From the NCBI RefSeq assembly GCF_030684035.1, contig NZ_JAUXPI010000043.1:1-64000 (forward strand): a stretch of 64,000 nt of DNA. Direction: 5' to 3'. A program made the position numbers and the translations under genes. This DNA is from Phaeovulum sp. (GTDB taxonomy: Bacteria > Pseudomonadota > Alphaproteobacteria > Rhodobacterales > Rhodobacteraceae). Shown piece after piece: positions 1 to 64,000 of this stretch. Numbering within the stretch: position 1 is the stretch's first letter; the number at the start of each line of letters is the position of its first letter. The notes beneath the pieces were generated by a model. The model saw only the letters and a program-made list of their open reading frames with translations. It was not told the origin of the DNA and ran no database searches.

Positions 1-65
1 TCGCGCCGTGTCACCTTCTTCTTCATCGCATCGCGCAGGCCGGGAAAGGCGGGTTGTTTCAGCAT
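1..65 (-). CDS. Transposase-like protein, N-terminal fragment running off the left edge
   Basis: Only about 21 codons lie inside the window. The frame starts with ATG at 65, preceded by a GAGGAGG ribosome binding site 6-8 bases upstream. The visible peptide begins MLKQPAFPGLRDAMKKKVTR, which resembles the N-terminus of many IS5-group DDE transposases (a lysine-rich stretch before the TRREKFL-type motif). No catalytic residue is inside the window and no terminal inverted repeat was recognised in the bases upstream of the start. The call is therefore an inference from a short N-terminus. The AT-richer orphan gene next to it is consistent with an acquired segment at this edge. Confidence 0.45.
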   Translation of the reverse strand, partial: MLKQPAFPGLRDAMKKKVTRR

Positions 66-103
66 CGGCAAGCCTCCTCGTGGGGATGCCCAAGCCTATC
101 AGA

Positions 104-472
104 TCAGGCGGAAAGTGGCAGGTTTTTCAGACGTTCCTTAGCTGATTGGTATTGTTCGCGCGCTGATTGAACCATCCGTTTCCCGTCTTCAATAAGATCA
201 GTGTCAATTGCATCGGCGATTCCTCTAGCGACTTGGCTTTGCTGCAAAACTCGAACCAACTGCACCGTTGTTGGGACGTGGCCCGAGAGGTTGTGAAGGT
301 CGCTAACAACCTGCTCCGACGCAATTCTGCGAAAACGTAGGTCAACGCCAGCAGCGCGATACAGGAGTTCGTATTTCTCAAGCTCCTGATATACTGCTTC
401 AATAGCGCTTGTCTGCATTTCGACTTCTGGGCGCTTTTCGCCGGACAGTTTTTCGAAAATTCGCTTAAACAT
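104..472 (-). CDS. Hypothetical protein, AT-rich orphan
   Basis: A 122-residue protein I do not recognise. The frame can be opened at 496, but ATG 472 is preferred because a GGAGGAG ribosome binding site sits 5-6 bases upstream. From there the gene overlaps the 3' end of parE by 8 bases. The protein is mostly helical and charged, with a basic start (MFKRIFEKLSGEKR) and a long C-terminal helix rich in K, R, E and Q. It has no signal peptide or membrane segment. Its base composition and codon use (many AT-ending codons such as AAT, ATA, TTT) are clearly unlike the neighbouring GC-rich genes. Together with the transposase-like start at 65 this suggests horizontal acquisition downstream of parE. 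Confidence 0.6.
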   Translation of the reverse strand: MFKRIFEKLSGEKRPEVEMQTSAIEAVYQELEKYELLYRAAGVDLRFRRIASEQVVSDLHNLSGHVPTTVQLVRVLQQSQVARGIADAIDTDLIEDGKRMVQSAREQYQSAKERLKNLPLSA

Positions 473-2420
473 CCAACTCCTCCACGAATCGCGCATTTTC
501 CTGAATGTACTGGAACCGCAATTCCGGCTTTTTCCCCATCAACCGCTCCACCAGTTCCGCCGTCTCACCCCCAAGCTCATCGTCAATGCTCACCCGGATC
601 AGCTTGCGCGTCAGGGGGTTCATCGTGGTATCCTTCAAGTCCTTGGCGTCCATTTCGCCAAGGCCCTTGAAGCGTTGCACGTCGATCTTGCCCTTGCCGC
701 CGAGGCCCTTCGCCAGCGCCGCCTCTTTCTCGGCGTCGTCGGAAACATACATCCGCCTGGCCCCCTGGGTGAGGCGGTAGAGCGGCGGGCAGGCGAGGTA
801 GAGGTGCCCCTTGTCGATCATGGGCCGCATCTGGGTAAAGAAGAAGGTCATCAGAAGCGCCGCAATATGCGCCCCGTCCACATCGGCATCGGTCATGATG
901 ATGATCTTTTCATAGCGCAGATCATCAAGCCTGAACTTCGCCCCAAGCCCCACGCCAAGGGCCATGCTGAGGTTGCCGATTTCGGCATTGTCGCCCATCT
1001 TCGCGCTGGCCGCGCCGAGCACGTTCAGGATCTTGCCGCGCAGCGGCAGTAACGCCTGATTCTTGCGCTCGCGCGCCATTTTCGCGCTGCCCCCGGCGCT
1101 GTCGCCCTCGACAATGAAAAGCTCGGTACCCTCGCGGTTGGTGGCCGAACAATCGACCAGCTTGCCGGGCAGGCGCAGCTTTTTCGTTGCGGTCTTGCGC
1201 GCGGTTTCCTTTTCCTGGCGCCGCCGCAGCCGTTCTTCGGAACGCAGCACGAGGAAATCGAGAATCGCCCCGGCGCTGCGGGTATCTGCCGCCAGCCAGT
1301 TGTCGAAATGGTCGCGCACCGCGCCCTCGACCAGCCGCGCGGCTTCGGCGCTGGCGAGCCGGTCCTTGGTCTGGCCGACAAACTCCGGCTCGCGGATGAA
1401 GGTTGACACCAGCGCGCAGCCGCCCAGGGCGAGGTCGTCGCGGGTAATCTCGGCCGCCTTGCGGTTCTTCACCAACTCGCCATAGGCGCGGATGCCCTTG
1501 AGGATCGCCGCCCAGAAACCCGCCTCATGGGTGCCGCCCTCGGGCGTCGGCACGGTGTTGCAATAGCTTTGAATGAAGCCGTCGCGCGAAGGTGTCCAGT
1601 TGATCGCCCATTCCACCGACCCCGGCACCCCGAACTTTTCCGCAAACCCGACCTTGCCCGCGAAAGGCCGCTCGGCGTAGTTCGAACACCCCTGCAATTG
1701 CTCGCCAAGGTAGTCGGCCAGACCGCCGGGAAAGTGGAAAACCGCCTCCATCGGCGTATCGCCCTCGGCGATCTCGCTTTTCCAGCGAATTTCCACCCCG
1801 GAAAACAGATAGGCCTTGGAGCGTACCAGCTTCAGCATCCGTGCCGGGCGAAACCGGTTGTGGCCGAAAATCTGTTCGTCGGCATGAAAGCTGACCGTGG
1901 TGCCGCGCCGGTTCGGGGCGGTGCCGATGCGCTCGATCAGTCCCAGCGGCAGCCCGCGCGAAAACCGCTGCTCCCAAAGTTCGCGCCCGCGCGCCACCTG
2001 CACCACCATCGCATCGGAAAGCGCGTTGACGACCGACGCGCCAACCCCGTGCAGCCCGCCCGAGGTCTGGTAGGTATCGCCCGAAAACTTGCCGCCCGAA
2101 TGCAGCATGCACAAGATCACTTCCAGCGCCGACTTGCCGGGAAACTTCGGATGCGCATCCACCGGCATGCCACGGCCATTGTCGCGCACGGTCACGGTAT
2201 GGTCGGCGGCAAGCTCCACCTCGATGCGGCTGGCGTGCCCCGCCACCGCCTCATCCATCGCATTGTCAAGGATTTCGGCCACGAGGTGGTGCAGCGCCCG
2301 CTCGTCGGTGCCGCCAATATACATGCCCGGGCGCTTGCGCACCGGCTCCAGCCCCTCCAGCACCTCGATAGAGGATGCGTCATAGGTTTCCGGTCGGGCG
2401 GAAAGAAGGTCGTGGGGCAT
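465..2420 (-). CDS. parE: DNA topoisomerase IV subunit B
   Basis: ATPase subunit of the type IIA topoisomerase that decatenates sister chromosomes with ParC. The 651-residue protein has the GHKL ATPase domain (EILDNAMDEAVAG, then the GRGMPVD and GGLHGVGASVVNALS boxes), the transducer domain, and the TOPRIM domain (EGDSAGGSAKMARERKNQAL, DADVDGAH). It ends with the C-terminal RFKGLGEMDAKDL box. The SAKMARERKNQ form and compact C-terminus favour ParE over GyrB. The open frame extends to 2528, but MPHDLLSARPETYDASS at 2420 matches family N-termini and has an AGGTG site upstream; the upstream residues are low-complexity and non-homologous. The 3' end overlaps the orphan gene by 8 bases. Confidence 0.95.
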   Translation of the reverse strand: MPHDLLSARPETYDASSIEVLEGLEPVRKRPGMYIGGTDERALHHLVAEILDNAMDEAVAGHASRIEVELAADHTVTVRDNGRGMPVDAHPKFPGKSALEVILCMLHSGGKFSGDTYQTSGGLHGVGASVVNALSDAMVVQVARGRELWEQRFSRGLPLGLIERIGTAPNRRGTTVSFHADEQIFGHNRFRPARMLKLVRSKAYLFSGVEIRWKSEIAEGDTPMEAVFHFPGGLADYLGEQLQGCSNYAERPFAGKVGFAEKFGVPGSVEWAINWTPSRDGFIQSYCNTVPTPEGGTHEAGFWAAILKGIRAYGELVKNRKAAEITRDDLALGGCALVSTFIREPEFVGQTKDRLASAEAARLVEGAVRDHFDNWLAADTRSAGAILDFLVLRSEERLRRRQEKETARKTATKKLRLPGKLVDCSATNREGTELFIVEGDSAGGSAKMARERKNQALLPLRGKILNVLGAASAKMGDNAEIGNLSMALGVGLGAKFRLDDLRYEKIIIMTDADVDGAHIAALLMTFFFTQMRPMIDKGHLYLACPPLYRLTQGARRMYVSDDAEKEAALAKGLGGKGKIDVQRFKGLGEMDAKDLKDTTMNPLTRKLIRVSIDDELGGETAELVERLMGKKPELRFQYIQENARFVEELDV

Positions 2421-2881
2421 GGCACCTGCTCGGCTCTGATTGCCGCATATTGTGGCTGAACCGGGGCGCGGGGGCAACCGCTTGATTGCCCCTGCCGCCA
2501 GCCCCTGGCAGGTTGCTGAAGAAGCCATGACATGACCTGTTGCTGACCCCTAAGAAGGAAGCTGTTTTTGCTACGACTGCCCTGGCCGAGGCCATCGCCG
2601 GGGCCAAGCGCCGCGCGCCGGGGTGTCGCGGCTGGGGGCCCAAAGCCCCCGGCCAGCACCCGCCCCCGTCACGCCGCAGGCGTGCCTCCGGCCAGGGCGC
2701 GGCGGGCGCTTCTCGCCCGCCAGGGCAGGCGCTGACCTTTCGTGGCGCGCGCGGCGACGGCCCTTTTGAAGCCTGGTCGACACGGGCGGGGAAAGCAGGG
2801 CTTTTCCTGATCCGCCCGAACCGGCGTCCGGTCCGGAACGTTTCCGGTATCAGGTGCAGTGCGGAACCAATTCAGCGGCCC
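2421..2881. other. Gene-free intergenic stretch with hairpins
   Basis: About 460 bases between parE and the TPR gene, very GC-rich, with no credible gene. The open frames through it are composition artefacts. It contains several inverted repeats: 2471-2477 with 2486-2492 (GGGGCAA/TTGCCCC), 2671-2675 with 2679-2683, 2701-2708 with 2714-2721 (perfect 8-bp stem, loop CTTCT), and the larger hairpin at 2784-2817. These are typical of extragenic repeat and terminator debris. The parE promoter should lie close to 2421-2520, but I see no clear -35/-10 pair. Confidence 0.6.
2784..2817 (-). terminator. Candidate terminator of the TPR gene
   Basis: Two-part stem: GGGCGG (2784-2789) with CCGCCC (2812-2817), and an inner GGAAAGC/GCTTTTCC helix with one bulged T. 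It lies 65-100 bases downstream of the stop codon at 2882 on the minus strand. There is no long U tract, so it could equally be an mRNA-stabilising hairpin. Confidence 0.4.
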
Positions 2882-4087
2882 CTAGAACGAGATCACCCCG
2901 GCATTGTAGGTTTCAATATTCACCTTGGCCGGGCCGCCGTCGAGCGTTTCCATTTCGATATGCGCCGGTGGGTGGCCCAGCGCCGAGGCAATCCGCGCCG
3001 CCTCGCTCGACCCCGCGCCAGGCAGAATGCTGACCCGCACCCCGCCGCCGAGATTGTCGAAGCTTGCGCCGTTCGAGGGCGAATAATGCCCATCGCCGCG
3101 AAGATAGCCGCCAAGTGGCCCGGCGCTGATCCCGGCCTCGGCGCGCACATCGACCTTGCCTTCGCCATTCACCAGCACATGCACCGAAAACCCCGGTACC
3201 GCGAGCGAAAACCCGGCATTGAGGCCGGGAATGAGGATGCCGTATTCGGGCAGCTCTTCGCGGCAATCATAGGCCGTGGCATAGGGTTCGCCCGCCTGGC
3301 AGGCCATTTGTGCCGAGGCATTCTCGATTTCGCAAGTGACCGACATAAGCCCGCCAATGATCGAGCGCGGACAGATTTCCTGACAGCGGAAATTGACCTT
3401 GCAACTTTGCCCGAGCTGCGCGCGGTAGGCGGTGCCGATAGCGGGCAGGGTGCGGGCCGCCAGCAGCGCCGGCACGCCGTTCGGTTCGAGCGCATGGGCG
3501 CGCGCCAAGGCCGCCGCCGCCGCCGCCGGATCGCCCGCAGCATCGAGCGCGCGCGCGAGGTTGGCCCAGTAAAGCGGTTCGTCGGGTGCAAGCTCGGTCG
3601 CGCGCCCGGCCGCCTCCACTGCCGCGCCCCAGTCGGCTTGCGCGCGGGCGGCATTGCCAAGCGTGTTGTTGTAGGCAGCAACCTCCGGGTGCAACGCCAC
3701 CGCGGCTTCGGCGGCAAGGCGTGCGGGCCGCGCCCAGCTTGGCGCGCCCGCCCCGGCTGCCGCGGTCTCCAGCAGCATCGCTGCCATGTTGTTCAGGCTC
3801 GCCGCATCGTCGGGGTCGGCGAGCGCGTCGGTGCCAAAGAACCACGCCGCCTTGTCAAACTGCCGCCGGGTGAAAAGCAGGTGCCCGAAGGTATCGCCGC
3901 TTACCCCGGCGGGTGCTGCGGCGAGCGCCGCATTGAAATCTGCCAGATCGCCGGCCTCGAAGCCCGCGCCGAGCGTTTCGAGTGCCGCTGCAATGGCCTG
4001 CCTCATATCCTGGGCGATTGCCGGAACCGACCCGAATGCGAGAATTGCTACGACCGAGACGATCTTCCGAAACTGAAGAATTCGCAT
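2882..4087 (-). CDS. Secreted TPR-containing protein of unknown function
   Basis: A 401-residue exported protein. The signal peptide covers about residues 1-26 (MRILQFRKIV, hydrophobic core, AIA-Q cleavage). It is followed by alanine-rich TPR-like helical repeats to about residue 210, with canonical blocks such as NNMAAMLLETA, NTLGNAARAQADW and WANLARALDAAGD. The C-terminal half is different: a cysteine-containing section (SCKVNFRCQEIC, then four more cysteines) followed by a glycine-rich, probably beta-rich end. I do not recognise that domain. ATG 4087 was chosen over the longer frame because it gives a clean signal peptide and has a GGGGGAG site upstream. A periplasmic scaffold role is a guess. 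Confidence 0.75.
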   Translation of the reverse strand: MRILQFRKIVSVVAILAFGSVPAIAQDMRQAIAAALETLGAGFEAGDLADFNAALAAAPAGVSGDTFGHLLFTRRQFDKAAWFFGTDALADPDDAASLNNMAAMLLETAAAGAGAPSWARPARLAAEAAVALHPEVAAYNNTLGNAARAQADWGAAVEAAGRATELAPDEPLYWANLARALDAAGDPAAAAAALARAHALEPNGVPALLAARTLPAIGTAYRAQLGQSCKVNFRCQEICPRSIIGGLMSVTCEIENASAQMACQAGEPYATAYDCREELPEYGILIPGLNAGFSLAVPGFSVHVLVNGEGKVDVRAEAGISAGPLGGYLRGDGHYSPSNGASFDNLGGGVRVSILPGAGSSEAARIASALGHPPAHIEMETLDGGPAKVNIETYNAGVISF

Positions 4088-4181
4088 GCCTTTCTCCCCC
4101 CTGGAATGCGCTACCTCCTTCTTGCAGCGCTTCCAGAATAGCCGATCGGAAGGTTTAGGGCTACCCGTAGCGGCCGCCCGC

Positions 4182-4520
4182 TCAGAGCCCCCAGAGGCCT
4201 TGCGCCTTCGCGTCCCAGCCAAGCGTCATGCGGCTGCGGTCGCGCAGCACCGGGCGCTGCATCAGCGTGGGGTGGCGGATCAGTTGCGCATCGGCTTCGG
4301 CGGCCTTCATCCAGTCGTTCAGCCCCCGCCAGGTGGTCGAGTTGCGGTTCACCAGCCGGTCGCCGAACTCGACCAGCAACTCGGCCCATTCGGCCTCGTC
4401 CAAAGGCGCGGCACGCACATCGCGAAAACGCACCGCATAGCCCGCCGCCACCAGCGCCTTCTCGGCCTTCTTGCAGATGTCGCAGGTGGGAATGCCGTAA
4501 AGCGTGACCTCGCCGCTCAT
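4182..4520 (-). CDS. ArsC/Spx-family reductase-like protein
   Basis: A 112-residue thioredoxin-fold protein of the arsenate reductase/Spx/YffB group. It has a short beta strand, then the active site CDICKKAE (residues ~11-18), and later the RHPTLMQRPVL block with the conserved Arg and Pro typical of the family (R-x-P-L-L-x-R-P). Members of this branch are often annotated ArsC or Spx without proven arsenate reduction, so substrate is unknown. Its ATG overlaps the stop of the upstream GST gene by four bases (ATGA), so the two are translationally coupled and probably act in related glutathione-dependent redox chemistry. Confidence 0.85.
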   Translation of the reverse strand: MSGEVTLYGIPTCDICKKAEKALVAAGYAVRFRDVRAAPLDEAEWAELLVEFGDRLVNRNSTTWRGLNDWMKAAEADAQLIRHPTLMQRPVLRDRSRMTLGWDAKAQGLWGL

Positions 4521-5176
4521 GCAGGTTCCGCCAGCCGGCTTGCCCACATCGCCTTGAAGGCCGGGCGCGCCTGACAGGCGGCAAGCCAGCCTTTCACCGC
4601 CGGAAAGGCATCCATCAGCGGCGCATGCGCCTGCGCGTAGCGCACCATTTCGGCCATGTTGATATCGGCCACGGTAAAGCGCCCGCCAACCATCTGGACT
4701 TGGCGCAGAAGATGCGCTTCCAGCACCTTGAAGGGGCGCTGCAACTTCTCGGCCGCCGCCGCAATCACCGCGCGGCCCGCCTCGGTCTTGTCCTCGCCGC
4801 GCGCATAGGCGTAGGAAATATCAAGCGCCGGGCCTTCGATCGAGCTTACCCCGTAAAGCGCCCATTGCTGCATCCGCGCATCTTCCTGCGCGGTCGTGGG
4901 GGCCAGCGTGCCGCCGAACTTGCGCGCCAGATAGAGGTTGATCGCCAGCGACTCGCTCAGCACGAAGCCGTCGTCGTCGAGCACCGGCACCGCCCCCGCC
5001 GGGCTGATCGCAAGGAACGCGGGCGAGGTGGTGTTCAGGGGCGCGTCCTTCGCTGCCGGGTCGGGCAGGCGGTATCCCTGAATCACCGGCTGAAACCGGT
5101 AGCTTGCCCCCAATTCGGCCAGAAGCCAGATGTTGCGCGTCGCGCGCGAGCGGTAGATCCCGTAAAGCGTCAGCAT
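4517..5176 (-). CDS. Glutathione S-transferase family protein
   Basis: A 219-residue cytosolic GST. The N-terminal thioredoxin-like domain (MLTLYGIYRSRATRN) has Ser/Arg residues near the glutathione thiol, the cis-proline strand GAVPVLDDDGFVLSESLAI containing the glutathione-binding E-S pair, and then an all-helical C-terminal domain with the FTVADINMAE N-capping motif. The start at 5176 is supported by a GGGGG-rich site and by family N-termini; the upstream extension MRKRLPLF is not conserved. It is the first gene of a two-gene unit with the overlapping ArsC/Spx-like gene and is divergent from the methyltransferase at 5294. Confidence 0.88.
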   Translation of the reverse strand: MLTLYGIYRSRATRNIWLLAELGASYRFQPVIQGYRLPDPAAKDAPLNTTSPAFLAISPAGAVPVLDDDGFVLSESLAINLYLARKFGGTLAPTTAQEDARMQQWALYGVSSIEGPALDISYAYARGEDKTEAGRAVIAAAAEKLQRPFKVLEAHLLRQVQMVGGRFTVADINMAEMVRYAQAHAPLMDAFPAVKGWLAACQARPAFKAMWASRLAEPA

Positions 5177-5293
5177 GAAAGCCCCCTGATGGTTGCCCGT
5201 ATCCTGCCGCTTTGGCGCGGCAATGAAAAGAGGCAGCCGCTTGCGCATCGCGCCAGCGGACGAGATACTTGGCCAGAGGAAAAGGGGTGGACG

Positions 5294-5896
5294 ATGAACT
5301 CAGGCTGGAATGAACGCTTCGCGGGCGCGGGCTATCTGTTCGGCACCGCGCCTGCCGCCTTCGTCGCGCGCCTGGCACCACGGCTCGCCCCCGGTTCAAG
5401 GCTGCTTTCGGTGGCCGAAGGCGAAGGGCGCAATGCCGCGCATCTGGCCGGCCTTGGCCACCATGTTACCGCCTTTGACAGCTCGGAAACGGCGCTGGCA
5501 AAGGCGCGGGCACTGGCCGAGGGCATCACCCCCGCCCCGGCGTTTCACCTCGCCCGGATCGAGGATTGGCAGTGGCAGGCCGATGCCTTCGATGCGGTTT
5601 TCGGGGTCTTCATCCAGTTCGCCCCGCCCGCCCTGCGCGACCGGATATTCACCGGCATGGCGCAAACCCTGCGCCCCGGTGGCCGGGTGTTGCTGCACGG
5701 CTTCGCCCCCCGCCAGCTTGGCAACCGCTCGGGCGGCCCGCGCGCCCCGGCGCAGCTCTACACGCTCGAGCTTCTGCGCGCGGCTTTCCCCGGCTGGCAG
5801 ATCGAGCACGCGGCCGATTACGACGCCGACCTGGACGAGGGCGAAGGGCACCAAGGCCGCGCCGCGCTGGTGGATTTCGTGGCGCGCAAACCCTGA
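5294..5896 (+). CDS. Class I SAM-dependent methyltransferase
   Basis: A 200-residue methyltransferase. The glycine motif I region LLSVAEGEGRNAAHLAGLGH follows a WNERFAGAGYLFGTAPAAF start typical of the thiopurine methyltransferase/TehB-like subgroup. Motif II contains an acidic AFDSSETAL strand, and TLRPGGRVLLHGF is motif III. Substrate is unknown; this subgroup includes tellurite and small-molecule detoxification enzymes, which would suit the divergent GST neighbour. The start is set by AGGGGTGG immediately upstream of ATG 5294 and by the conserved WNERF start. Confidence 0.85.
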   Translation: MNSGWNERFAGAGYLFGTAPAAFVARLAPRLAPGSRLLSVAEGEGRNAAHLAGLGHHVTAFDSSETALAKARALAEGITPAPAFHLARIEDWQWQADAFDAVFGVFIQFAPPALRDRIFTGMAQTLRPGGRVLLHGFAPRQLGNRSGGPRAPAQLYTLELLRAAFPGWQIEHAADYDADLDEGEGHQGRAALVDFVARKP

Positions 5897-5899
5897 TCC

Positions 5900-5943
5900 G
5901 GGGCCGCTGCCAAGGCCGCCGCCGCCGCGCCAAGGGCGGCCCC
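5900..5943 (+). terminator. GC-rich hairpin after the methyltransferase gene
   Basis: GGGGCCGC (5900-5907) pairs with GCGGCCCC (5936-5943) around a long GC-rich loop, starting immediately after the stop codon. There is no U tract, so termination is uncertain. Confidence 0.35.
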
Positions 5944-6032
5944 GCCGCAGCACCTCCCCGTCAGGGCGTGCCCCGGCGTCAGCTTACTTCGCCCGGCTTG
6001 CCTCGGCCCTGCGCCGCAGCTAATCAAACCGG

Positions 6033-7391
6033 ATGAGCGCCCGCGCCCCCCTCAGCTACCCTGGCCATGCCCGCGCGCTTCTGGTGCTCGGCGGTCCGCT
6101 CATTGCCAGCCACCTTGCGCAGATGTTGCTGCATGTCACCGATACGGTGATGCTTGGCTGGTATGGCGTCAGCGCGCTGGCGGCGGTGGTGCTCGGCTCC
6201 TCGGCCTTCTTCATCGTCTTCATCCTTGGCTCGGGCTTCGGCATCGCGGTGATGGGGCTGGTCTCCTCGGCGCTCGGCGCGGGCGACACCACCCAGGTGC
6301 GCCGCGACACCCGGATGGGGCTCTGGCTCTCGGGCTTTTACGGCATCGCGGTGATGCCGCTGATGTGGTGGTCGGGGCCGATTCTTCTGGCCGCCGGGCA
6401 GCAGCCCGATGTCGCGGCGCTGGCGCAGGAATATCTGCGCATCGCGGGCTTCGGCATGGTCCCGGCGCTCTTGATCATGGTGCTCAAAAGCTACCTGGCC
6501 GCATTCGAGCGCACCCAGGTGGTGCTGGCGGTGACGCTGGTCAGTGTCGCGCTCAACTTCTGCCTCAACTGGATGCTGATCTTCGGCAACTGGGGCGCGC
6601 CCGAACTTGGCGTGCAGGGTGCCGCAATCGCGACGCTTTCGGTGCAGATAACCGGCATGGCGCTTTTGGCCGCCTATGCCGGCTGGCAACCGGCGCTGCG
6701 GCAATTCGAGCTTTTCCACCGCTTCTGGCGGCCCGACTGGCAGGCGATGCGCAAGGTGTTCCGGCTTGGCCTGCCGATCGGGCTGACCGGGCTTGCCGAA
6801 GGCGGCCTGTTTCAGGCCTCGGCGCTGATGATGGGCTGGCTTGGCGTGGCGGCGCTGGCGGCGCATGGCATCGCGCTTGAACTTGCCGCGCTCACCTTCA
6901 TGGTGCACCTCGGCCTTTCCAACGCCGCCACCGTGCGTGTTGGCCGCGCCGATGGCGCACGCGATACGCGGGCCTTGCGCGATGCGGCGCTCACCGCCAC
7001 CGTCCTGTCGCTTGCCGTCGCGGTGGTGGGGGTGGCGCTGTTTCTTGCCATGCCCGAAACCCTGGTGGCGCTTTTTCTCGATGCCGCCAAGCCCGGCTCG
7101 GCCGAGATCATCGCCTTTGGCGCGAAACTGCTTGCCGTTGCGGCGCTTTTCCAGATGTTCGACGCCATGCAGGTGATGGCGCTCGGGCTTTTGCGCGGCG
7201 TGCAGGATACGCGGGTGCCAATGTGGCTCGCCTCGATCAGCTACTGGCTGATCGGCATTCCGGCAAGCTATGTGCTGGCGTTTCCGCTCGGCCTTGGCGG
7301 GGTCGGGCTCTGGTTCGGGCTGGTGGTGGGGCTTGCCTGCGCCGCAACGCTGCTGATGGCGCGGTTCTGGCGCGGGCGGCTTGCGCGTTAG
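6033..7391 (+). CDS. MATE-family multidrug/toxin efflux transporter
   Basis: A 452-residue polytopic inner-membrane protein with about twelve hydrophobic segments arranged as two six-helix bundles. This is the fold of NorM/DinF-type exporters that move cationic compounds out in exchange for Na+ or H+. Characteristic blocks include the N-terminal GGPLIASHLAQMLLHVTDTVMLG and the second-half FRLGLPIGLTGLAEGGLFQA, where the family has conserved proline, glycine and acidic residues. Length matches the family. No partner genes are adjacent, and the substrate cannot be inferred. The gene is followed by a copy of the dispersed intergenic element at 7412-7449. Confidence 0.9.
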   Translation: MSARAPLSYPGHARALLVLGGPLIASHLAQMLLHVTDTVMLGWYGVSALAAVVLGSSAFFIVFILGSGFGIAVMGLVSSALGAGDTTQVRRDTRMGLWLSGFYGIAVMPLMWWSGPILLAAGQQPDVAALAQEYLRIAGFGMVPALLIMVLKSYLAAFERTQVVLAVTLVSVALNFCLNWMLIFGNWGAPELGVQGAAIATLSVQITGMALLAAYAGWQPALRQFELFHRFWRPDWQAMRKVFRLGLPIGLTGLAEGGLFQASALMMGWLGVAALAAHGIALELAALTFMVHLGLSNAATVRVGRADGARDTRALRDAALTATVLSLAVAVVGVALFLAMPETLVALFLDAAKPGSAEIIAFGAKLLAVAALFQMFDAMQVMALGLLRGVQDTRVPMWLASISYWLIGIPASYVLAFPLGLGGVGLWFGLVVGLACAATLLMARFWRGRLAR

Positions 7392-7411
7392 CCATCGCCG
7401 CGCGACCCGGC

Positions 7412-7449
7412 ACTTCTTCTTTGCCTGAAATACCCCGGGGGTCCTGGGG
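7412..7449 (-). repeat. Dispersed intergenic element, copy A
   Basis: On the minus strand this reads CCCCGGGGTATTTC, then ten bases to GAAGAAG. The same pattern (C-run/G-run palindrome, ATxTT, 8-11 bases, GAAGAAG) recurs at 10521-10552, 24848-24899 and 45895-45925, always between genes. Confidence 0.5.
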
Positions 7450-7468
7450 CTGGCCCCTGGCCTCCGGC

Positions 7469-7885
7469 TCAGGTCTCGGCTGCCCCACCCTGCAACAACC
7501 GCTCGGCCTTCTTGCGCACCAGCACCGAGCGCAGATCGTGCATCGCCAGCAACAGCGCGTCGGTGACTTCCTCAAGCTGCGCATCGGTGGCCTTGGCCTG
7601 CGCCCATTGCGTGGTCAGGTTCATCGCATCGACCGCGCGCAGAATGTCGTCGATGTCGCGCGCCGCCAGAAGTGCGACCCGCCGTTCCAGCCAGTCGCGG
7701 CAGGCCGCCGTGTCGGCCCCGCTCAGCGCGCGGTCGCCATGCGGCTTGATCTCGCCGTTTCGCACGTTGATGATCGCGATCTGCTCCATCTCGATGCGCC
7801 GCTGCCGGTTTTCCGTATCGACCCGAAACACCGCCGCGCCATTCTCGCGGATGCGAAAGTAATAGTCCGGCAGATCACCCGACAT
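7469..7885 (-). CDS. Conserved-looking hypothetical protein
   Basis: A 138-residue soluble protein without a recognised domain. It opens MSGDLPDYYFRIRENGAAVF, a short beta-rich stretch that could be a small binding fold, and then becomes helical (from about residue 55). No signal peptide or membrane segment is present. It lies 33 bases downstream of the aspartate aminotransferase gene on the same strand, so cotranscription is likely. Function unknown. Confidence 0.7.
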   Translation of the reverse strand: MSGDLPDYYFRIRENGAAVFRVDTENRQRRIEMEQIAIINVRNGEIKPHGDRALSGADTAACRDWLERRVALLAARDIDDILRAVDAMNLTTQWAQAKATDAQLEEVTDALLLAMHDLRSVLVRKKAERLLQGGAAET

Positions 7886-7918
7886 CTGTCCCCCGTTCGC
7901 CCGTTCCGGGCCTTTCGT

Positions 7919-9602
<1,684 letters not shown>

Positions 9603-9619
<17 letters not shown>

Positions 9620-9875
9620 AGCACGGCTGAAGCGGATGACCATGCGCAGCTGGCGGCGCGGCATCAAGGAAATGGACCTGATCTTCGGGCGCTGGTCCGA
9701 AGCGCATCTGGCCGGGCTCGATGCCGAGAAGCTGGAGCTTTACGAGGCGCTTCTGGCCGAGGCGGACCAGGATATCTACCCCTGGATCACCGCCGCCATG
9801 CCGGTGCCGCAGCGCTACGCGGCGCTGATCGACGAGATCAGGGTTTTCGCCCGCGCCAACGTCAGCGCCGGCTGA
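9603..9875 (+). CDS. sdhE: FAD assembly factor SdhE (succinate dehydrogenase flavinylation)
   Basis: A 90-residue protein of the SdhE/Sdh5/YgfY family that promotes covalent FAD attachment to the flavoprotein subunit of succinate dehydrogenase. The hallmark RGxxEMD motif is present as RRGIKEMDLIFGRW, followed by the conserved acidic helices (AEKLELYEALLAEADQDIY) and PWITAAMPVP. The ATG lies inside the 3' end of the XRE gene (17-base overlap). Structural sdh genes are not in this window. Confidence 0.93.
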
Positions 9876-9941
9876 TATCCGGCCGCCAGAACCGGCGAGC
9901 CAAAATAGATCGCATTTGCCCCGAATTTCGCGCGGCTTAAC

Positions 9942-9970
9942 CGAAACTTGGCTTTTTGGCCCCAGTTTCG
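9942..9970. promoter_or_regulatory. Inverted repeat ahead of ldtR
   Basis: CGAAACT (9942-9948) and AGTTTCG (9964-9970) form an inverted repeat around a T-rich centre, 29 bases before ldtR. It may be an operator (autoregulation by the MarR protein) or a weak terminator for sdhE; sequence alone does not decide. Confidence 0.4.
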
Positions 9971-9998
9971 CCTCGGGCAGCGAAAGACGGAGAGATTG

Positions 9999-10496
9999 AT
10001 GACGATGCAGACCCCAGTGATGGAAGCCCCGCGGTCGGGGTTGCTGTCAGGCTACCTCGACAGCCTGGCGATGGTCGAGCGGCTTCACCGCCTGCTTCTC
10101 GACGTGATAAAGGACGAGTTCGAGCGGCTCGGGATACTGGAAATCAACGCCGTGCAGGCGCTTTTGCTGTTCAATATCGGTGAAAACGAGGTGACGGCGG
10201 GCGAACTCAAGACGCGCGGCTATTACCAGGGCTCGAACGTCAGCTATAACCTGAAAAAACTGGTGGAAACCGGGCACATGCACCACCAGCGCTGCGAAAT
10301 CGACCGCCGTTCGGTGCGGGTGCGGCTGACCCCCAAGGGGCGCGGCTTGCGCGATGCGGTGGCGGCGCTGTTCACCCGCCACGCCGAAGGCATGGAGGCG
10401 CGCGGCGTGCTCGGCATCGACGCGATCGACACCTTGAACCTGTCGCTGCGGCGGATGGAGCGCTACTGGTCAGACCAGATCCGCTACATCTACTGA
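9999..10496 (+). CDS. ldtR: MarR-type winged-helix regulator, LdtR-like
   Basis: A 165-residue regulator. The segments YLDSLAMVERLHRLLLDVIK, AVQALLLFNIGENEVTAGEL, GYYQGSNVSYNLKKL (recognition helix) and CEIDRRSVRVRLTPKG (wing) closely match, from memory, LdtR, the regulator of L,D-transpeptidase and stress genes in Liberibacter and Sinorhizobium. Start at ATG 9999 has an ACGGAGAG site 5 bases upstream; an earlier in-frame start lacks one. The gene stands alone between sdhE and a strong GC hairpin at 10500. Likely role: envelope or osmotic stress regulation. Confidence 0.88.
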   Translation: MTMQTPVMEAPRSGLLSGYLDSLAMVERLHRLLLDVIKDEFERLGILEINAVQALLLFNIGENEVTAGELKTRGYYQGSNVSYNLKKLVETGHMHHQRCEIDRRSVRVRLTPKGRGLRDAVAALFTRHAEGMEARGVLGIDAIDTLNLSLRRMERYWSDQIRYIY

Positions 10497-10499
10497 AGC

Positions 10500-10520
10500 C
10501 GGGGGGCTTCCCGCCCCCCG
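10500..10520 (+). terminator. GC-rich hairpin after ldtR
   Basis: CGGGGGGC (10500-10507) pairs perfectly with GCCCCCCG (10513-10520), loop TTCCC. It begins 4 bases after the ldtR stop. No U tract follows, as is common in this genome. Confidence 0.55.
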
Positions 10521-10552
10521 CACCCCCCGGGGGTACTTATGCATTGAAGAAG
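10521..10552 (+). repeat. Dispersed intergenic element, copy B
   Basis: CACCCCCCGGGGGTACTTAT, then GCATTGAAGAAG: same layout as copies at 7412, 24848 and 45895. Here it lies directly after the ldtR hairpin. Confidence 0.5.
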
Positions 10553-10570
10553 ACCTTCGGGGGCGCGGTG

Positions 10571-10999
10571 TCACCAATGCCCGGTATTGCCCATGCTGGC
10601 CCAGGGTTCGGCGGGTTTCAGCGCCGGGCCGTTTTGCAGCAGCTCGATCGAGATATTGTCGGGGCTGCGCACAAAGGCCATGCGGCCGTCGCGCGGCGGG
10701 CGGTTGATGGTCACGCCATTGGCCGCCAGATGGGCGCACATCGCGTAGATATCATCGACCCCGTAGGCGAGGTGGCCGAAATGGCGGCTGTCGGCGGGCA
10801 GGCCGGGATCGCCATCCCAGTTGAAGGTCAGTTCCAGCGCCGCGTCCTCCTGCCCGGGTGGTGCGAGATAGACCAGCGTGAAGCGGCCCGCCGCATTGTC
10901 GGAGCGGCGGACCTCCTTGAGCCCCAAAAGCGCATAGAACGCCATCGAGGCTTCAAGGTCGAGCACCCTGACCATGACATGAAGATAGCGCAGCGGCAT
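10571..10999 (-). CDS. gloA: Lactoylglutathione lyase (glyoxalase I), VOC fold
   Basis: A 142-residue metalloenzyme that isomerises the methylglyoxal-glutathione hemithioacetal to S-lactoylglutathione. The two beta-alpha-beta-beta-beta modules of the vicinal oxygen chelate fold are visible: YLHVMVRVLDLEASMAFY (metal His), then LELTFNWD (metal Glu), FGHLAYGVDDIYAM (metal His) and SIELLQNG (metal Glu). The start at 10999 has a GGAG site 7 bases upstream. It ends with a short GNTGHW tail. Single-gene unit, convergent with ldtR. Confidence 0.93.
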   Translation of the reverse strand: MPLRYLHVMVRVLDLEASMAFYALLGLKEVRRSDNAAGRFTLVYLAPPGQEDAALELTFNWDGDPGLPADSRHFGHLAYGVDDIYAMCAHLAANGVTINRPPRDGRMAFVRSPDNISIELLQNGPALKPAEPWASMGNTGHW

Positions 11000-11054
11000 G
11001 ACATTCTCCTTCTTTGCTACCAGTCTAGCGAGCTTTGCCACGCCGGGGAACCGT

Positions 11055-12434
11055 TCAGAAATTGGAGCGGAAACCGATGCTGAGCGACAGCTCGCGCCGC
11101 GCGAAGCTGGACACGTTGGACCGGGTTTCAAGCGCCCGCAGCTTGATCTGCGGCGAAAACCCGGCATAGCTCTTGTCGGGCAGCCAAAGTTCCAGCTCGG
11201 CAAAGCCGAGGGTTTCCTGCCGCCCGCCCGGCACCGCGAGAAAGCCGAGCGTGTAATCGGGGTAATCGGCATAGCTCAGCCCGAAGTTCGCGGTAACCGC
11301 CGCCGGGCCGAACTGCCGCGCCGGTTGATAGCTCAGCTCTGCCGAAGCCGAACTGCCGCGGGCATTGACGCTTTCGCTTGCGACATGGCGCAGGCCGAGG
11401 CTGAGCACCAGCCTGTCGCCGTTGGCGAATGCGCCGCGCCAGCCACCGCGCAGCGTGGCAATGGTCTGGTCGCGGCGCGGATCGGCGGCGCTGCGCCATT
11501 CCCAACCGGCACCGTAAAACACCCCTGCCGCGACCGGGCCGCGATCTGCCCCAAGGCGCAGGTAATCATAGGCAAAGGCCCCCGCCGACCACGCCCGCCC
11601 CAGCCCGAGGTCAAGCCCGATCCTGGCGTTTCCAGAGGCGGCGAAACTGTGCCGCAGGCCAAGCTCGGCGGAGCCCGCGGCAAGGCTGCTGTTGGCGATC
11701 TCGGTTTCGACCATGGCACCCGAGGGGCCCATGGTCGTGGTGGTCGGCGTGCCGGAAAGCTCGACCGCGCGCAGATAAAGCCGCGCCGAAAGCTCGGTCT
11801 GGCTGTCGGCATCGGCGCGCAACCGATAGCCGAGCCGTGCCTCAAGCGTGCCGACAAGCCCCGGCAGCGCCAGTGCCGCATCGCTGAGTACGCCGACCAG
11901 CGGCACCCCCTCGATCACGTTCAGCCGCGAACTTGCACCGGCGTTGACATTGCTCGAGGGCTGGATGCCAAAGCGCAGCCCGGCGCTCCAGGGGGTAGCC
12001 GCGCGCAACTGCGCCAGCGCGCGCTCGGCTCCGGCGCGGCGCTGCGCATCGGGGGCGGTGGAGGCGGCATGGCGCAGCCAGTAGCGCGCCAGCAAGGGCT
12101 TTTCGGCCTGCATCGCAGCACTTGCCACCAGCCGCGCGGATTCGTGCCTTTGCACCTTGCTGCCCGCGGCATGAAAGGCGCGCGCGCCCGCCTGCATCGC
12201 CTCTGCCGACTGCCCCTGCCAGAGCATCACCGTGCCGATCACATAATGGGCAAAGGCATCGCCGGGGGTTTCGAGCAGAAGCGCCCGCGCCAGGGCCAGC
12301 GCCTCTTGCGGCCGCCCCTCGCTGGCCGCGGCAAGCGCCGCTATCTGCGCCGCCCCCTGCGCCCGCGCCCCGGCAGCCGGTGCCAGCACCACAAGGGCGG
12401 CGAATACTGCTGCGGCGAGGCGTTTCCGGAGCAT
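11055..12434 (-). CDS. Slam-like outer-membrane lipoprotein translocon (DUF560 type)
   Basis: A 459-residue outer-membrane protein. A signal peptide (residues 1-26, ending AGARA) is followed by alanine-rich TPR-like helices to about residue 155 and then by a C-terminal half made of alternating hydrophobic beta strands (GLRFGIQPSSNVNAGAS onwards) ending SIGFRSNF, the terminal phenylalanine of beta-barrel proteins. TPR plus 14-strand barrel is the architecture of Slam (surface lipoprotein assembly modifier), the outer-membrane component of type XI secretion. The gene starts 7 bases after the stop of a candidate surface lipoprotein, as in known Slam-substrate pairs. An upstream TTG start (12458) lacks a ribosome binding site. 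Confidence 0.75.
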   Translation of the reverse strand: MLRKRLAAAVFAALVVLAPAAGARAQGAAQIAALAAASEGRPQEALALARALLLETPGDAFAHYVIGTVMLWQGQSAEAMQAGARAFHAAGSKVQRHESARLVASAAMQAEKPLLARYWLRHAASTAPDAQRRAGAERALAQLRAATPWSAGLRFGIQPSSNVNAGASSRLNVIEGVPLVGVLSDAALALPGLVGTLEARLGYRLRADADSQTELSARLYLRAVELSGTPTTTTMGPSGAMVETEIANSSLAAGSAELGLRHSFAASGNARIGLDLGLGRAWSAGAFAYDYLRLGADRGPVAAGVFYGAGWEWRSAADPRRDQTIATLRGGWRGAFANGDRLVLSLGLRHVASESVNARGSSASAELSYQPARQFGPAAVTANFGLSYADYPDYTLGFLAVPGGRQETLGFAELELWLPDKSYAGFSPQIKLRALETRSNVSSFARRELSLSIGFRSNF

Positions 12435-12441
12435 TCCGGTT

Positions 12442-13368
12442 TCAGGGGCCCGCGACAAGCGAACAGATCGGCAGCGCGTTGTTCGGCCCGCACATGGTCA
12501 GCACGAACATGCCGTGCTCGCGTTCGTTCTGCCAGGCCGGTTCGAATTCCTCAAGGTTGACAAGGCCCGCGACCGAATTGGCCCCGACCCCGCCGAACAG
12601 GCCGCCATAGCTGCCGATCGGGGTGTTGTTGGCGTCGTTGTATTCGGCACCGCCGAAAAAGCTGCCATCGGCGGCGATCGCGGTTGAAACAAGGATCACG
12701 TCATCAAGGCTGAAACCATCATCGACGATCACCCGGTTGACGATTGCGCCGTTCACCGAATCGTCGGCGAAGTTGGCGTTGAGGAAGATATCGCCTGAAA
12801 CCCGCGCCGGTTGCGCCGGGATCAGCGCGGGTTCGGTGCCACCCGGCACCGCAATTGCCACATCGGTGGGGCCGCCGCGCAGCACATCCACATTGGTCAC
12901 CGCAGCATAGCTTCCCGCATAGGAAACCTGCCCCGCCCCCGGCCCCGAGCCGGTCGCCGGGCGCAGAAAATCGCCGTCCCGTTCGTAAATGCCGCCCGCA
13001 AAGTAGCGGTTGAACTGGCCGCCATCGCCCACGGTGACGGCGCGCACCGCGCCATCGGCGCTTTCCCCGGCAAGGGCGATGAACAGCCGGTCAAGCGCGT
13101 CCTCCTGAATCCGGAAGGCAAGGTAGCCGCCGACATCAAGGCTTGGGTCGCGGGTGTAGGTCACCAGCAGCGGTGTTGAATCGAGCGAGGAGATGTTCAC
13201 CTGCAAAGTGACGCCGTCAAAGGCAATGGCATTCACATTCACTTTCAGCGCGGCCGGGGTGGCCGGGCTGGTACCGGTGCCACCACCACCACCACCGCCG
13301 GTGTCTTCATCGGTGCTGCACGATGCCAGCGCGGCGGCCAGCGCCAAAGGCAGCCAAAATCTTGACAT
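12442..13368 (-). CDS. Surface lipoprotein with TbpB-like barrel, predicted Slam substrate
   Basis: A 308-residue lipoprotein. The signal peptide ends in a lipobox LASC with the acylated cysteine at residue 17, followed by an acidic stretch and a run of seven glycines (about 24-30), a flexible tether typical of surface-displayed lipoproteins. The remainder is beta-rich with many NVN, DDV and GG turns. Near the C-terminus GGLFGGVGANSVAGLVNLEE resembles the conserved GxFFGPxAxExAG strand pair of TbpB/HpuA-type barrel domains. Two cysteines near the end (MCGPNN, PICSL) may form a disulfide. A GGAG site precedes ATG 13368. Ligand unknown; iron, haem or another nutrient are possibilities by analogy. 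Confidence 0.75.
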   Translation of the reverse strand: MSRFWLPLALAAALASCSTDEDTGGGGGGGTGTSPATPAALKVNVNAIAFDGVTLQVNISSLDSTPLLVTYTRDPSLDVGGYLAFRIQEDALDRLFIALAGESADGAVRAVTVGDGGQFNRYFAGGIYERDGDFLRPATGSGPGAGQVSYAGSYAAVTNVDVLRGGPTDVAIAVPGGTEPALIPAQPARVSGDIFLNANFADDSVNGAIVNRVIVDDGFSLDDVILVSTAIAADGSFFGGAEYNDANNTPIGSYGGLFGGVGANSVAGLVNLEEFEPAWQNEREHGMFVLTMCGPNNALPICSLVAGP

Positions 13369-13540
13369 TGTGCACTCCAGAGCCCGAAAATCGCCGTTAC
13401 TGTGCCGAAATTATTGAAATCAGTCAATGTGTCGCGCCACGACCTTAATCTTGTGAGTCCTTCGCGCAACGCTCATCGCGGTTTCGGCGCGCGCGGAACC
13501 TCGCTAAAGTGGCACCGATTCTCGCACCCCGGAGGGCTCC

Positions 13541-14455
13541 ATGCCGCTTACCCCCGAACAGGCCGCTGAAATTGCCGAGGCCCGTGCCACCTCGCGCCCG
13601 ACACTGCGCGCCGTCTCGCCCGGCATGGAGGCGCAGCTTTTCACAGCTTATCCGGTGCTCGACCACGGGCTTTTGCGGGTCATCGACTACATGGGCGATG
13701 ATGCCGCGATCTGTCAGGCCGCGCGCGTCTCCTATGGCCGCGGCACCAGGGCGGTGACCGATGACAAGGGGCTGATCCGCTATCTGATGCGGCACTGGCA
13801 TTCGACCCCGTTCGAGATGTGCGAGGTCAAGTTTCACGTCAAGTTGCCGGTTTTCGTCGCCCGCCAGTGGATCCGGCACCGCACCGCCAACGTCAACGAA
13901 TATTCCGCCCGCTACTCCATTCTCGACCGTGAATTCTACATACCGGCACCGGAGAACCTCGCGGCGCAATCGGTGGTGAACAATCAGGGTCGTGGTGCGC
14001 TGCTTGAGGGCGACGAGGCGCAGCGCGTGCTTGATACCCTGCGCGATGATGCGATGCGCAATTTCGACCATTACGAAAGCATGCTGAGCCAGGAAGGGCA
14101 GAAGGGCCTCGCGCGCGAATTGGCGCGGATGAACCTGCCGATGAACACCTATACCCAATGGTATTGGAAGACCGACCTGCACAACCTCTTCCACTTTCTG
14201 CGCCTGCGCGCCGATACCCACGCGCAATACGAAATCCGGGTTTACGCCGAAAAGATGGGCGAGATCACCAAGGCCTGGGTTCCCTTGGCCTACGGCGCGT
14301 TCGAGGATTACCGGCTGGGCGGCATGACGCTGTCGGCGCGGGCGAAAGAAGTGTTGCAACGTCGCCTGCGCGGCGAGGTGGTGACGCAGGAAGATAGCGG
14401 CATGAGCAAGGGCGAATGGCGCGAGTTTCAGGGGGAGTGGGGGGTAGCCCCATAG
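13541..14455 (+). CDS. thyX: Flavin-dependent thymidylate synthase
   Basis: Makes dTMP from dUMP using FAD, NADPH and methylene-tetrahydrofolate, independent of ThyA. The 304-residue protein has the ThyX signature RHR-x7-S as [11 protein letters not shown] (R112 to S122), preceded by [11 protein letters not shown], and the [20 protein letters not shown] block that binds FAD and substrate. A GGAGGG site lies directly before ATG 13541. It is divergent from the lipoprotein-Slam unit and convergent with carB. No thyA is visible in the window. Confidence 0.97.
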
Positions 14456-14637
14456 GCCAGCCGCATTGCCCAAAATTCGCGCCCTCGGCGGCGTTCAGGT
14501 ATCTCTGGCTTTAGGCCTCTGGCGGCTCACCAGCGCCGGCTGGCGAGCGCAAGACCCTTTCCAAACCCTTAACAAAATTCCTGTAATCCCGCAAAATCAA
14601 CGCATTAGCAAAGCTAACACGCGTGTAACGCGCCGCC

Positions 14638-17600
14638 TTACGCCTGCAACGGCCGCACCGAAATCTCCCCCTCACCGCGCGATTTCATCGCCGCGACGGC
14701 AGCGATACTGGCCGCCGCCGTGGTGAAATAGGGGATGCGGTCATAAAGCGCGACCGCGCGAATATCGCGGCTGTCCGACACCGCCTGGCTTCCTTCCGTG
14801 GTATTCATCACCAGCTGGATGTCGCCGTTTTTCAGCCGGTCCACAATGTTCGGCCGACCTTCGTAGACCTTGTTGACCACCTCCGCCGCCACCCCGTTCG
14901 CCTCGAGGAAGCTCGCGGTGCCCCGCGTCGCGATCAGTGAAAATCCCATCGAGACGAGGCTGCGCGCGGCCTCGGCCAGTTCGGCGGTCTTGTCCATTTG
15001 CTTCACCGAAAGAAACGCGCGACCCGCCTCTGGCAGCATCGTCCCGGCCCCCATCTGCGCCTTGAGGAACGCCCGGGCGAAGTTGCGGTCCCAGCCCATG
15101 ACTTCGCCGGTGGAGCGCATTTCGGGCCCCAGAAGCGTATCGACGCCGGGGAAGCGCGCGAAAGGCAGCACCGCCTCCTTCACCGAGAACCACGGCGTGT
15201 TGGGATCGGCCAGGGTCATCGGATTGGCGAGCGGAAGCGTTGAATCGGGGCCGACACCCGCCGGATAGGCGGCGCGATGCGGAAAGTTCGCCAGTGGCTC
15301 GCCCGCCATCAGCCGCGCCGCGATTGAGGCAATGGCGCTGTCGGTGGCCTTGGCGACGAAAGGCACGGTGCGGCTGGCGCGCGGGTTCACCTCGAGCACA
15401 TAGATCACCCCGTCCTTGATCGCGAATTGCACGTTCATCAGGCCGACGACGTTCAGCCCCAGCGCCAGCGCCTCGGTCTGCTTCTTGATCTCGGTCACGA
15501 TTTCGGCCGAAAGCGTGTGCGGGGGAAGCGAGCAGGCGCTGTCGCCGGAATGCACGCCCGCCTCTTCGATATGCTGCATGATCCCCGCCACATGCACCGA
15601 TCTGCCATCGCAGAGCGCATCCACATCCACCTCGATCGCGTTCGACAAGTAACAGTCGAGAAGCACCGGGCTGTCGCCGGACACGCGCACCGCCTCGCGG
15701 ATATAGCGCTCAAGCTGGGCATCGTCGCGCACGATCTCCATGGCGCGGCCGCCCAGCACATAGGATGGGCGGATCACCAGCGGGTAGCCAATGCGGCCTG
15801 CAATATCAAAGGCTTCGTCGCGGGTACTGGCAAGGCCGTTGACCGGTTGCCTGAGGCCAAGGTCGTTCAGAAGCTTCTGGAAGCGCTTGCGGTCTTCGGC
15901 CAGGTCGATCGCGTCGGGGGTGGTGCCGAGAATCGGAATTCCCTCGGCTTCGAGTGCGCGCGCAAGCTTGAGCGGCGTTTGCCCGCCAAATTGCACGATG
16001 ACCCCGTGCAGGGTGCCGTTTTCCTGCTCGACCCGGAGGATCTCCAGAACATGTTCAAGGGTCAACGGTTCGAAATAGAGCCGGTCAGAGGTGTCGTAAT
16101 CGGTCGAGACCGTCTCGGGGTTGCAGTTGATCATGATCGTCTCGTAGCCGACTTTGGTCAGCGCGAAGCAGGCGTGGCAGCAGCAGTAATCAAACTCGAT
16201 GCCCTGGCCGATGCGGTTCGGGCCGCCGCCGAGGATCACCACCTTTTTTGCCGCCGTCGGCCGCGCCTCGCATTCCACGTCGCCCATCGCGGGTGCCTCA
16301 TAGGTGGAATACATGTAGGGCGTCTGCGCCTCGAACTCGGCCGCGCAGGTGTCGATGCGCTTGAAAACCGCCTGCACACCGAGATTTCGGCGCGCACGAC
16401 GCACCTGACCCTCGTCGCGGCCAGTGAGCTGGGCGAGCCGGGCATCGGTGAAGCCCATCATCTTCAGTTTGCGCAAGCCATCCGCAGCGAGCGGCAGGCC
16501 CTCGCGGCGAATTTCGGCTTCTTGTTCGATAATTTCTCTTATCCGGGCAAGAAACCACGGGTCATAGGCGGTCGAATGTTCGATTTCTGCATCTGACAGA
16601 CCATGCCGCATGGCCTGCGCGATCAGCCGCAAGCGGTCGGGGGTCTGCGCCGAGATGGCTTTGATGATGGCAGCTTTCTCTGGCGCACCCTCAATCTCGA
16701 TTTCATCAAAACCAGAAAGGCCAGTTTCCATGCTGGCAAGTGCCTTTTGCACAGATTCGTGAAAACTGCGCCCGATAGCCATTGCCTCGCCCACCGATTT
16801 CATCGCGGTGGTCAATTCTGCCTTCGCACCCGGGAACTTTTCAAAGGCGAAACGCGGGATCTTGGTCACGACATAGTCGATGGTCGGCTCGAAGCTTGCG
16901 GGCGTGACCTTGGTGATGTCGTTGTCGAGCTCGTCGAGGGTATAGCCCACCGCGAGTTTTGCCGCGACCTTGGCGATCGGGAAGCCGGTAGCCTTCGAAG
17001 CGAGCGCCGAAGACCGCGACACCCGCGGGTTCATTTCAATCACCACCATGCGGCCATCGGCTGGGTTGATTGCCCACTGCACGTTAGAGCCGCCGGTTTC
17101 CACGCCGATCTCGCGCAGCACGGCGATCGAGCCGTTGCGCATGATCTGGTAGTCCTTGTCGGTAAGCGTCAGCGCCGGGGCGACGGTGATCGAATCGCCG
17201 GTGTGCACGCCCATCGGATCGACGTTTTCAATTGAACAGATGATGATCGCGTTATCGGCCTTGTCACGCACCACCTCCATCTCGAATTCTTTCCAGCCAA
17301 GCAGCGATTCGTCGACAAGGATTTGCGCGACCGGACTGGCATCAAGACCGGAGCGGCAGATGCGCTCGTAATCGTCGCGGTTGTAGGCAACGCCGCCGCC
17401 GGTGCCGCCGAGGGTATAGGCGGGGCGGATGATCGCGGGCAGGCCGACATGTTCGATAGCCGCAAGCGCTTCGGCGACGCCCGCGCTGATGTCATACTTG
17501 CCGCTTGCCAGTTTCGGTGCGGCGACGATAGTGGCTTTCGGGTTCTCCAGCCCAATCCGGGTCATCGCCTCGCGGAACAGCTTGCGATCTTCCGCCATTT

Positions 17601-17970
17601 CAATGGCTTGGCGGCTTGCGCCAATTAGTTCAACGTTAAACCTTTCCAGTACACCCATATCGGCCAGCGCTAGCGAGGTGTTCAATCCGGTTTGCCCGCC
17701 CATCGTCGGCAAAAGCGCATCGGGGCGTTCCTTTTCGATGATCTTGGCAACGACCTCGGGGGTGATCGGCTCGATATAGGTGGCATCGGCCATTTCCGGG
17801 TCGGTCATGATCGTGGCGGGATTCGAGTTCACCAGAATGACCCGGTAGCCCTCTTCGCGCAGCGCCTTGCAGGCCTGCGCCCCCGAATAGTCGAACTCGC
17901 AGGCCTGGCCGATGATGATTGGCCCGGCACCGATGATGAGAATGGATTTGATATCGGTTCTCTTCGGCAT
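14638..17970 (-). CDS. carB: Carbamoyl-phosphate synthase large subunit
   Basis: ATP-dependent synthesis of carbamoyl phosphate for pyrimidine and arginine pathways, using ammonia delivered by CarA. The 1110-residue protein has two homologous ATP-grasp halves ([20 protein letters not shown] at the N-terminus, [20 protein letters not shown] in the middle), the oligomerisation region between them, and the C-terminal MGS-like allosteric domain ([21 protein letters not shown]). Length is normal. carA is about 11.6 kb away at 29601. Divergent from aspS. The middle stretch around 16500-16800 is visibly AT-richer than the rest, though its protein sequence stays family-like. Confidence 0.97.
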
Positions 17971-18156
17971 GACGGACCCCTTCGGCGGCGCAAATTGACC
18001 GCGTTATAGACATGTGCGGCATGGGCGCAAGGGCCGAAGGCCGCGCCCGCACGGCGCAGACCGGTTTTCCGCAGGCTGCCGCAGCGCCGATGCTTGACTT
18101 CGCCGCGCTGTCGCGCTTCATCGGCGCGAAACCTACGCCTCGGGAAGGGGACGTCC

Positions 18157-19440
18157 ATGCATGCCTATCGCAGCCACACCTGTGGCGATCTGAACAAAGG
18201 CCATGGAGGGCAAGATGTGCGCCTGTCGGGCTGGGTGCACCGGGTGCGCGACCACGGCGGTGTGCTGTTCATCGACCTGCGTGACCATTACGGTGTCACG
18301 CAACTGATCTGCGATGGCGATTCGGCTGCCTTCAAGGCGCTGGAGGCGGTGCGCGCCGAATGGGTGATCCGCATCGACGGCGGGGTAAAGCTGCGCGATG
18401 CCAGCCTGATCAACCCCAAGATCCCAACCGGCGAGATCGAGGTCTATGTGCGCGAGATCGAGGTGCTTGGCCCGGCGGACGAATTGCCGGTTCAGGTGTT
18501 CGGCGATCAGGACTACCCCGAGGAAACCCGGCTTGCCTTCCGCTTTCTGGACCTGCGCCGCGAAGGGTTGCACGCCAACATGATGCTGCGCTCCAACGTT
18601 GTGCGCAGCATGCGTAACCGCATGTGGTCGCAGGGTTTTACCGAATTTCAGACGCCGATCATCACCGCCTCCAGCCCCGAGGGTGCGCGCGATTTTCTGG
18701 TGCCATCGCGGCTACACCCTGGCAAGTTTTACGCCCTGCCGCAAGCCCCGCAGCAGTTCAAGCAGCTGATCATGGTGGCGGGGTTTGACCGCTATTTCCA
18801 GATCGCCCCGTGTTTTCGCGATGAAGACCCGCGCGCCGACCGCTCGCCCACCGATTTCTACCAGCTCGACCTCGAGATGAGCTTTGTGACCCAGGAAGAC
18901 GTGTTCGCCGCGATCCAGCCGGTGATTCAGGGCATTTTCGAGGAATTCGGCGGCGGCCGCAGGGTGGATGCCGCCTGGGCGCGCATTTCCTTTGCCGACA
19001 GCCTGAAGTGGTACGGCACCGACAAGCCCGACTTGCGCAACCCTATCAAGATGCAGGTAGTTTCTGACCATTTCCGCGGTTCGGGCTTTGCGATCTTCGC
19101 CAAGCTTCTGGAGAATGAAGGCACCGAGGTGCGCGCGATTCCCGCGCAAAAGGGCGGCAGCCGCAAGTTTTGCGACCGGATGAACGCCTTTGCGCAACAG
19201 CAGGGGCTGCCGGGGATGGGGTATATTTTCTGGCGGGAAAAGGGCGGCGAAGAGAAAGATGCCCGCATTCAACCAATTGTGCGCGCCTTGATGGGCCAAG
19301 ACCCCGACGCTGCGACATTGGGTGAGTTGCTCGCGCCCTTGATCGCTGAAGAAACGAAAAAGGAAGGAGCCGAGAAGGTTAGTGGCGCGCTTGTTTCCGG
19401 AGATATTGAACGCGCGCGCTTTTTGATGAGTGCCTATTTT
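18157..19440 (+). promoter_or_regulatory. Start-site note: aspS ribosome binding site just before 18157
   Basis: GGGAAGGGGACGTCC lies immediately upstream of ATG 18157. It fixes the aspS start there rather than at the in-frame codon 63 bases earlier (18094), whose encoded residues are low-complexity. The entry marks the start decision; the functional site itself is 18141-18156. Confidence 0.3.
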
Positions 19441-20124
19441 GGCGAATTCGAAGCCGCCGGCCCCCTTGCCAAGAACATCGGCCCGGAGCGCACCGAGGCG
19501 ATCCGCCAGCAACTGGGTCTGGGCGAGGGCGATGCGGCCTTTTTCCTGGGCGGCAAGCCTGAACAGTTCGAAGCCGTCGCAGGCCGCGCGCGCAGCGAGA
19601 TTGGCCGCGAATTGGGGCTCACCGAAGAAAACTGTTTCAAATTCGCCTGGATCGTCGATTTCCCGCTTTACGAGAAAACCGACGAGGGCAAGATCGACTT
19701 TTCGCACAACCCCTTTTCGATGCCGCAGGGCGGGCTTGAGGCGCTTTCGGGTGACCCGCTGAAAGTGCTGGGATATCAATATGATCTGGCCTGCAACGGC
19801 TATGAGTTGATTTCTGGCGCGATCCGCAACCACAAGCCCGAGATCATGTTCAAGGCATTCGAGCTGGCGGGTTACCCCGCGACCGAGGTCGAAAAGCGGT
19901 TCGGCGGCATGGTCAAGGCGTTTCGCTTTGGCGCGCCGCCGCACGGCGGCTGTGCCGCGGGCATCGACCGCATCGTGATGCTGTTGGCTGATGAGGCCAA
20001 CATCCGGCAGGTCATCATGTTCCCGATGAACCAGCGGGCGGAAGATCTGATGATGGGCGCACCGTCAGAGCCGACGAATGAGCAATTGCGCGAATTGCGC
20101 CTGCGCCCGGTGCCGAAGGACTGA
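18157..20124 (+). CDS. aspS: Aspartyl-tRNA synthetase with an extra internal segment
   Basis: Class II synthetase charging tRNA-Asp (and perhaps tRNA-Asn in genomes lacking AsnRS). The N-terminal OB-fold ([20 protein letters not shown]), class II motif 2 ([19 protein letters not shown]) and motif 3 ([19 protein letters not shown]) are intact. The protein is 655 residues, about 60 longer than the ~590 usual for alphaproteobacteria. The excess lies between WREKGG (residue 359-364) and [12 protein letters not shown] (from 431), segments normally nearly adjacent. The inserted ~65 residues (nt ~19252-19443) are predicted helical and the DNA there is AT-richer. All catalytic motifs are outside the insert, so the enzyme should be active. 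Confidence 0.95.
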
Positions 20125-20171
20125 GTCTGGCCGATATCCACCGAAACGGCGTGGCCCCCTGCAAAGGCGGT

Positions 20172-20306
20172 TCAGGCCCCGAAAGCCTTGACCGCAGTTG
20201 CGAGCACCGAAAAGGCCAGCGTCAGCACACCGAAGCTGAACACGGTCCAATGCGTTGCGCGGGTCAGGCGCTCGTTTTCAACGATCCTGCGAAGGCGTTT
20301 GGACAT
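20172..20306 (-). CDS. Small membrane protein, 44 residues
   Basis: A short gene read directly from the minus strand. ATG 20306 is preceded by a strong AAGGAG site, and the stop is at 20172. The peptide starts with a basic amphipathic stretch (MSKRLRRIVENERLTRATHW) and continues with one hydrophobic helix (TVFSFGVLTLAFSVLATAVK) ending AFGA. This is a single-pass inner-membrane topology with a positively charged cytoplasmic N-terminus. It sits alone between aspS (convergent) and a divergent acetyltransferase. I do not recognise a family. Coding potential rests on the ribosome binding site and clean topology. Confidence 0.6.
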   Translation of the reverse strand: MSKRLRRIVENERLTRATHWTVFSFGVLTLAFSVLATAVKAFGA

Positions 20307-20449
20307 GGTGGCGGTCTCCTTCGGTTTGATCCAACTGGTGCCAGTGTCAGTGCCGATTGCGGCAGGTTTGCGGAGCCCTTGTGCCGATTTGCGGACATTT
20401 GCGCCGCGCAGCGCGCTGCGCTAGGGTCGCGCGAATCCGGAGGGGCAAG

Positions 20450-21166
20450 ATGCAGGCGCAAAAGGTATTCGGGGCAACGTTGCCTGAGTGGAAAGCTCCG
20501 GTGCGGCCCGGCCCGGCGCAGATCGAGGGGCGCTATGCCCGGCTCGAAAGGCTTGACCCCGAAGCCCATGCGCATGCGCTTTTCGCCGCCTATCGCGAGG
20601 ATGACAGCGTCTGGGACTACCTGCCCTATGGTCCCTTCGCCTCGGAGGCGGGTTTCATCCGTTGGCTTGGCGATATGGCGGCAAGCACGGATCCGCTGTT
20701 TTACGCGATCCGCGACCTCGACACCGGGTTGATCGGCGGGATGCAGGCGTTCCTGCGGATCAGCCCCGAGGTGGGCAGCATCGAGCTTGGCCACATCAAT
20801 ATGGCGGCGCGGCTGCAACGCAGGCGCGCCGCGAGCGAAGCGATGCTGCTGATGATTGGCTGGGCATTCGATGCGGGCTACCGGCGCTTTGAATGGAAAT
20901 GCGACGCGCTGAACCTGCCCTCGCGCCGCGCGGCCGAACGGCTGGGGCTGAGCTACGAGGGCGTGTTTCGGCAGGCGACCATCTACAAGGGCCGAAACCG
21001 CGATACCGCGTGGTTTGCGGCGATCGACGCCGAGTGGCCGGTACTGCGGGCCGCCTATGCGAGCTGGCTTGAGCCGCGGAATTTCGACGCGGACGGTGGC
21101 CAGATCTTGCGGCTGAGCGACCTTACACGGCCAATTCTTGCAGCGCGCGACCCGGCGCGCGGCTGA
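20450..21166 (+). CDS. GNAT-family N-acetyltransferase (RimJ/RimL-like)
   Basis: A 238-residue acetyl-CoA-dependent acetyltransferase of the RimJ/RimL type. After a non-conserved lead, the fold starts at GRYARLERLDPEAHAHALF. The segments YAIRDLDTGLIGGMQAFLRI and IELGHINMAARLQRRRAASEAML cover strands beta4-5 and the acetyl-CoA pyrophosphate loop (here QRRRAAS). RRFEWKCDALNLPSRRAAERLGLSYEG is the typical NxxSxxxAexlGF ending. A GGAGGGG site precedes ATG 20450. Substrate unknown. Confidence 0.88.
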   Translation: MQAQKVFGATLPEWKAPVRPGPAQIEGRYARLERLDPEAHAHALFAAYREDDSVWDYLPYGPFASEAGFIRWLGDMAASTDPLFYAIRDLDTGLIGGMQAFLRISPEVGSIELGHINMAARLQRRRAASEAMLLMIGWAFDAGYRRFEWKCDALNLPSRRAAERLGLSYEGVFRQATIYKGRNRDTAWFAAIDAEWPVLRAAYASWLEPRNFDADGGQILRLSDLTRPILAARDPARG

Positions 21167-21232
21167 ACGCGCGCTGCAAAGGCTGCATCTGACGCCGGTT
21201 TGGGTGCGGCGCGTCGCCCGCGCGCGCATCGC

Positions 21233-21952
21233 TCAGAACGCCGCGCCCGTAGCCAGCCGATCCCGCACCAGCCCCGAAATCCGTGCAAGCCCGGGCCCGG
21301 TTCCCTTGCCCTTGTGCTGCGCCTCGGCCAGCGCGTTTGCCGCAGCCTTCAGCGCCGGGTCATGCGCGCCAAGCGCGATTCCGGCAAGGAAATTGCTGAC
21401 ATAGGCGATGGTGGCAGCGTCGGTTGCCTTACCCAAAAGCTCGACAGCATGCGCCAGATCATCGCGTAGTGCCAGCGGATCAGGCTGCACGATAGCGTCG
21501 GAAACCGCGCCAAGCCCCTGCGGGCGCAGCGCAGGTGCCATCGCGCCAAGGATTAGGCTTTGGAAGGTTGCGAGGTTTTCGACCGGTTTGAGCAGAAATC
21601 CGTCTGCCCCTGCGGCCAAGGCTGCCGCTTCGCCTGCCGCCTCGCCCGAGCATCCGAGCAAAACGGTGCTGCTGTCCGGCAGCGCCGCGAGGTCCGCAAT
21701 GAGTTCCACCCCGGACCCGTCGGGCAGCCCGAGATCGACGATCACCACCGCGGGGCGGTAGGTTTGCAGGTGCCTATGCGCCGAGCGCAGACAATCGGCA
21801 CGGCGAATGCGCGCCCCCGAACGAAGGCACAAAAGCCGCATCGCCTCGCAGGCAAAACGGCTGTCTTCGACCACCAGTACCGTCAGCCCCATCAGCGGGC
21901 GTTCAGCACTGGCGGCGCGGCCTGCCAGAATTGCAGAAATGTCGTCGCCCAT
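21233..21952 (-). CDS. Single-domain response regulator with uncharacterised C-terminal helical region
   Basis: A 239-residue protein. A CheY-type receiver covers about residues 22-140: acidic pocket E29-D30, phospho-acceptor D73 in VIVDLGLPDGSG, and lysine K122 in FLLKPVEN. The conserved Thr/Ser at the end of strand 4 is replaced by Cys (VLLGCSG), which could change the phosphorylation switch. The remaining ~95 residues are alanine-rich helices without a DNA-binding motif I recognise, so output may be protein-protein. ATG 21952 has a CGGAGG site; the upstream GTG does not. No sensor kinase is adjacent. Confidence 0.82.
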   Translation of the reverse strand: MGDDISAILAGRAASAERPLMGLTVLVVEDSRFACEAMRLLCLRSGARIRRADCLRSAHRHLQTYRPAVVIVDLGLPDGSGVELIADLAALPDSSTVLLGCSGEAAGEAAALAAGADGFLLKPVENLATFQSLILGAMAPALRPQGLGAVSDAIVQPDPLALRDDLAHAVELLGKATDAATIAYVSNFLAGIALGAHDPALKAAANALAEAQHKGKGTGPGLARISGLVRDRLATGAAF

Positions 21953-22066
21953 GTGTGCCTCCGGAATCACCTCTTGCGATCAAAGCGCATCAATGGCTAA
22001 TCGACGGTAAAGATTGCCCGCCTGCCGCGCGCAGGCTAAACCACTGGCGATGAATGGCGGGGGCAG

Positions 22067-22471
22067 ATGATCGGACGATTGAACCATGTGGCGATTGCGG
22101 TGCCCGACCTTGCAGCGGCGGTGGCGCAATATCGCGATACGCTTGGTGCCAGCGTCGGTGCGCCGCAGGACGAGCCTGCGCACGGCGTGACGGTGGTTTT
22201 CGTCGAACTGCCCAATACCAAGATCGAGTTGCTCTATCCGCTTGGCGAGGGCTCGCCAATTGCCGGTTTTTTGCAAAAGAATCCGGCCGGGGGCATTCAT
22301 CACATCTGCTACGAAGTCGATGACATCTTCGCCGCGCGCGACCGGCTCACCACCGCTGGCGCACGCGTTCTGGGTTCGGGCGAGCCCCGGATCGGAGCCC
22401 ATGGCAAACCGGTATTGTTCTTGCACCCCAAAGACTTCAACGGCTGCCTTGTAGAACTGGAGCAGGTCTGA
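22067..22471 (+). CDS. mce: Methylmalonyl-CoA epimerase
   Basis: A 134-residue VOC-fold metalloenzyme that epimerises (S)- to (R)-methylmalonyl-CoA in propionyl-CoA assimilation to succinyl-CoA. The segments LNHVAIAVPDL (metal His), VTVVFVELPNTKIELL, GGIHHICYEVDDI (metal His) and LFLHPKDFNGCLVELEQ (metal Glu) are diagnostic. The stop overlaps the ATG of the DUF1467 gene (TGATG), indicating translational coupling. Confidence 0.94.
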   Translation: MIGRLNHVAIAVPDLAAAVAQYRDTLGASVGAPQDEPAHGVTVVFVELPNTKIELLYPLGEGSPIAGFLQKNPAGGIHHICYEVDDIFAARDRLTTAGARVLGSGEPRIGAHGKPVLFLHPKDFNGCLVELEQV

Positions 22472-22740
22472 TGAATGCCACAGCCGCTGTCGTGCTGTTC
22501 GCCGTGACCTGGTTCATGGTGTTTTTCATCCTGCTGCCGCTGCGGCTGAAAACGCAGGGCGAGGCCGGAGAAGTGGTGCCGGGCACGCCGCAATCCGCCC
22601 CTTCGGCAGGCGGCGTTGGTCGCAAGGCGCGGCTGACCACGGTGGTCGCGGTGCTGCTTTGGGCGATCATCGCCGGGGTGATCGAATCGGGTTGGGTGAC
22701 GCTGGCAGATATCGACTGGTTCGGGCAGCTTGACCGCTAA
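22471..22740 (+). CDS. DUF1467 family small membrane protein
   Basis: An 89-residue protein with two hydrophobic helices (AAVVLFAVTWFMVFFILLPL near the start and TVVAVLLWAIIAGVIESGW near the end) flanking a proline/glycine-rich loop. This is the DUF1467 layout common in alphaproteobacteria, often next to methylmalonyl-CoA epimerase as here. Function unknown. Its last four bases overlap the convergent Lrp gene. Confidence 0.88.
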   Translation: MNATAAVVLFAVTWFMVFFILLPLRLKTQGEAGEVVPGTPQSAPSAGGVGRKARLTTVVAVLLWAIIAGVIESGWVTLADIDWFGQLDR

Positions 22741-23191
22741 CCGAGCGGCCCCGGCCGCCGCTCTTCGGATAGCAGCACATTTGCCTCTACCTGCCCGATG
22801 CCGGGCAGGGTCATGATCCGACGCCGCAATACGCGCTCAAAATCGGCAATGTCGCGGGCGATGATGCGCAGGCGGTAGTCAAAAAGGCCAAGCACATGCT
22901 GCACCGTCTGCACTTCCGGGATGGCGGTCGCCGCGCGCTCGAAATCTTCCAGTGAAACCCGGCCCTTGGCCGCGAGCTTTATGCCGAGAAACACGGTCAC
23001 GCCAAAGCCGAGCGCGGCGGTGTCGAGCACCAGTCGCCGCCCGCAAAGCACCCCCGCCGCTTCCAGCCGCCTGATTCGCCGCCACGCCGCTGGCTGGCTG
23101 ATGGCCAGCACCCGCCCCAAAGCCCCGGCGCTCAGCGTTGCATCGCGGGCAAGGCTGCGCAAGATTGCGCGGTCGGTATCGTCAAGGTCAA

Positions 23192-23195
<4 letters not shown>
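22737..23195 (-). CDS. Lrp/AsnC-family transcriptional regulator (first of a pair)
   Basis: A 152-residue Lrp/AsnC protein. The N-terminal HTH is LDDTDRAILRSLARDATLSAGAL, then AISQPAAWRRIRRLEAAGV. The C-terminal RAM/effector domain includes FERAATAIPEVQTVQHVLGLFDYRLRIIARD. Amino acids are the usual effectors. It is the distal member of a two-gene unit, overlapping its upstream paralog by 4 bases, and both are divergent from ilvC. Heteromer formation and control of branched-chain amino acid synthesis are plausible inferences. Confidence 0.92.
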
Positions 23196-24803
<1,608 letters not shown>

Positions 24804-24826
24804 TTGTAATACAAAAACAAACATCG

Positions 24827-24856
24827 GGGGTGCCAGACTTGGCACCCCTTCTTCAT
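24827..24856 (+). terminator. Intrinsic terminator of ilvC
   Basis: Perfect 9-bp stem GGGGTGCCA (24827-24835) / TGGCACCCC (24840-24848), loop GACT, followed by TTCTTCATT. It lies 23 bases after the ilvC stop. Confidence 0.85.
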
Positions 24857-24899
24857 TGTCAAGATGCCCCGCGGGGTGCGAGGGGCTGCGCCCCCGGGG
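24848..24899 (-). repeat. Dispersed intergenic element, copy C
   Basis: On the minus strand: CACCCCGCGGGGCATCTTGA, CAAT, GAAGAAG, preceded by a second C/G palindrome (CCCCGGGGGCGCAGCCCC). Same arrangement as the copies at 7412, 10521 and 45895. It overlaps the T-rich tail of the ilvC terminator. Confidence 0.45.
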
Positions 24900-24902
24900 C
24901 CT

Positions 24903-26093
24903 TCAGCGCGCGCCGAGGCCCGCCAGCATCAGCCCGCGCCGGATCGGGCCGAGCGCGTGCATTGCTGCAAGCGCTGCCGCCCGAGCCTCGCGCATCGGTT
25001 TTGCCCCAAACATCGAGGCGCGGTTCAGCGCATCGATACCGGCAACGCGAGCCGCCACCTCGGGCCAGCGCTGTCGCTGATAGGCGGCCAGCATGGCGGG
25101 TGCGCCGATCCCCGCAGGGTCGCGGCGCGCCAGTTCAAGCAGGCAGGCAAGATCGGCGAGGCTCATGTTCAGCCCCTGTGCGCCGATTGGCGGCACCACA
25201 TGCGCGGCCTCGGCGATCAGCGCGGTTCGTTCGGCGGTGAAGCGGTGCGCAATCTGGCTTGCCATCGGCCAGAGCGCGCGCCCGGTCACCAGCCGCAGTG
25301 GCCCGAGAATTCCGCAGGACCGATCGAGCAGCGCCGCCTCGAAATCCGGCACCGGCAGCGCAGCCAGCCGCTCGGCCTCGGGCCCGCGCTCCATCCAGAC
25401 GATCGCGGATGAGGGCAGCCCCTCGCGGTCGGGAAGCGGCACCAGAGTAAAGGGGCCGCCGGAGCGGTGAATCTCGGTCGAAACATTCTGATGCGGAACC
25501 GGGTGGGTTACCGAAAATGCCAGCGCCTTTTGCCCATAGCGCAGCTTGCGCAGGCCGATGCCAAGCGCCTTGCGCACCGGGCTTTCGCGCCCGTCGGCCG
25601 CCACCAGCAACCGTGCTTCAAGACGGGAACCATCGGAAAGCGTCACCTGGGCCGACCCCTCGCGGGTGAAAACCGCGGTTGTCGCAAGCCCCGGACGAAA
25701 GCTCACCCCCGCAAGACCCGCCAGATGCACCACCATTTCGCGCCGAATCAGCCAGTTCGGCAGATTCCAGCCGAAAGGTTCGTTCGAGAGGTCCGAGGCA
25801 TCGAAATCTCGTACCAGCCGCGCTTCGGCAGCTTCCGCTTCAATGATCCGCATCACCTGCAAGGCCGCCGCATGCGGGGCAAGCCGGGGCCAGAGGCCGA
25901 TGCCGCGCAACAGCTCGACCGAGGGCCGCAGCAATGCGGTCGAGCGCAGATCGGCACCTTGCGCCGCTTCGGCAGTTACCGGCGGCTCCGGATCGATGCA
26001 GGCCACCGTAACGCCGAGCGTGGCAAACCCAGCCGCCGCCGCCATTCCGGCGATGCCGCCGCCCGAAACCACGATGTCGAACTGCTCTGCCAT
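24903..26093 (-). CDS. UbiH/UbiF/UbiL-type FAD-dependent hydroxylase
   Basis: A 396-residue flavoprotein monooxygenase of the ubiquinone-biosynthesis hydroxylase group. It has the N-terminal dinucleotide fold VVSGGGIAGMAAAAGFATLG, the DG motif region VAADGRESPVRKALGI (~155-170) and the second FAD motif LIAEAAHVVPPIGAQGLNMS. In the last, the usual GDAAH is EAAH, as seen in several alphaproteobacterial members. Which ring carbon it hydroxylates cannot be decided; alphaproteobacterial UbiL is multi-positional. It is likely in one unit with nothing else; the HAD gene upstream on the same strand ends 50 bases before it. Confidence 0.85.
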   Translation of the reverse strand: MAEQFDIVVSGGGIAGMAAAAGFATLGVTVACIDPEPPVTAEAAQGADLRSTALLRPSVELLRGIGLWPRLAPHAAALQVMRIIEAEAAEARLVRDFDASDLSNEPFGWNLPNWLIRREMVVHLAGLAGVSFRPGLATTAVFTREGSAQVTLSDGSRLEARLLVAADGRESPVRKALGIGLRKLRYGQKALAFSVTHPVPHQNVSTEIHRSGGPFTLVPLPDREGLPSSAIVWMERGPEAERLAALPVPDFEAALLDRSCGILGPLRLVTGRALWPMASQIAHRFTAERTALIAEAAHVVPPIGAQGLNMSLADLACLLELARRDPAGIGAPAMLAAYQRQRWPEVAARVAGIDALNRASMFGAKPMREARAAALAAMHALGPIRRGLMLAGLGAR

Positions 26094-26143
26094 CGCCCCC
26101 CCTGAGCGTCGAACATAGGCGGCGCGCGCGCCGGGGCCAAGCC

Positions 26144-26791
26144 TCAGCGGCGAAGGTTGGCCAGAAACCCCGCCAGATCGCTGGTGTGGTGGTCGATGTG
26201 CGGAGCCTCTACCGCCGTTTCGGCCACATGCACGCAGCGCATGCCAAGCGCGTGCGGAACCATCAGGTTGCGCGGGTCATCTTCAAACATCGCGGCGCGC
26301 TCTGGCGCGATCTCGGCGCGGGCAAAAACCGCCGCGTAGGCCGCGGCATCCGGTTTTGGGTGAAATCCGGCATGTTCGACGCCGTAAATCCCGTCAAAAA
26401 TCCCGGCAAGACCGCGCGCATCCAGCACTTTCCCGGCATAGGACGAGGAGCCATTGGTGAACACGAAGCGCCGCCCCGGCAGCGCCGCGATCTGGGCGCG
26501 CAAGACCGGGTCGGGCTGCAGCGCGGCAAGCGAAATTTCGTGCACCTCGGTCAGATAGGGTCCGGGGTCAACGCCATGCTCGCGCATCAGCCCGGCCAGC
26601 GTGGTGCCATAGCGCTGCCAATAGGCGTTGCGCAGCCGATCTGCCTCGGGACGGTCAACCCCAAGCGATTGCATGACATAGGCGGTCATCCGAACCTCGA
26701 TCAGCTCGAACAGCCGCGCCGAGGGCGGGTAAAGCGTGTTGTCGAGGTCAAAGACCCAGTTGGAGACATGTGCGAAATCGGCTGCTGGCAT
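26144..26791 (-). CDS. HAD-superfamily pyrimidine 5'-nucleotidase-like phosphatase
   Basis: A 215-residue haloacid dehalogenase-type phosphatase. Motif I is WVFDLDNTLYPP (nucleophile Asp in DxDxT), motif II is FVFTNGSS, motif III is the Lys in HPKPDAAAY, and motif IV is MFEDDPRNL. The helical cap after motif I (RLFELIEVRMTAYVMQSLG) is typical of the pyrimidine 5'-nucleotidase/SDT1-like group, which dephosphorylates UMP/CMP or related compounds. ATG 26791 gives the conserved start; the upstream extension is low-complexity. Confidence 0.88.
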   Translation of the reverse strand: MPAADFAHVSNWVFDLDNTLYPPSARLFELIEVRMTAYVMQSLGVDRPEADRLRNAYWQRYGTTLAGLMREHGVDPGPYLTEVHEISLAALQPDPVLRAQIAALPGRRFVFTNGSSSYAGKVLDARGLAGIFDGIYGVEHAGFHPKPDAAAYAAVFARAEIAPERAAMFEDDPRNLMVPHALGMRCVHVAETAVEAPHIDHHTSDLAGFLANLRR

Positions 26792-26901
26792 GGTGCGAAC
26801 CCTAGCTGCGGCGGGCACCCCCCGCAAGCTGCGCTATCGGCTTGTCAGCAGGGCGGCACCCGGCATAGGCTCCGGTGCCGGGCAGAAACGGAACAGAAGC
26901 G

Positions 26902-27540
26902 ATGCAGAAAGATGCCTATACCCTGATCCTCGAAGCTATCGACGCCGGGGTGTACCGGCCCGGCGACAGGTTGGTGGAATCGGAGCTGGCCGACCGTCTT
27001 GGCGTGTCGCGCACCCCGGTGCGCGAGGCGTTGCAACGGCTTGAAACGCAATCGATGCTGGCACGCGACGGGCGCAGCCTGATCGTCGCCTCGCTCGATC
27101 ACAACCAGTTGGCCGAGCTTTATGTGGTGCGGGCAGAGCTTGAAGGGCTTGCAGCACGGTTGGCCGCGCGGCATGCAACCCCGGAGGAAATCCGCGTGCT
27201 TGGCGACATGGTGGCGGAAGACCGCGCCCATATCGGCGACCCGGTGGCGCTCAGCCGCGCCAACAAGCGGTTTCACCGCCAGCTTCATCTCGCGTCGCAC
27301 AATCGCTATCTGGTGGCACAGCTTGACCTCGTGCACCGCTCGATGGCGCTTTTGGCCACCACCTCGCTGGCTGCCGAGGGGCGCGGCGAAACCGCGCTGG
27401 CCGAGCATCAGGCAATTGTCGATGCGATTGCCGCGGCCGATGCCGAGGCGGCGCAGGCAGCCTTGCGGGCGCATATCTCGAAGGCGTTCGAAACGCGGCT
27501 GAAACTCGACGCGGCAGGCATCGGGCGATCACGCGGCTGA
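26902..27540 (+). CDS. GntR-family regulator, FadR/FCD subgroup
   Basis: A 212-residue regulator. The winged HTH is YTLILEAIDAGVYRPGDRLV, ESELADRLGVSRTPVREALQ and MLARDGRSLIVAS. The all-helical FCD effector domain carries the metal-binding residues (acidic residues in LYVVRAELEGLAARLAA, then NKRFHRQLHLASHNRYL and the HQAIVDAIAAADAEAAQAAL ending). Effectors of this class are organic acids. Target genes are not apparent; divergent neighbour is the HAD phosphatase. Confidence 0.9.
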   Translation: MQKDAYTLILEAIDAGVYRPGDRLVESELADRLGVSRTPVREALQRLETQSMLARDGRSLIVASLDHNQLAELYVVRAELEGLAARLAARHATPEEIRVLGDMVAEDRAHIGDPVALSRANKRFHRQLHLASHNRYLVAQLDLVHRSMALLATTSLAAEGRGETALAEHQAIVDAIAAADAEAAQAALRAHISKAFETRLKLDAAGIGRSRG

Positions 27541-27572
27541 AGGCACTGAAAACCCCTGCGGGTGGCAGGAAT

Positions 27573-29507
27573 TCAGGCGTGCGCAGCGGCTGCGGGTGGC
27601 GTGGATGCGGGCTGGTCAAAAAACCCGTGCGCGGTCTTGTCCCAATAGAAGGGGCGCACTGCGACCTCGTAGATGGCCTTCCAGGCGGCGAGCGCGCCAA
27701 GCGGAAAATAAAGGTTTAGCACCGGCAGCCAGGGCCAGAGGTGGCGGTGTTCGCGGCCGCGAACCGCCCAGGCGGCAACCCCCATGGTGATGACTTCCGA
27801 GGCGATGAAAAGCCCGGTCAGCAGCCCAAGACCCCGGTCCCCGACCAGCCCGTGCAGCGGATGGCCAGCGCCGATTGCCACAACCGCCAACACCCAAAGC
27901 ACCGGAGCCAGCAGGTATTGCGACAAGGTGCCGAGGAACAGCACCTGAAAACCAATGAAGCGCCACGCGCCAAGTTGGTGCCACAAAAGCAGGGGGTCGC
28001 GCATGTGCACCCCCCAGGTCATCGCGTAGCCCTTGAGCCAGCGCGAGCGTTGCCGCACCCAGGGCAGGGTCCGGCAGTTCGCTTCTTCGTGGGTTACCGT
28101 GGCGATCAGTTCGGTGTGGTAGCCGTGCCTTGCAAGGCGAATGCCCAGATCGGCGTCTTCGGTAACATTATGCGCATCCCACCCGCCGAGCGCCTCAAGC
28201 GCCGCGCGGCGAAAAAACAGTGTCGTGCCCCCAAGCGGCACCACCAGCCCGAGCCGGGCGAGGCCCGGCAGCATGGCGCGAAACCACGCCGCATATTCGG
28301 CGGTAAAACAGCGCGAAAGCCAGTTGGTGCGCGGGTTGTAATAATCGAGCACGCCTTGCAGGCAGGCAACCTCTGGACCGCGTTCGTGAAAGCGGCGGAC
28401 CACGGCGAAGATCTGGTCCGGGTCGGGTGCGTCCTCGGCGTCATAAACCCCGATGATCGTGCCGCGGCAGAAATTGAGCGCAAAGTTGAGCGCCCGCGGC
28501 TTGGTCCTGATCGGTCCGTCAGGCACCACGATCACCCGCGCCCAATGCGGCAGGCGGATGCGGGCAAGCACGGCGCGGGTGGCCGCATCTTCCTCCTCGA
28601 CCACCAGCAACACGTCGAGCAACTCGCGCGGGTAGCTTAACCGAGCCAGGCGGGCCAGCAGCCGCCCCGAAATGTCGTGTTCGCGAAACAGTGGTACCAG
28701 CAGCGAAACCACCGGCAGCCGGGCAATGGAAGGCGGCGGCACGGCCGCCACGCGACGCTCGCGCCAATTGCTCAGAAGTTCGGCCAGAAAGGCGGCAAGC
28801 TTGAGCGCAGAACCGGCGGCAAGTGTCAGCACCGCCCAGAAGGTCACAAGCGCGAAACTTGCGATCGGGGCAAGCCAGAATGCAGCCGCGGCCCCGATCA
28901 GCGCGGCCCAGGCAATCTTGTGCGCCAGCGGTCGGTTGATGTTGCGGCAGCTTTCGCGCGCGGCGACCAAGGTTTCGGCGCGCCGGATGAGCGCGGTCTG
29001 CCGCCGTGCCAAGAGCGCCGCATGCACCGACGGTTCTGATGCGATCACCATCGCATAGGGCGCAAGCGCTTCGGGCAGGGTATCGCGCAGGCGCGCAAAA
29101 TCTTCGGGGCGCGAGGTGGCGATGACGGTGCATCCGGCAACCCGACGCCACGGCAGCATGCCGGACTTGAGGCAGGTTTCGGCACCGATTCGGTCGATCA
29201 GGCGCGGATCGGGCAGGTCGTTCAACGGGTCGATGACGGCGGCATGCCATTGTTCGGCCAAGGCCGCCATCAGGTCTGCTTCGCGCACCCAGCCATGCGC
29301 GAGCAGGATGTCGCCCAATCGCACCTCTTGGCGCTTGCGCAGGGCTAGTGCCTTGAGCAGGTTATCGGGAGAAATCGCCTGCATTTCCAGCAAGATGCGC
29401 CCCAAAGGGCGGCGTGTTTCGGTGCCGCGCAGCGCGGCTTGCGGCGCATCAACCCCAACCCGCGCGAGCGCGGCCTGAGGCGTTTGGTCAGTGGCAAGGG
29501 CAAGCAT
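27573..29507 (-). CDS. Membrane glycosyltransferase (GT2) fused to a GspE-N/MshEN-like domain
   Basis: A 644-residue inner-membrane enzyme. Residues ~30-170 resemble the N-terminal c-di-GMP/partner-binding module of type II secretion ATPases (RPLGRILLEMQAISPDNLLKA, then VRLGDILLAHGWVREADLMA). Two transmembrane helices (~200-250) follow, then a processive family 2 glycosyltransferase domain: VVSLLVPLFRE, VYDAEDAPDPDQ, the base motif TEDADLGIRL and QRSRWLKG (QxxRW). Four to five membrane helices complete it, as in cellulose/hyaluronan-type synthases. The polysaccharide is unknown. Start: ATG 29507 preferred; GTG 29540 is possible; neither has a strong ribosome binding site. Confidence 0.85.
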   Translation of the reverse strand: MLALATDQTPQAALARVGVDAPQAALRGTETRRPLGRILLEMQAISPDNLLKALALRKRQEVRLGDILLAHGWVREADLMAALAEQWHAAVIDPLNDLPDPRLIDRIGAETCLKSGMLPWRRVAGCTVIATSRPEDFARLRDTLPEALAPYAMVIASEPSVHAALLARRQTALIRRAETLVAARESCRNINRPLAHKIAWAALIGAAAAFWLAPIASFALVTFWAVLTLAAGSALKLAAFLAELLSNWRERRVAAVPPPSIARLPVVSLLVPLFREHDISGRLLARLARLSYPRELLDVLLVVEEEDAATRAVLARIRLPHWARVIVVPDGPIRTKPRALNFALNFCRGTIIGVYDAEDAPDPDQIFAVVRRFHERGPEVACLQGVLDYYNPRTNWLSRCFTAEYAAWFRAMLPGLARLGLVVPLGGTTLFFRRAALEALGGWDAHNVTEDADLGIRLARHGYHTELIATVTHEEANCRTLPWVRQRSRWLKGYAMTWGVHMRDPLLLWHQLGAWRFIGFQVLFLGTLSQYLLAPVLWVLAVVAIGAGHPLHGLVGDRGLGLLTGLFIASEVITMGVAAWAVRGREHRHLWPWLPVLNLYFPLGALAAWKAIYEVAVRPFYWDKTAHGFFDQPASTPPAAAAHA

Positions 29508-29579
29508 GGCGGCAGCCGGGACAAGGGGCGATGCGCCCACTCTTGCGACCCGGGGTTAATGAAGCGTTAAGGTCAGCAA

Positions 29580-29595
29580 GGCAGCGTCGGCTGCC
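29580..29595 (-). terminator. Small hairpin after carA
   Basis: GGCAGC (29580-29585) / GCTGCC (29590-29595), loop GTCG, 6 bases beyond the carA stop on the minus strand. There is no U tract; it may only weakly terminate, leaving possible read-through into the glycosyltransferase gene. Confidence 0.4.
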
Positions 29596-29600
29596 TAGGG

Positions 29601-30767
29601 TCAAACCGCGCGGCGCAGGCGCATTGCCTCGGTGAACCGCTCGAAAAGATAGACACTGTCTTGCGGGCCGGGGCTTGCTTCGGGGTGGTACTGCACCGAA
29701 AATACCGGCCGGTCGAGCATGCGGATGCCGCAGTTCGAACCGTCAAACAGGCTGACATGGGTTTCCAGCACCCCCTCGGGCAGGGTCTGGCTATCGACCG
29801 CGAAACCGTGGTTCATCGAGGTGATCTCGACCTTGCCGGTTTCAATATCCTTCACCGGGTGGTTGGCACCGTGGTGGCCGTGGTTCATCTTGATGGTCCT
29901 TGCCCCAAGCGCCAGCGCCAGCATCTGATGGCCAAGGCAAATGCCGAACAGCGGCAGATCGGCCGCGAGCACACCCTGGATCATCGGCACGGCATAGGCT
30001 CCGGTCGCCTCCGGGTCGCCGGGGCCGTTCGAGAGAAAAACACCCTCGGGGTTCTGCGCCAGCACATCGGCAGCGGTGGCCGAGGCGGGCAGCACGGTCA
30101 CCTCGCAGCCGCTCGAGGCGAGGCAGCGCAGAATGTTGCGCTTGGCACCAAAGTCTATCGCCACCACGCGCAGCCCCGGACCCTCGCGGCGGGTATAACC
30201 CGCAGGCCATGCCCAGCGCATTTCATCCCAGCGGTAGCTTTGCGCGCAAGTCACCTCTTTGGCGAGGTCGAGGCCAACCAGCCCACCCCAAGCGCGCGCC
30301 TTCTTGACCAGCGCTGCAACGTCGAACCGCCCCTCCGGATCATGCGCAAGCGCCACATGCGGCGCGCCTTGCTGGCGGATCGCGCGGGTCAGGCGGCGGG
30401 TATCGATGCCACCCACGCCGATACGGCCGCGCCGCTCCATCCATTGCACCAGATCGCCCGTCGCCCGCCAGTTGGAAGGCTCGGTCGGGTCCCATTTGAC
30501 CACCATGCCTGCGGCCACCGGCGCGGCAGCTTCATCATCCTCGGCGGTAACGCCGACATTGCCGATATGGGGAAAGGTGAAGGTCACGACCTGGCCCGCA
30601 TAGGAAGGGTCGGTCATGATTTCCTGATAGCCCGTCATTGCGGTGTTGAAAACGAGTTCGGCCACCGTTTCGCCGGTCGCGCCAAAACCGCGGCCAAAGA
30701 ACACCGAGCCATCGGCAAGCGCGATGCAGGCTGTAGGCTTTTCGGGGTTGGGGCGGCTGGCGGGCAT
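29601..30767 (-). CDS. carA: Carbamoyl-phosphate synthase small (glutaminase) subunit
   Basis: Hydrolyses glutamine and channels ammonia to CarB. The 388-residue protein has the N-terminal CPSase small-chain domain (ALADGSVFFGRGFGATGET, NTAMTGYQEIMTDPSY) and the C-terminal class I glutaminase with the catalytic Cys in FGICLGHQMLALALGA and the His-Glu pair in FSVQYHPEASPG. A GGGAGAG site precedes ATG 30767. Divergent from yqeY; carB is ~11.6 kb away on the same strand. Confidence 0.97.
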   Translation of the reverse strand: MPASRPNPEKPTACIALADGSVFFGRGFGATGETVAELVFNTAMTGYQEIMTDPSYAGQVVTFTFPHIGNVGVTAEDDEAAAPVAAGMVVKWDPTEPSNWRATGDLVQWMERRGRIGVGGIDTRRLTRAIRQQGAPHVALAHDPEGRFDVAALVKKARAWGGLVGLDLAKEVTCAQSYRWDEMRWAWPAGYTRREGPGLRVVAIDFGAKRNILRCLASSGCEVTVLPASATAADVLAQNPEGVFLSNGPGDPEATGAYAVPMIQGVLAADLPLFGICLGHQMLALALGARTIKMNHGHHGANHPVKDIETGKVEITSMNHGFAVDSQTLPEGVLETHVSLFDGSNCGIRMLDRPVFSVQYHPEASPGPQDSVYLFERFTEAMRLRRAV

Positions 30768-30933
30768 GGGCGACTCTCCCAGGGTGGATTCGGGCGAACC
30801 TAAAGGCGCTGGCGGCGGCGGTCAAGGTCCGGGGGCGGAAGGACTTTCTTATGTTTCTCAATGGGTTGAGAATGTTGTGCCCGGGCGCGCAATCCGCTAT
30901 GCTGAAAGCTCACGCGGCGAAGGGGTGGATGCG

Positions 30934-31392
30934 ATGGAATTGCGGGAACGGATCGCCGAAGGGTTGAAGGACGCGATGCGCGCGAAATCGGCAGATCGGC
31001 TCTCGACGCTCAGGCTTATCATTGCCGCGATCAAGGACCGTGAGATTGCGATGCGCAACGAACCTGACGGCGGCACCGTGGGCAATGCCGAAATTCTTGC
31101 CATCCTCGCCCGGATGATCAAGCAGCGGCACGAAAGCGTGCGTGCCTATGAGGAGGCCGGGCGTCTGGAACTGGCGGAAAAGGAAAGCGCCGAGATCAAG
31201 GTCATCGAGGAATTCCTGCCGCGCCAGATGGATAGCACCGAAGTGAGCGCGGCAATCGACGCTGCGGTGGCGGCTACGGGAGCCACCGGAATTCGCGATA
31301 TCGGCCGGGTGATGGCCGAATTGAAGGCCCGCTACCTCGGCCAGATGGATTTTGGGGCTGTCGGCCCGTTGGTCAAGGCGCGACTGACCTAG
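30934..31392 (+). CDS. yqeY: GatB/YqeY domain protein
   Basis: A 152-residue protein homologous to the C-terminal tRNA-binding domain of GatB. Typical features are the N-terminal helix LRERIAEGLKDAMRAKSADRLSTLRLI, the AEILAILARMIKQRHESVRAYEEAGR block, and EEFLPRQMDSTEVSAAIDAAV, ending in the small helical QMDFGAVGPLVKARL. Function is not established; linked loosely to tRNA-dependent amidation. Start at ATG 30934 from the conserved MELRERI start and an AGGGG sequence upstream. It is divergent from carA, with a 166-base shared promoter region. Confidence 0.9.
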   Translation: MELRERIAEGLKDAMRAKSADRLSTLRLIIAAIKDREIAMRNEPDGGTVGNAEILAILARMIKQRHESVRAYEEAGRLELAEKESAEIKVIEEFLPRQMDSTEVSAAIDAAVAATGATGIRDIGRVMAELKARYLGQMDFGAVGPLVKARLT

Positions 31393-31430
31393 GGCGCGCT
31401 TGCGCCTGCCGCAGTGTCGCGCGGCCCCGC

Positions 31431-32384
31431 CTAGCGCGGGGTGACACCGCGCAACCGCTCCGACCGGCGGCGCAGCAACTCGACAGTGGTCAGCAGCGCA
31501 ACCGAGATGATAACCAGAATTGTTGCAACCGCGAGGATCTGCGGGCTGATCTGTTCGCGAATGCCGTTCCACATCTGCCGCGGAATCGTCTGTTGCGTGT
31601 GGTCGGCGACAAAAAGCACCACCACAACCTCGTCGAACGAGGTCACGAAGGCGAAGAGCGCGCCAGAGATCACGCCGGGCATGATAAGCGGCATTACCAC
31701 CTTGAAAAAGGTGGTGCGCGGGTTTGCACCAAGCGCCGCCGCAGCGCGGGTCAGCGACTGGTCAAAGCCGACAAGCGTTGCCGTGACGGTAATGATGACA
31801 AAGGGAATGCCCAGCGTCGCATGCGCAAGGATCACGCCCAGATAAGTGCCCGCCAACTTGCCGCAATCTGATGGCAGGCCGATCATGCCAAAGAGGCCGC
31901 ATGGGTTGGAGTAGAAGAAGAACAGACCGGTCGCGGTGATGATGAGCGGCACGATCATCGGCGAAATCAGCACCCCCATGATCACCCGCCGATAGGGCAT
32001 TTCTGGCCGCGACAGGCCGAGTGCGGCCAATGTTCCTAGAACCGTTGCAAGCAAGGTGGCAAAAAACCCGATGATGATCGAGTTCTTGGCAACTCGCACC
32101 CAGGTGGTGTTGTGCCAGACATCCGACCACCACGAACTGTCGCGCGGCGCATCTGGCGCATTCATGCCGAAAGTCAGAAGGCTGTCATACCAACGCAAGG
32201 AATAGCCTTCGGGGTCGAGCGCCAGCATTCTGTCGGTGAAGGTGAAATAGGGCTCGGCGTTGAACGACAAGGGAATGATGACAAGGATCGGCGCGATCAG
32301 AAACAGGAAGATCAGCGAACAGATGACCAGATATGTCGCGCGCCAAAGCCGTTCAAGCGGGGTGGCATAGGTTGGAAGAGCCAT
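31431..32384 (-). CDS. potC: ABC transporter permease, PotC-like
   Basis: A 317-residue inner-membrane permease of a spermidine/putrescine-type ABC importer. It has six predicted helices, a periplasmic loop after helix 1 and the cytoplasmic EAA loop AAAALGANPRTTFFKVVMPLIMPG that contacts the ATPase. It is the last gene of the four-gene operon potA-potD-potB-potC, 4 bases after the stop of potB. Assignment to polyamines is by family resemblance; related transporters move other amines or organic acids. Confidence 0.88.
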   Translation of the reverse strand: MALPTYATPLERLWRATYLVICSLIFLFLIAPILVIIPLSFNAEPYFTFTDRMLALDPEGYSLRWYDSLLTFGMNAPDAPRDSSWWSDVWHNTTWVRVAKNSIIIGFFATLLATVLGTLAALGLSRPEMPYRRVIMGVLISPMIVPLIITATGLFFFYSNPCGLFGMIGLPSDCGKLAGTYLGVILAHATLGIPFVIITVTATLVGFDQSLTRAAAALGANPRTTFFKVVMPLIMPGVISGALFAFVTSFDEVVVVLFVADHTQQTIPRQMWNGIREQISPQILAVATILVIISVALLTTVELLRRRSERLRGVTPR

Positions 32385-32388
32385 CGGA

Positions 32389-33672
32389 TTACCCCAGCTT
32401 CATGTTGTCGATGCCGACGATACGGTCGTAAAGCCAGTAGAGGATCAGCACACCGAAAAGCAGGATGCTCGCCAGCGCCGCGGCCAGCGACCAGTTCAGC
32501 GACTTTTGCATGTGGAAGGCGATCAGGTTCGAGATCAGCTGGCCATCGGCACCGCCGACCAGCGCCGGGGTGATGTAGTAGCCAACCGCGAGGATGAAAA
32601 CCAGCAGCGCCCCGGCCCCGACACCCGGCAGGGTTTGCGGCAGATAGACCCGGCGGAATGCGGTCCAGGAGGTAGCCCCGAGCGAGCGCGCGGCGCGCAC
32701 ATACGAAGGCGGGATCGGGCGCATCACCGAATAAAGCGGCAGCACCATGAAGGGCAGCAGGATATGGGTCATCGCCACGATCGTGCCAATGCGGTTGTAC
32801 ATCATCTGGATTCGGCCATCTTCGCCGATGATGCCGACGGCTACCATCAGGTCATTCACCACGCCCTGACTTTGCAGCAGCACGATCCACGAGGTGGTGC
32901 GCACCAGAAGCGAGGTCCAGAATGGTAGCAGCACCAGCACCATCAGCAGGTTCGATCTTGCCAGCGGCAGCGTTGCCAGCAGATGCGCAATCGGGAAGGC
33001 AAGAACCAGGCAGATCAGCGTGATCGCTGCCGAGAGGCCGAGGGTGCGCATGAACAGCATCACATAGACCCGCACCTTTTGGTCAACCTGCACGATTGCG
33101 CCGGTTTCGTCGCGGGTCAGGTCCAATGCGTTGAGGTAAAAATCGAGCGTGTAGCCGGTCGAGGCCGAGCGCATCGCCCGCCAGACCAGCGGATCTGCCC
33201 ATTTCGCATCGGCGGCGGCAAGCGCCTCGCGGTAGGGCGGCGCGAGCCTGTCGGCGTTGCGCACGGTCGTGGTGAACAGCGAGCGGGTGCCGGGGATATC
33301 GTAGTTGATGCGCTCTCCCACCGAGCCGCCTGCGCGAGTCGCTTTTAGATGCACGAGGTCGGCGGCGAGCGCGGCATATGCGGTCTCGTCGGGCTGGGTG
33401 CCCTGCGGGTTCTGCTCGAACCAGGCCGTGACATTTGTCATCAGCTTGGTGATCTCGCCGGTATCGCGGTTTTCGTATTCGATAAAGCCGGGGTTATAGA
33501 CCGACTGGAACAGCATCTGCCCGATCGGAATCACGAAGGTGATCACCACGAACAGGAAAAGCGGTGCCACCAGCAGGAAGGCGCGGCGGCGCGAGCGCGC
33601 CTGCGAATGCGCCAGCGCCGATTTCAGCGGCTGGCCATCGGCGGTGGTAAGCAGGGCCGGGGCATCTGACAT
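32389..33672 (-). CDS. potB: ABC transporter permease, PotB-like
   Basis: A 427-residue permease, longer than E. coli PotB because of a large periplasmic segment (about residues 60-185) between helix 1 and helix 2. Six helices follow with the EAA loop AARSLGATSWTAFRRVYLPQTLPG. The start at 33672 (MSDAPALLTT) is supported by the conserved lead; upstream codons run into a poly-proline translation of a G-tract and are not credible. It follows the binding-protein gene and an intervening stem-loop, an arrangement that usually lowers permease expression relative to the binding protein. Confidence 0.88.
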   Translation of the reverse strand: MSDAPALLTTADGQPLKSALAHSQARSRRRAFLLVAPLFLFVVITFVIPIGQMLFQSVYNPGFIEYENRDTGEITKLMTNVTAWFEQNPQGTQPDETAYAALAADLVHLKATRAGGSVGERINYDIPGTRSLFTTTVRNADRLAPPYREALAAADAKWADPLVWRAMRSASTGYTLDFYLNALDLTRDETGAIVQVDQKVRVYVMLFMRTLGLSAAITLICLVLAFPIAHLLATLPLARSNLLMVLVLLPFWTSLLVRTTSWIVLLQSQGVVNDLMVAVGIIGEDGRIQMMYNRIGTIVAMTHILLPFMVLPLYSVMRPIPPSYVRAARSLGATSWTAFRRVYLPQTLPGVGAGALLVFILAVGYYITPALVGGADGQLISNLIAFHMQKSLNWSLAAALASILLFGVLILYWLYDRIVGIDNMKLG

Positions 33673-33706
33673 GGGCGCGGCTTTCGGGCAGGGAGGGGGT
33701 GGGGGG

Positions 33707-33733
33707 GGGGCGGCACCTTTCAGGTGCCGCCCC
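33707..33733 (-). promoter_or_regulatory. Intercistronic stem-loop between binding-protein and permease genes
   Basis: Perfect 12-bp stem: GGGGCGGCACCT (33707-33718) / AGGTGCCGCCCC (33722-33733), loop TTC. It starts about 10 bases beyond the potD stop. Such hairpins protect the 3' end of the binding-protein message or partially terminate. A G-rich run (33691-33710) flanks it. Confidence 0.75.
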
Positions 33734-33742
33734 GGTCTGTAA

Positions 33743-34816
33743 TCAGCCAGCCAGCCAGGCGGCAAAGCGGGCGTTCAGCTCGGAATCATGGTCAGCCCAG
33801 AATTCGAAGTCGGTGAGCAGGGCATTGCCCATGTTGGCCGGGTTGGTTGGCATGTGCGGTGCCATCTCGGTCTTGCCGTCCTGATAAAGGCCGACAAGCG
33901 CCGCCGAAGACCTGCGTGCCGGACCATAGCTGATCCACTTGGCTTGATCCGCTAGCCGCTGGGTGTCGGTCGAGAAAGCGAGGAACTTCAGCGCATCTTC
34001 AAGGTGCGGCGCGCCCTTCGGGATCGCCCAGAGGTCAAAGTCCATGTACTGGCCATCCCAGACAATCTGGAACGGCTTGCCTTCGGCTGCGATGGCATCA
34101 AAGATACGGCCATTGTAGGCAGTCGCCATGATCACTTCGCCATCGGCCAGTAGCTGCGCCGGTTGCGCGCCTGCCTCCCACCAGACCACCGATGCCTTGA
34201 TGGTGTCGAGTTTGGCGAAGGCGCGGTCCACACCTTCGGGGGTGGCAAGAACGGCGTAGACTTCAGAGGCGGGAACGCCATCCGCCATCAGTGCCATTTC
34301 CAGCGTGCCTTTCGGGCCTTTCTTCAGGCCACGCTTGCCGGGGAATTTGGCGGTGTCGAACAGATCAGCGATTGTCGAGGGCGCTTCGCCGGTGAACTTC
34401 GATGCGTCATAGGCGAAAACCGTGGACCAGAAGATCGTCGCCACCGCGCATTCCGACAGCGCGCCGTCAAGGAAGTCTTCGGTGGCAGGCGTGCCATCGG
34501 GTGCGGGCGGCAGCATCGCCGGGTCGATCGGTTCGAGCATGCCTTCGTCACAGAGCCGCACGGCATCGGAAAGCTCGATGTCGAACAGATCGCCGGTGAC
34601 GTTCTTGGCTTCGACCTGCGCCTTAAGCGGCACTACCGGGTTGTCGGCGTCGATCGAGTTGACGCGGATACCGGTCAGGGCGGTGAAGGGCTTGTGATAG
34701 GCTTCGACCTGGCTCTTCGTGTAAGCGCCACCCCACGAGATGACGTTGATTTCCTGCGCACCGGCGGCAGCGCCGGCAGCGATCAGGGCGGTTGTAAGGA
34801 TCAGGGTCTTTTTCAT
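33743..34816 (-). CDS. potD: Periplasmic polyamine-type substrate-binding protein
   Basis: A 357-residue extracellular binding protein. The signal peptide (MKKTLILTTALIAAGAAAGA, cleavage near residue 20) is followed by EINVISWGGAYTKSQVEAYH, the characteristic first strand of PotD/PotF-like proteins, and later by WWEAGAQPAQLLADGEVIMATAYNGR and the hinge region YMDFDLWAIPKGAPH. The acidic residues that bind polyamine nitrogens cannot be assigned with confidence, so the ligand may be another amine. GGGAGA precedes ATG 34816. It lies between potA and potB with hairpins on both sides. Confidence 0.88.
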   Translation of the reverse strand: MKKTLILTTALIAAGAAAGAQEINVISWGGAYTKSQVEAYHKPFTALTGIRVNSIDADNPVVPLKAQVEAKNVTGDLFDIELSDAVRLCDEGMLEPIDPAMLPPAPDGTPATEDFLDGALSECAVATIFWSTVFAYDASKFTGEAPSTIADLFDTAKFPGKRGLKKGPKGTLEMALMADGVPASEVYAVLATPEGVDRAFAKLDTIKASVVWWEAGAQPAQLLADGEVIMATAYNGRIFDAIAAEGKPFQIVWDGQYMDFDLWAIPKGAPHLEDALKFLAFSTDTQRLADQAKWISYGPARRSSAALVGLYQDGKTEMAPHMPTNPANMGNALLTDFEFWADHDSELNARFAAWLAG

Positions 34817-34888
34817 TGCAGTCTCCCGGTTGGTTGTTGAAGTTTTTGACTTATTGTCACTTTTGGCCGCGAACGTCACGGCAGAAAC

Positions 34889-34913
34889 GGGTTCGGGCGG
34901 TCATCCCGAACCC
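34889..34913 (-). promoter_or_regulatory. Stem-loop between potA and potD
   Basis: GGGTTCGGG (34889-34897) / CCCGAACCC (34905-34913), 9 perfect pairs, starting 6 bases after the potA stop. GTTTCT follows on the minus strand; probably a partial terminator or stability element. Confidence 0.6.
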
Positions 34914-34918
34914 AAGAC

Positions 34919-36031
34919 TCAGAGTGGTTCAAGCGCACGGGCGTCAAGCGGGTCCCAGCCGATGTTCACCGTCTGACCCGGTGAAAGCCGGGTCTGACCG
35001 ATGGTGTTGCGCATCTTCATGATGAAATCCGACGAGCCCGCCACATGCAGCCGCGCCCGCAGAATGTCGCCCATGTAGATCACCTCGATCACCTCGGCAC
35101 CGATCACATGGGCACCGGGGGGCATCATATCCGGCTTGAATTCCACCCGCTCGGGGCGGATCGAGACCAGCGTTTTCTGGCCCTTGTGGGTGACGTTCAC
35201 CGGCGTTGCGTCAATCACCTCGCCAGTGGCCAGCCGCACCAGCGCCTTGCCGGCCTCAATCTGTTCAACGACCCCGGTAAGCTTGTTGTTCTCGCCGATG
35301 AACTGCGCCACGAAACTGTTGCGCGGCCGCTCGTAAAGCTCGTCCGGCGTGTCGAGCTGCTGGATCACTCCGTCGTTGAATACCGCCACGCGGTCGCTCA
35401 TCGTGAGCGCCTCGCCCTGGTCGTGGGTAACATAGACCACCGTCAGCCCAAGACTGTCATGCAGATGCTTGATCTCGAACTGCATATGTTCGCGCAACTG
35501 CTTGTCGAGCGCGCCGAGCGGCTCATCCATCAGGACCAGCTTGGGGTCGAACACCAGCGCGCGGGCAAGTGCGATGCGCTGCTGCTGGCCACCCGAAAGC
35601 TGCGCCGGGCGGCGGTGTACAAAAGCCCCCATCTGCACCATGTCGAGCGCGCGCTTGATCTTCGCTTCGCGCTCCGATTTGCCGATGCCGCGCACCTCCA
35701 GCGGAAATGCGAGGTTTTCGCCGACCGACATATGCGGGAAAAGCGCGTAGTTCTGAAACACCATGCCGATGCCGCGCTTGTGCGGCGGCACCTGGTTGAT
35801 CGGGCGGCTGTCGAGCCGTATATCGCCATGCGTTGCGGTTTCGAACCCCGCCAGCATCATCAGACAGGTGGTCTTGCCCGACCCGGAGGGGCCGAGCATG
35901 GTCAGAAACTCACCCTTGGCGATTGAAAGGTTCAGGTCTTTGACGACAAGCGTTACACCGTCGTAGCTTTTTTGCACGCGATCAAAGACGACAAATCCTT
36001 CGCCGACAGCTGCGGCGTTGCTTGCAGTCAC
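34919..36031 (-). CDS. potA: ABC transporter ATP-binding protein, PotA-like
   Basis: A 370-residue ATPase. Walker A is LGPSGSGKTTCLMM, the Q-loop is VFQNYALFPHMSVGEN, the signature is QLSGGQQQRIALARAL, Walker B is LVLMDEPLGALD and the H-loop is VTHDQGEAL. The C-terminal ~120 residues form the TOBE regulatory domain (VSIRPERVEF). It starts at GTG 36031 with a GGGGAG site 8 bases upstream. First gene of the operon; the 290 bases upstream to the tRNA hold its promoter, but I see no clear consensus. Confidence 0.93.
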   Translation of the reverse strand: MTASNAAAVGEGFVVFDRVQKSYDGVTLVVKDLNLSIAKGEFLTMLGPSGSGKTTCLMMLAGFETATHGDIRLDSRPINQVPPHKRGIGMVFQNYALFPHMSVGENLAFPLEVRGIGKSEREAKIKRALDMVQMGAFVHRRPAQLSGGQQQRIALARALVFDPKLVLMDEPLGALDKQLREHMQFEIKHLHDSLGLTVVYVTHDQGEALTMSDRVAVFNDGVIQQLDTPDELYERPRNSFVAQFIGENNKLTGVVEQIEAGKALVRLATGEVIDATPVNVTHKGQKTLVSIRPERVEFKPDMMPPGAHVIGAEVIEVIYMGDILRARLHVAGSSDFIMKMRNTIGQTRLSPGQTVNIGWDPLDARALEPL

Positions 36032-36321
36032 TTAGGGCTCCCCGTTCGTTTTTTTCGTTGTTATCCCGTTCCCTGACTTAATCGAAAGCCTGAACAGAAT
36101 TCAACCCGTCTGTTCCGCTGCCGGGCCAGGGGCCTGGGTGTGCAGGCATTTGCGGGCTGACGCGCCAGAATACCCGCCCGAAAGCGGCATCTGGTGCAGG
36201 TCTTGCGACCAAAGCGAAAATGCCGCTGTGGTCTGCCGGGAACGCCGCAGAATCGGCTGCCGGTCACGGCATCAGCGCAATGCGCCGTGCGCAATGCCGC
36301 GGGACGAAAAGGGGGGGGAAG

Positions 36322-36408
36322 TGGTGCGGTCGAAAAGACTCGAACTTTCACGGGTGTTACCCCACAGCGACCTCAACGCTGCGCGTCTACCAATTCCGCC
36401 ACGACCGC
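36322..36408 (-). tRNA. tRNA-Leu (anticodon GAG)
   Basis: The minus strand folds as a class II tRNA with CCA encoded (36322-36324). The acceptor stem is GCGGTCG (36408-36402) with CGACCGC (36332-36326), discriminator A (36325). The D-arm is TGGCGGAATTGGTAGACGCG, the anticodon stem CAGCG/CGCTG encloses TTGAGGT with anticodon GAG at 36374-36372, there is a GC-rich variable arm, and the T-arm contains GTTCGAGTC. It decodes CUC/CUU. Confidence 0.97.
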
Positions 36409-36503
36409 ACGCCTAGGCTTGGTGGCGCGGTGTTTAGCCGAGCCTTTGGGCGAAGGAAAGCGGATTTTGTGCCCGCGAACGCATTTGATGGCGGCAAAAC
36501 GAA

Positions 36504-36531
36504 GGCCGGGGGGGGGCACCGCCCCCCGGCC
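36504..36531 (-). terminator. GC-rich hairpin after the peptidoglycan-binding gene
   Basis: GGCC-(GGG)-GGGGGGC (36504-36517) pairs with GCCCCCC-GGCC (36521-36531) with a three-base bulge and loop ACC. It sits about 20 bases after the stop at 36550 on the minus strand and separates the gene from the tRNA. Confidence 0.6.
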
Positions 36532-36549
36532 CGATTCAGATGCCCCGGC

Positions 36550-38178
36550 TCAGCGGAAAAAGAGCGCGGGCAAAGTAAGGATCGTGACCAGCCCGGTCGC
36601 GACACCGACCGGCTGCGCTACCGCAGGCTGATCGGCAATCGCCGGAATCACCATCGGTTCGACCACTGCCTGCAACTCGATCGGCGCGGGTGCCGCAACC
36701 GCGACCGGCGCAGGTGCGGGCACCGGTACCGGAGTTGGCGCAACTGCGACCAATGGCAGCGGCGCGGGCGCGGGCACAGGTGCCGGGGTCGCCACAACGA
36801 CCGGCGCGGGCGCGGGCACCGGGACGGGTGCGGGTGCCGGGGCGACCGCGAAGGTGGGCAGGCCGGTGGGCGCAGGTGCTGCCGGCGCGACAGGCGCAAG
36901 CAGGTCGCTGCGGCCGCCCAGCGTATAGGCCGCCTTGCGGATCAGGTCGGTGCGCTCGGGTTGCCCGGGCGCGAACACCGCAGCACTGCCCGAGGCCAGC
37001 GCATCGATGCCGTTCTGGTACCAGTCAAGCGCCAGGTCGGGCCGCGCGGTGGTGCCGAAGCCCATCGCCAGATGGTGGCCGATAAGCTCGCTGTAAACCC
37101 GCTCGCCCAATGCCGTCAGCAGCAACGCGGATCCGATCGCCACATCCATGTTGTCGGTGCGATAGCCGACCGAGAGGCAGATCTTCGAGGTCGCGGCAAG
37201 CTGCACCGGTGCCATGCCCGAGCCAAGCGCAAAGCTCGACACGCCGGCCAGCACTTCGCTGCGGGTGCGCAGCGAAAGCGCCGCCACATGTTCGGCCATC
37301 GCCGGGCCGAAGCCCGCGCATTGCGCTGAAATGTCGGCGGAACTGACGTTGGCAATGCGCGCCGCCGCTTCTTCGCCCTGGGTAATGGCATAGGTGCGCG
37401 CAAGGCAGAACTGCTCGCCCAGCGCCTGCTGCGGGTCGGTCATCGAGGCGGCGGTGACAAAACCGCCATTGCTCGATGTGATCAGGCTGACCTTGTTGCA
37501 ATGCGAGGCAAGCGATGCCTGCACCACGGCCCCGCCAAGGAAGGTCGGCAGGCCGGGCGAGGTTGGCACCGGAGCCACCGGCGTTGCGGTGATGACCGGA
37601 ATCGGGGTCGGGGCGGGCTGCGGCGCGGGTGCGGGCTCGGGGCTGACGGCCTTGTTGAACTCGGGCGCTGTCGGTGCCTTGGTGATAACCCCCGGTGCCG
37701 GGCTGACGCCCATCGCCTCGTCGCGCCAGAGCACCAGAAGCCCGCGCATGCCCATCGGGTTTGTCGCGGCTTGCTGCATGGTCAGCGCCCCGCCGGCAAT
37801 TGCGCGGTGATAGGAGCCGACAAGATGCGAGCGCTCGAAATCGGTCAACTGGCCGGTCGGCGAATAGCCGAGCACGATCTGGTAATCGCTGATCGCGCGG
37901 CGCGATTGCTGGCCAAGCACGCCATCGGGAGTGCCGGTGTTGAAGCCGAAATGGTTGAGCGCAACCTGCACCTCGCGGTTGGCTTCGCGTTGGGCCGAAC
38001 TTACGGCAACCGTGGCGTTGCGGTTGGCATTGTTGCGCGCCGCCTCATTGATGATTGCGCCACCGATCAGGCCGCCGATCAGACCACCCACCAGACCGTT
38101 ATCTGCCAACGCCACACCCGCCGGGGTCATCCCCAGCACCGCGATCATCGGCACCATTGCAAATCTTTTCGAGATCAT
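36550..38178 (-). CDS. Secreted peptidoglycan-binding protein with long Pro-Ala-Val tract
   Basis: A 542-residue exported protein. The signal peptide spans residues 1-25 (ending GVALA). A glycine-zipper helix follows ([20 protein letters not shown]), then a peptidoglycan-binding type 1 domain (~65-110: [30 protein letters not shown]). A first proline-rich linker (~165-210) leads to a helical domain (~215-420) with four cysteines, and a second long P-A-V-rich stretch (~425-510) ends in a short hydrophobic tail. It probably spans or anchors in the cell wall. Specific role unknown. Confidence 0.85.
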
Positions 38179-38355
38179 TCAACTCTCCTCCTGACTACGG
38201 GTCGCCCGAGGCGGTCCGGGCAAGCGGAACACGCGGGCAACGCACCAGTCCCCGGAAACGGGGCGCATTGCGCGGCAATTCTTCGCCCGAATCGTCGCCA
38301 GATCAAGGCGTTTCGCAGAAACTGGCTGCGGATTGACCAGCTCGGAGGTGGAAAA

Positions 38356-39027
38356 GTGGTAGAATGGATCACCTCGCAGTCGCATGTGCCCTACGCCGAT
38401 GCGGTCGCCTTCATGCAGGCGCGGGTGGCCGCCATTTCCGAAAACCGCGCCGACGAGGCGATCTGGTTGCTCGAGCACCCGCCGCTTTATACCGCGGGCA
38501 CCTCGGCGCGTGCCGCAGATCTGCTCTGGCCGGATCGCTTTCCGGTCCATGAAACCGGGCGTGGCGGGCAGTACACCTATCACGGTCCGGGCCAGCGCGT
38601 GATCTATGTGATGCTCGATCTCAACCGCCGCGGCCGCGATGTGCGCCGCTTCGTCGGCGCGCTGGAGGCCTGGGTGATCGCCACCCTCGCAGAATTCGGC
38701 GTGCAGGGTGAACGGCGCGCGGGGCGGGTGGGGGTCTGGGTGACGCGCCCCGACAAGCCACCGCTGCCCGACGGCACCCCGCGCGAAGACAAGATCGCGG
38801 CAATCGGGGTGAAACTGCGCAAATGGGTCAGTTTTCACGGCATCTCGATCAACGTCGAACCGGAGCTTGCGCATTTTTGCGGCATTGTGCCCTGCGGCAT
38901 CTCCGGGCACGGCGTCACCAGCCTTGTCGACCTTGGCCAGCCGGTGACGATGGCCGATCTCGATGCGGCGCTCATCGCCACTTTTGACCGCAGCATGCCC
39001 GCTGCGGCGCAATGCACGTCTGCGTGA
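38356..39027 (+). CDS. lipB: Octanoyl-[ACP]:protein N-octanoyltransferase
   Basis: Transfers octanoyl groups from acyl carrier protein to lipoyl domains, the first step of lipoate synthesis. The 223-residue protein carries [22 protein letters not shown], the catalytic lysine in [20 protein letters not shown] and the catalytic cysteine in [14 protein letters not shown]. The start is GTG 38356 with CGGAGG 7 bases upstream (MVEWITSQS). The longer open frame reaching further upstream is antisense to the divergent gene and not real. Confidence 0.95.
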
Positions 39028-39100
39028 GTTTTCGCTGCTGCGACACCGCGGCACCTGTGATTTCGCGCTCTGCGGCCTAAGATTCACCGGAGCTGCATGA

Positions 39101-39685
39101 ATGGAGGCCGGCATGCGCGGGGGTCAGATGGTAGTGGCGGGGGTGGCGCTGATTGTCATTGCCGCAGGAACCGGCGCAGTGCTGCTGCTGCGTGGTGCCG
39201 AAGAAAATTCGCCAGCGCCGGTCGGGGAAAATTCGGTAACCGCAGGCACGCCGGTGATTTCGGTGACAACTTCCGACGAGCGCATTGCTGCGGCGGTCGC
39301 GGCGCTTGCCGCGGCTGGCCCTGCCGAGGTCACGACAGCCAACCGGCGCGAATATTACCTGCAATGTCGGCCCTGCCATTCGGTCACCCAGCCTGACGGC
39401 ACCGTGACCGAGCTCGGATCCGGCCTCGGACCCGACCTTTACGGCATCATCGACCGTCCCGCAGCGCAGCAGGCGGGCTTTGAATATTCCGAATCGATGC
39501 GGCAGGCGGGTGAAAAGGGGGTGATCTGGACGGTCGAGAACATCTTGCGCTACTCCTACAATCCGAAAAGATACCTGCGCGAGGTGACCGGCGATCCAAA
39601 GGCCGATGGCACGATGGTTTATTCGCTGGTCAAGGGCCACGCGCCGCTTGTCACCTATCTTCGCGCGGTCGGACCGCAGCCGTGA
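39101..39685 (+). CDS. Membrane-anchored c-type cytochrome
   Basis: A 194-residue monohaem cytochrome c. An N-terminal uncleaved helix (MVVAGVALIVIAAGTGAVLL) anchors it. After a proline/alanine-rich linker, the haem site CRPCH (C89, C92, H93) begins a class I domain: SGLGPDLYGIIDRPAAQQAGFEYSESM, then the C-terminal helix LVTYLRAV. GTMVYSL supplies the likely methionine ligand. It probably shuttles electrons toward the oxidase encoded 0.7 kb downstream. ATG 39113 with a GGAGG site is an equally good start. Confidence 0.88.
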   Translation: MEAGMRGGQMVVAGVALIVIAAGTGAVLLLRGAEENSPAPVGENSVTAGTPVISVTTSDERIAAAVAALAAAGPAEVTTANRREYYLQCRPCHSVTQPDGTVTELGSGLGPDLYGIIDRPAAQQAGFEYSESMRQAGEKGVIWTVENILRYSYNPKRYLREVTGDPKADGTMVYSLVKGHAPLVTYLRAVGPQP

Positions 39686-39784
39686 CATGCAACCTCATGG
39701 ACTTTGCCAGGGAGGGTGCCACTCTTTTTAATGATTCTTGAACCACGCGCGGTTTTTCCTGCTAATGGCAATAGCTGCATCGCC

Positions 39785-39812
39785 GCTGGGCCTGCACCGA
39801 GGCGGGCCCAGC
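39785..39812. promoter_or_regulatory. Stem-loop in the leader of the cytochrome c2 gene
   Basis: GCTGGGCC (39785-39792) / GGCCCAGC (39805-39812) 37 bases before the start codon. It may stabilise the message or terminate the upstream gene; no U tract. Confidence 0.4.
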
Positions 39813-39848
39813 TTCGCCAAACTCGTGTCGTCAACCAAGGACCTGATC

Positions 39849-40265
39849 ATGAAAAAGCTGTTTGTTACCGCCGCAACGATGCTGGCATTTGCCGTTCCCG
39901 CTTTGGCGGATGGCGACGCCGAAGCTGGCAAAAAGGCATTCAACCTCTGCAAGGCTTGCCATTCGGTCGTTACCCCTGCCGGTGAGGCGCTGGTGAAAGG
40001 TGGCAAGGTCGGACCCAACCTTTATGATGTCATTGGCCGCCAGGTCGCCTCGATGGCCGATTACACGCTTTACGGCGAAGGCATCCTGGCGGTTGGCGCA
40101 ACCGGCATGGTCTGGACCGATGACGAGCTTGAAGTTTACATGACCGACCCGAACATCTGGATCAAGGACAAGACCGGCAATCCGGATGCCAAATCGAAAA
40201 TGACCGGCAAGACTGCCAAGAATCAGGAAGACATCGTCGCCTACCTCTTGTCGCTGGTTCAATAG
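39849..40265 (+). CDS. Periplasmic cytochrome c2-type electron carrier
   Basis: A 138-residue soluble class I cytochrome resembling Rhodobacter cytochrome c2/c550. The signal peptide covers residues 1-20 (AVPALA-DG), the haem-binding CKACH is at 34-38, and the methionine ligand is M118 in KSKMTGK, with GPNLYDVIGRQVASMADYTLYGEG between. It carries electrons from the bc1 complex to terminal oxidase (and, in phototrophs, reaction centre; no photosynthesis gene is visible here). An AAGGA site precedes ATG 39849. Next to ctaD on the same strand. Confidence 0.92.
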   Translation: MKKLFVTAATMLAFAVPALADGDAEAGKKAFNLCKACHSVVTPAGEALVKGGKVGPNLYDVIGRQVASMADYTLYGEGILAVGATGMVWTDDELEVYMTDPNIWIKDKTGNPDAKSKMTGKTAKNQEDIVAYLLSLVQ

Positions 40266-40281
40266 CCTGCCGCAGGTTCCG

Positions 40282-40310
40282 GCTGCGGCAAAATTTGCAT
40301 TTGCCGCAGC
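40282..40310 (+). terminator. Terminator-like hairpin after the cytochrome c2 gene
   Basis: Perfect 11-bp stem GCTGCGGCAAA (40282-40292) / TTTGCCGCAGC (40300-40310), loop ATTTGCA, 17 bases after the stop. No U tract follows, so it may act as a 3'-end stabiliser. Confidence 0.6.
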
Positions 40311-40405
40311 TGCTGCATTGCCGTGTGCGAATTTGCGATCTAGAACACTTCCATAGGTGCGTGGTTCGGGAGAAGCCCCGCGCTCAGGGATGATGGGAGA
40401 TCAGC

Positions 40406-42085
40406 ATGGCAGACGCGGCCGTACACGGCGACGGTGCGCATGGGCAGCGCGGCTTTTTCAGCCGCTGGTTCATGTCCACCAATCACAAAGACATCGGAAT
40501 TCTCTATCTTTTCACTTCGGGCGTCGTCGGACTGCTTTCGGTGATCTTCACCGTCTACATGCGGATGGAGCTGATGGAACCCGGCGTGCAGTATATGTGC
40601 GAAGAGGGTGCCCGCTTCATCGCCAACGCGGCCGAGCCTTGCACGCCGAATGGCCACCTCTGGAACGTGATGATCACCTATCACGGCGTGCTGATGATGT
40701 TCTTCGTGGTGATCCCGGCGCTGTTCGGCGGCTTTGGCAACTATTTCATGCCGCTGCACATCGGTGCGCCGGACATGGCCTTTCCGCGGCTGAACAACCT
40801 CAGCTTCTGGCTCTATGTCATGGGTGTCTGCCTTGGCGTTGCCTCGCTCTTGTCGCCCGGTTCGGCGGATGGCCAGTTGGGGGCCGGTGTCGGCTGGGTG
40901 CTCTACCCGCCGCTCTCGACGCAGAATGCCGATACGATCTCGATGGATCTCGCCATTTTCGCGGTGCACGTTTCGGGTGCGAGCTCGATCCTCGGCGCGA
41001 TCAACATGATCACGACATTCCTCAACATGCGCGCACCCGGGATGACGCTGCACAAGGTGCCGCTGTTCCCCTGGTCGATCTTCGTGACCGCCTGGCTGAT
41101 CCTGCTGAGCCTGCCGGTGCTGGCCGGGGCGATCACCATGCTGCTGATGGATCGCAACTTCGGCACCACCTTCTTCAATCCCGAAGGTGGCGGCGACCCG
41201 ATTCTTTATCAGCATATCCTGTGGTTCTTCGGGCACCCGGAGGTCTATATCATCGTCATTCCGGGCTTCGGAATCATCAGCCACGTCATTGCCACGTTCT
41301 CGCGCAAGCCGATCTTCGGCTATCTGCCGATGGTTTACGCGATGGTGGCTATCGGGGTGCTCGGCTTCGTCGTCTGGGCGCACCACATGTACACCGTGGG
41401 CATGAGCCTGTCCCAGCAAAGCTACTTCATGCTGGCGACCATGGTCATCGCGGTGCCGACCGGCATCAAGGTGTTCTCCTGGATTGCCACGATGTGGGGC
41501 GGCTCGATCGAGTTCAAGACGCCGATGCTCTGGGCTTTCGGTTTCCTCTTCCTGTTCACCGTCGGCGGGGTGACCGGTGTGGTGCTCAGCCAGGCACCGC
41601 TCGACCGGGTCTATCATGACACCTACTATGTCGTGGCGCATTTCCACTATGTGATGAGCCTTGGCGCGGTGTTTGCGATCTTTGCCGGGGTCTATTTCTG
41701 GATCGGCAAGATGAGCGGGCGGCATTACCCGGAATGGGCAGGCAAGCTGCATTTCTGGTCAATGTTCGTCGGTTCGAACCTGATCTTCTTTCCGCAGCAC
41801 TTCCTTGGCCGTCAGGGCATGCCGCGGCGCTACATCGACTACCCCGAGGCCTTTGCCTACTGGAACTGGGTGTCGTCGATCGGTGCTTTCATTGCCTTCG
41901 CCTCGTTCGTGCTCTTCCTCGGTATCGTGTTCTACACCCTGCGCTACGGCAGGCGCGTGACCGAGAACAACTACTGGAACGAATACGCCGACACGTTGGA
42001 ATGGACCCTGCCTTGCCCGCCGCCGGAGCATACGTTCGAGGAGCTTCCCAAGCGCGAAGACTGGGACCATAGCCACACGCATTGA
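40406..42085 (+). CDS. ctaD: Cytochrome c oxidase subunit I (aa3 type)
   Basis: Catalytic haem-copper subunit of the proton-pumping terminal oxidase. The 559-residue protein has about twelve helices with low-spin haem ligands ([24 protein letters not shown]), the K/D-channel region, the CuB histidine/tyrosine crosslink site [19 protein letters not shown] in [10 protein letters not shown], and the haem ligand histidines in [15 protein letters not shown]. Start ATG 40406 (MADAAVHGD). Subunits II and III are not adjacent, as is usual in this family where ctaD stands alone. DUF2244 follows 7 bases later. Confidence 0.97.
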
Positions 42086-42092
42086 GGCGGCG

Positions 42093-42608
42093 ATGCCTTA
42101 CGAATGGTTGCAAGACGAGCCTGCGGCCCCGGATCACTCCGGGGCCGTTTCGCAAGCGCGGGCCGAGCTGCGGGCATGGCCGCAGCGCTCGTCGCATCGG
42201 CGCGGTCTTGCGGCGTTCGTTGCAATGACGGCGGCGCTGCTAGCGGTGCCGCTGGTATCGCTGCTTGGCACTGTCGCGCTCTGGGTGCTGCTGCCGTTTC
42301 TTGGCGCGGCGCTGGCGGGTCTGATCTGGGCCTTGCGGATCAACCTGCGCCGGGGCGAGGTGCAAGAAACCCTGACGCTGGTTCCGGGCAGCCTGACGCT
42401 TTTGCACAGCACCGTTGGCCGCGAGCCGGAATACTGGCAGGCCAACCCGCAATGGGTGCGCCTTCATCTGCTGGCACAGGGCGGGCCGGTGCCCGACTAT
42501 CTGACGCTCAGCGGCGGCGGCAGGGTGGTCGAGCTCGGTGCTTTCCTGACCGCCGAAGAGCGCCGCTGCCTGCATGACGAGCTTGCGCGCCTCCTGGCGC
42601 GCCGCTGA
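42093..42608 (+). CDS. DUF2244 family membrane protein
   Basis: A 171-residue integral membrane protein with two close hydrophobic helices (FVAMTAALLAVPLVSLLGTV and ALWVLLPFLGAALAGLIWAL) and a C-terminal cytoplasmic domain (TLTLVPGSLTLLHS to the end), the DUF2244 pattern. It begins 7 bases after ctaD; this linkage is recurrent in alphaproteobacteria and suggests an oxidase-related role, not established. Its stop codon abuts that of the convergent GST gene with no gap. Confidence 0.88.
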   Translation: MPYEWLQDEPAAPDHSGAVSQARAELRAWPQRSSHRRGLAAFVAMTAALLAVPLVSLLGTVALWVLLPFLGAALAGLIWALRINLRRGEVQETLTLVPGSLTLLHSTVGREPEYWQANPQWVRLHLLAQGGPVPDYLTLSGGGRVVELGAFLTAEERRCLHDELARLLARR

Positions 42609-43310
42609 TCAGCGCTTGAACAGCACCGATTGCGCGGCCTTGTCGCGCGCCAGATCGCCACGCAACTCCGCCCCCACCGCGCGGCCGCGCTGAAAAGCCG
42701 GGCGCGCGGCCAGAAGCGCCAGCCAGCGCGCCAGGTTCGGCTTGTCCTCAAGCGTCTGCTGCTGGCCTTCCCAAAGGCTTGCCCATGGCCAGATGGCGAA
42801 ATCGGCGATGGAAAGAAAGTCGCCCGCCGCATATTCCGCGCGCGCCAACTGCCGGTCGAGCACGCCATAAAGCCGGGCGACCTCGGCGCGGTAGCGGTCT
42901 TTGGCATAGGGCAGGTCTTGCGGCGGGTCCATTGCCGGGGCGTAGCGCAGGAAGTGGTGTGCCTGCCCCGCCATCGGGCCAAGCCCGCCCATCTGCCACA
43001 TCAGCCATTGTTCCACAGCAATGCGCTGGCGTTCGCCCTTGCCATAAAAGCGGCCGGTCTTGCGCGCGAGATATTGCAGGATCGCGCCCGATTCGAACAC
43101 CGAAACCGGCGCGCCATCCGGCCCCTCGGGGTCGATGATCGCCGGCATTCGGTTGTTCGGGGCAATTGCCAGAAAATCAGCGGCAAACTGCTCGCCCTTG
43201 CCGATATTGATGAACTTGACCACATAGGGCAGGCCCATCTCTTCCAGCGCGATGGAGATTTTCCAGCCGTTTGGCGTGGGCCAGTAGTAAAGCTCGATTG
43301 CAGCCGACAT
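42609..43310 (-). CDS. Glutathione S-transferase, YfcG/Nu-class-like
   Basis: A 233-residue GST resembling E. coli YfcG, a disulfide-bond reductase. The N-terminal domain carries YYWPTPNGWKISIALEE (the T/N-N pair replaces the usual catalytic Tyr/Ser/Cys), APNNRMPAIID and VFESGAILQYLA (glutathione-binding Glu-Ser). The C-terminal helical domain has the signature WLMWQMGGLGPMAGQAHHF and SIADFAIWPW. A GGAGG site precedes ATG 43310. Divergent from metZ. Confidence 0.9.
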   Translation of the reverse strand: MSAAIELYYWPTPNGWKISIALEEMGLPYVVKFINIGKGEQFAADFLAIAPNNRMPAIIDPEGPDGAPVSVFESGAILQYLARKTGRFYGKGERQRIAVEQWLMWQMGGLGPMAGQAHHFLRYAPAMDPPQDLPYAKDRYRAEVARLYGVLDRQLARAEYAAGDFLSIADFAIWPWASLWEGQQQTLEDKPNLARWLALLAARPAFQRGRAVGAELRGDLARDKAAQSVLFKR

Positions 43311-43446
43311 CGCATACCTCCGCTTGGTTTTCCTCAAAATGGCACCTCGCGCGGCGCTTGCAAGGGCTGGCATGTTGACCGCGTTGTGCCGCCGCGCTAG
43401 GCCGCGTGCTGCGGCACCCTGCCGCAGCCCATGCCCGGAGGCCGCG

Positions 43447-44622
43447 ATGTCTGACTGGAAACCCCGCACCAAAATGGTTCATGCCGGCGTGAAGCGCAGC
43501 CAATGGGGCGAAATGGCCGAGGCCATCCACCTGACGCAGGGCTTTGTTTACGAAAGCGCCGAGGCCGCCGAGGCGCGCTTTATCGAGGCGGGCCGGGATG
43601 AGTTCATCTATGCCCGATACGGCAACCCAACCGTGCGCATCTTCGAAGACCGCATCGCCGCGATTGAAGGCACCGAAGATGCCTTTGCCACGGCCTCGGG
43701 CATGGCCGCAGTCAATGCCGCGCTGACCGCGATCCTGAAGGCGGGCGATCATGTGGTGGCGGCACGCGCGCTTTTTGGTTCCTGCCTTTATGTGCTCGAC
43801 ATTCTGAAGCGGTTTGGCGTGGCGGTGACGCTGGTTGACGGGCTTGACCTTGCCGCCTGGGCCAGCGCGATCACCCCCGCGACCAGGGCGGTGTTCTTCG
43901 AGAGCGTCTCGAACCCGACGCTCGAGGTCATCGACATTGCCGCCGTGGCGCGGCTTGCCCATGCGGCCGGGGCGCTGGTGATTGTCGATAACGTCTTTGC
44001 GACACCGATCAATTCGCGCGCGGTCGAGCTGGGCGCGGATATCGTGGTCTATTCCGCGACCAAGCATATTGACGGTGGCGGGCGTTGCCTTGGCGGCGTG
44101 GTCTGCGGCAGCCGCGACTATATCCGCGGGCCGCTGGAAACCTATCTCAAGCATACCGGCGCGGCGCTTAGCCCGTTCAACGCCTGGGTGCTGCTGAGCG
44201 GAATGCAGACGCTCGATCTGCGGGTGCGGGCCCAGACTGCCAGCGCGCTGGCGCTGGCAGAGGCGCTCGAGGCGCATCCTGCGGTGGCGCGCACGCTTTA
44301 CCCCGGCCTGCCCAGCCACCCGCAGCACGCGCTTGCCATGGCGCAGATGGGGGCAGGGGGCACGATCGTGTCGATCGAGCTCAAGGCCGGGCAAAAGGCC
44401 GCCTTCGCCTTCCTCAACGCGCTGAAGATCTGGCTGATCTCGAACAACCTTGGCGATGCGCGCTCGATCGCTACGCACCCGGCTACCACCACCCACCAGC
44501 GCCTGCCCGCCGAGCAAAAGGCGCTTCTGGGGATCACCCCAGGTCTGGTGCGGCTGTCGCTTGGTATCGAGGATACCGGCGATCTGGTGGCCGACGTGCT
44601 GGAAGCGCTCACAGTGATCTGA
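43447..44622 (+). CDS. metZ: O-succinylhomoserine sulfhydrylase
   Basis: PLP enzyme making homocysteine from O-succinylhomoserine and sulfide in methionine synthesis. The 391-residue gamma-family protein shows the Cys/Met metabolism signatures: YARYGNPTVRIFEDRIAAIEG, ATASGMAAVNAALTAIL, VDNVFATPINSRAVELGAD and the PLP lysine in VYSATKHIDGGGRCLGGV, ending THQRL and GLVRLSLGIEDTGDL. A CGGAGG site precedes ATG 43447. I looked for a SAM riboswitch in the 136-base leader and found none convincing. MetZ versus MetB/MetY is by resemblance. Confidence 0.88.
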   Translation: MSDWKPRTKMVHAGVKRSQWGEMAEAIHLTQGFVYESAEAAEARFIEAGRDEFIYARYGNPTVRIFEDRIAAIEGTEDAFATASGMAAVNAALTAILKAGDHVVAARALFGSCLYVLDILKRFGVAVTLVDGLDLAAWASAITPATRAVFFESVSNPTLEVIDIAAVARLAHAAGALVIVDNVFATPINSRAVELGADIVVYSATKHIDGGGRCLGGVVCGSRDYIRGPLETYLKHTGAALSPFNAWVLLSGMQTLDLRVRAQTASALALAEALEAHPAVARTLYPGLPSHPQHALAMAQMGAGGTIVSIELKAGQKAAFAFLNALKIWLISNNLGDARSIATHPATTTHQRLPAEQKALLGITPGLVRLSLGIEDTGDLVADVLEALTVI

Positions 44623-44707
44623 ACGGGGCGCAGGCGCGTATTCAGTTGCGAAACGCCGCGTTGCTCCCCACATTGGGTGGCCCGCGCCAAGCACTGGGAG
44701 AACGCGA

Positions 44708-45805
44708 ATGAATATTCAGGGAAGCTTGCCGATGGCACCCGAACGCGATGAGGCAGAGGCCGCGCTAGAGGTGCTTCGCGCCTGGGCGGTGCGCGCGAGC
44801 CATACCGAGATTGCCGGGCTCGACCCCGCGATCGCCCGGCTTCTGCCAGGCGCACCGCTGGTCAATTACCCCGATCTGCGCCGTGTCTATCCGCATGGGT
44901 TCGAAGCCGATTCCGCCTACCGCGCGGGTTTGCCCGATTTGCAGAACGGCCCGGCCAGCCTGATCGTCGGTGCCCGCGCGCAAATCCAGCATGTCGGCAT
45001 ATCCAACTTTCGCCTGCCGATCCGCTTTCGCCGCCGCGATGGAGGCGAGGTCACGCTCGACACCTCGGTGACCGGCACCGTCAGCCTCGATGCCGAGCGA
45101 AAAGGCATCAACATGAGCCGCATCATGCGGTCTTTCTACGCCCATGCCGAACGCGCCTTCAGTTTTCAGGTCATAGAGGCGGCACTGGCCGATTACATGA
45201 ACGACCATGACGCCTTCGACGCGCGCATTCAGATGCGGTTTTCCTACCCGCTCAAGGTAGCCGCGCTGCGTTCAGGCCTGTCCGGCTGGCAATACTACGA
45301 TATTGCGCTGGAACTGGTCGAGCAGGCGGGCGTGCGGCGGCGGATCATGCATCTCGATTATGTCTACGCTTCGACCTGCCCCTGCTCGCTGGAGCTTTCC
45401 GAACATGCCCGCGCCAGCCGCGGCCAGCTTGCCACGCCGCATTCGCAGCGTTCGCGCGCGCGCATTTCGGTGGTGCTGGAGGGGACGGAGTGCCTCTGGT
45501 TCGAAGACCTGATCGAGGCGGCGCGGCGCGCCGTGCCTACCGAAACACAGGTCATGGTGAAGCGCGAGGATGAACAGGCATTTGCCGAACTGAACGCCGC
45601 GCATCCGATTTTCGTTGAAGATGCTGCCCGCGCCTTTGCCGCCGAATTGCTGGCCGAAACAAGGGTCGGCGATTTCCGCGTGCTTGCCAGCCATCAGGAA
45701 AGCCTGCACAGCCACGATGCGGTGAGCCTGTTGACCGAAGGCCCGACCTTCGCGGCGGCAAGCCTCGATCCGGACCTGTTCGCCAGCCTCCTGCATCGCG
45801 GCTGA
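44708..45805 (+). CDS. folE2: GTP cyclohydrolase FolE2 (type IB)
   Basis: First step of tetrahydrofolate synthesis: GTP to dihydroneopterin triphosphate. The 365-residue protein is the COG1469-type enzyme, with the active-site cysteine in YASTCPCSLELSEHARASRG, LDTSVTGTVSLDAERKGINMSR, and SFQVIEAALADYM. FolE2 can use several metals and often replaces Zn-dependent FolE; some bacteria induce it under zinc limitation, but no Zur box is evident here. GGGAGA lies before ATG 44708. Followed by an intrinsic terminator. Confidence 0.95.
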   Translation: MNIQGSLPMAPERDEAEAALEVLRAWAVRASHTEIAGLDPAIARLLPGAPLVNYPDLRRVYPHGFEADSAYRAGLPDLQNGPASLIVGARAQIQHVGISNFRLPIRFRRRDGGEVTLDTSVTGTVSLDAERKGINMSRIMRSFYAHAERAFSFQVIEAALADYMNDHDAFDARIQMRFSYPLKVAALRSGLSGWQYYDIALELVEQAGVRRRIMHLDYVYASTCPCSLELSEHARASRGQLATPHSQRSRARISVVLEGTECLWFEDLIEAARRAVPTETQVMVKREDEQAFAELNAAHPIFVEDAARAFAAELLAETRVGDFRVLASHQESLHSHDAVSLLTEGPTFAAASLDPDLFASLLHRG

Positions 45806-45859
45806 GGCGGGGGGCCTTCTGGCACCCCTGCGCGGCCAGCGGCCGCGCGTTCGGTGCTG

Positions 45860-45882
45860 AAAACCTTCCACCGGAAGGTTTT
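45860..45882 (+). terminator. Intrinsic terminator of folE2
   Basis: Perfect 10-bp stem AAAACCTTCC (45860-45869) / GGAAGGTTTT (45873-45882), loop ACC, ending in TTTT. It lies 54 bases after the folE2 stop and is symmetric, so it could work in both directions. Confidence 0.8.
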
Positions 45883-45894
45883 CCGGGCGCGCCT

Positions 45895-45925
45895 CACCCC
45901 CGAGGGTATTTTGGCGAAGAAGAAG
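45895..45925 (+). repeat. Dispersed intergenic element, copy D
   Basis: CACCCCCGAGGGTATTTTGG, then CGAAGAAGAAG. Matches copies at 7412, 10521 and 24848. Its GAAGAAG end lies just before a possible uvrD start at 45928. Confidence 0.5.
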
Positions 45926-45984
45926 CCATGAACAATCGGCGAACACCGCTTGGCGAGCGCGGCGAGCGGGGCTATGGTCGCGCC

Positions 45985-48414
45985 ATGAGCGAGACCCCTG
46001 CATCCCCCTCCCTGACGGCCCGTGCCGTCGCCGCGCGCGCTGCCCCCTATCTGGAGGGGCTGAACCCGGCGCAGCGGCAGGCTGTCGAGGCGCTGGATGG
46101 GCCGGTGCTGATGCTTGCAGGCGCGGGTACCGGCAAAACCCGCGCCCTGACCACGCGCATCGCGCATCTGCTCAGCCTTGGTCGGGCGCGGCCAAACGAG
46201 GTGCTGGCGGTCACTTTCACCAACAAGGCGGCGCGCGAAATGAAGGAACGGCTTGGCCGCCTGATGGGCGAAAGCGTCGAGGGGCTGCCCTGGCTTGGCA
46301 CCTTTCATGCGATCTCGGTGAAGCTTCTGCGCCGGCATGCGGAACTGGTGGGGTTGAAGTCGAACTTCACCATATTGGATACCGACGACCAGATCCGGCT
46401 GCTGAAGCAGGTGATTGCTGCCGAGAACATCGACGAAAAGCGTTGGCCTGCGCGCCTGCTGGCTGGGCTGATCGACGGTTGGAAGAACCGCGCGCTGACC
46501 CCGGAGAAGGTCAAGGGGGCCGAGGCCGCGAGTTTCAACAACTATGGCGGCGAGCTTTATGTGGCGTATCAGGCGCGGCTTCGGGCGCTGAATGCGGTCG
46601 ATTTCGGCGATCTCCTGCTGCACATGGTCACGATCTTTCAGGCACACCCCGATGTTCTGGCGCAATATCAGCGCTGGTTCCGGTACATCCTCGTGGACGA
46701 ATACCAGGATACCAACGTGGCGCAGTACCTGTGGCTGCGGCTCTTGGCGCAGGGTCACCGCAACATCTGCTGTGTTGGCGACGATGACCAGTCGATTTAC
46801 GGCTGGCGCGGTGCCGAGGTCGGCAACATCCTGCGCTTCGAGACGGATTTCCCTGGTGCGCAGGTGATCCGGTTGGAGCAGAACTATCGCTCGACCGGGC
46901 ATATTCTCGCCGCCGCTTCTGGGCTGATCGCGGCGAATGCGGGGCGGCTTGGCAAGACGCTCTGGACCGAGGCCGAAAGCGGCGCGAAGCTGCGGCTGAT
47001 CGGCCATTGGGACGGCGAGGAAGAGGCGCGCTGGATCGGTGATGAGGTCGAGGCGGTGCAGCGCGGCGCGCGCGAACTGGCCGCCGTGGGCCTCAACAGC
47101 CAGGCCATACTGGTGCGCGCCAGCCACCAGATGCGGGCTTTCGAGGACCGTTTTCTGACCATCGGTCTGCCCTACCGGGTGATCGGTGGCCCGCGCTTTT
47201 ACGAGCGCGCCGAGATTCGCGATGCGATGGCCTATTTCCGCCTTGCGGTCAGCCCCGATGATGATCTGGCCTTCGAGCGGGTGGTGAACCTGCCCAAGCG
47301 CGGGCTTGGCGACAAGGCGGTGCAGAACATCCAGCGCGCGGCCCGGGCGGCGGGGGTTTCCTTGCTGGACGGCGCGCGGGAACTGCTGGCGCATGGCGGC
47401 ATCACCGGCAAGGGGGCTGGGCAGTTGCGCGGCTTTGTCGAGGGCGTGGAGCGATGGCATAGCGAAGTTGTGGGACCACTCGTTAGGGTTGCGGATACTG
47501 GTGAAATAGTCGTGCACGACGACGAAGTGGGCGTTTCATTAGGATCATTCGTTCGCGGGGTGCCCACGAAGTCCCATATCGAACTGGCCGAGCAAATCCT
47601 GGAGGAATCCGGCTACACCGCGATGTGGCAGGCCGACAAGTCGCCTGACGCGCCGGGGCGGCTGGAAAACCTCAAGGAACTGGTCAAGGCGCTGGAGCAG
47701 TTTGAAAATCTGCAGGGCTTTCTCGAACATGTCTCGCTGATCATGGACAACGCCAGCGAGGATGCCGCCGAAAAGGTCAGTATCATGACCCTGCATGCGG
47801 CCAAGGGGCTGGAATTTCCGGTGGTGTTTCTGCCGGGCTGGGAAGATGGCCTGTTTCCCAGCCAGCGCAGCATGGACGAAGGCGGCCTCAGGGCGCTGGA
47901 GGAGGAGCGGCGGCTTGCCTATGTCGGCATTACCCGCGCCGAGAGGCTCTGCACCATCTCTTTCGCCGGCAACCGCCGGGTTTACGGCCAGTGGCAATCG
48001 GCGCTGCCCTCGCGCTTCATTGACGATCTGCCCGCCGCCCATGTCGAGGTGCTGACCCCGCCGGGGCTTTATGGCGGCGGCTTTGGCGCGGCTGCGCGCC
48101 CGGCGGCCTCTACCATCGAAGAACGCGCGGCGCGCGCCGATGTCTATGCCTCGCCCGGCTGGAAACGGATGCAGGAACGCGCCGCTTCGCGCCCGCTCGC
48201 GCAACCGCGCGAGGCGCGCCATGTGGTGATCGATCTTGATGCGGTCAGCGATTTCGAGCCGGGTGCGCGGGTGTTCCACCAGAAGTTCGGCTACGGGCTG
48301 GTGCGCGCGATCGAGGGCGACAAGCTGACGGTGGTCTTTGACAAGGCGGGTGAAAAGAAGCTGCTGGCAAGCTATGTGGTCGCCGCCGACAACGCGGATG
48401 ATGTTCCGTTTTGA
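45985..48414 (+). CDS. uvrD: UvrD/PcrA-family ATP-dependent DNA helicase
   Basis: Superfamily 1A 3'-5' helicase for nucleotide excision and mismatch repair. An 809-residue protein with motif I AGAGTGKTRALTTRIAHLL, Ia LAVTFTNKAAREMKERL, II VDEYQDTN, III GDDDQSIYGWRGA, IV EQNYRSTGHIL, V TLHAAKGLEFPVVFLPGWEDGLFP and VI EERRLAYVGITRA, and the C-terminal Tudor-like RNAP-binding tail (VFHQKFGYGLVRAIEGDKL). Residues ~493-530 (nt 47461-47575, SEVVGPLVRVADTGEIVVHD onward) look inserted and are coded by AT-richer DNA. ATG 45928 is an alternative start. Confidence 0.93.
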   Translation: MSETPASPSLTARAVAARAAPYLEGLNPAQRQAVEALDGPVLMLAGAGTGKTRALTTRIAHLLSLGRARPNEVLAVTFTNKAAREMKERLGRLMGESVEGLPWLGTFHAISVKLLRRHAELVGLKSNFTILDTDDQIRLLKQVIAAENIDEKRWPARLLAGLIDGWKNRALTPEKVKGAEAASFNNYGGELYVAYQARLRALNAVDFGDLLLHMVTIFQAHPDVLAQYQRWFRYILVDEYQDTNVAQYLWLRLLAQGHRNICCVGDDDQSIYGWRGAEVGNILRFETDFPGAQVIRLEQNYRSTGHILAAASGLIAANAGRLGKTLWTEAESGAKLRLIGHWDGEEEARWIGDEVEAVQRGARELAAVGLNSQAILVRASHQMRAFEDRFLTIGLPYRVIGGPRFYERAEIRDAMAYFRLAVSPDDDLAFERVVNLPKRGLGDKAVQNIQRAARAAGVSLLDGARELLAHGGITGKGAGQLRGFVEGVERWHSEVVGPLVRVADTGEIVVHDDEVGVSLGSFVRGVPTKSHIELAEQILEESGYTAMWQADKSPDAPGRLENLKELVKALEQFENLQGFLEHVSLIMDNASEDAAEKVSIMTLHAAKGLEFPVVFLPGWEDGLFPSQRSMDEGGLRALEEERRLAYVGITRAERLCTISFAGNRRVYGQWQSALPSRFIDDLPAAHVEVLTPPGLYGGGFGAAARPAASTIEERAARADVYASPGWKRMQERAASRPLAQPREARHVVIDLDAVSDFEPGARVFHQKFGYGLVRAIEGDKLTVVFDKAGEKKLLASYVVAADNADDVPF

Positions 48415-48417
48415 TGT

Positions 48418-48457
48418 CTTGGGCCAACTATCCCGGGGGTCCGGGGGCTGGCCCAAG
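48418..48457. terminator. Possible bidirectional terminator between uvrD and rlmJ
   Basis: CTTGGGCCA (48418-48426) pairs with TGGCCCAAG (48449-48457) around a GC-rich loop, in the 54-base gap between convergent genes. Confidence 0.5.
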
Positions 48458-48468
48458 GCGCTGAAGTC

Positions 48469-49260
48469 TCAGGTGCTGCCAAGCGCCGAAAAAAGCCCGG
48501 TCAGCCGCCGCGCTTCGGCCCCGATCCCCCAAGGGGCATTGACGATGAACATGCCCGACCCGACCATGCCATGTGCCGCGCGGGCGGGTGCAAAGCGAAC
48601 CTCGTGGCGGAGCGCTTCGGGGTGGTTGGCCGAGAGGGCCGCGAGCATCGGCTGATGCGGCCCGCTTGCCAGGATCGGATACCAGAGCGCGATCACCCCG
48701 ACATTCCATTTGCGCGCGACACTGGCAAGGAACGGCGGCAGGGCTTCGTATTCGGCCTTCACCTCATAGCTCGGGTCGATCAGCAAGATGCCGCGGCGCG
48801 GGGTCGGCGGGGTGATGGAAAGTGCCATCTGCAACCCGTCGATCTGCTGAAAGATGCCGCCATGCGGGGCCATTGCGGTGCGAAGTGCTGCGAATTCGCG
48901 CGGGTGCAACTCGGCCAGCCGGATCGAATCCACCGGTCGCAAGAGCGTGGCGGCGAGCAGCGGCGAGCCGGGGTAGGCCGCGGGCCCATGGGCGGCGCGG
49001 GTCGCGGCGAGCGCGCGCGCATAGGGGTGCGCCGGGGCAAACCAGCCAAGCCGCTCGACGCGCGCGATGCCCTCGGCGGCCTCTCCGGTTTTCAATGCCT
49101 CGGGCGCGTCAAGCGCATAAAGCCCGCGCCCTGCGTGGGTTTCGATGTAGCTCAGCGGTTTGTCCTTGGCCGTCAGGTAGTCAAGCATGACCGCAAGCAG
49201 GGTGTGCTTGTGCACGTCAGCCAGATTTCCCGCGTGGTAGAGGTGTTGATAGCTCAGCAT
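48469..49260 (-). CDS. rlmJ: 23S rRNA (adenine-2030-N6)-methyltransferase
   Basis: Modifies A2030 of 23S rRNA. The 263-residue protein starts with the RlmJ hallmark MLSYQHLYHAGNLADVHKH and has YIETHAGRGLYAL (SAM motif I) and the catalytic LLIDPSYE (DPPY-like) motif, followed by VIALWYPI. It lies directly downstream of the CcsR-type hairpin array on the same strand, with about 70 bases between the last hairpin and ATG 49260 and no strong terminator. It may share transcripts with the ccaF1 locus. Confidence 0.93.
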   Translation of the reverse strand: MLSYQHLYHAGNLADVHKHTLLAVMLDYLTAKDKPLSYIETHAGRGLYALDAPEALKTGEAAEGIARVERLGWFAPAHPYARALAATRAAHGPAAYPGSPLLAATLLRPVDSIRLAELHPREFAALRTAMAPHGGIFQQIDGLQMALSITPPTPRRGILLIDPSYEVKAEYEALPPFLASVARKWNVGVIALWYPILASGPHQPMLAALSANHPEALRHEVRFAPARAAHGMVGSGMFIVNAPWGIGAEARRLTGLFSALGST

Positions 49261-49330
49261 CGGCGCGCTTTCGGGGTTCAGCCCCCAATGCCCTGCCCCA
49301 CCACGCCGCGCAAGCCCCGCAAATGTAAAC

Positions 49331-49364
49331 GGCGGCACCCCAGGGAGGAGGAGGGCGTGCCGCC
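49331..49364 (-). ncRNA. CcsR-type hairpin 8 (distal copy)
   Basis: Stem GGCGGCAC (49331-49338) / GTGCCGCC (49357-49364), then a C/C mismatch and two more pairs. The 12-base loop reads CTCCTCCTCCCT on the minus strand and contains the CCTCCTCCC nonamer. Last of eight, nearest rlmJ. Confidence 0.8.
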
Positions 49365-49374
49365 GCCATATCCT

Positions 49375-49400
49375 TGACCCCAGGGAGGAGGAGGGGGCCG
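49375..49400 (-). ncRNA. CcsR-type hairpin 7
   Basis: Weakest stem: CCCC (49378-49381) / GGGG (49394-49397), extended across an A/C mismatch. The 12-base loop again holds CCTCCTCCC on the minus strand. Confidence 0.65.
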
Positions 49401-49414
49401 ACGGATGGGTGCGA

Positions 49415-49443
49415 TGCCGTCCCGAGGGAGGAGGAGGGAGGCA
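49415..49443 (-). ncRNA. CcsR-type hairpin 6
   Basis: TGCC-(G)-TCCC (49415-49423) / GGGAGGCA (49436-49443), 8 pairs with one bulged base. The loop contains CCTCCTCCC on the minus strand. Confidence 0.75.
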
Positions 49444-49457
49444 CCGCAGCAACGATC

Positions 49458-49479
49458 AGCCCCGGGAGGAGGTGGGGCT
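49458..49479 (-). ncRNA. CcsR-type hairpin 5
   Basis: AGCCCC (49458-49463) / GGGGCT (49474-49479), 6 pairs. The 10-base loop is ACCTCCTCCC on the minus strand. Confidence 0.75.
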
Positions 49480-49522
49480 TTTCGCATCAACTTCAGGCTT
49501 CGCGGCCCGATGGTTTTGAAGT

Positions 49523-49556
49523 GCGGCGACCCCGGGGAGGAGGATGGGGCCGCCGC
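49523..49556 (-). ncRNA. CcsR-type hairpin 4
   Basis: GCGGCG-A-CCCC (49523-49533) / GGGG-C-CGCCGC (49546-49556): 10 pairs with one mismatch. Loop ATCCTCCTCCCC on the minus strand. Confidence 0.8.
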
Positions 49557-49566
49557 CTTCTGCACG

Positions 49567-49594
49567 AGATCCCCAGGGAGGAGGAGGGGGATCT
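49567..49594 (-). ncRNA. CcsR-type hairpin 3
   Basis: AGATCCCC (49567-49574) / GGGGATCT (49587-49594), 8 perfect pairs. The 12-base loop contains CCTCCTCCC on the minus strand. Confidence 0.85.
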
Positions 49595-49631
49595 TCGCGT
49601 CTCGCTCGGGCCTCGCGGCCCCTGTTCTTTT

Positions 49632-49667
49632 GGCGGCACCCCCAGGGAGGAGGAGGGGGGTGCCGCC
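49632..49667 (-). ncRNA. CcsR-type hairpin 2
   Basis: Strongest stem: GGCGGCACCCCC (49632-49643) / GGGGGTGCCGCC (49656-49667), 12 perfect pairs. The 12-base loop contains CCTCCTCCC on the minus strand. The outer eight pairs are identical to those of hairpin 8. Confidence 0.88.
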
Positions 49668-49677
49668 GTTTTCCCGT

Positions 49678-49700
49678 GGCCCTAGGGAGGAGGAAGGGCC
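49678..49700 (-). ncRNA. CcsR-type hairpin 1 (proximal copy)
   Basis: GGCCCT (49678-49683) / AGGGCC (49695-49700), 6 perfect pairs. The 11-base loop TCCTCCTCCCT on the minus strand contains the nonamer. It begins 11 bases after the stop codon of the DUF1127 gene. Confidence 0.85.
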
Positions 49701-49711
49701 GGGAAGGAAAC

Positions 49712-49936
49712 CTATTTGCCGCCCTTGCCGTAGGCCGCCTCGATTGCCACGCGGGTGATCATCGAGCGGGGAATGCCAAGGTCGGTGAGTTCGCGGCTAG
49801 AAAGCGCGCCGAGTTCGCGCAGCGTCTGACGAAAGACCTTGCGGCGCTGGCGCGCCTCGCCGAGCCTGGCGAAGAGTGCGGCAGCGCGGTCGGCAAGGCC
49901 GAGATCGACGTTGATGTTGCCAAGTGCAAAGGCCAT
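49712..49936 (-). CDS. ccaF1: DUF1127 protein, CcaF1-like (CcsR-associated)
   Basis: A 74-residue basic protein whose C-terminal half (RQRRKVFRQTLRELGALSSR, ELTDLGIPRSMI) is a DUF1127/YjiS domain. In Rhodobacter sphaeroides the DUF1127 gene ccaF1 (RSP_6037) is cotranscribed with the CcsR1-4 sRNAs, and its product binds RNA and affects their maturation. Here the gene likewise lies immediately upstream of a series of CCTCCTCCC-loop hairpins on the same strand. CGGAG precedes ATG 49936, and a heat-shock-sigma-like promoter lies about 55 bases further up. Orthology is inferred from domain plus context. Confidence 0.88.
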   Translation of the reverse strand: MAFALGNINVDLGLADRAAALFARLGEARQRRKVFRQTLRELGALSSRELTDLGIPRSMITRVAIEAAYGKGGK

Positions 49937-49990
49937 GTTCTGGCTCCGTCTGCTGTTCCGGGGTGCGAGTGGTATTCGCTGTTGGGGCTA

Positions 49991-50018
49991 ACATGGGCAA
50001 AATGCTGCACTTGCACAA
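49991..50018 (-). promoter_or_regulatory. Putative RpoH-type promoter of the ccaF1-CcsR locus
   Basis: On the minus strand TTGTGC (50018-50013) is separated by 15 bases from CCCATGT (49997-49991). The -10 part resembles the sigma-32-type CCCATnT, and the -35 keeps TTG. Transcription would begin near 49984, about 48 bases before the start codon. The R. sphaeroides locus is RpoHI/RpoHII controlled, which fits. By-eye match only. Confidence 0.45.
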
Positions 50019-50185
50019 TAGGGCGCGAGATCAATGCTGCCATGCGGAAATTGCATAACGGTTACTGACCTAATTTGGGCTTACCCCGCGGCATTTGCCC
50101 AAATCTTACGCGGGTTTGTGATGAACTCTTGCACTTCGGCACATTCGCGCCAGTGTAGGCAGTGTCAATCGCGGCGGAGCGTCAC

Positions 50186-51244
50186 ATGACTGTCAAAAAG
50201 GAAGACGTGCTGGCGGCGCTGGCAGGGGTTGCGGCACCCGGTGGCGGCACGCTGACCTCGCGCGACATGGTGCGCGCGATGGGGGTAGAGGGTGGTGTGG
50301 TGCGCTTCGTGCTCGAAGCCGAATCGGCGGCCGAGGCGAAGTTGCTTGAGGCGCAGCGCCCCGAAATAGAGGCACGTCTGCGGGAATTGCCGGGGGTCAC
50401 CAGCGTTTCGATTGCCACCACCGCGCAGGCAGCAAGCCCGCCGAGCCTGAAAATCGGCGGCCATCCCGCGCCGCAGGCCGGTCCGCAAGCGATCCCCGGC
50501 GTGGCGCGGGTGCTCGCGATAGGCTCCGGCAAGGGCGGGGTCGGCAAATCCACCGTCGCCTCGAACCTGGCGGTAGCGTTGGCGCGGGCCGGGCGGCAGG
50601 TGGGTCTGCTCGACGCCGATATCTATGGGCCAAGCCAGCCGCGCATGATGGGGGTCAGCCGCCGCCCCGCCAGCCCCGATGGCAAGACCATCATTCCGCT
50701 TGTCGCGCATGGCGTCACGATGATGTCGATAGGGCTGATGCTGCGCGACGGCGAGGCGGTGATCTGGCGCGGGCCGATGCTGATGGGGGCGATGCAGCAG
50801 ATGCTGGGGCAGGTGGCCTGGGGCACGCTCGATGTGCTGATCGTCGATCTGCCGCCGGGCACGGGCGACGTGCAGATGTCGCTGGCGCAAAAGGTGCCGG
50901 TTTCCGGCGCGCTGGTGGTTTCCACCCCGCAAGACGTGGCGCTGATCGATGCGCGCCGCGCGCTCGACATGTTCGCCAAGCTCAAGGTGCCGGTGGTCGG
51001 GTTGATCGAAAACATGTCCACCTATGTCTGCCCCAATTGCGGGCATGAGGCGCATCTTTTTGGCCACGGCGGCGTCGCGGCAGAGGCGGAAGCGCTCGGC
51101 CTGCCATTCCTTGGCGAATTGCCGCTTGATCTGGCGGTGCGGCTGGCGGGCGATGCGGGCACACCGATCGCGGCGGGCGAGGGCCCGGTCGCTGATGCCT
51201 ATGCGCGGCTTGCCGCCGCTCTGGTCGCGTCTGGCGCAGCCTGA
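50186..51244 (+). CDS. apbC: Mrp/ApbC-family P-loop ATPase, Fe-S cluster carrier
   Basis: A 352-residue cytosolic ATPase implicated in iron-sulfur cluster delivery. The N-terminal ~75 residues form a MIP18/DUF59-like domain. Walker A is the deviant IGSGKGGVGKSTVASNLA (K121), switch I DADIYGPSQPRMMG, Walker B VLIVDLPPGTGDVQ, and the bridging-cluster motif is CPNCG (in MSTYVCPNCGHEAHLFG). ATG 50186 has a CGGAG site 6 bases upstream. Divergent from ccaF1 over a ~250-base shared upstream region. Confidence 0.93.
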   Translation: MTVKKEDVLAALAGVAAPGGGTLTSRDMVRAMGVEGGVVRFVLEAESAAEAKLLEAQRPEIEARLRELPGVTSVSIATTAQAASPPSLKIGGHPAPQAGPQAIPGVARVLAIGSGKGGVGKSTVASNLAVALARAGRQVGLLDADIYGPSQPRMMGVSRRPASPDGKTIIPLVAHGVTMMSIGLMLRDGEAVIWRGPMLMGAMQQMLGQVAWGTLDVLIVDLPPGTGDVQMSLAQKVPVSGALVVSTPQDVALIDARRALDMFAKLKVPVVGLIENMSTYVCPNCGHEAHLFGHGGVAAEAEALGLPFLGELPLDLAVRLAGDAGTPIAAGEGPVADAYARLAAALVASGAA

Positions 51245-51550
51245 GCGGGTTTGGCGGCGCGGTCCGGGAAAAACCGGGATCGGTTGCGCAGGCTACCCAG
51301 AAAACGAATCACCAGACGGCGATTCTTCGGCTGTCCGCTAAAATGTTCTCTTTATGTTTCTGAAACGCCGCGCCCATTAGCGCCGCAAGCTGAAAAAAGT
51401 GGCCTCGGCATGGGAATGGACCGGCGGGCCACGGTTTACCATATCTAGTGGCACGTTTTAGGCTGACCGCTACCCTTGCTGAAAAATCCGCTTTCGGCGG
51501 CACAATCTCTTGTTTTCGCAGGGGCCCGTGCACCAGATTTGCCGCATTGC
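51245..51550. other. Gene-free stretch between apbC and the dcw promoter
   Basis: About 300 bases without a credible gene. AT-richer segments occur at 51335-51365 and 51455-51515. I see no terminator with a U tract for apbC and no RNA gene; RNase P RNA, which can lie near here in other genomes, was looked for and is absent. Confidence 0.5.
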
Positions 51551-51594
51551 CCCATAAAATCCTGTTGCTTCCCATAAATTCCCACGTTATCCCT
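51551..51594 (+). promoter_or_regulatory. dcw promoter overlapped by MraZ boxes
   Basis: CCCA (TGGG on the other strand) occurs at 51551, 51571 and 51581, with degenerate CCT at 51561 and CCC at 51591, giving exact 10-bp periodicity. This is the TGGGN-N5 direct-repeat operator bound by MraZ in other bacteria. A sigma-70-like promoter is embedded: TTGCTT (51565-51570), 17 bases, TATCCC (51588-51593). MraZ binding would cover both elements, implying autorepression. Confidence 0.72.
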
Positions 51595-51599
51595 TGTTC

Positions 51600-51807
51600 A
51601 TCGAGAAGGCGGGCTCAAAGGGACGCAGATCCCAAAGGCGAAAAGACTAGCAGGTTTCATACAGGCACCCGACTTTCACGAACCAAGAGATCCGGCGCGC
51701 GAGCGAGCAGACATCCCCCCAGGTGGCGCGCGCAGTCGGACATACCCAGCGATGGGACGAGGGCGGCGGATCGGGCAGTGGCAGCGGCCCGACCGCCGTT
51801 TCTCTTT
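51600..51807 (+). ncRNA. upsM: UpsM-like sRNA from the mraZ 5' leader
   Basis: The leader between the promoter and mraZ ends in a strong intrinsic terminator at 51764-51807, so transcription starting near 51600 would yield an RNA of about 208 nt. In R. sphaeroides the abundant sRNA UpsM (~206 nt) arises by premature termination in exactly this position. Sequence similarity to UpsM was not checked; the call is from position, length and terminator. The 5' end is predicted. Confidence 0.72.
51764..51807 (+). terminator. Intrinsic terminator within the mraZ leader
   Basis: CGGCGG-(A)-TCGGGC (51764-51776) pairs with GCCCGA-CCGCCG (51787-51798): 12 pairs with one bulged A, loop AGTGGCAGCG, followed by TTTCTCTTT. 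It lies 33 bases before the mraZ start, so only read-through transcripts express the dcw genes. Confidence 0.85.
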
Positions 51808-51840
51808 GAAGCGGGGCCGAAAACGAAGGAGCGCGGGCCC

Positions 51841-52344
51841 TTGGCACGCAGGTTCAGAGGCTCGGAGACGTTCAAGGTCGATGCGAAGGGTCGCGTTTCG
51901 ATCCCCGCAGCCTTTCGTCGCGTGATCGAAGCCTGCGACCCCGACTGGGTTCCCGGCAACCGCCCCAACATCGTGCTGGTCTATGGCCCCGAGCGCCAGA
52001 CCTGGCTTGAGGTCTTTACGATCAAGGCGATCGAGGAGATTGACGAAGAAATCGAGCGGATGCAGCGCAACTCGTCCGACCGTCTGCAACTTGAAGAATG
52101 GATGCACGGCCAGGCGCAGGAATTGCAGATCGATGACGATGGCCGCCTGGTGTTGCCGCAAAAGCTGCGTGACAAGATCGGGCTTGAAGGCGAAGCCTTC
52201 TTCATCTCGGCGGGCGATTATTTCAAGATCTGGAAGCCCGAGACCTATCAGGCACATTACGCAGCACGCCAGCGCCGCCTTTCCGAGCAATACCCCGAAG
52301 ATTTCGACCCGCGCAGCCTTCTGCCCGGCCGACCGAGGGGGTAG
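51841..52344 (+). CDS. mraZ: Transcriptional regulator MraZ
   Basis: A 167-residue AbrB-like ring-forming DNA-binding protein that represses the dcw cluster. Two repeats are visible: RRFRGSETFKVDAKGRVSIP, then AAFRRVIEA; and ELQIDDDGRLVLPQKLRDKI with GLEGEAFFISAGDYFKIWKP. No ATG or GTG fits; the start is TTG 51841 (LARRFRGSE, matching family MxRRFRG) with AAGGAG 9 bases upstream. Its predicted operator lies ~250 bases upstream. rsmH starts 3 bases after its stop. Confidence 0.92.
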   Translation: MARRFRGSETFKVDAKGRVSIPAAFRRVIEACDPDWVPGNRPNIVLVYGPERQTWLEVFTIKAIEEIDEEIERMQRNSSDRLQLEEWMHGQAQELQIDDDGRLVLPQKLRDKIGLEGEAFFISAGDYFKIWKPETYQAHYAARQRRLSEQYPEDFDPRSLLPGRPRG

Positions 52345-52347
52345 GCG

Positions 52348-53325
52348 ATGGCCGCCCCCGCAGATGCCCCGCACATTCCGGTTCTGATCCGCCCGTTGAT
52401 TGCCGCGGTGGCCCCGGTTTCGGGCGTTTGGCTTGATGGCACCTTCGGTGCAGGCGGCTATGCGCGCGCGCTGCTCGATGCCGGGGCCGATACCGTGATC
52501 GGCATCGACCGCGACCACAGCGTATTCGCGCTGGCGGCACCCTGGGCTGCGGCCTACGGGGATCGGCTGCGGCTGGTCGAAGGCACATTTTCCAACCTCG
52601 ACAGCCTCGCGGCCACAAAGCTTGACGGCGTGGTGCTCGACCTCGGCGTTTCCTCGATGCAGATCGACCAGCCCGAGCGCGGGTTTTCATTTCTGCGCGA
52701 TGGCCCGCTTGACATGCGCATGGGTGCCGAGGGGCCGACGGCGGCGGAACTACTGAACCAGGCTTCAGAAGCGAGGATCGCCGACATCCTCTTTCACTAT
52801 GGCGAAGAGCGCGCGGCGCGGCGCATTGCGCGCGCCATCATCGCGGCGCGGCCGCTGGCCCGAACCACCGATCTGGTCGCGGTCATTGAACGTTCTCTGC
52901 CGCGCGCCAAGCCGGGGCAAAGCCACCCCGCAACGCGCAGCTTCCAGGCGATCCGCATCTGGGTGAACGACGAGTTCCGGCAGTTGATCGAGGGGCTGGA
53001 GGCTGCCGAGCGCGCGCTGAAACCGGGCGGCTGGCTGGCGGTGGTCAGCTTCCATTCGCTTGAAGACCGGGTGGTGAAGCGGTTCTTGCAGGCGCGCGCC
53101 GGGGCCGAAGGGCAGGGCAGCCGCCACGCCCCGGCCCGCGCCCCGGTGGTGCCCGCATTCACCGATGTCTCCAAGGCAATCGGCCCGGACGCGGCCGAGC
53201 TTGCCGCGAACCCCCGCGCGAGATCCGCCAAGTTGCGGCTTGCACGCCGCAGCGCCGCCGCGGCCGCCCGCGCAGACCGTGCGAGCCTTGGGCTGCCGGC
53301 ACCTTCGCTGCAAGGAGAGCCCTGA
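52348..53325 (+). CDS. rsmH: 16S rRNA (cytosine-1402-N4)-methyltransferase
   Basis: Methylates C1402 of 16S rRNA (formerly MraW). The 325-residue protein has [23 protein letters not shown] motif [37 protein letters not shown] and [19 protein letters not shown] with [14 protein letters not shown], all diagnostic. The stop overlaps the ftsL ATG (TGATG). Confidence 0.97.
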
Positions 53326-53681
53326 TGCGCACGCTGCTTTCCGGCTTGGCGGTAGTGGCGGTGATGGGGCTGGCATTCTGGGCCTACCGCGAGAACTACC
53401 GCACCCAGACCGCGATATCAGAACTGACCCGGCTGCAATCCGAGATTGCCAGCCTTCGCGAGGGGCTATCGGTGCTCGATGCGGAATGGGCCTATCTCAA
53501 CCGCCCTGACAGGCTGCGGGCGCTGGTGGCGCTCAACTTCGAGCGGCTGGCGCTTTTTCCGCTGATGGCGCGGCAGTTTGGCGGGGTGACGCAGGTCGCC
53601 TATCCGCTGGCACCCGGCGGTCCGTTCAACCTTGATCTCGATCCGGTGGACGCGGTCTCGACGGGAAGGGGCAGGCCATGA
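53325..53681 (+). CDS. ftsL: Cell division protein FtsL
   Basis: A 118-residue single-pass protein: N-terminal helix (LLSGLAVVAVMGLAFWAYRE), then a periplasmic coiled coil (TAISELTRLQSEIASLREGL) and the YLNRPDRLRALV box. It bridges divisome subcomplexes with FtsB and FtsQ. Identified by position and topology, since FtsL sequences diverge. Overlaps both neighbours by 1-4 bases. Confidence 0.92.
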   Translation: MRTLLSGLAVVAVMGLAFWAYRENYRTQTAISELTRLQSEIASLREGLSVLDAEWAYLNRPDRLRALVALNFERLALFPLMARQFGGVTQVAYPLAPGGPFNLDLDPVDAVSTGRGRP

Positions 53682-55459
53682 TCCGCACACCTCTGCGCCC
53701 CCTCGCGCGGGTTCTGAGCGCCCGCGAGCGCGGCGAAAACCCCGATACGATCGAGCGTGAAAACCGCCGCCAGCGCCGCGAGGCGGTGTCTGACGCGGCG
53801 CGTGGCAGGGCCGAAATCAGGCTCCTGCTGCTGGGTGCTGCTTTTGTGGCGGGCTTTGCCACGATCGGCGTGCGGATGGCAGCACTTGCCGTCTCGCAGC
53901 CGATCGAGCCGCAGATTGCCTCGTCTGGCGACGCGATTCTGGCCAGCCGCGCCGATATTCTCGATCGCAATGGCAGGGTTCTGGCAACCAACCTGTTGAC
54001 CCATTCGCTTTATGCGCAGCCACAGGAAATGATCGACCCGGCGCGCGTTGCCCGCGAACTCGTGGTGATTTTTCCCGATCTTGATGCCGCCCGGCTGACC
54101 GCCGATTTCACCGGCTCGCGCAAGTTCATCTGGATCAGAAAGAAGATTTCGCCCGTACAGATGCAGGCGGTGCACGATATCGGCGACCCCGGCCTGTTGT
54201 TCGGGCCCCGCGAAATGCGGCTTTACCCGAATGGCGAGCTGGCCGCGCATGTGCTCGGCGGTGCCAGCTTTGGTCGCGAAGACGTGGCCAGCGCCGAAGT
54301 GGTCGGCGTCGCCGGGGTTGAAAAGGCGTTTGACGGCTGGCTGCGCGACCCCGCCAACAACGGAGCGCCGCTGCGCCTGACGCTTGATCTGACCGTGCAG
54401 GCGACGCTGGAAGAGGTGTTGGCCGATGGCATGAAGCTGATGAAGGCCAAGGCCGCGAGCGCGGTTCTGATGCATGTCGGCAGCGGCGAGATCATTGCCA
54501 TTGCCAGCTTGCCCGACTTCGACCCCAACGCCCGCCCGGTGCCGCCGACAACCGGCGAGGCGGGGGACAGCCCGCTGTTCAACCGCGCGGTGCAAGGGGT
54601 TTACGAGCTTGGCTCGACCTTCAAGGTCTTTGCCGTGGCGCAGGCGCTTGAACTGGGTCTGGTCACTCCCGCCACGATGATCGACACCCGCGGGCCACTG
54701 GTCTGGGGCAAGTACCGGATCAACGATTTTCACGATTACGGCGCGCGGCTGAGCGTGACCGACGTCATCGTCCAAAGCTCCAACATCGGTGCCGCGCGCA
54801 TAGCCATGCTGATCGGGGCAGAGCGGCAAAGGGCGTTCATGGATGCGCTCGGCTTTCTTTCCCCGACCCCGGTTGAACTGGCCGAGGCACCCGGTGCGCG
54901 CCCGCTTCTGCCTCCGAACTGGAGCGAGCTTTCGACCATGACCATCGCCTATGGCCACGGGCTTTCGGCCAGCCCGCTGCATCTTGCCACCGCCTACGCC
55001 ACCCTGGCCAACGGCGGCCATCGCGTGACCCCGACCCTGGTTCTGGGCGCAGCCCGGCCCGTGGGCGAGGCGGTGATCAGCCCGGCCAATTCCGAAGCGA
55101 TGATGTCGATGCTGCGCCAGGTGGTGACGCGCGGCACCGCGAGCTTTGCCGAAGTGCCGGGTTATGCGGTGGGCGGCAAGACCGGCACCGCCGACAAGCC
55201 CAAGCCCGGTGGCGGTTACTATGACGAAAAGGTGCTGGCCACCTTTGCCGCGGTGTTTCCTGCCCATGCGCCGGAATATGTGCTGGTGCTGTCGCTCGAT
55301 GAGCCGGTTGAGGATTCCGGGTCAGTGGATCGCCGCACCGCTGGCTGGACCGCGGTTCCGGTCGGGGCAGAACTTATCCGCCGCGCAGCGCCGCTGCTCG
55401 GCCTGCGCCCGACCTATGCGCCGGTTGCCGGTCCGGGGTTGAGCCTCGCGCGCAATTGA
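53678..55459 (+). CDS. ftsI: Peptidoglycan transpeptidase FtsI (PBP3)
   Basis: Septal class B penicillin-binding protein, partner of FtsW. The 593-residue protein has a cytoplasmic basic start, one transmembrane helix (~45-70), the PBP dimer domain (ILDRNGRVLATN) and the transpeptidase domain with catalytic S313 in ELGSTFKV, S367-S-N369 in QSSNIGAARI, and K501-T-G in GGKTGTADKP. ATG overlaps ftsL by 4 bases. Confidence 0.97.
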   Translation: MIRTPLRPLARVLSARERGENPDTIERENRRQRREAVSDAARGRAEIRLLLLGAAFVAGFATIGVRMAALAVSQPIEPQIASSGDAILASRADILDRNGRVLATNLLTHSLYAQPQEMIDPARVARELVVIFPDLDAARLTADFTGSRKFIWIRKKISPVQMQAVHDIGDPGLLFGPREMRLYPNGELAAHVLGGASFGREDVASAEVVGVAGVEKAFDGWLRDPANNGAPLRLTLDLTVQATLEEVLADGMKLMKAKAASAVLMHVGSGEIIAIASLPDFDPNARPVPPTTGEAGDSPLFNRAVQGVYELGSTFKVFAVAQALELGLVTPATMIDTRGPLVWGKYRINDFHDYGARLSVTDVIVQSSNIGAARIAMLIGAERQRAFMDALGFLSPTPVELAEAPGARPLLPPNWSELSTMTIAYGHGLSASPLHLATAYATLANGGHRVTPTLVLGAARPVGEAVISPANSEAMMSMLRQVVTRGTASFAEVPGYAVGGKTGTADKPKPGGGYYDEKVLATFAAVFPAHAPEYVLVLSLDEPVEDSGSVDRRTAGWTAVPVGAELIRRAAPLLGLRPTYAPVAGPGLSLARN

Positions 55460-55523
55460 CGCCTGCACCAGCGGCGGCGTAAATGCCTCGGGCGAGCAGA
55501 GGGCACAAGATAGGGGCGAGGCG

Positions 55524-56993
55524 GTGAAATCTCTTGCAGATCTGGGCTTGCGCGCGCAGGCGGGGCGCGAGGCGCGCGTCAGCGGCCTTGCGGTCGATAG
55601 CCGCGCGGTGCGCCCCGGCTACCTTTTTGCCGCCCTTCCCGGTGTCAAGGCGCATGGTGCCGAATTCATCGGCTACGCGCTGCGCATGGAGGCGAGCGCG
55701 GTTCTGACCGACCGCGCCGGGGCGGAGATGGCGCGCGATCTTCTGGCGGCGTCAGGCGCGGCGCTGGTGCTGGCCGAAGAGCCAAGGCAGGCGCTCGCCT
55801 TTGCAGCGGCGCTCTGGTTCGGGCGGCAGCCGGAAACGGTGGTGGCAGTGACCGGCACCAATGGCAAGACCTCGGTCGCCAGCTTCACCCGGCAGATTTG
55901 GGCGCTGCTTGGCCATGAAGCCGCGAATATCGGGACCACCGGCGTTGAGGGTGCCTTCAGCGCGCCGTCATCGCACACCACACCCGAGCCGATCACCCTG
56001 CACCGGCTGCTCGCCGAAATGGCCGCCGCCGGGGTCACCCATGCCGCGATGGAAGCATCGAGCCACGGCCTTGCGCAGCGTCGCCTTGATGGCGTGCGCC
56101 TTGCTGCCGCCGCCTTCACCAATTTCACCCAGGACCATCTCGATTATCACGCGAGCTTTGAAGATTACTTTGCCGCCAAGGCAGGGCTTTTCACCCGCGT
56201 GTTGCCGCCCGAAGCCACAGCGGTGGTCAATATCGATGATCCGCGCGGGGGCGAACTGGTCGCCATGGCGCGGGCGCGCGGGCAGGTGGTGCTGAGCGTG
56301 GGCACCGCCGCTGGTGCCGATCTGCGCATTCTGGGCCAGCGCTTTGATGCCACCGGGCAGGACCTTCGCTTTGCCTGGCAAGGCACCCCGTTCATGGCGC
56401 GGCTGGCACTGATCGGCGGCTTTCAGGCGGCCAATGTGTTGGCGGCGGCGGGCCTTGCGATAGCCTGCGGCGAGGTGCCCGAGGCGGTGTTTGCGCAACT
56501 GTCGCGGCTTGTCACGGTGCGCGGGCGAATGCAGCTTGCCGCCGCGCGCGAAAATGGCGGGGCGGTCTTTGTCGATTACGCCCATACGCCGGACGCGGTG
56601 GAAACCGCGCTTCGCGCGCTGCGCCCGCATGTGCTCGGGCGCATCGTCGTGGTGCTGGGCGCAGGCGGCGACCGCGATCGCAGCAAGCGCCCGCTGATGG
56701 GTGCCGCAGCTGCCACCCATGCCGATGTGGTGTTTGTCACCGATGACAACCCGCGCAGCGAAGACCCTGCCAGCATTCGCGCCGCAATTCTTGCCGCCGC
56801 CCCGGAGGCCAGCGAAGTCGGCGATCGCGCCGAGGCGATCCTGCGCGGTGTTGATGCACTGGGGCCGGGCGATGCGCTGCTGATCGCCGGCAAGGGGCAC
56901 GAAAGCGGGCAGGTGGTGGGTGACACCATCTACCCCTTTGACGATGCCGAACAGGCAAGCGTGGCGGTAGCCGCGCTTGACGGCAAGATCTGA
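55524..56993 (+). CDS. murE: UDP-MurNAc-tripeptide synthetase (meso-diaminopimelate adding)
   Basis: Adds the third amino acid of the stem peptide. A 489-residue Mur ligase: N-terminal domain SRAVRPGYLFAALPGVKAHG, ATP loop VTGTNGKTSVASFTRQIW, TTPEPITLHRLLAEM, carbamylated-lysine region and DNPRSEDP, the diaminopimelate-recognition motif (DNPR), near residue 410. GTG 55524 start with an AGGGGCGAGG sequence upstream. Stop and the murF start overlap (TGATG). Confidence 0.96.
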   Translation: MKSLADLGLRAQAGREARVSGLAVDSRAVRPGYLFAALPGVKAHGAEFIGYALRMEASAVLTDRAGAEMARDLLAASGAALVLAEEPRQALAFAAALWFGRQPETVVAVTGTNGKTSVASFTRQIWALLGHEAANIGTTGVEGAFSAPSSHTTPEPITLHRLLAEMAAAGVTHAAMEASSHGLAQRRLDGVRLAAAAFTNFTQDHLDYHASFEDYFAAKAGLFTRVLPPEATAVVNIDDPRGGELVAMARARGQVVLSVGTAAGADLRILGQRFDATGQDLRFAWQGTPFMARLALIGGFQAANVLAAAGLAIACGEVPEAVFAQLSRLVTVRGRMQLAAARENGGAVFVDYAHTPDAVETALRALRPHVLGRIVVVLGAGGDRDRSKRPLMGAAAATHADVVFVTDDNPRSEDPASIRAAILAAAPEASEVGDRAEAILRGVDALGPGDALLIAGKGHESGQVVGDTIYPFDDAEQASVAVAALDGKI

Positions 56994-58468
56994 TGGCCGC
57001 GCTCTGGACCTCGGCCGAGGCCTGTGCAGCCACGGGCGGCCGTGCGACACGCGCCTTTGAGGCGCGGGGTGTTTCGATCGACAGCCGCAGCCTGGCACCG
57101 GGCGATTTGTTCGTGGCGCTGAAAGACGCGCGCGACGGCCATGATTTCGTTGCCGCAGCGCTTGCCCGGGGTGCGGCCGCAGCCCTCGTGAGCCGCATTC
57201 CGACCGGCTGCAGCGAGGCCGACCCGCTGTTGATCGTGCCCGACGTTCTGGCGGCGCTGACCGAACTTGGCCGTGCCGGGCGCGCGCGTGCCAAGGGCAT
57301 CGTCATCGCCGTGACCGGATCGGTCGGCAAGACTTCGAGCAAGGAAATGTTGCGCGCCGTGCTTGCCTCGCAAGGCTCGGTGCATGGAGCCGAGGCGAGC
57401 TTCAACAACCATTGGGGGGTGCCGCTGACGCTGGCGCGACTGCCCGCCGATGCCGATTTCGCGGTGGTTGAAATCGGCATGAACCGCCCCGGCGAAATCG
57501 CGCCGCTGGCACGCCTCACCCGCCCGCACGCAGCCCTCGTCACCACCATTGCCGCCGCGCATCTGGAAGCGTTTGCCGGACTCGACGCGATCGCCCGCGA
57601 AAAGGCCTCGGTGTTCGAAGGGCTGGAACCGGGTGGGGTGGCGGTGATCCCGTCAGGGCTGCCGGTCACCCCGATCCTCGCCGCAAAGGCACGGGAGCAT
57701 GCGGCCCGCGTTCTCTGCTTTGGCATCGAGCCGGGCGATGCCTACCGGCTGCTCTCGGTGCGGCTTGCCGATGATGTGGCAATCGTTCAGGCGCGACACG
57801 GGGCAGAGCCATTGCTGTTCAAGCTGCGCTCGGCGGGGCGGCATTTTGCGCTCAATGCGCTTGGCGTATTGGCGCTGGCCGAAGCGGTAGGTGCCGACCC
57901 GGCGATTGCCGCGCTTGACCTTGGCGGGTGGGAGCCTCCGGCGGGGCGGGGCAGCCGCCAGCGCATCTATCTTGACATCGTGGACGCGGCCCAGAGCTTC
58001 GAGTTGATCGATGATGCCTATAATGCCAACCCCGCTTCGCTCTCGGCCGCGCTCGACGTGCTTGCCATGGCAACGCCGCGCGATGGTGTGGGCCGGGTTC
58101 GTGCCGGGCGGCGGATCGCTGTTCTGGGCGACATGCTGGAACTTGGCGCGGGCGAGGCGGCGCTGCATGCCGCCATCGCCAATCACCCCGCCATGCCCGG
58201 CATCCGCCTTGTGCACTGCGTCGGCCCACGGATGCAGGTGCTCTGGCAGGCGTTGCCGCCCGGCAAGCGCGGCGAGTGGCATGCGACCGCCGCAGATCTT
58301 GCGGCGCGGGCGCATCATCTGGCCGATGCGGGCGACGTGGTACTGGTGAAAGGGTCCAAAGGCTCGCGGGTGAGCCTTGTGGTTGACGCGCTGAAGAAAC
58401 TCGGGCAGGCGGGTGCCGCTGAGGCGCAGGCGGCAGAGGCGCGGGTGGCGGAAAAGGGGAATACCTGA
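56993..58468 (+). CDS. murF: UDP-MurNAc-tripeptide:D-Ala-D-Ala ligase
   Basis: Completes the pentapeptide by adding D-Ala-D-Ala. A 491-residue Mur ligase with [20 protein letters not shown] at the start, ATP loop [31 protein letters not shown] (FNN-x-G-P box), [10 protein letters not shown] and [15 protein letters not shown] with VLGDMLELG. The C-terminus is longer than usual, with an alanine/glutamate-rich tail ([15 protein letters not shown]). Overlaps murE and mraY. Confidence 0.96.
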
Positions 58469-59550
58469 TGCTGTACTGGTTGACCGGGCTTTCCGACGGC
58501 GGCGACGTCTTCAACCTCTTTCGCTACATCACCTTTCGGGCGGGGGCCGCGTTCTTCACCGCGCTGGTCTTCGGCTTTCTGTTCGGGCGGCCGCTGATCG
58601 ACCTCTTGCGCCGCCGTCAGGGCAAGGGCCAGCCGATTCGCGATGATGGCCCGGCAAGTCACTTTGCCAAGGCAGGGACGCCGACGATGGGGGGTCTTCT
58701 GATCCTTTCAGCGCTGCTGTTTTCGACCCTGCTCTGGGCGCGGCTCGACAATGCCTATGTCTGGATCGTGATGGGCGTTACCTTCAGCTTCGGGATCATC
58801 GGCTTTGCCGACGATTATGCCAAGGTGAAGCGGCAATCGAGCAAGGGCGTCTCGTCGCGGCTGCGCTTTGCGGCCGGGCTGGTGATTGCGGCGGTCGCCG
58901 CGGCACTTGCTGCGCGCCTGCACCCCGAGGCGCTTTCCAATCAGCTCGCACTGCCGGTATTCAAGGATGTGCTGGTCAACCTCGGCTGGTTCTTCGTGCC
59001 GTTCTCGATGGTGGTGATCGTGGGTGCGGCCAATGCGGTGAACCTGACCGACGGGCTCGACGGATTGGCGGTCATGCCGGTGATGATCGCTGCCGGCACC
59101 CTGGGAGTGATCGCCTATGTGGTTGGCCGAACAGACTTTTCCGCCTATCTCGGGGTGCATTTTGTGCCCGGCGCCGGGGAGCTTTTCATTTTCACCGCGG
59201 CGCTGATCGGCGGCGGCCTCGGGTTTCTCTGGTATAACGCCCCCCCAGCCGCGGTCTTCATGGGCGATACCGGAAGCCTGGCGCTTGGCGGCGCGCTGGG
59301 CGCCATCGCGGTCTGCACCAAGCATGAAATCGTACTGGCAATCGTCGGCGGGCTCTTTGTGGTCGAGGCGATGAGCGTCATCGTTCAGGTGCTCTACTTC
59401 AAGCGCACCGGGCGGCGGGTATTTCTGATGGCACCGATCCACCACCATTTCGAGAAGAGGGGCTGGGCGGAGCCGCAGATCGTGATCCGGTTCTGGATCA
59501 TCTCGCTCATCCTCGCATTGATCGGGCTGGCGACGCTGAAGCTGCGCTGA
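58468..59550 (+). CDS. mraY: Phospho-MurNAc-pentapeptide transferase
   Basis: Integral membrane enzyme forming lipid I on undecaprenyl phosphate. A 360-residue protein with ten hydrophobic helices and the family motifs [13 protein letters not shown], the aspartates in [38 protein letters not shown] and [13 protein letters not shown]. Starts on the last base of murF. Followed by a strong hairpin that may reduce read-through into murD. Confidence 0.97.
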
Positions 59551-59558
59551 GGCACAAA

Positions 59559-59582
59559 GCCGGGGGGCCTCTGCCCCCCGGC
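59559..59582 (+). terminator. GC-rich hairpin between mraY and murD
   Basis: Perfect 10-bp stem GCCGGGGGGC (59559-59568) / GCCCCCCGGC (59573-59582), loop CTCT, 8 bases after the mraY stop; CTT follows. It is the only clear break in the dcw series and may attenuate the murD-murC half. Confidence 0.6.
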
Positions 59583-59638
59583 CTTGCTGGCGCGCCGGTA
59601 CGGGGGCAATGTGAACCTGGCGACAGGTGGGGGGCGCG

Positions 59639-61045
59639 ATGATTCCGGTGCTGGGCTACGAGGGGCTGAAGGTGGCCGTGCTGGGTCTGGGCCGGTCAGG
59701 GCTTGCCACCGCGGCCGCGCTCGCCGCTGGCGGTGCCGAGGCGCTATGCTGGGACGAAAGCCCCGAGGTGCGCACCAGCGCCGAGGCGGCGGGGCACAGG
59801 CTGCACGATCTTGGCCGCGCCGATGCCTGGGAGGGGGTGGCGGCGCTGATCGTCAGCCCCGGCATCCCGCATCTCTACCCGGCCCCGCACCGCCTCATCG
59901 CCCGCGCAATGGCTGCGGGCATTGCTGTCGATAACGACATCGGCCTGTTTTTCCGCTCCTGGGCGACCGGCGACTGGGATCAGTTCGATGTCACCCCGAA
60001 ATGCGTGGCGGTGACCGGCTCGAACGGCAAATCGACCACTACCGCGCTCATTCACCACATTCTGCAAGCCGCCGGGCGACCGACGCAGATGGCAGGCAAC
60101 ATCGGGCGCGGCGTGCTTGACATTGACCCGGCCAGCGAGGCCGAGGTGGTGGTGCTGGAGCTTTCCTCCTACCAGACAGAGCTTGCCCGCGCGCTGACCC
60201 CGGATGTGGCGGTGTTCACCAATCTCACCCCCGACCACCTTGACCGGCATGGCGGCCTGGGCGGCTATTTCGCGGCCAAGCGGCGGCTTTTTGCCGAAGG
60301 CGGGCCGGACCGCGCGGTGATCGGCGTAGACGAGGCGGAGGGGGTGTTTCTGGCCGACCAGCTTGCCACCGGCCCCGAGGATGACCGGGTCATCCGGGTT
60401 TCCTCAGGGCAGAGGCTCGGTGGCTTTGGCTGGTCGGTATTCGCGCGCAAGGGGTTTCTGGCGGAGTGGCGCAAAGGGCGGCAACTGGCCTCGGTCGATC
60501 TGCGTGCCATTGCCGGGCTGCCCGGCGCGCACAACCACCAGAACGCCTGCGCCGCCTGGGCGGCGTGCCGCGCGCTTGGGGTGCCGCCGCGCGAGATCGA
60601 GGCGGCGCTTGCCAGCTTTGCCGGCCTGCCGCACCGCAGCCAGACGGTCGCCGAGGCGGGCGGTGTGCGCTTTGTGAACGATTCCAAGGCCACCAATGTC
60701 GATAGCGCCGCCAAAGCCTTGCAAGCCTTCCCCCGAATTCGCTGGATCGCCGGAGGTCTGGGCAAGGAAGGCGGCATAGCGGCGCTCGCGCCGCATCTTG
60801 GCGCGGTGGCGAAAGCCTATCTCATCGGCCATTCGGCGCGCGATTTCGCGCTTGATCTCGGCGCGACGCCGCAGGAAATTTGCGAGACGATGGAACGCGC
60901 CGTGGAGCGCGCTGCGGCCGAGGCGGAACCGGGCGATGTGGTGCTTCTGGCACCTGCTGCGGCCAGTTTTGACCAGTATGAGAATTTCGAAAAACGCGGC
61001 GAGCATTTTGTTGCCCTGGTCAAGGCGCGTCTGGGGCTGGCGTGA
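59639..61045 (+). CDS. murD: UDP-MurNAc-L-alanine:D-glutamate ligase
   Basis: Adds D-glutamate to the nucleotide precursor. A 468-residue Mur ligase: N-terminal Rossmann [23 protein letters not shown] loop [60 protein letters not shown] and [12 protein letters not shown] 59639 follows an AGGTGGGGGG sequence. Confidence 0.96.
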
Positions 61046-61156
61046 CCGAAGCACCCTTTGCCGCCCATGTTCCTCTGGCATGGAGCCCCGTTTGACGTTA
61101 CACTTGCCCACGAGACCCGGAAAACCGGGCGACCCGAGGCAGGACGGCAGTGTATC

Positions 61157-62323
61157 ATGACTGAGATGGTGTTTGGCACCGCGCCCGTCAGGGCGGTTGA
61201 GCCGGTGTTGCCGCGTTGGTGGCGCACGCTCGACAAATGGACCCTGGGTGCCGTGCTCGGCCTGTTCGCGGTCGGCATTCTGCTTGGTCTTGCGGCTTCG
61301 GTGCCGCTGGCCGAAAAGAACGGGCTGCCGCCCTTCTACTATGTCACCCGACAATTGATCTTCGGTGGCGCGGCAATCGTTGTCATGCTTGCCATCTCGA
61401 TGCTGTCGCCGCCGCAGGTGCGCAGGCTTGGTGTGCTCGGCTTTGTCGCGGCGTTTCTGGCGCTGGCGCTGCTGCCGGTTTTCGGCACCGATTTCGGCAA
61501 GGGTGCGGTGCGTTGGTTCAGCTTCGGTTTCGCCAGTGTGCAGCCAGCCGAATTCCTCAAGCCCGGGCTGGTGGTGCTGGTCGCGTGGTTCATGGCGGCA
61601 GCACAGGATGTGGGCGGTCCGCCGGGCAGGCGCTATTCGCTTTTCATCACGCTGGTAGTGGTCGGGTTGCTGGCGGCGCAGCCCGATTTCGGCCAGGCGG
61701 CGCTGGTGCTGTTCATCTGGTGCGTCATCTATTTTGTCTCGGGCGCGCCGGTGGTTCTGCTGGTGGGGCTTGCCGGACTGACCGTGCTGGGCGGGTTTGG
61801 TGCCTATAGCGGGTCAGAACATTTTGCCCGCCGGATTGATGGCTACCTTGCCTCGGAAATCGACCCGCGCACCCAGATCGGCTATGCCACCAACGCGATT
61901 CAGGAGGGTGGGCTGTTTGGGGTCGGGGTCGGCGAAGGCACGGTCAAGTGGCAGTTGCCCGACGCGCACACCGATTTCATCATTGCGGTTGCGGCGGAGG
62001 AGTATGGTCTCGTGCTGGTGCTGGCGATCGTGCTGCTTTACGCGGCAATCGTGGCGATGTCGCTCTACCGGCTGACCGGCGAGCGCGACATTTTCACCCG
62101 GCTTGCGGGCACCGGGCTTGCCTGCGCCTTCGGGGTGCAGGCCTTCATCAATATGGGCGTTGCGGTGCGGCTTTTGCCCGCCAAGGGCATGACGCTGCCC
62201 TTTGTAAGCTACGGCGGCAGCTCGGTGATCGCATCGGGCATTGCCATGGGCATGCTGCTTGCCCTCACCCGCCGCCGCCCGCGTGGCCAGTTTGGCGAGA
62301 TACTCGCGCGGAGGGGGCGATGA
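61157..62323 (+). CDS. ftsW: Peptidoglycan glycosyltransferase FtsW
   Basis: SEDS-family septal glycosyltransferase acting with FtsI. A 388-residue protein with ten helices and SEDS motifs: [41 protein letters not shown], the conserved aspartate region [18 protein letters not shown], and [19 protein letters not shown]. The start at 61157 ([10 protein letters not shown]) is preferred to the upstream frame; ribosome binding site is weak. Overlaps murG by 4 bases. Confidence 0.95.
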
Positions 62324-63414
62324 CCGGGCCGCTTTTGCTGATTGCCGCCGGCGGCACTGGCGGGCACATGTTTCCCGCGCAGGCGCTGGCCGAGGCGATG
62401 GTGCGGCGTGGCTGGCGGGTGAAGCTTTCAACCGATGTGCGTGGCGCGCGCTATACTGGCGGATTTCCGCATGTGGTGCAGGTTGCGCAAGTCGCCTCGG
62501 CGACTTTCGCCCGCGGCGGCCTGCTGGCCAGGGCGATGGTGCCTTTCCGCATTGCGGCCGGGGTGCTTTCGGCGATGCGGGCGTTCCGGCGCGACCGGCC
62601 GGCGGTGGTGGTGGGCTTTGGCGGCTATCCGACGATACCCGCGCTTGCCGCTGCCGTGGTGCTGAAGGTGCCGCGCGCCATTCATGAACAGAACGGCGTG
62701 CTTGGCCGCGTCAACCGGCTTTTCGCGCGACGGGTGCAGGGTTTTGCCTGCGGCACCTGGCCAACGGCTTTGCCTGACGGTGCGGTGGGCGTGCATACCG
62801 GCAACCCGGTCCGCGCCGCGGTGCTGGAGCGCGCAGGCGCGCCCTATATTCCGCCCGGAGACTACCCGATTAGCTTGCTGGTTCTTGGCGGCAGCCAGGG
62901 TGCGCGGGTGCTTTCGCAGGTGGTTCCCGCAGCGCTTGCCCGGCTTCCCGAAGGCCTTCGCGGGCAATTGCGCGTCGCCCATCAGGCGCGCGAAGAGGAC
63001 CGCCTTGAGGTGATCGCCGCCTATGTAGCCGCGAATATCTCGGCCGAGGTGCAGCCGTTCTTTACCGACGTGCCCCGCCGCCTTTCGGAAGCGCAGCTGG
63101 TGATTGCGCGGGCGGGTGCAAGCACGGTGGCGGAAATCAGCGTGATCGGGCGGCCCTCGCTGCTGGTGCCCTATGCCGCAGCAACCGGCGACCACCAGAC
63201 CGCCAATGCGCGCGGCCTGCTGGATGCCGGGGCCGCGGTGCTGATTCCGGAATCGCGGTTCGGCGCAGAAAGCGTTGCCGAACAGGTGGCACTGGTGCTC
63301 GGCAACCCCGATGCAGCGGTAAAAATGGCCAATGCCGCGCTTTCCTACAGCATCCCGGACGCGACGGAACGGCTGGTGGAACTGGTCGAAGGTCTGGCTA
63401 AGGTGACGCCATGA
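62320..63414 (+). CDS. murG: Lipid II-forming N-acetylglucosaminyltransferase
   Basis: Peripheral membrane GT-B enzyme that converts lipid I to lipid II. The 364-residue protein carries G-loop 1 [47 protein letters not shown]-loop 3 [14 protein letters not shown] and the UDP-binding [23 protein letters not shown] motif. Start overlaps the ftsW stop (ATGA) and its own stop overlaps murC. Confidence 0.97.
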
Positions 63415-64000
63415 ATGCGGCGGCGACGAAACTTCCGGGCGAACTTGGGCCGATCCACTTCGTCGGCATCGGCGGCATCGGCATGTCCGGCATTGCCGAG
63501 GTGCTGATGACGCTCGGCTATGTGGTCCAGGGGTCCGATGCCAAGGCCAGCAAGATCACCGATCGTCTGGTGTCGCTTGGCGCAAGCTTTTTCGAAGGAC
63601 AGCGCGCCGAAAACCTCGGGCAGGCGGCGGTGGTGGTGATTTCGTCGGCGATCAAGAAGGGCAACCCCGAGCTTGAGGAGGCACGTCGGCGCGGTTTGCC
63701 GGTGGTGCGCCGCGCCGAAATGCTCGCCGAATTGATGCGGCTGCGCTCGAACATCGCGGTGGCGGGAACGCATGGCAAGACCACCACCACAACGATGGTG
63801 GCGACCCTGCTCGACAAGGGCGGGTTCGACCCGACGGTGATCAACGGCGGCATCATTCACGCCTATGGCTCGAACGCGCGGGCGGGCGAAGGCGAATGGA
63901 TGGTGGTCGAAGCAGACGAAAGCGACGGCAGCTTCAACCGCCTGCCCGCGACCATCGCCATTGTCACCAATATCGACCCCGAGCACATGGAGCATTGGGG
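63411..64000 (+). CDS. murC: UDP-MurNAc:L-alanine ligase, N-terminal part, runs off right edge
   Basis: First amino acid addition to UDP-MurNAc. The visible ~196 residues contain the Rossmann-like [48 protein letters not shown], the ATP loop [18 protein letters not shown] and [20 protein letters not shown] with DPEHMEHW, all MurC signatures. ATG 63411 overlaps the murG stop. The 3' part lies outside the window. Confidence 0.97.

Follow-up and report, generated by a model that had tools for sequence, protein, structure and literature searches.

The window analysed here is a stretch of 64,000 nucleotides, and the locus under study lies on its minus strand (Table 1). A ccaF1-like gene for a DUF1127 protein is located directly 5′ of an array of hairpins on the same strand, and the array is followed by a minus-strand gene for an RlmJ-type methyltransferase (PF04378). 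The DUF1127 protein is 78–45% identical to the DUF1127 proteins that precede CcsR arrays in 10 other genomes. The window contains exactly eight copies of the nonamer CCTCCTCCC, all of them on the minus strand and between 49343 and 49693, and 100 shuffles contained a mean of 0.55 and a maximum of three copies. Local folding leaves all eight copies entirely unpaired, each in the loop of its own hairpin, and the 392-nt array folds better than 100 of 100 of its own shuffles (z = −6.3). The first loop lies approximately 22 nt past the DUF1127 stop codon, and the loops are spaced, from 5′ to 3′, by 40, 69, 41, 71, 38, 43 and 40 nt. An earlier sequence-only reading had placed eight hairpins downstream of a DUF1127 gene here, and the hairpins, the gene (by its PF06568 match) and the coordinates all stand. 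The stems of 4 to 12 pairs given in that reading roughly fit the uninterrupted parts, but the whole stems, as read from the local folds with bulges counted in, have approximately 11–15 pairs.

Table 1. Features of the ccaF1-CcsR-type locus and of the region upstream, in window coordinates.
Feature	Position	Strand	Remarks
Box 1, CGCATGGCAGCATTG, candidate VtlR-type motif	50032..50046	-	13/15 against the reverse-complemented Brucella VtlR motif
Candidate RpoH-type promoter	49990..50018	-	TTG 50018-50016, 18 nt, CCCATGTT 49997-49990
Box 2, TGCA-N6-GCAT, candidate LsrB-type box	50002..50015	-	as described at the NfeR1 promoter of S. meliloti
ccaF1-like DUF1127 gene, 74 aa	49712..49936	-	PF06568, E 2.7e-10
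CcsR unit 1, hairpins 1+2	49628..49711	-	RF02791 1-83/83, 53.2 bits
Unit 1 loops	49685-49693, 49645-49653	-	
CcsR unit 2, hairpins 3+4	49518..49603	-	RF02791 1-83/83, 50.9 bits
Unit 2 loops	49576-49584, 49535-49543	-	
CcsR unit 3, hairpins 5+6	49406..49491	-	RF02791 1-83/83, 36.5 bits, E 4.6e-8
Unit 3 loops	49464-49472, 49426-49434	-	
CcsR unit 4, hairpins 7+8	49324..49409	-	RF02791 1-83/83, 39.7 bits
Unit 4 loops	49383-49391, 49343-49351	-	

Several further observations concern the array and its genome. Over 15 nt, the stems of hairpins 2 and 8 show perfect mutual complementarity (49327–49341 and 49657–49671), and the minimum-energy fold of the whole array pairs these stretches across 315 nt. 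A simple scan found no intrinsic terminator after the array on the minus strand; the R. sphaeroides locus is drawn with a terminator, according to a figure legend. Scanning for sigma-70 promoters was likewise negative. The whole genome contains 15 exact nonamers, of which eight are in the array, and because the reversed pattern occurs 16 times, the seven outside look like chance occurrences and were rejected as further arrays. Two matches to 6C RNA (32.5 and 31.0 bits, below the gathering score of 47) were taken as a chance likeness of C-rich loops. The genome has two more DUF1127 genes, and no box of the upstream type (at most two mismatches) was found within 5 kb of them.

The Rfam family CcsR1 (RF02791) is an 83-position model that spans two hairpins, with a gathering score of 65.3 bits. 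Four matches, each covering model positions 1–83, together account for all eight loops, and a search at the genome level also returned four matches in this genome. The E-value of unit 1 was 4.3e-12 in one search and 2.2e-12 in another, and the match of unit 3, which overlaps unit 4 by 4 nt, appears only when its stretch is searched alone. The sequence-only reading had named a missing hit to the family model as a refuting result, and this condition applies in name only: all four matches are full-length, and none of them reaches the gathering score. Scores below this threshold are the rule in the family (nine of 198 family genomes reach it and 189 do not); therefore, the array is filed here under the locus type and not as a formal Rfam member. 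A CcsR1 match was obtained in 163 of the 198 family genomes, with 1–10 matches each, under strict filters that miss weak matches. The R. sphaeroides CcsR precursor RS0680a (2011) is described as two stem loops with an anti-Shine-Dalgarno motif in each (PMC3927594), and later papers, in the passages that bear on this point, number the CcsR RNAs of that species at four. One CcsR RNA thus equals two CCUCCUCCC hairpins, and four RNAs make eight loops. The array in the window consists of four CcsR units and is of ordinary size, not doubled. The sequence-only reading had correctly named the kind of locus, ccaF1-CcsR, in which a DUF1127 gene is followed by hairpins with anti-Shine-Dalgarno loops, but its "expanded" or "doubled" array resulted from counting RNAs in R. 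sphaeroides and hairpins here.

The number of loops in relatives bears directly on this correction. When named genomes were scanned with DUF1127 proteins, 216 places were confirmed, and the best 80 of these entered the comparison (a single C. johrii assembly contributes two contigs); R. sphaeroides is absent from these loci, and Cereibacter johrii and C. azotoformans were compared as its relatives. Both have eight loops in four pairs, spaced by approximately 39, 66, 37, 76, 39, 74 and 39 nt. Among the best 80 of the 216 loci, the number of exact loops per array was 0 in two loci, 1 in one, 2 in one, 4 in three, 5 in one, 6 in two, 7 in 11, 8 in 22, 9 in 10, 10 in 18, 11 in one, 12 in six, 13 in one and 16 in one, so that eight is the commonest count, with more in 37 loci and fewer in 21. 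The first loop lies 16–25 nt past the DUF1127 stop in 68 of the 78 loop-bearing loci in this set. The nonamer is kept in the nearest named relatives of the window, which have seven (L070, L072) or eight (L098) loops, so that its loss from close relatives, named in the sequence-only reading as a refuting result, did not occur. In two marine loci (L084, HTCC2083, and L089, Planktotalea), the same gene and promoter box are accompanied by loops shortened to, for example, TCCTCCC, which counts of the exact nonamer therefore miss. One genome (G051, a Cereibacter by its CcaF1; L001/L203) has 14 loops, with three near-identical units beyond those of C. johrii.

The idea of an expanded array that would provide stronger titration or copy-specific roles can draw on this variation, since copy number does range from 0 to 16 exact loops among the best 80 of 216 loci and attains 14 in the Cereibacter genome. 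However, the array of the window has the commonest count, nearly half of the loci (37 of 80) have more, and relatives with four units also have eight loops; we therefore regard this explanation as very improbable. Another possibility is that the stretch is not an RNA locus at all but a G+C-rich repeat or a coding sequence, and open reading frames do overlap the array in several frames. This possibility was weighed against the arms of 515 distinct hairpins, out of 667 in the best 80 of the 216 named loci. Paired with their own partners, the arms had a mean energy of −17.0 kcal/mol, compared with −10.0 kcal/mol for swapped arms, and their own partners were better in 92% of the 515 hairpins; shuffled arms (300 hairpins) had a mean of −9.0 kcal/mol. 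The nonamer was unpaired in 498 of the 515. The stems are maintained while their sequence is free, and the loop is fixed. Because the arms co-vary, the loops are invariant and the covariance matches are full-length, a repeat or coding stretch has a negligible probability. We conclude with high confidence that the locus is of the ccaF1-CcsR (CIN1, cuckoo) type and of ordinary size.

The maintenance of the stems together with the fixed loops supports loops that act by pairing. According to the accounts published for R. sphaeroides, the gene and the RNAs are co-transcribed and processed by RNase E to RNAs of approximately 80 nt, RNase E excises CcsR1-4 with the help of CcaF1, and flhR mRNA is a target of CcsR1-4. 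For NfeR1, mutation of the anti-Shine-Dalgarno loops is reported to abolish the silencing of ntrB. By analogy, the DUF1127 gene and the four CcsR units of the window would form one minus-strand transcript, a precursor processed by RNase E; the loops may base-pair with ribosome binding sites of the GGAGG type and lower the translation of a set of mRNAs, and the DUF1127 protein may assist the maturation of the RNAs. For the glutathione-dependent formaldehyde dehydrogenase, which belongs to a known target pathway, the search returned only pieces that scored under its threshold, and two of these lay at contig ends.

For the window and for 79 named loci out of the best 80 of 216, the 150 nt upstream of the gene were compared; L097 was omitted because it has no clear start. 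The sequence TTGTGCA is present in 79 of these 80 regions, the exception being L055. Allowing up to two mismatches to the consensus TGCATRGCNGCATTG, box 1 is present in 73 of the 80 regions, and it is exact in 39; among 400 simple shuffles the maximum was three, although the consensus was read from the same sequences and the shuffles thus exclude composition only. Box 2 is exact in 59 regions and has at most one mismatch in 74. The distance from the start of box 1 to the start of TTGTGCA is 28 nt in 68 regions and 27 nt in 11 (n = 79). In the window alone, box 1 is not significant (one match against 2.06 expected at up to two mismatches), and the weight of this candidate box rests on the comparison across genomes, not on this window. 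The Brucella VtlR motif is quoted in the literature as CAATGCAGCCATGCA (PMC12595884), and as a reverse complement, TGCATGGCTGCATTG, it agrees with the family consensus in all but one position (14/15) and with the window copy in all but two. The same source reports that in Brucella the sRNA AbcR2 and three DUF1127 genes are under activation by VtlR (PMC12595884). An LsrB box of the form TGCA-N6-GCAT is described at the S. meliloti NfeR1 promoter (PMC10746234). Box 2 overlaps TTG-N18-CCCATGTT, that is, the candidate RpoH promoter. A promoter of the RpoHI/RpoHII type is reported for ccaF1-CcsR of R. sphaeroides in a figure legend, and TTG is given as the conserved −35 core of both RpoHI and RpoHII promoters.

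A joint signature of the two elements, GCATNGCNGCATTG-N9-15-TTGTGCA, was searched through 120 family genomes. It occurs at 66 sites in 64 of them and is absent in its exact form from the other 56, and the reversed-pattern control gave no site. All 66 sites were inspected with up to 1.3 kb of downstream sequence: a DUF1127 gene follows 60, at least two copies of TCCTCCC follow 64, and at least two full nonamers follow 59. Every one of the 66 precedes a DUF1127 gene, an anti-Shine-Dalgarno array or both, and at none of them is the array on the opposite strand. Six signatures are followed by an array without a DUF1127 gene (L196, L212, L215, L233, L243 and L246), and two by the gene without an array (L244 and L247). 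L244 shares its genome (G094) with L243, and L247 shares its genome (G048) with L246; in both genomes, the gene and the array are separate, and each has its own signature. At the site L255, in G055, two loops precede the DUF1127 gene rather than following it, with the promoter signature ahead of them.

The genome contains 15 LysR-type places, and one of these genes (G000:C32:45621-46541, L138) has as its best structure match 9hh1, at 249 bits compared with 110 for the next structure. The entry 9HH1 is a deposition of A. tumefaciens LsrB, and its paper calls LsrB unique to Rhizobiales. In the reverse comparison of the LsrB piece with the 15 LysR loci, the same gene scored 245 bits and the next 130. 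Over the first 62 aligned residues, the identity is 74–77% in seven family members. With an E-value of at most 1e-60, the regulator occurs once each in 59 of 61 family genomes, at 49–86% identity; the two genomes without it are 85% and 74% complete, and it is present in 56 of 56 genomes that are at least 90% complete. In the class as a whole, 81 of 142 genomes match it at 1e-55, three of them twice. According to another paper, both VtlR/LsrB and its location near trxB are conserved in many Alphaproteobacteria, and our genome counts favour such a wide distribution of VtlR/LsrB over one restricted to Rhizobiales. Outside the family, 28 loci with the best scores were inspected, and trxB lies just upstream in 26 of them; of the remaining two, one begins at a contig end. 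Within 1.5-kb flanks, trxB adjoins the LsrB-like gene at none of seven Rhodobacteraceae loci, and it is not beside the gene in the genome of the window. There, the gene adjoins a purL-like gene, with gene names read by eye. We read the gene as a probable ortholog that left trxB, and we name it "LsrB-like" only. The redox cysteines of A. tumefaciens LsrB are absent from the regulator of this genome, which has one cysteine at a different place, and most of the 15 proteins inspected lack them (0 or 1 cysteine each); therefore, redox sensing should not be carried over, and the signal may differ.

The question is then which regulator, if any, uses the upstream boxes. The main competitor of an LsrB-like protein is PhaR, the PHB-responsive repressor, whose binding to the boxes would make the operon follow carbon storage. 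The family consensus TGCATGGCAGCA agrees at 11 of 12 positions with the Bradyrhizobium PhaR consensus TGCRNYGCASMA, and the window copy at 10 of 12, so that PhaR matches box 1 almost as closely as VtlR does. However, the conserved TTG end of box 1 falls outside the PhaR consensus, box 2 has the spacing TGC-N4-GCA, and VtlR provides the precedent of a regulator that activates DUF1127 genes and an sRNA; control by PhaR is thus quite unlikely. The search for a phasin gene, intended for a promoter comparison with PhaR, gave only one weak match below the cut-off. It could also be argued that the conserved block reflects merely an RpoH promoter and common descent, with no further regulator, given that the compared species are related and that the R. 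sphaeroides work, in the passages available, names RpoHI and RpoHII alone for the ccaF1-CcsR promoter. Conservation is unevenly distributed, however: it is high in box 1 (1.65 bits per column) and in ATTGTGCA (1.98), falls steeply in the spacer (0.31) and in the 5′ UTR (0.20), and is also lower in CCCATGTT (1.16) than in either of the first two. These values come from 36 non-redundant sequences among 53 usable regions, 27 of the 80 having been omitted for a short flank or another spacing. Moreover, in the two genomes in which the gene and the array are apart, the signature has been kept before both. Descent and RpoH without an additional regulator are therefore an unlikely explanation.

We consider it fairly probable, from the sequence comparisons above, that a VtlR/LsrB-like LysR regulator and an RpoH-type promoter control the operon. 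The two would together set the transcription of ccaF1-CcsR, with the LysR activator bound at two candidate boxes, of which box 1 lies upstream and box 2 overlaps the −35 element. VtlR/LsrB-type control of ccaF1-CcsR is newly inferred here: among the papers listed by literature searches, none joins CcsR or CcaF1 with VtlR, LsrB or a LysR regulator, and in the passages of two papers that mention both CcaF1 and LysR, the latter appears in the reference lists only. A broader joint reading, to which we incline only slightly, is that the VtlR/LsrB-type LysR regulator, spread through the whole class, belongs to the core genes of Rhodobacteraceae, where it would have left trxB and lost the LsrB cysteines, that its conserved role there may be the activation of a single operon, ccaF1-CcsR, and that the promoter merges the LsrB and RpoH inputs, which in S. 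meliloti act on two different sRNA genes.

Known systems resemble the locus in different respects. The ccaF1-CcsR1-4 locus of R. sphaeroides likewise has a DUF1127 gene, four two-hairpin units and CCUCCUCCC loops, and the candidate promoter of the window would be compatible with the RpoH type reported there, but the stem sequences of the window differ from it, and units 3 and 4 of the window are closer, with 43 nt between loops instead of approximately 70. The Sinorhizobium RNAs ar14 (NfeR1) and SmelA075/SmelA099 have several hairpins with the same anti-Shine-Dalgarno nonamer, and weak ar14 matches occur in the window (39.2 bits, below the gathering score of 58.8); unlike the two hairpins per unit observed here, each of these RNAs carries three or four. 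NfeR1 is transcribed from a sigma-70 promoter of its own and is described as Hfq-independent, whereas CcsR1-4 are described as Hfq-dependent. The VtlR/LsrB regulon of Rhizobiales activates DUF1127 genes and anti-Shine-Dalgarno sRNAs (AbcR, NfeR1) through similar boxes. There, however, the sRNAs are separate genes, whereas the gene and the sRNAs of the window would form one operon with a candidate RpoH-type promoter. In S. meliloti, AbcR1 is under LsrB and AbcR2 under RpoH1.

The CcsR locus of the window in itself adds one ordinary member and a corrected count, in which RNAs are distinguished from hairpins. The promoter evidence offers more, namely, a candidate regulator, open to testing, that would act upstream of a much-studied stress sRNA operon, which has so far been named, in the passages available, with RpoHI and RpoHII only, and it ties the VtlR/LsrB–DUF1127–sRNA circuit of Rhizobiales to Rhodobacteraceae. 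If the joint reading is true, a DUF1127 protein and an anti-Shine-Dalgarno RNA under VtlR/LsrB would be an ancient regulon unit of Alphaproteobacteria.
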